A DNA stretch of 14,319 nucleotides from positions 1 through 14,319 of the forward strand of contig LJUI01000057.1 of the NCBI GenBank assembly GCA_001303705.1, read 5' to 3'. The stretch comes from a candidate division TA06 bacterium SM23_40 (GTDB taxonomy: Bacteria > LJUI01 > SM1-40). Of the stretch, positions 1-14,319 are shown piece by piece (position 1 is the first letter of the stretch; the number at the start of each line of letters is the position of its first letter). The position numbers and the translations under genes were made by a program. The notes under the pieces were generated by a model that did no database searches, was not told the origin of the DNA, and saw only the letters and a list, made by a program, of their open reading frames with translations.

Positions 1-157
1 CCAGCCAGTACCCGGCACCCACTCCCACAAAGAGGCTCTCGGCGAACTTGTACACGGGATTGTCGCGGTACAGAAAGCTGAAGATCGCGAGAGTGAGAAA
101 AGCTCCGACCCATATCCCGACCGTCTCAACCCACCCGAGTCCGCCAATCGTCTCCAC
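1..157 (-). CDS. Family D membrane protein, third copy (D3), 5' part only
   Basis: The first 52 codons of a family D polytopic membrane protein; the rest lies beyond the left edge. Read from a GTG at 157, it gives a short soluble start, a hydrophobic helix (about residues 13-31) and the family signature FLYRDNPVYKFAE, followed by LFVGVGAGYWL, which opens a second helix. The same signature occurs in D1 (8532-9209) and D2 (3405-4046). The GTG is chosen because AGGGGA lies 7 bases upstream and the start falls 13 bases after the C3 stop, as expected for a coupled downstream gene; no ATG is available. One difference from the other two copies: the signature reads AESL, not AEHL, so a histidine shared by D1 and D2 is a serine here. 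Function unknown. Confident as a family member, less so of the exact start. Confidence 0.85.
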   Translation of the reverse strand, partial: METIGGLGWVETVGIWVGAFLTLAIFSFLYRDNPVYKFAESLFVGVGAGYWL

Positions 158-170
158 GGCAGCGTCCCCT

Positions 171-1004
171 CTAGGCCTCGCTCTCTCTCCTCCGGGAGAG
201 AAGGTAGCTGATGTTCCCCAGGACAACGAACAGAATGATGAGGAGATGGACTGCAGACTGCGCATCCATTCCACGCGCCGCCGTGCCGGGCTGCTCGATC
301 AAGATCTCGTACTCCGCTGCTCCCGCCATGCCCCCGAGCAGGCCCAGCAGCTGACCGGATTCCATGTACGGATAGAAGTTCGGCGCGCTCACCGCTGTCA
401 CGCCCGCACCCATCGGGACGTCGAAGCGGCTCTGCACTTGCTGCACCCACTCCCGCGTTCCGGGAGTCCCGGCTGAGATACTCACAAGAAAAGCAATATC
501 GGCGAAGTTTGAGATTTTCCGCATGAGCGGCAGCTCCTCAACCGGCGTGAGGTAGAAGTCGCGGGGGAAGAGGCCGGGGATCGAGGTCCCCATCTCCACC
601 ATCGCATTCGGGCCGCCGGTTGTGTACCCCAGATTGACGTAGTCGACTCCGTACTCCTTCCCGTACTCTGCTGCGACCTGCTGGTGGGCGGCTTCGACGA
701 GCGGCGGCCCCTCCGGCCAGAGGCAGACGGAGATGACACGCAGGTTGCGGCTGAAGCAGTGGCGGTACACCGCCAGAGTCATCGGCTGGAGTTCCGGCAT
801 CCCGTCCGGGCTGTAGTCACCGGCGAGCATTACGATCGAACCCTCGGGCAGGCCCTCGATCTCGTCAAACAGACCCCGTGTCGATCGCCCAACCGCCACC
901 GGCAGGCGGAAGGGGAAGAGGAACGGCAGGACAACGCATATCGCGACGAAGAGGAAGACGACGCGTCGGTCGATGCTCTGGAGTCGTTCGAAGAATCGTA
1001 TCAT
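171..1004 (-). CDS. Family C membrane-anchored alpha/beta protein, third copy (C3), 277 aa
   Basis: Unrecognised protein, homologous to C1 and C2. One TM helix near residues 15-33 follows an arginine-rich start (MIRFFERLQSIDRR), then about 210 residues of alternating strands and helices, then a second TM helix near 250-269 and an arginine-rich tail. The positive-inside rule puts both ends in the cytoplasm and the soluble domain outside. Motifs shared by all three copies: MPELQPM (69-75), RHCF (81-84), DYVNLG (121-126), GVTAVSA (201-207), YPY, GLLGGM, GAAEYE (228-233) and GMDAQS just before the last helix. The frame is open upstream to 1148, but 1004 is chosen because GGAGGA lies about 11 bases before it, the product then matches C1 from its first residues, and the upstream extension would overlap B3. 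It starts 17 bases after B3 and ends 13 bases before D3. Function unknown. Confidence 0.9.
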   Translation of the reverse strand: MIRFFERLQSIDRRVVFLFVAICVVLPFLFPFRLPVAVGRSTRGLFDEIEGLPEGSIVMLAGDYSPDGMPELQPMTLAVYRHCFSRNLRVISVCLWPEGPPLVEAAHQQVAAEYGKEYGVDYVNLGYTTGGPNAMVEMGTSIPGLFPRDFYLTPVEELPLMRKISNFADIAFLVSISAGTPGTREWVQQVQSRFDVPMGAGVTAVSAPNFYPYMESGQLLGLLGGMAGAAEYEILIEQPGTAARGMDAQSAVHLLIILFVVLGNISYLLSRRRESEA

Positions 1005-1021
1005 GAGAGGGCCGATCCTCC

Positions 1022-1663
1022 CTATTCTCCGCCCAGGTATGCCCGTTCGATCCCGAGTATGATGCGCAGACCCATCGCCATGACCCCCATGGCAGCTCCC
1101 ATCATGATCCCGCGGAATCCGATCATATTCGGCACATTCATGATCCACTCCGTCACCACCGGCAGCTGCAGGGCTGTGGGCAGTCCTCTCGTCAACAGGC
1201 TACCCAGCGGTACCCGTCCCAGCATTACGATGACCGCTGCGAGCAGCAGGAGCGTGGCCTCCCAGTTGCGGACGCGAAAGGCGCGGTACGCCGCCGAGGC
1301 GATGAAGAACGCGAGAAGGGCGAACATCGTCATATCGAGGTGGACTTTCAGGTGCCGGAACAGGTAGTTGAATGGTGTGCCCTCTCCCACCCCCCAGACC
1401 AGACCGGTGATCATCATGGCGAACATGCCGGCCAGGAGTACAATGCTGTACGGCCAGCCGGCAGTGCGGCGAGGGATCCTCTCAAAGAGATGGATGCGCA
1501 GGAGATTACCGATCCCGAGGACGATGGAGGCGGCGATAACGATGACGCTCCACTGGCGGAGCTCAGACGCGGCGTTGGCCACCAGCGGATGGGGCACGAA
1601 GAAGTCGACGAGCTGGACGAACCCGGCCACGAAGGTGATGATCAGAGGGATCTCTCTACGCAT
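1022..1663 (-). CDS. Family B polytopic membrane protein, third copy (B3), 213 aa
   Basis: Integral membrane protein with about six TM helices, homologous to B1 and B2 and of the same length class (207-218 aa). The family core is clear: TMFALLAFFIASAAYRAFR, then EATLLLLAAVIVMLGRVPLG, then a C-terminal stretch ending ILGIERAYLGG. B1 and B2 share VPNLAAKRGIMIGVGLG, where this copy has VPNMIGFRGIMMGAAMG, so B3 is the most diverged of the three, like its partner A4. The ATG at 1663 aligns with the start of both other copies (MRREIP, MQRQIP, MRRQVP); GAGGAT lies about 11 bases upstream. Unlike the other copies it does not closely follow its A gene: 252 bases with a likely terminator and a heptamer array lie between them, so it may have its own promoter, though I could not pick one out. 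Function unknown. Confidence 0.9.
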   Translation of the reverse strand: MRREIPLIITFVAGFVQLVDFFVPHPLVANAASELRQWSVIVIAASIVLGIGNLLRIHLFERIPRRTAGWPYSIVLLAGMFAMMITGLVWGVGEGTPFNYLFRHLKVHLDMTMFALLAFFIASAAYRAFRVRNWEATLLLLAAVIVMLGRVPLGSLLTRGLPTALQLPVVTEWIMNVPNMIGFRGIMMGAAMGVMAMGLRIILGIERAYLGGE

Positions 1664-1681
1664 TATACTCGTTCATCCTCT

Positions 1682-1786
1682 CGCTTCACGCTTCACGCTT
1701 CACGCTTCACGCTTCACGCTTCACGCTTCACGCTTCACGCTTCACGCTTCACGCTTCACGCCTCACGCTTCACGCTTCACGCCTCA
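1682..1786. repeat. Heptamer tandem array, 15 copies of CGCTTCA
   Basis: Fifteen uninterrupted 7-bp units read on the plus strand as CGCTTCA (TGAAGCG on the transcribed strand). Thirteen are identical; the 12th (1759) and 15th (1780) read CGCCTCA. The array lies in the non-coding gap between A4 and B3, ending about 18 bases before the B3 start codon, so it would form most of a B3 leader. Heptamer arrays of this kind arise by slippage and are common in environmental bacterial genomes; no function is shown here. Confidence 0.98.
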
Positions 1787-1885
1787 CGCGTTTCTGCACG
1801 CCGCCCGATTCTCTGTACTTCATCTGTTCGGCGCGCCGCCAGTCCCTTCGTGGCACAGACGCCCGCACCAGTCACCCAATAGAAG

Positions 1886-1906
1886 AAAAACCGGCGTGGC
1901 AGCCGG
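1886..1906 (-). terminator. Probable intrinsic terminator after A4
   Basis: On the minus strand, 9 bases after the A4 stop codon, CCGGC and GCCGG form a 5-bp all-GC stem around a 6-base loop (TGCCAC), followed at once by TTTTTC. The stem is short, but the T run and its place directly behind a stop codon fit a Rho-independent terminator. It would end transcription between A4 and B3, inside what is one unit in the other cassettes. Confidence 0.55.
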
Positions 1907-1915
1907 AACGCGACT

Positions 1916-3187
1916 CTATTGCCCCGCCACATAGAAGAAGTTTCTGAAAATGTCGGCGATGGCTGTGAGCGGAGCGACCCCGAATGCCACCGCAGTCTCC
2001 ATGATCACTCCGACGATGATAGCGACCATGACGAACGCCTTCCCCAGATCCGAGCCCTTGAGACTCCCGAGCAGCTTCGGCTCGCGGGACAGGTATGCGC
2101 TCGCGGCATAGAGCTCCTCCCCGATCAGGGTGTAGTCGCATGCGGTGATGAAGAACGGCAGCTGGGATACCATCGCCGTGCCCGCGACCTGGATCGCCCC
2201 AGCTTCGAACCCGGTCTCCGCGAGCAGAAGCGACTCTGCCCAGAATGCCCCCATATAGAGGTTGGCCGCCGGCCTCTCACGGAGCATGATGCCGTTCACC
2301 GCGGCGGCGAACGCAAACTGGGCGTCGGAGAGATATCGTATATTGTCAGGATTGTACGCGTCGGGTTTGCCGACCGATAGATATGCCTCCTTCACAACCT
2401 CCTCGGCTGCGGACATGACGACAGCGCGGGCCGTGGGCACGAGGAGCGGGCTTTCGTATCTGGCCGTGATCTTGGCCACATGGGTCAAGATGGAGAGACT
2501 GGCCACGGTCATGATGTTGTCGATCTCACCGATCCCCGGAACATAGAGAACCGGTTTCCCCATCTCTGTGGCGCGTCCGATCGCCTCCTCGACCGCGGTC
2601 AGGCCGGGGATGCGACGGACGAAGAGCTCCTTCCCCCGCCGCGCCTGAGCGATGTATGTGAGCACGAAGCTGAAGAAGAGTACGAGGATGATGAACATGT
2701 TGAGCCTTCTTGTGCGGAACCAGTTGGCGCGGGAGGCCGCCGGCCCGCTCGGCTCAGAGTCGACAGTCTGCATGTCATCCTTCGCCCGCACAATGTAATA
2801 GTACGTCGTCCCATCGGTAGCCGTAGTGTCGACGTACGACTCAACGCCCGGCGGAACCTCGTCGATCAGTAGATACCCTCTGCCCGGCTGTGTTGAACGA
2901 AGGATATCATACCCCACGACATCGTCATCGCCCGCACCATCATCGCGCGACCGCGTCCAGCTGATGGCGATCTGCCTTCCCCCATCACCCGGCACATCGT
3001 GAGCGACAACTGAGGTCGCCGGTCCGGGAGGCCGAGTAGCGATGAAGGCCTCGAGAAACGCCGATTCGCCGAGGGGCTCCTCACCCGGCTGGAGCGGAGC
3101 ACCTGCCGCGCTCCCTCCGATGTCGATCCCTGCCGCAAGGGAGGCGATGAGCATGACGATGATAGAAATCGATGAATGCACGCTCAT
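1916..3187 (-). CDS. Family A FnIII-TM-alpha/beta-TM membrane protein, fourth copy (A4), 423 aa
   Basis: Homologue of A1-A3. Order: signal peptide (MSVHSSISIIVMLIASLAAG), low-complexity linker, one fibronectin type III domain (about 53-150), TM helix (162-180), a basic RRGKELFVRR stop-transfer segment, a ~200-residue alpha/beta domain (184-380) and a second TM helix (383-402). The alpha/beta domain resembles what I recall as DUF6754; not verified. The family's strongest block is intact: QLPFFI, then ACDYTLIGEELYAASAYLS, then GSLKG. This is the most diverged A copy (GTAMVSQLPFF where the others have GTDAVAQLPFF) and it has a longer C-terminal tail. The frame is open to 3307, but 3187 is chosen because AGGAG sits 5 bases upstream, the signal peptide begins there, and a promoter-like sequence lies inside the longer version. 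Likely topology: FnIII outside, alpha/beta domain in the cytoplasm. Confidence 0.9.
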   Translation of the reverse strand: MSVHSSISIIVMLIASLAAGIDIGGSAAGAPLQPGEEPLGESAFLEAFIATRPPGPATSVVAHDVPGDGGRQIAISWTRSRDDGAGDDDVVGYDILRSTQPGRGYLLIDEVPPGVESYVDTTATDGTTYYYIVRAKDDMQTVDSEPSGPAASRANWFRTRRLNMFIILVLFFSFVLTYIAQARRGKELFVRRIPGLTAVEEAIGRATEMGKPVLYVPGIGEIDNIMTVASLSILTHVAKITARYESPLLVPTARAVVMSAAEEVVKEAYLSVGKPDAYNPDNIRYLSDAQFAFAAAVNGIMLRERPAANLYMGAFWAESLLLAETGFEAGAIQVAGTAMVSQLPFFITACDYTLIGEELYAASAYLSREPKLLGSLKGSDLGKAFVMVAIIVGVIMETAVAFGVAPLTAIADIFRNFFYVAGQ

Positions 3188-3261
3188 CCGAGCTCCTGTA
3201 GGTCGGCCACTCTGTCTGGCATACGTATTCCCCGGTGCGCTGAGACCCAACTCCGAGCCGC

Positions 3262-3291
3262 ACCGTATCATATCCTCTGCGATCCTGTCAA
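3262..3291 (-). promoter_or_regulatory. Candidate sigma70-type promoter for A4
   Basis: A perfect -35 box TTGACA (3286-3291) is followed after 18 bases by TACGGT (3262-3267) as a weak -10. A better-looking TATGAT lies only 13 bases from the -35 and is too close. Transcription would begin about 70 bases before the A4 start. The 217-base D2-A4 gap is large for this cluster, which fits a promoter here. The weak -10 keeps this tentative. Confidence 0.4.
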
Positions 3292-3404
3292 GGCCCGCCT
3301 GTATCAATTTGCCCGGGGCCGCGTCGCCGGATCAGCGTCCCTGGCGCCGACGATGTCCGGCCGCCCGCCAGAGGCTCACCACGCCATAGCCCCCTCTCAA
3401 TTCA

Positions 3405-4046
3405 TCAGCGGATGAGCCCCAGCCAGTCCCGGAACAGAAACTGCATGCGCCCGATCAGGAGTGAGACGCGGGCCATCACGGTATATCCGAATGAGGCGCC
3501 GAATCCCACCATGAGGAACCAGATCCCGATCCTGCTCGCTCCACCCAGCACTCCCTTGTGTTCCCGCGAAAAGAAGAAGTAGAGAAGCGAGCAGATGAGG
3601 CCGATGAGAAGGAGCGCGGCCGTGATCGAGACGGTCGGGGCCATGGCAGCGTGAACCTGGGCCAGCACGCGCGCCTGCATGTAGGAGGGGATAGCGAGGC
3701 CGGCGTACCCTCCGACGTAGAACGCGATGGCATATCGGCTGATCCAGGCGAACCGGGGAAAGAACCTCGTGAACATGAGAAGTCCGAGCACGCCCGGAAC
3801 AAGGGGGAGGAGCACTCCACCTCTCAGCACCGGGACGAGGAGCTGCCCTACGATATTGGCGTTCCAGTAGATGAGGGCCCAGTATCCTGCCGACACGCCG
3901 ACGAGCAGGTGCTCGGCGAACTTGTAGAATGGATTGTCCCGGTACAGGAACGAATAGATGCACAGGGTCAAGATCGCCCCCACCCAGATGGCGAACCGTT
4001 CAGGAGTGAACGGCCAGAACCCTGTCCACAGAGAGACTTCGTTCAT
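3405..4046 (-). CDS. Family D polytopic membrane protein, second copy (D2), 213 aa
   Basis: Integral membrane protein with about five to six TM helices, homologous to D1 and the partial D3. Shared motifs: FLYRDNPFYKFAEHLLVG after the first helix, RFFPR before a middle helix, SIAFYVG/AIAFYVG, YFFFSR followed by a GVLG loop, and the near-invariant C-terminal GFGASFGYTVMAR plus SLLIGR and a DWLG ending. Its ATG overlaps the C2 stop by one base (TGATG), indicating translational coupling with C2. It is slightly shorter than D1 (225 aa) because the extramembrane loops in the first half and the middle are shorter. No catalytic motif is visible; the role is presumably structural or channel-like in a complex with A, B and C, but that is only inferred from linkage. 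The next gene, A4, begins after 217 bases. Confidence 0.9.
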   Translation of the reverse strand: MNEVSLWTGFWPFTPERFAIWVGAILTLCIYSFLYRDNPFYKFAEHLLVGVSAGYWALIYWNANIVGQLLVPVLRGGVLLPLVPGVLGLLMFTRFFPRFAWISRYAIAFYVGGYAGLAIPSYMQARVLAQVHAAMAPTVSITAALLLIGLICSLLYFFFSREHKGVLGGASRIGIWFLMVGFGASFGYTVMARVSLLIGRMQFLFRDWLGLIR

Positions 4047-5017
4047 CAGTCTGTACCCTTCCCCCGCGCCGACTCTGCGAGCTCCTCTGCCCGGCGCCTT
4101 CTCCTGAGCGTGAAGAATGCAGCGTTTCCCAGCACTATGAATGCAATAATGGCAGCATGGACGATGGACTGTGAATCCATCCCGATCGATGCCTCCCGGA
4201 ACCGCCTCTCGAGCGCGCGCAGCTGCGCCTCGGGGAGCGCACGGCGCCTCGCCTCGGCGATCCCCAGCTCTTCCTCGAGGTCGTTCACCAGCTTCTCGTA
4301 TTCCGAGGCTCCCTTCATCCCCCCGAGCAGACCGATGGCCTGTCCGGTATCGAGATAGGGATAAAAGTTGAGCGCCTGAACCGCAGTCACCCCGAGCGCC
4401 ACTTGCTGCCGGTAGGGCGTATTCGCGTACAGCACCCAGAACTCGGCAAGTGCGGTGGCGGCGATCGAGACGACGAGATCGATGTCATTGTAGGTATGCA
4501 CTTCCTCGAGGAGCTCGATCTCCCCGATGGGCACACCGCCGTAGTCACGTGGATAGACGCCGTGCAGATCCCGACCGATGGCCAGCATCACGGCCGACGC
4601 CCCTGCCATATATCCGAGATAGACGTAGTCTTCCTGGTTCACCTTTCCATAATCGGCGGCTACCTCGCTCATCGCGATCCGGCCCAGGGCCGTCCCGTCC
4701 GGGTGGTTGGCGACGCCGATGACGACAAGATCGCGGACGAAGCAGTGCCGGAGCACGGCTCTTACCATGGGATACATCTCGGGCATCGTCGACGGGCCGA
4801 AATCGAATGAGATGAGTACCACCGACCCTGGAGGGAGCGTTTCGACGTAGTCGAAGACCTGCCGCACCGGCTCGGTGACGTTGGTGGGCAGGCCAAGGGG
4901 GAAGAAGAACGGAATGACCACGGCGAGGGCGATGAGCAGATAGATGATCCGCCGGTCCAAGGCCTGGAGGTGCTCTTGCCATGTTCTCTTCTGTTTCATT
5001 TCCCCCCTCCCGTTCAT
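4046..5017 (-). CDS. Family C membrane-anchored alpha/beta protein, second copy (C2), 323 aa
   Basis: Homologue of C1 and C3. TM helix near 23-41, external alpha/beta domain (about 65-280), TM helix near 286-303, then an unusually basic tail (five consecutive arginines, then an acidic/basic end). Shared motifs present: TMPEMYPM, RHCF (90-93), DYVYLG, GVTAV, FYPYLDTGQ, GLLGGMKGASEYE, and GMDSQS before the last helix. It carries a charged insertion of about 26 residues between SEYE and GMDSQS (around 245-276), predicted helical, absent from C1 and C3. The frame is open to 5737, but that extension is an out-of-frame shadow of B2. Two starts, 5017 and 4999, each have their own GGAGGGGGGAA ribosome site; 5017 overlaps the B2 stop as ATGA and is chosen. 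The stop overlaps D2. Function unknown. Confidence 0.88.
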   Translation of the reverse strand: MNGRGEMKQKRTWQEHLQALDRRIIYLLIALAVVIPFFFPLGLPTNVTEPVRQVFDYVETLPPGSVVLISFDFGPSTMPEMYPMVRAVLRHCFVRDLVVIGVANHPDGTALGRIAMSEVAADYGKVNQEDYVYLGYMAGASAVMLAIGRDLHGVYPRDYGGVPIGEIELLEEVHTYNDIDLVVSIAATALAEFWVLYANTPYRQQVALGVTAVQALNFYPYLDTGQAIGLLGGMKGASEYEKLVNDLEEELGIAEARRRALPEAQLRALERRFREASIGMDSQSIVHAAIIAFIVLGNAAFFTLRRRRRAEELAESARGKGTD

Positions 5018-5028
5018 TTCCCCCCTCC
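4995..5028 (-). repeat. Duplicated ribosome-site/start module at the C2 start
   Basis: A perfect 16-bp repeat (4995-5010 and 5013-5028, period 18) places GGAGGGGGGAAATGAA twice in a row on the minus strand. Each copy has a strong purine-rich ribosome site and an in-frame ATG (5017 and 4999). The upstream copy also supplies the last codons and stop of B2. The two starts differ by exactly six codons. Confidence 0.9.
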
Positions 5029-5670
5029 AAGGTACGTACGTTCGATGCCGAGGATCACCTTGAGCGCCGTCGAGATCGATCCCAGGCCGACCCCGATCAT
5101 GATGCCCCGCTTGGCCGCGAGGTTGGGCACCGTCAGTATCCAGTCCGTGAGCGCGGGAATCCCCACCTGCTCCGGCAGCCAGGACGTGAGCAGATGCCCG
5201 AGGGGCACCCTGCCGAGCATCACCATGACCGCGGCCACGAGCAGGAGCGTCGCCTCCGGTGTTCTGGCCCGGAAGGTGCGGAACGCAGCTGAGGCGATGA
5301 AGAAGGCAAGCAGCGAGAACATGGTCGAGTCCATGGGGACCTGGATGTTCTGGAAGATCCACATGAACGGTGTCCCCTCCTGCAATCCCCTCCCGTCCAG
5401 ATCCCATGGCCTGCCGGCAAGGATCATCGCAAACAGTCCTATGATGACCACGGCGCTGTACCACCAACCCGTCTTGCGCTGGCGAAGCTTGGTGACGTGG
5501 AGCCGCGTGATGCTGAAGATCCCCAGCAACATCGCGAAAGTATAGATGAGTCGGAGCCAGGCGAGCAACGTCTGATTCGCGGTCTCCATGGCAGGGTGAG
5601 GCGTGAAGTACAGCGATGTCCCGAAGAGCCCGGCGAAGAAGGCGATCCCCAGTGGGATTTGACGTTGCAT
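5014..5670 (-). CDS. Family B polytopic membrane protein, second copy (B2), 218 aa
   Basis: Integral membrane protein with about six TM helices, homologous to B1 and B3. Shared core: VPMDSTMFSLLAFFIASAA, then FRARTPEATLLLVAA, then MLGRVPLG, then LTVPNLAAKRGIMIGVGLG, ending ILGIERTYLGGGK. It is very close to B1 in the last 40 residues, which supports cassettes 1 and 2 being the most recent pair. The ATG at 5670 has GGAG 7 bases upstream and aligns with the starts of B1 and B3. It begins 23 bases after the A3 stop and ends in a 4-base ATGA overlap with C2, so A3-B2-C2-D2 looks like one tightly packed transcription unit. The conserved basic ring after the fourth helix (RTFRAR here, RAFRAR in B1) suggests a cytoplasmic loop. 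No enzymatic motif seen; function unknown. Confidence 0.9.
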   Translation of the reverse strand: MQRQIPLGIAFFAGLFGTSLYFTPHPAMETANQTLLAWLRLIYTFAMLLGIFSITRLHVTKLRQRKTGWWYSAVVIIGLFAMILAGRPWDLDGRGLQEGTPFMWIFQNIQVPMDSTMFSLLAFFIASAAFRTFRARTPEATLLLVAAVMVMLGRVPLGHLLTSWLPEQVGIPALTDWILTVPNLAAKRGIMIGVGLGSISTALKVILGIERTYLGGGK

Positions 5671-5693
5671 GAGATGTCTCCGCGGCAGACTGG

Positions 5694-6938
5694 CTACCGT
5701 GCAGCGAACAGCCCGCGGAACCAGTCGAAGCGTGCAACTGAGAGCACTGCTCCGGTGATCGCCAGTACGACGAGAATCAGCTTAGCCCAATCCTGCCCCT
5801 TGAGGCTCCCGAGGAGGAGCGGCTCGCGCGAGAGGTAGGCACTCGCCGCATACAGTTCCTCGCCTATAAGTGTATAGTCGCACGCTGTGATGAAGAATGG
5901 AAGCTGGGCAACTGCGTCCGTGCCCGCAATCTGGATCGCGCCCGTCGATGCCCCTGTCTCCGCGAGGATGAGCGACTCCGCATAGAAATAGCCCATGAAG
6001 AAGTTCGTCGCCGGCCGATCCCGCACCATGATGCCGTCGACGGCAGCGGTATAGCCAAACTGGCTATTCGTCACATAGAAGACCATCTCCTCCCGGTATG
6101 CGTCCGGTCTCCCGACCTCGAGAAACGCCTCCTTGACCACTTCCTGCTCTACCGCCATCACCATCGGATCGTAACAGGGAACGACGAGCTTTGAACCGTA
6201 CTCTGCGGCCCTCCTCGCCACCCTTCCCAGGATGTTGATCGCCGCGAGCGTGGCAACGTCGTCCATCGGATTGAGCCCGGAGACGTAAAGGATCGGCTTT
6301 CCCAGCTCGGTCGCCCGCCCAACCGCCTCGTCCACTGCCTCCAGACCGGCGATCTTGCGAATGAAGAGCTCTGTCCCGCGCCTGGCGCGGGAGATGAACC
6401 AGATAAGCAGCGCGGCGAAGCCGACTATACTGACGAGTACGCTCGTGCGGCCGAAGTTGAACCACTGCGGCCCGGCGAGGGCGCTCGTACCCCCGGCACC
6501 ACGGCTCGCCACGTCGCCGGCCATCGCGGTGACGAAGTAGGTGTACGGCGTTCCGTCCTCGACAGGCGAGTCGACATAGGTATCGACGCCAGGCCCCAGG
6601 GCAGCGAGCAGCATGGGCTCGCCCCCTGAGGTGTCGACGCGCGAGATGACATACCCGGTTACGGTGCCGAGCCCCGCTCCGTCATCCGGAGAGAGGTCCC
6701 ATCTCAATGTGATCGCTCCTCCCCCATCGTTTGGGGTGTCGGAGGCGCGGATGTTGGCTGGAGGCGCGGGGGAGACGGCGGAGAGATCAAGGGGAGTTGC
6801 GGGACCGACCGCCACCTCGGCCCGGGCGTGCGGGATGAGGAGAACGCCTACAAGAGGTATGAGAAGGACGAGCGAGCGCGCCGACCCGGCCGCACGGAGC
6901 ACTGCCGCGAGGAGTGCGGGGCGGCGAGGGTTGACCAT
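5694..6938 (-). CDS. Family A FnIII-TM-alpha/beta-TM membrane protein, third copy (A3), 414 aa
   Basis: Homologue of A1, A2 and A4. Signal peptide with an arginine-containing start and hydrophobic LVLLIPLVGVLLIP, cleavage likely after AHARA-type residues near 40. One FnIII domain follows (about 58-155; DTPNDGGGAITLRW is its typical first strand pair), then a TM helix (166-183), basic RARRGTELFIRK, the alpha/beta domain (187-385) and a second TM helix (388-403). The invariant block (QLPFFI, ACDYTLIGEELYAASAYLS, GSLKGQD) is intact. The frame is open to 7136, but that would overlap A2 and add a non-hydrophobic, proline- and arginine-rich stretch; 6938 puts the signal peptide at the N-terminus. 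Its ribosome site is weak (GGAAG, 14 bases away), so the start is the least certain part. The A2-A3 gap of 163 bases shows no convincing promoter. Confidence 0.88.
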   Translation of the reverse strand: MVNPRRPALLAAVLRAAGSARSLVLLIPLVGVLLIPHARAEVAVGPATPLDLSAVSPAPPANIRASDTPNDGGGAITLRWDLSPDDGAGLGTVTGYVISRVDTSGGEPMLLAALGPGVDTYVDSPVEDGTPYTYFVTAMAGDVASRGAGGTSALAGPQWFNFGRTSVLVSIVGFAALLIWFISRARRGTELFIRKIAGLEAVDEAVGRATELGKPILYVSGLNPMDDVATLAAINILGRVARRAAEYGSKLVVPCYDPMVMAVEQEVVKEAFLEVGRPDAYREEMVFYVTNSQFGYTAAVDGIMVRDRPATNFFMGYFYAESLILAETGASTGAIQIAGTDAVAQLPFFITACDYTLIGEELYAASAYLSREPLLLGSLKGQDWAKLILVVLAITGAVLSVARFDWFRGLFAAR

Positions 6939-7101
6939 GTCACGTACCGCAGCTTCCGGTGCTATGCACCGCAGGGCGGGCGGAATACGGCTCGCCACCC
7001 TCGGCGACAATGCCGCGAGGCCGGGCCCGGCAGGAAAGCCTGCTGCCCTACAGAGTCGACCATCCATATGGAGTCCGTTCAGAGATGGGGCAGGCGATCG
7101 C

Positions 7102-8376
7102 TCACCCCGCGGAGAAGAGCCGGGAGAATCCTGCAATCCCGAGGGTGGTGGCCAGAATACCCGCAGCCATGAGCGCCGCGATCAGGAGTTTCGCCATATC
7201 CTGACCCTTGAGGCTTCCGAGCGCGAGCGGCTCTCGCGAGAGGTAAGCACTCGCCGCATACAGCTCCTCGCCGATGAGTGTGTAGTCGCAGGCGGCAATG
7301 AAGAAGGGGAGCTGCGCCACGGCATCCGTGCCGGAGATCTGGATCGCACCCACGCTGTTGCCGGTCTCGGCGAGGATGAGCGACTCCGCCCAGAACATGC
7401 CGAGGAGGAAGATCGTCGCCGGACGCTCGCGCACCATGATGCCGTCAACCGCGGAGACATAGCCGAACTGGCTGTAGGTGATGTAGCTGATGTCGTTCGC
7501 GTCGTATGCGTCAGGTCGCCCGGCCTCAGTATAGGCCTCGCGGACGATCTCCTGGGCGACCGGCATCACGACAGGATCAGTGCAGGGGACGATGAGGCGA
7601 CTCTCATAATCAGCGGCCCGGCGAGCCACCCGGGAGAGGATATTGAGCGAGGCCAGGGTGGCGACATCACTGATGGTGCTCAATCCCGGGACGTACAGGA
7701 TCGGTTTTCCCATCTCAGTCGCGCGCCCAAGCGCCTCGTCAACCGCCTCGAGCCCGGCGATGCGTCGGACGTAGAGATCCCGCCCCCGGCGCGCAACGGT
7801 GATGAAGCCTGCGAGCAGAGAGGTGTAGACGACGACGCCGACGAGTACGTTAACCCTCCCCCGGTGAAAGAGCTGGGCCGAGGCCAGGGCAGGGCCGGAC
7901 GGCTGCGACATCGGAGTAGTGAATTCCCGGGCGCCTGCCTGCCCCACGGCGCGGACTCTGTACGCAAAGGAGCGTCCATCCTCAGCCGCACCGTCGGTGA
8001 ACTGAGCGAGGCCACCGGATACCGTGCCCACGAGTTCCCACTCCCCATCAGGGTGCTCAGCACGCCATATCTCGTACGAGGTGATGGAGAGGGCGGGACG
8101 AATCTCAGAAGGAAGCTCTTCCCACCTCACGGTGATGCTTCCTCCTGCGTCGTTCGGCGTGTCGTACGCAGAGACTCCAGCAGGTGGCGGGATGTCCGCG
8201 GAAAATGCTTCCGGGGGAGAGGCGGCATCGCCGAGACCTCCCTCTCCGGGCGCCTGTCCGAGGAGAGGTGACGATGCGAATAACAGAGCGACAAGGGCAA
8301 TATAGAACGAGGCCAGGACCCGGCCTCGGCATGGTATATACTGTGCTCGGTCCAAACAGGGGCTCTCTCTTCTCAT
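7102..8376 (-). CDS. Family A FnIII-TM-alpha/beta-TM membrane protein, extra copy (A2), 424 aa
   Basis: Homologue of A1, A3 and A4, but with no B, C, D genes of its own: the next gene downstream is another A. Residues about 23-41 form the hydrophobic core of a signal peptide (FYIALVALLFASS), followed by an acidic linker, an FnIII domain (about 62-165, with YDTPNDAGGSITVRW), TM helix (174-193), basic ARRGRDLYVRR, the alpha/beta domain (198-392) and a final TM helix (396-413). The invariant block is intact. It is closest to A1: both have QLFHRGRVNVLVGVV leading into the first TM helix and share ASLNILSRVAR. The ATG at 8376 is the only reasonable start and has GGGAG about 11 bases away. It starts 155 bases after D1. 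It may be a duplicate of A1, or what remains of a cassette that lost B-C-D. Confidence 0.9.
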   Translation of the reverse strand: MRRESPCLDRAQYIPCRGRVLASFYIALVALLFASSPLLGQAPGEGGLGDAASPPEAFSADIPPPAGVSAYDTPNDAGGSITVRWEELPSEIRPALSITSYEIWRAEHPDGEWELVGTVSGGLAQFTDGAAEDGRSFAYRVRAVGQAGAREFTTPMSQPSGPALASAQLFHRGRVNVLVGVVVYTSLLAGFITVARRGRDLYVRRIAGLEAVDEALGRATEMGKPILYVPGLSTISDVATLASLNILSRVARRAADYESRLIVPCTDPVVMPVAQEIVREAYTEAGRPDAYDANDISYITYSQFGYVSAVDGIMVRERPATIFLLGMFWAESLILAETGNSVGAIQISGTDAVAQLPFFIAACDYTLIGEELYAASAYLSREPLALGSLKGQDMAKLLIAALMAAGILATTLGIAGFSRLFSAG

Positions 8377-8521
8377 CCCATTGATGCTCCCGCCATTTCC
8401 CCTCGCCTATCGACAAGCTACTACGAGCATACCCGCCGGCTCCTCCACCAGTCATGCGCACATCGCTCAGGCATCCCAGGACCCGGTCGACGATCCCCAG
8501 CCGGATCATCGTCCTTCCATC

Positions 8522-8543
8522 TACTCGATGATTACTCGATGAT
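8522..8543. repeat. 11-bp tandem duplication across the D1 stop codon
   Basis: TACTCGATGAT occurs twice without a gap (8522-8532 and 8533-8543, plus strand). The D1 stop codon (8532-8534) lies on the join; the second unit repeats the last codons of D1 just downstream of it. Confidence 0.9.
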
Positions 8544-9209
8544 CCCCAGCCAGTCGCTCAGCAAAAAGTAGACACGGCCGATCAGGAGCGAGATACGGGC
8601 CATCACCGTATATCCGAACGACGCGCCGAACCCGATCATGAGGAAGACGATCCCGATTCGCGATGTCACACCAAGGACACCTCGATGCGGCCGGGAGAAG
8701 AAGAAGTAACTGAGGGTGCAGAGCACCCCCACAGCAGCAAGAGGGACGCTCATCAGCCAGAGTCCGTTCCAGATCGTCGGCTCTGCGAGAAGCGTCCGCC
8801 ATGCCTGAGTCGGGATGAACGAGACCATCGTCCCCTGCATCTGCTGGATGATCCGGGTGAGCATCGTTCGAGGAATGGAGAGTCCGGCTCCCGACCCCAC
8901 ATAGAATGCGATCGACCAGCGGCTGAGCCACCCACCACGGGGGAAGAAGCGGAGGAAGAAGAATATCCCCAGGATGCCGGGGATGATGAGGATGAAGTTC
9001 CCGTGCTGGCCTTCGGTGACCGCAGCCCACAGGGGTCTGGCCAGGTTGGGCAGCACCGAGTTATGGTAATAGATGACGAGGTAGTACGCGGCCGAGACCC
9101 CGACGAACAGATGCTCTGCCGCCTTGTACACCGGGTTGTCGCGATAGAGGAACGAGTAGATACAGAATGTCAGGAGCGCAGCCAGCCAGACCCAGAGATC
9201 AGTCGACAT
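8532..9209 (-). CDS. Family D polytopic membrane protein, first copy (D1), 225 aa
   Basis: Integral membrane protein with about five to six TM helices (near 4-22, 33-50, 70-88, 97-112, 148-170, 183-205). Shared family motifs: FLYRDNPVYKAAEHLFVG (20-37), RFFPRGG, SIAFYVGSGAG, YFFFSR plus GVLG, and the near-invariant GFGASFGYTVMAR (193-205), SLLIGR and a DWLG ending. A longer loop in the middle (around 112-147) accounts for most of its extra length over D2. The ATG at 9209 lies 4 bases after the C1 stop with a strong purine-rich ribosome site (GGAGGAGAGG) inside the end of C1. Role unknown; its constant position as last gene of the cassette and the coupling to C suggest a stoichiometric partner of C. 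An 11-bp tandem duplication spans its stop codon. A 155-base gap follows before A2. Confidence 0.92.
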   Translation of the reverse strand: MSTDLWVWLAALLTFCIYSFLYRDNPVYKAAEHLFVGVSAAYYLVIYYHNSVLPNLARPLWAAVTEGQHGNFILIIPGILGIFFFLRFFPRGGWLSRWSIAFYVGSGAGLSIPRTMLTRIIQQMQGTMVSFIPTQAWRTLLAEPTIWNGLWLMSVPLAAVGVLCTLSYFFFSRPHRGVLGVTSRIGIVFLMIGFGASFGYTVMARISLLIGRVYFLLSDWLGIIE

Positions 9210-9213
9210 TGCC

Positions 9214-10056
9214 CTATCCTCTCCTCCCTCCCCCGGCAGCCCCGCGCCGCTGGACGAAGAAGGCGACGTTTCCGATGATGACGAAGACTATGATGATCAA
9301 GTGGGCGATCGATTGCCCATCCATCCCGATTATCGCCCTCCCCGGTACACCAATGAGGTACTCGTACTCGGCAGCACCCTTGAGCCCACCGATCAGGCCG
9401 AAGAGCTGGCCTGTCTGAAGAAACGGGTAGTAGTCGGTCGCCGACACCGCGGTGCAGCCCGCCGCCACCGGCTCCTGATAGGGGCCGTTGGCGTAGGCAA
9501 CCCAGGCCTCGGTGATGGCGCTCGCGGCGAACGTAACGATGAGAGAGATATCATCGTAGGTATGGATATCTGCGATCATAGGGATCTCGGAGAGCGGGGT
9601 GCCGAAGTAGTCTTCGGGGAATGCCCGGTGGATGTCCTGACCCATCTGGTCGATGACCATGGCGATAGCCGGCTTGAACCCGAGGAAGACGTAATCGATG
9701 CCGTTCACCTTGCCGTACTCCTCGGCCGCCTCGGACGTGGCGTCGAGCGCCAGACCGGGGCCAGCCTGGTGGAGCGTCATCGTGATCACCTTCAGATCTT
9801 TGGAGAAGCAATGGCGGAGCACGGCGAGCGTCATGGGCTGGAGCTCAGGCATCGCCGCTGGATCGTAATCGATCGAGATGAGTACCGGCGGGTCGTCCGG
9901 TGTGAGCGTCTCTATCCGATCATAGACATCCTTGACGCGGCGCGTCACGTAAGTGGGCAGGCGTAGCGGGAATATGAACGGAATGAGGACGGCCAGCGCG
10001 ATACAGAGAAAGATAATCCGTCTATCGATGTGCATCAGACGTTCGAACAATCCCAT
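9214..10056 (-). CDS. Family C membrane-anchored alpha/beta protein, first copy (C1), 280 aa
   Basis: Unrecognised two-helix membrane protein. A basic start (MGLFERLMHIDRR) precedes TM helix 13-30; residues about 55-245 alternate strands and helices (VLISIDY, KVITMTL, IDYVFLG and SLIVTF are likely strands); TM helix 249-268 is followed by an arginine/glycine tail. Positive-inside reasoning places both ends in the cytoplasm and the domain outside. Motifs common to all three C copies: MPELQPM (69-75), RHCF (81-84), YGK (114-116), DYVFLG (121-126), CTAVSA (201-206; TAV invariant), YPF, GLIGGLKGAAEYE (220-232) and GMDGQS (244-249). ATG at 10056 has GGAGGAT 8 bases upstream, 29 bases after B1. The domain pattern recalls the cytoplasmic domain of family A. 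No classical catalytic triad or nucleotide-binding loop is evident; function unknown. Confidence 0.92.
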   Translation of the reverse strand: MGLFERLMHIDRRIIFLCIALAVLIPFIFPLRLPTYVTRRVKDVYDRIETLTPDDPPVLISIDYDPAAMPELQPMTLAVLRHCFSKDLKVITMTLHQAGPGLALDATSEAAEEYGKVNGIDYVFLGFKPAIAMVIDQMGQDIHRAFPEDYFGTPLSEIPMIADIHTYDDISLIVTFAASAITEAWVAYANGPYQEPVAAGCTAVSATDYYPFLQTGQLFGLIGGLKGAAEYEYLIGVPGRAIIGMDGQSIAHLIIIVFVIIGNVAFFVQRRGAAGGGRRG

Positions 10057-10085
10057 CGAATGTTATCCTCCCGATCTCGCTCCCA

Positions 10086-10709
10086 TCAGTCGCCGCCGCC
10101 GATCCAGGAGCGCTCGATGCCGAGGATGATCTTCACCGCGGTCGATATCATCCCCAGCCCGACCCCTATCATGATCCCTCGCTTCGCCGCGAGGTTCGGC
10201 ACCTCGAGTATCCACTCCGTGATCCGGGGAAATCCTGCCCATATGCTCTGGCCGATGGGAACCCGGCCGAGCATGACAATGCCCGCAGCGAGGAGCAAGA
10301 GTGTCGCCTCCAGGGTGCGGGCACGGAAGGCACGGTACGCCGCCGAGGCAATATAGAATGCGAGAAGCGAGAACATCGTCCCCTCAAGGGGCACCTGGAC
10401 ATAGTTGTACAATTTCATGAACAGGCCTTCCTGCCCGATGCCGCCGAAAAATCCCACAGCGAGCGTGAGGACGAGGCCTCCCATAGCGATTAAGCTGTAC
10501 CACCACCCTGAGGCGCGTCTCCTGATCCTTGCCCAGTGGACTCTGATCAGGCTCCCGGTGCCGAGGACGAGCGCGAACGTGAAGACGATCAGGTACCATG
10601 TCCTGATCGTCTCACCATAGACCAGTGAAACACGATGCGGGATGAAGTACTGAATCGCCATCGTTACGCCGAGGAAGAAGCAGATGGCGAGCGGAACCTG
10701 ACGCCGCAC
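10086..10709 (-). CDS. Family B polytopic membrane protein, first copy (B1), 207 aa
   Basis: Integral membrane protein with about six TM helices (near 5-24, 37-56, 69-88, 110-126, 133-150, 176-195), homologous to B2 and B3. Shared core: VPLEGTMFSLLAFYIASAA (106-124), YRAFRAR, EATLLLLAAGIVMLGRVPIG (134-153), VPNLAAKRGIMIGVGLG (170-186) and the C-terminal ILGIERSWIGG. The start is a GTG at 10709 with GGAG 8 bases upstream; it aligns with the ATG starts of B2 and B3 (MRRQVP, MQRQIP, MRREIP), so the GTG is well supported. It starts 42 bases after A1 and ends 29 bases before C1. Two basic stretches (RIRRR before helix 3, RAFRAR after helix 4) indicate cytoplasmic loops. No enzymatic motif seen; I do not recognise the family. 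Confidence 0.9.
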   Translation of the reverse strand: MRRQVPLAICFFLGVTMAIQYFIPHRVSLVYGETIRTWYLIVFTFALVLGTGSLIRVHWARIRRRASGWWYSLIAMGGLVLTLAVGFFGGIGQEGLFMKLYNYVQVPLEGTMFSLLAFYIASAAYRAFRARTLEATLLLLAAGIVMLGRVPIGQSIWAGFPRITEWILEVPNLAAKRGIMIGVGLGMISTAVKIILGIERSWIGGGD

Positions 10710-10751
10710 GTAATCATCTCCTTTCGATTGCAGATATCGAGGCCACGCCGC

Positions 10752-11951
10752 CTATCCGGCGGCGAAGAGGCCGACGAAGCGTGGCCACCCAAAGGTCGTG
10801 AAGATCATGCCCACAATGATGAGGGTAGCGATGAGGAGCTTGGCCAGATCCTGTCCCTTCAGGCTTCCGAGCTGAAGCGGCTCGCGCGACAGATAGGCGC
10901 TGGCCGCGTACAATTCTTCTCCGATGAGTGTGTAGTCGCACGCAGCGATGAAAAACGGGAGCTGGGCGACTGCGTCGGTGCCGGCGATCTGTATCGCACC
11001 GATGCCCGCCCCCGTCTCGGCCAGAATGAGCGACTCGGCCCAGAACATCCCGAGGAAGAAGTTGGTCGCCGGCCGATCCCGCAGCATAATGCCGTCGACC
11101 GCTGCCACATATCCGAACTGACTGAAGGTGACGTAGTAGATGTCGTCCTCACGGTAGGCATCCGGATGTCCCATATCCGTGTAGGCCTCGCGGACGATCT
11201 CCTGGCAGACAGGCATCACCACTGGATTTCGATTGGGGATGACGATCCGGGTCTCATACTCGGCAGCCTTCCGCGCAACCCGGCTCAGGATGTTGAGCGA
11301 AGCGATCGTCGCCACGTCCTGGATCACGCTCAGGCCGGGCACATAGAGGATCGGCTTCCCCATCTCCGTCGCCCGCCCGATCGCCTCGTCCACGGCCTCC
11401 AACCCCGCGATCCTGCGGACATAGAGTTCCTTGCCCCCCTTTGCCTGCTGGATGAATAAGACGAGAAATGCGGTAAACAGGACGACCCCCACCAGGACAT
11501 TCACTCTACCGCGGTGGAAGAGCTGGCCGCTCGACCTGACTGGCGCTGTCGGATCGGCGTCGGCGGTCAATCCGTCGTGCACGCGGACGACGTAGCTGTA
11601 TTCGACCCCATCATACACTGAAGCGTCCTCGAACGCCGTCGTCCCCGCGACAACGCTCCCCACGGAGACGAGCGCAGGATCGAGCGATGAGCTCCGCAGT
11701 ATCTCATATGTGACCGGACGCCTCTCTGCCTCTGCGGACGAAGGCGACCAGGTGACCGTAATACTCCCACCTGCGTCGTTCGGGGTATCAAATGCCCGTA
11801 CATTGCTGGCCGGCTCAGGGGGAGCCAATCCCTCGAGCACCGACTCTCCTATCTGGGCGCCGGCGAGAGAGAAAAGAAAGAGGCCGCCGATGGTGAGAAG
11901 GAGCAGTGCCGATACCGCTCCTCGACCGCCATCAGACGGCCCTCGTGACAT
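10752..11951 (-). CDS. Family A FnIII-TM-alpha/beta-TM membrane protein, first copy (A1), 399 aa
   Basis: First gene of the cassette cluster. Signal peptide 1-32 (hydrophobic ALLLLTIGGLFLFSLAGA), fibronectin type III domain about 45-140 (FDTPNDAGGSITVTW, then YEILRS, then YSYVVRVHD mark its strands), TM helix 150-168, basic KGGKELYVRR, alpha/beta domain 171-367, TM helix 370-387. The domain begins GLEAVDEAIGRATEMGKPIL and contains the block found in all four copies: QLPFFI (330-335), ACDYTLIGEELYAASAYLS (337-355), GSLKGQD. It resembles my memory of DUF6754, unverified. The FnIII domain should be outside and the alpha/beta domain in the cytoplasm. The frame is open to 12020; 11951 is chosen because the signal peptide then sits at the N-terminus and GGAAG plus a G-rich run lie upstream, while 12020 has no ribosome site. 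A promoter with an inverted repeat lies about 140 bases upstream. Confidence 0.9.
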   Translation of the reverse strand: MSRGPSDGGRGAVSALLLLTIGGLFLFSLAGAQIGESVLEGLAPPEPASNVRAFDTPNDAGGSITVTWSPSSAEAERRPVTYEILRSSSLDPALVSVGSVVAGTTAFEDASVYDGVEYSYVVRVHDGLTADADPTAPVRSSGQLFHRGRVNVLVGVVLFTAFLVLFIQQAKGGKELYVRRIAGLEAVDEAIGRATEMGKPILYVPGLSVIQDVATIASLNILSRVARKAAEYETRIVIPNRNPVVMPVCQEIVREAYTDMGHPDAYREDDIYYVTFSQFGYVAAVDGIMLRDRPATNFFLGMFWAESLILAETGAGIGAIQIAGTDAVAQLPFFIAACDYTLIGEELYAASAYLSREPLQLGSLKGQDLAKLLIATLIIVGMIFTTFGWPRFVGLFAAG

Positions 11952-12072
11952 CTCCCCCGCTTCCGTACAGACAGGGGTCCCTCCAGAATTGCTGTCCACG
12001 CCTTCTCGTTGTCGAATCATAGTTGCGTGTGTCTAGCCCGGATACTCTCCTCCTCTGATGACAGTGGCCGGG

Positions 12073-12092
12073 GAGGCCGAACACAAGGCCTC
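12073..12092. promoter_or_regulatory. Perfect inverted repeat at the expected A1 transcription start
   Basis: GAGGCC (12073-12078) and GGCCTC (12087-12092) form a perfect 6-bp inverted repeat with an 8-base spacer. It begins 3 bases after the candidate -10 box, so it spans the likely transcription start. It could be an operator bound by a dimeric regulator or a 5' stem-loop in the mRNA; sequence alone cannot separate these. No T run follows, so it is not an intrinsic terminator. Confidence 0.5.
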
Positions 12093-12095
12093 ACT

Positions 12096-12124
12096 CCTAT
12101 ACCACACCCCCACTCCACCGTCAA
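12096..12124 (-). promoter_or_regulatory. Candidate sigma70-type promoter for the A1 cluster
   Basis: On the minus strand TTGACG (-35, 12119-12124; five of six consensus bases) is separated by 17 bases from TATAGG (-10, 12096-12101; four of six). Spacing is optimal and the site lies in the only sizeable gap before A1, giving a leader of about 138 bases. It would drive A1-B1-C1-D1 and possibly further. Confidence 0.6.
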
Positions 12125-12148
12125 GCGAAAAATCCCGCGCCGACGAAG

Positions 12149-12321
12149 ATAACCTTCAGCACCTGACAACGTCCCTGACTGCCGGACCCTCGCAGAATGG
12201 TCCTCAGAGGAGAACAGGTGTTGGTAACCTTCAAAACCCAGATACGTGCCCGGAGTAACCTACAGAACCTACCAACGTCCCCCGGGTGACGGGGTAACCT
12301 TCTGAACCTACCAACGTCCCC
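12149..12321. repeat. Four copies of a ~28-bp dispersed repeat
   Basis: On the minus strand the unit reads GGGGACGTTGGTAGGTT, then about two variable bases, then AAGGTTA. Copies: 12294-12321 and 12255-12282 (nearly identical), 12224-12251 (degenerate in its first half) and 12149-12176 (intermediate). Start-to-start spacings are 39, 31 and 75 bases, so it is not a CRISPR array. Copy 12294-12321 ends 6 bases from the propeller-gene stop codon. Repeats of this style in intergenic DNA suggest a REP-like or transposase-associated element; no transposase is in the window. Confidence 0.75.
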
Positions 12322-12327
12322 GGGTGA

Positions 12328-13791
12328 TTAGCGCAGAAGAGCCATGCGCTTCGTGTCGGTGAACTCGCCTGTCTCGAGGCGGCAGAAGTAGATACCGCTC
12401 GCCACCTTCCGTCCTCGCTGGTCCCGTCCGTCCCACACAACGCTGTGGAAGCCGGCGGGAACCGTCTCCTGCGCCAGAGTGCGCACCAGAGCGCCCCGGA
12501 TGTCATAGACCGCCACTTTCACCGGAGTCCCGGCGCTCAGCGAGTAGCAGATCGTCGTGGAGGAACCGAACGGGTTGGGACGGTTCTGCGCGAGATACTG
12601 TGCCACCGCGGGCAGCTCATCCTCACCTTCGGAAACGCCGACCATGCCATCGGCGTCGGTCTTGATCAGATAGACATCATCCTCGACATCGCCCGGGGGC
12701 CAGGTGTATCCGACGACGATGTATCCCCCATCGAGAGTCTGAGCGACCGAATATCCTCCATCCCACGCCAGGCCGGCGTACGCACGCGTCCACAGCGTAT
12801 CGCCCGCTGAGTCGGTCCTAATCAGGTAGAGGTCCTCGATGCCCGTGGGGAAGGGCTCGCCGTATCCGGTGATAATGTATCCTCCGTCGTTTGTCTGTGC
12901 GACCGAATAGCCTCCATCTGCATACGGGCCGCCATACGTACGCGTCCAGATTGTATCGCCGACACCGTCGGTTTTAACCAGATAGACATCCCTATCGCCG
13001 GCTCCATACGACTCGGTCTCTCCGACGATGATATATCCCCCATCGCTCGTCTGGGCGACCGAGAAGCCCCCCTCGTAGTTTGGGCCGCCATAGGTGCGCG
13101 TCCACATGGTATCGCCAAGGGAGTCAGTCTTGATCACATAGATGTCCCAGGACCCCGCGCCGAAGGTCGTCGTGCCCCCGGCCACGATGTATCCTTCATC
13201 GAGAGTTTGCGCGACCGACTCGCCAGAGTCGTAACTGGAACCGCCGTACGTGCGCGTCCAGACCGTATCGCCATTCGCGTCAACCTTGATCAGGACTACG
13301 TCGCTAAGTTCTGCGCCGTAGGATTCGGTGTACCCCGTGACGACGAATCCGCCATCGAGCGTCGGCGCGACCGACCTGCCCGTCTCCGTCTGCGGGCCGC
13401 CGTACGGGCGTGTCCACACCGTGTGGCCATCGGCATCCGTCCTGACCAGGTATATATCGGTCTGGCCCTCACCGAAAGACGTTGTGTTACCAGCGATGAT
13501 ATATCCCCCATCGAGCGTCAGGGCAACCGACCTGCCTCCATCGGTCTGGGGGCCGCCAAAAGTCGTCGACCATGATGTGGACCCCCATGCATCAGTCTTG
13601 ATCAGCCAGAGGTCCGACTGGCCGGCCCCGTAGGACCGAGTCGTTCCGGCGACGATATATCCCCCGTCGGGCGTCTGGGCGACCGACCGGCCCAGATCAC
13701 TGGAGGCGCCACCATAGGTGCGCTCGAACGTGATCTGAGCAGCGGCGGTCAACGGCACCAGCAGAGCGAGCACGAACGCCAAGGTTCTCAT
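12328..13791 (-). CDS. Secreted seven-repeat beta-propeller protein with FlgD-like/Por-type C-terminal tail, 487 aa
   Basis: Extracellular or surface protein. Signal peptide 1-18 (MRTLAFVLALLVPLTAAA), then seven repeats of about 52 residues (25-388), each running from a TYGG-like opening through SVAQTxDGGYIxxG to DxYLIKTDxxGDTxWT, the count expected for one seven-bladed propeller. After a linker, residues about 403-487 form the sorting-type tail: QNRPNPFGSSTTI, VAVYDIRGALVRTL, VWDGRDQRGRKVASGIYFCR, ending KRMALLR. Such tails are typical of proteins exported by type IX-like systems in the FCB group and of related uncultured phyla. ATG at 13791 is preferred to the in-frame ATG at 13797 because AGGAG lies 6 bases before it but directly against the other. 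Ligand unknown; no catalytic residues evident. Nothing ties it functionally to the downstream cassettes, which have their own promoter. Confidence 0.92.
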   Translation of the reverse strand: MRTLAFVLALLVPLTAAAQITFERTYGGASSDLGRSVAQTPDGGYIVAGTTRSYGAGQSDLWLIKTDAWGSTSWSTTFGGPQTDGGRSVALTLDGGYIIAGNTTSFGEGQTDIYLVRTDADGHTVWTRPYGGPQTETGRSVAPTLDGGFVVTGYTESYGAELSDVVLIKVDANGDTVWTRTYGGSSYDSGESVAQTLDEGYIVAGGTTTFGAGSWDIYVIKTDSLGDTMWTRTYGGPNYEGGFSVAQTSDGGYIIVGETESYGAGDRDVYLVKTDGVGDTIWTRTYGGPYADGGYSVAQTNDGGYIITGYGEPFPTGIEDLYLIRTDSAGDTLWTRAYAGLAWDGGYSVAQTLDGGYIVVGYTWPPGDVEDDVYLIKTDADGMVGVSEGEDELPAVAQYLAQNRPNPFGSSTTICYSLSAGTPVKVAVYDIRGALVRTLAQETVPAGFHSVVWDGRDQRGRKVASGIYFCRLETGEFTDTKRMALLR

Positions 13792-13797
13792 AGCCAT

Positions 13798-14109
13798 CTC
13801 CTCTCTCGGTTAGGCCTCTCATCCACGGATTCGCTTCTCGCACCGACTACAGTCTCATACCTCTCCTGCTCACATCCGATCACGACACTACCATCATTGC
13901 ATATCGCTGAGCGGGCTTACCTCCCTTCGTGTGACATATGTGGACGCCGCTGCACTCTCCCCTCAACATCAGCACTCCACCGCTATTGCACGAATACCCG
14001 ATAGCATATAGATAGCAGATTTCGCTCCAATTGTCCACGAATTTCTTGGGGCAATAGAACCGTGCGCCTCAACTCGGGCAACTCGGCAGAATCGTACTCC
14101 CCGACAGTC
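13798..14109. other. Intergenic stretch with nothing recognised
   Basis: The 312 bases between the partial gene at the right edge and the propeller gene hold no supported gene, no clear repeat and no T-tailed hairpin. I looked for -35/-10 pairs on the minus strand and found none better than chance, so the promoter of the propeller gene is not identified. The ribosome site AGGAG lies at its left end. Confidence 0.6.
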
Positions 14110-14319
14110 TCAGTCAGTCGCCCCCACTTCCACCATGATCGACCGGAGTATCTCTGCCGCGAGAACAGCATCGAGCACTTGCGGCTGTTCAAGCACAACG
14201 GCGTCAGCAGCACCTTCACTCCCCCACACCACGACAGGAACATTGAGCGCTCCGCTCGCCACGAGCTCTCGTCCCTTGCGAAGGAAGATGCTCTCACCGC
14301 TCCCGGCACCGGTCAGGTC
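14110..14319 (-). CDS. Unrecognised protein, C-terminal 69 residues only
   Basis: An open frame runs from the right edge to a TGA at 14110-14112 and encodes the end of a protein whose start is outside the window. The peptide looks like real coding sequence: balanced composition, LRKGRELVASGALNVPVVVW, then a helix-like LEQPQVLDAVLAAEILRSIM and a short polar tail. It has no start codon that would make it a full gene and is easily overlooked because it is short and truncated. The GAGSGES turn followed by strands and a terminal helix suggests an alpha/beta fold, but I recognise no family. The overlapping frame 13983-14309 in another register has the skewed Arg/Ser/Cys composition of a shadow. It is upstream of and co-oriented with the propeller gene, about 310 bases away. 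Confidence 0.65.
   Translation of the reverse strand, partial: DLTGAGSGESIFLRKGRELVASGALNVPVVVWGSEGAADAVVLEQPQVLDAVLAAEILRSIMVEVGATD

Follow-up and report, generated by a model that had tools for sequence, protein, structure and literature searches.

The window, by which we mean the whole 14,319-bp stretch of DNA analysed here, is one complete contig (G000:C183) from a metagenome-assembled genome of 2.88 Mb, and this genome was the sole representative of its phylum in the genome set examined. The window carries an array of thirteen open genes, all of the minus strand, which follow one another as A1 B1 C1 D1 A2 A3 B2 C2 D2 A4 B3 C3 D3 (Table 1), which corresponds to three A-B-C-D sets plus one additional A (A2) immediately before A3; the final D (D3) ends at the contig edge. 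The initial annotation had proposed exactly this, thirteen consecutive genes falling into four families, and both the gene order and our alignments agree with it, the identity to copy 1 within the window being 47-62% for A, 48-54% for B, 46-52% for C and 56-64% for D. The junctions had also been described as tight. This holds for B2/C2 (ATGA at 5014-5017), for C2/D2 (TGATG at 4044-4048) and for the 4-bp gap between C1 (9214) and D1 (9209), but not for A4 and B3, which are separated by 252 bp holding a 15-copy repeat of the 7-bp unit CGCTTCA.

Table 1 Genes of the A-B-C-D array in the window, listed in the direction of reading.
Gene	Position	Strand	Features
A1	10752..11951	-	DUF6754, Pfam E 8e-122; AlphaFold mean pLDDT 92.6; ATG start at 11951; layout: signal/TM, FnIII, TM, Rossmann-like (beta-alpha)6 domain, TM
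B1	10086..10709	-	GTG start; predicted to contain six TM helices; nothing matching in Pfam, NCBIfam, PADLOC or PDB
C1	9214..10056	-	TM, Rossmann-like domain, TM; AlphaFold mean pLDDT 95.6; no Pfam match
D1	8532..9209	-	About six predicted TM helices; no PDB match
A2 (additional A)	7102..8376	-	DUF6754, E 2e-117
A3	5694..6938	-	DUF6754, E 1e-120; most likely start ATG at 6938
B2	5014..5670	-	54% aligned identity to B1
C2	4046..5017	-	52% aligned identity to C1; ATGA overlap with B2
D2	3405..4046	-	56% aligned identity to D1; one-base overlap with C2 (TGATG)
A4	1916..3187	-	DUF6754, E 3e-119; most likely start ATG at 3187
B3	1022..1663	-	48% aligned identity to B1
C3	171..1004	-	46% aligned identity to C1
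D3 (cut by contig end)	1..157	-	64% identity to D1 over the part present; profile match G000:C183:2-127

All four A copies match the Pfam family DUF6754 (PF20539) with 391-407 bits against a gathering score of 27, and the E values, about 1e-117 to 1e-122 for each A, are far beyond chance. B, C and D match no family described so far; A is a catalogued Pfam family. The DUF6754 match spans the cytosolic domain and the C-terminal TM of A. In the AlphaFold model the order of elements is FnIII, TM, (beta-alpha)6 and TM; a fold search with the whole model gave FnIII matches only, and the FnIII domain used as a profile matches titin FnIII chains (1.5e-26). This FnIII part varies among the relatives of A, from none at all up to an extension of about 600 residues. 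From positive-inside charge counts, A is predicted to have its FnIII domain on the outer and its alpha/beta domain on the inner side of the membrane; the domain of C is predicted to lie outside, here with a modest charge bias. As a predicted topology this is in line with the suggestion that FnIII is external and that alpha/beta domains occupy both faces of the membrane.

Neither B, C nor D gave a Pfam match over the cut-off, and the same was true for B, C1 and D with NCBIfam. Profiles of B and D found no match among PDB chains up to an E value of 5, and across the Pfam, NCBIfam and PDB profile searches no transporter, channel or secretion family matched B or D. As a test for anti-phage defence, A1, B1, C1 and D1 were compared with the PADLOC models without any match, and A had no match in phage, plasmid or viral records; a defence, phage or plasmid origin was rejected on these searches.

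The AlphaFold model of C consists of a TM, a (beta-alpha)6 Rossmann-like domain and a second TM. The closest solved structures to this domain are MT0777 (1kjn; VIA Z 9.8, rmsd 3.7, 139 aligned), the ACDS/CODH epsilon subunit (9c0r; VIA Z 9.5, rmsd 3.1, 145 aligned) and UbiX (VIA Z 8.5, rmsd 3.5, 144 aligned), all at 6-10% identity and with no motif in common, which indicates a widespread arrangement rather than family membership. The Foldseek matches of C were weak, the best having 1e-4 and a TM-score of about 0.3. Because the scores are middling and the folds concerned are of a general Rossmann-like kind, fold comparison assigns C to no family. The models of A and C show an identical order of elements, TM-(beta-alpha)6-TM, and a profile-profile alignment of the two stays in register across the whole TM-domain-TM unit with a weak P of 0.012. 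It is possible, judged from these models and profiles, that A and C are paralogous. The profile comparisons did not show A and C, or B and D (P 0.047), to be clear sequence paralogs.

A scan of GTDB species genomes found at least 558 relatives of A. Among the best 80 of these, A-B-C-D was contiguous and in order at 67 loci, with one to three sets and often two or three in tandem, so that the order first noticed in the window recurs in unrelated genomes; six of the remaining 13 loci were cut by contig ends and two reflected ORF-calling effects. The best 80 relatives represent at least nine candidate phyla, and their record titles include WOR-3, Stahlbacteria, TA06, Zixiibacteriota, Latescibacterota, Eisenbacteria, Edwardsbacteria, Poribacteria, Coatesbacteria and Fermentibacteria/Sabulitectum. 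Co-occurrence was analysed in a sample of 290 genomes from across the bacteria, in which most families are represented by one or two. A was present in 77 of them, D in 79 and both in 76. The A family, the only one tested in this way, was absent from 14 well-known control genomes. The conserved neighbourhoods and the co-occurrence of A and D support the proposal that the four families make up one multi-subunit membrane system. In the genome of the window, further cassettes are present on contigs C119 and C133.

When the flanking genes were clustered, a gene named E was found directly upstream of A at many loci, with a gene named M upstream of E and a small gene, F, often preceding M, giving the core order F-M-E-A-B-C-D. 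What had been described as a four-gene system is therefore sound as the membrane half but incomplete, since three further genes had been missed, M for a predicted cytosolic ATPase, E for a putative adaptor, and the small F. Uninterrupted M-E-A-B-C-D or F-M-E-A-B-C-D sets occur in many unrelated genomes, among them L092, L097, L109, L130, L143-L146, L151, L155, L157 and L169; the order is A-B-C-D-M-E in L104, and the core genes are shuffled in L131 and L142. In the sample of 290 genomes, E was detected in 72 and the long form of M in 74. No E occurred without A (72 genomes with both), and A and M likewise coincided in 72 genomes; these are raw counts that ignore kinship, but the genomes span many families. 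The A-positive genomes without detected M or E were G007, G030, G058, G077, G217 and G255, some of which are incomplete. M and E are fused in L061 and L112-L119, in a sister group of proteins of about 1,000 residues; apparent joins of B-C-D and of M-E in L107 and L127 were rejected as spurious stop-to-stop frames in GC-rich DNA. Full-length E is mostly single copy, A reaches up to seven per genome, and one M-E pair usually serves one to seven cassettes. The genome of the window has one F-M-E set on a separate contig (C72), where the E gene reaches the contig end. L131 is a genome of 0.9 Mb with one cassette and a complete F-M-E set, and the retention of all these genes in so small a genome suggests a core role. 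Collectively, the A-B-C-D genes and the M, E and F genes very probably form one system.

M belongs to the GlmL/MutL family (PF13941, about 1e-127). Proteins of this family are ATP-dependent helpers of adenosylcobalamin glutamate mutase and ornithine aminomutase. The M of the genome carrying the window (G000:C72) matches PF13941 over positions 1-450, which is the full model, with 413.5 bits and about 1e-124, and contains the sequences DCGSTTTKA, DIGGATTD and GSGG, of which we take the first two to be the phosphate-1 and phosphate-2 motifs, as expected of the ASKHA fold. By these criteria M is a GlmL/MutL-type protein of predicted ASKHA fold with nucleotide-binding motifs. It differs from GlmL/MutL in being longer, about 565-750 against about 445-510 residues, and the M proteins of L086, L062 and L061 fell under the NCBIfam cut-offs, with best scores of 231 against 475 bits for GlmL and 219 against 600 bits for Or-4. 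E is, from its sequence, a protein with a predicted barrel-sandwich hybrid domain and a conserved KOW-like C-terminal region. Its matches to RnfC_N, NQRA_N and Biotin_lipoyl are weak, partial and mostly under the curated cut-off; the separate E proteins stay below the Pfam cut-off, which is exceeded solely by NQRA_N in the fused M-E protein of L061 (27.6 against 25 bits). The remainder of E, including the KOW-like end, has no clear match.

The initial annotation had left it undecided whether the three sets form three paralogous complexes or one hetero-oligomer. For this question a tree was made of 146 cassettes, which contain some redundancy in the form of near-identical loci across collections (e.g. 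L009 and L152); such near-identical pairs were left out of the same-position, four-gene partner and distance-matrix analysis. In the tree, 61 of the 64 array cassettes are nearest to a cassette of another locus, and recent tandem duplication was rejected on this ground. Among two-cassette arrays, a cassette and its nearest counterpart in another such array agreed in position in 32 of 34 cases where 17 were expected; for three-cassette arrays the figure was 16 of 30, with 10 expected. Of 1,658 comparisons, 625 had all four genes choosing one and the same partner cassette, about four times the 154 expected by chance, and correlations between the distance matrices for A, B, C and D gave r between 0.74 and 0.84. 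Shared partner choice, matrix correlation and the nearest-neighbour pattern of the arrays together imply that the cassettes evolve as units and that the arrays hold old subtypes. Most of the tandem cassettes are old paralogous subtypes and not fresh copies. Since nearest cassettes are found across genomes, many genomes carry one cassette and the four genes are concordant in their choice of partner, paralogous complexes are favoured, and a single hetero-oligomer less so.

The reading that we prefer, with a probability of roughly 0.45 when its mechanism is included, is that A-B-C-D is the membrane module of a conserved undescribed system driven by M-E. B and D would form the membrane core, with A exposing its alpha/beta domain on the cytosolic side and FnIII on the outer side, and C placing its alpha/beta domain outside. 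M together with E would dock on A, and the ATP cycle of M would switch the conformation of the membrane complex. Such a complex would most likely drive transport or export across the inner membrane, or the assembly of an envelope component, and the paralogous cassettes could handle different substrates or steps. We consider transport, export or envelope assembly to be favoured over sensing and over a membrane enzyme complex.

In an envelope sensor or regulator, the FnIII and C domains would read a surface signal that B and D relay to the cytosolic domain of A, with M-E being recruited. A does have predicted outside and inside domains joined by one TM, the variability of its FnIII part would suit such a role, and several cassettes for each M-E pair would fit many receptors sharing one transducer. 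But two six-TM subunits exceed what a receptor needs, and no kinase, response regulator or cyclase was found as a constant neighbour. We regard a sensor as unlikely.

It is also improbable that the cassette encodes a membrane-bound enzyme complex acting in amino acid or one-carbon metabolism, M being a GlmL-like, ATP-dependent reactivating chaperone. The family membership of M points in this direction, and binding of nucleotides or cofactors is common in Rossmann-like domains. In 11 genomes including that of the window, M-E has glycine cleavage genes just upstream, and in five cases the neighbouring genes include lipoate ligase genes. Against this, most M-E loci lack the glycine cleavage linkage, and E has no invariant lysine able to carry lipoate or biotin. 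Furthermore, GlmE (PF06368) occurs in only 5 of the 290 genomes, four of which have a short classic GlmL with it, and the single overlap with a long M is in G118, where GlmE adjoins a separate short GlmL. Glutamate mutase is thus missing from 71 of the 72 genomes that carry A together with long M, which makes it unlikely that M reactivates this enzyme.

An export system resembling T9SS and dedicated to secreted proteins with FlgD_ig/Por tails is very improbable: a DUF5122/FlgD_ig secreted protein gene adjoins the array in the window, and 33 of 77 A-positive against 22 of 213 A-negative genomes have at least 10 FlgD_ig matches, but the other 44 A-positive genomes stay below 10 and some have zero, 22 A-negative genomes are rich in them, and the enrichment may reflect shared ancestry. 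The association is incomplete, and export of FlgD_ig cargo was rejected.

Returning to the M-E-driven membrane module, the search for a described counterpart agrees with the initial annotation in that no system with the A-B-C-D composition was found in family, structure or literature searches. The DUF6754 entry matches all A proteins, and no record was found that connects it with any of the other genes, B, C, D, M and E. A literature search, in which few subscription papers were covered, found no paper naming DUF6754/PF20539 or the system, and a search on PF13941 and the GlmL context returned nothing on the system. Four of the subunits have no assignment, and no known complex of such make-up was found. 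More tentatively, the system may represent a new class of membrane machine, in which a Hsp70/actin-fold ATPase-adaptor pair is shared by paralogous four-subunit complexes with related Rossmann domains of A and C on opposite faces of the membrane, widespread in uncultured bacteria and kept in the 0.9 Mb genome. A system of six to seven genes in about a quarter of the sampled bacterial genomes that is absent from the literature searched amounts to a large blind spot. Studies of expression, structure and deletion can now build on a sufficiently precise list of genes, and finding a substrate or a phenotype would expose a process that model organisms do not show.

Pfam scans of the neighbouring genes gave no constant partner besides M, E and F, and the neighbours outside this core indicate no single substrate; no function was drawn from them. 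In the smallest genomes LpxB is among the neighbours according to Pfam, together with what we take, by sequence recognition, to be CdsA and a diacylglycerol-kinase-like gene. At 12 loci the first upstream gene encodes H, a small protein predicted to lie in the membrane.

The portion of A (DUF6754) that varies among the relatives is its outside part: some A proteins carry about 600 additional residues with repeated FnIII-like matches (L092:5907-8759, L093, L094, L096, L097) and FnIII is absent from others (L104, L106, L130, L131). In two members of family D (G051:C75 and G193:C9) the protein is interrupted near profile position 130 by a large insert, several hundred residues long. Divergent D homologs (E ~1e-33) were found at G093:C20 and G231:C25, where they possibly form part of a related system; no A was detected in either genome.

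The ATPase M and the adaptor E are fused into a single chain in a sister group with proteins of approximately 1,000 residues (L112-L119, L061:17747-20560). Most of these fusion genes are located apart from any ABCD cassette, and in one case (L116) the gene adjoins kdsA- and kdsD-like genes. At L128 (G030:C48) adjacent diverged M-like and E-like genes are surrounded by housekeeping genes, and the ABCD cassette of this genome is found at a different place.

Immediately upstream of F-M-E, 11 genomes carry glycine cleavage genes, namely gcvPB and in places also gcvPA, gcvH and gcvT, and lipoate ligase genes are present among the neighbours. The first upstream gene in 12 loci encodes an undescribed small membrane protein of approximately 140 residues, which by eye looks PH-domain-like. 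In a WOR-3 group (L031, L050, L056, L065, L071), a DUF4388 gene comes after the cassette, and ExbB/TolQ-, ExbD- and TonB-like genes lie farther along, with their order conserved.

In the window, the secreted repeat protein gene sits upstream of the thirteen-gene array, and the direct repeat is located after its stop. The cassette on contig C119 of the same genome seems to have a neighbour similar to this gene.

Positions of repeats and neighbouring genes in the window and in relatives
Feature	Position	Remark
7-bp unit CGCTTCA x15	window 1682-1789	between A4 and B3 (fourth A, third B)
Secreted repeat protein gene (DUF5122 + FlgD_ig) with 39-bp direct repeat	window 12251-12327 and 12328-13797	
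Glycine cleavage genes	L088, L127, L135, L136, L155, L156, L157, L158, L161, L163, L169	upstream of F-M-E
Small membrane protein	L130:5521-5958; L157:5912-6367; L135:6134-6622	upstream of F-M-E, examples
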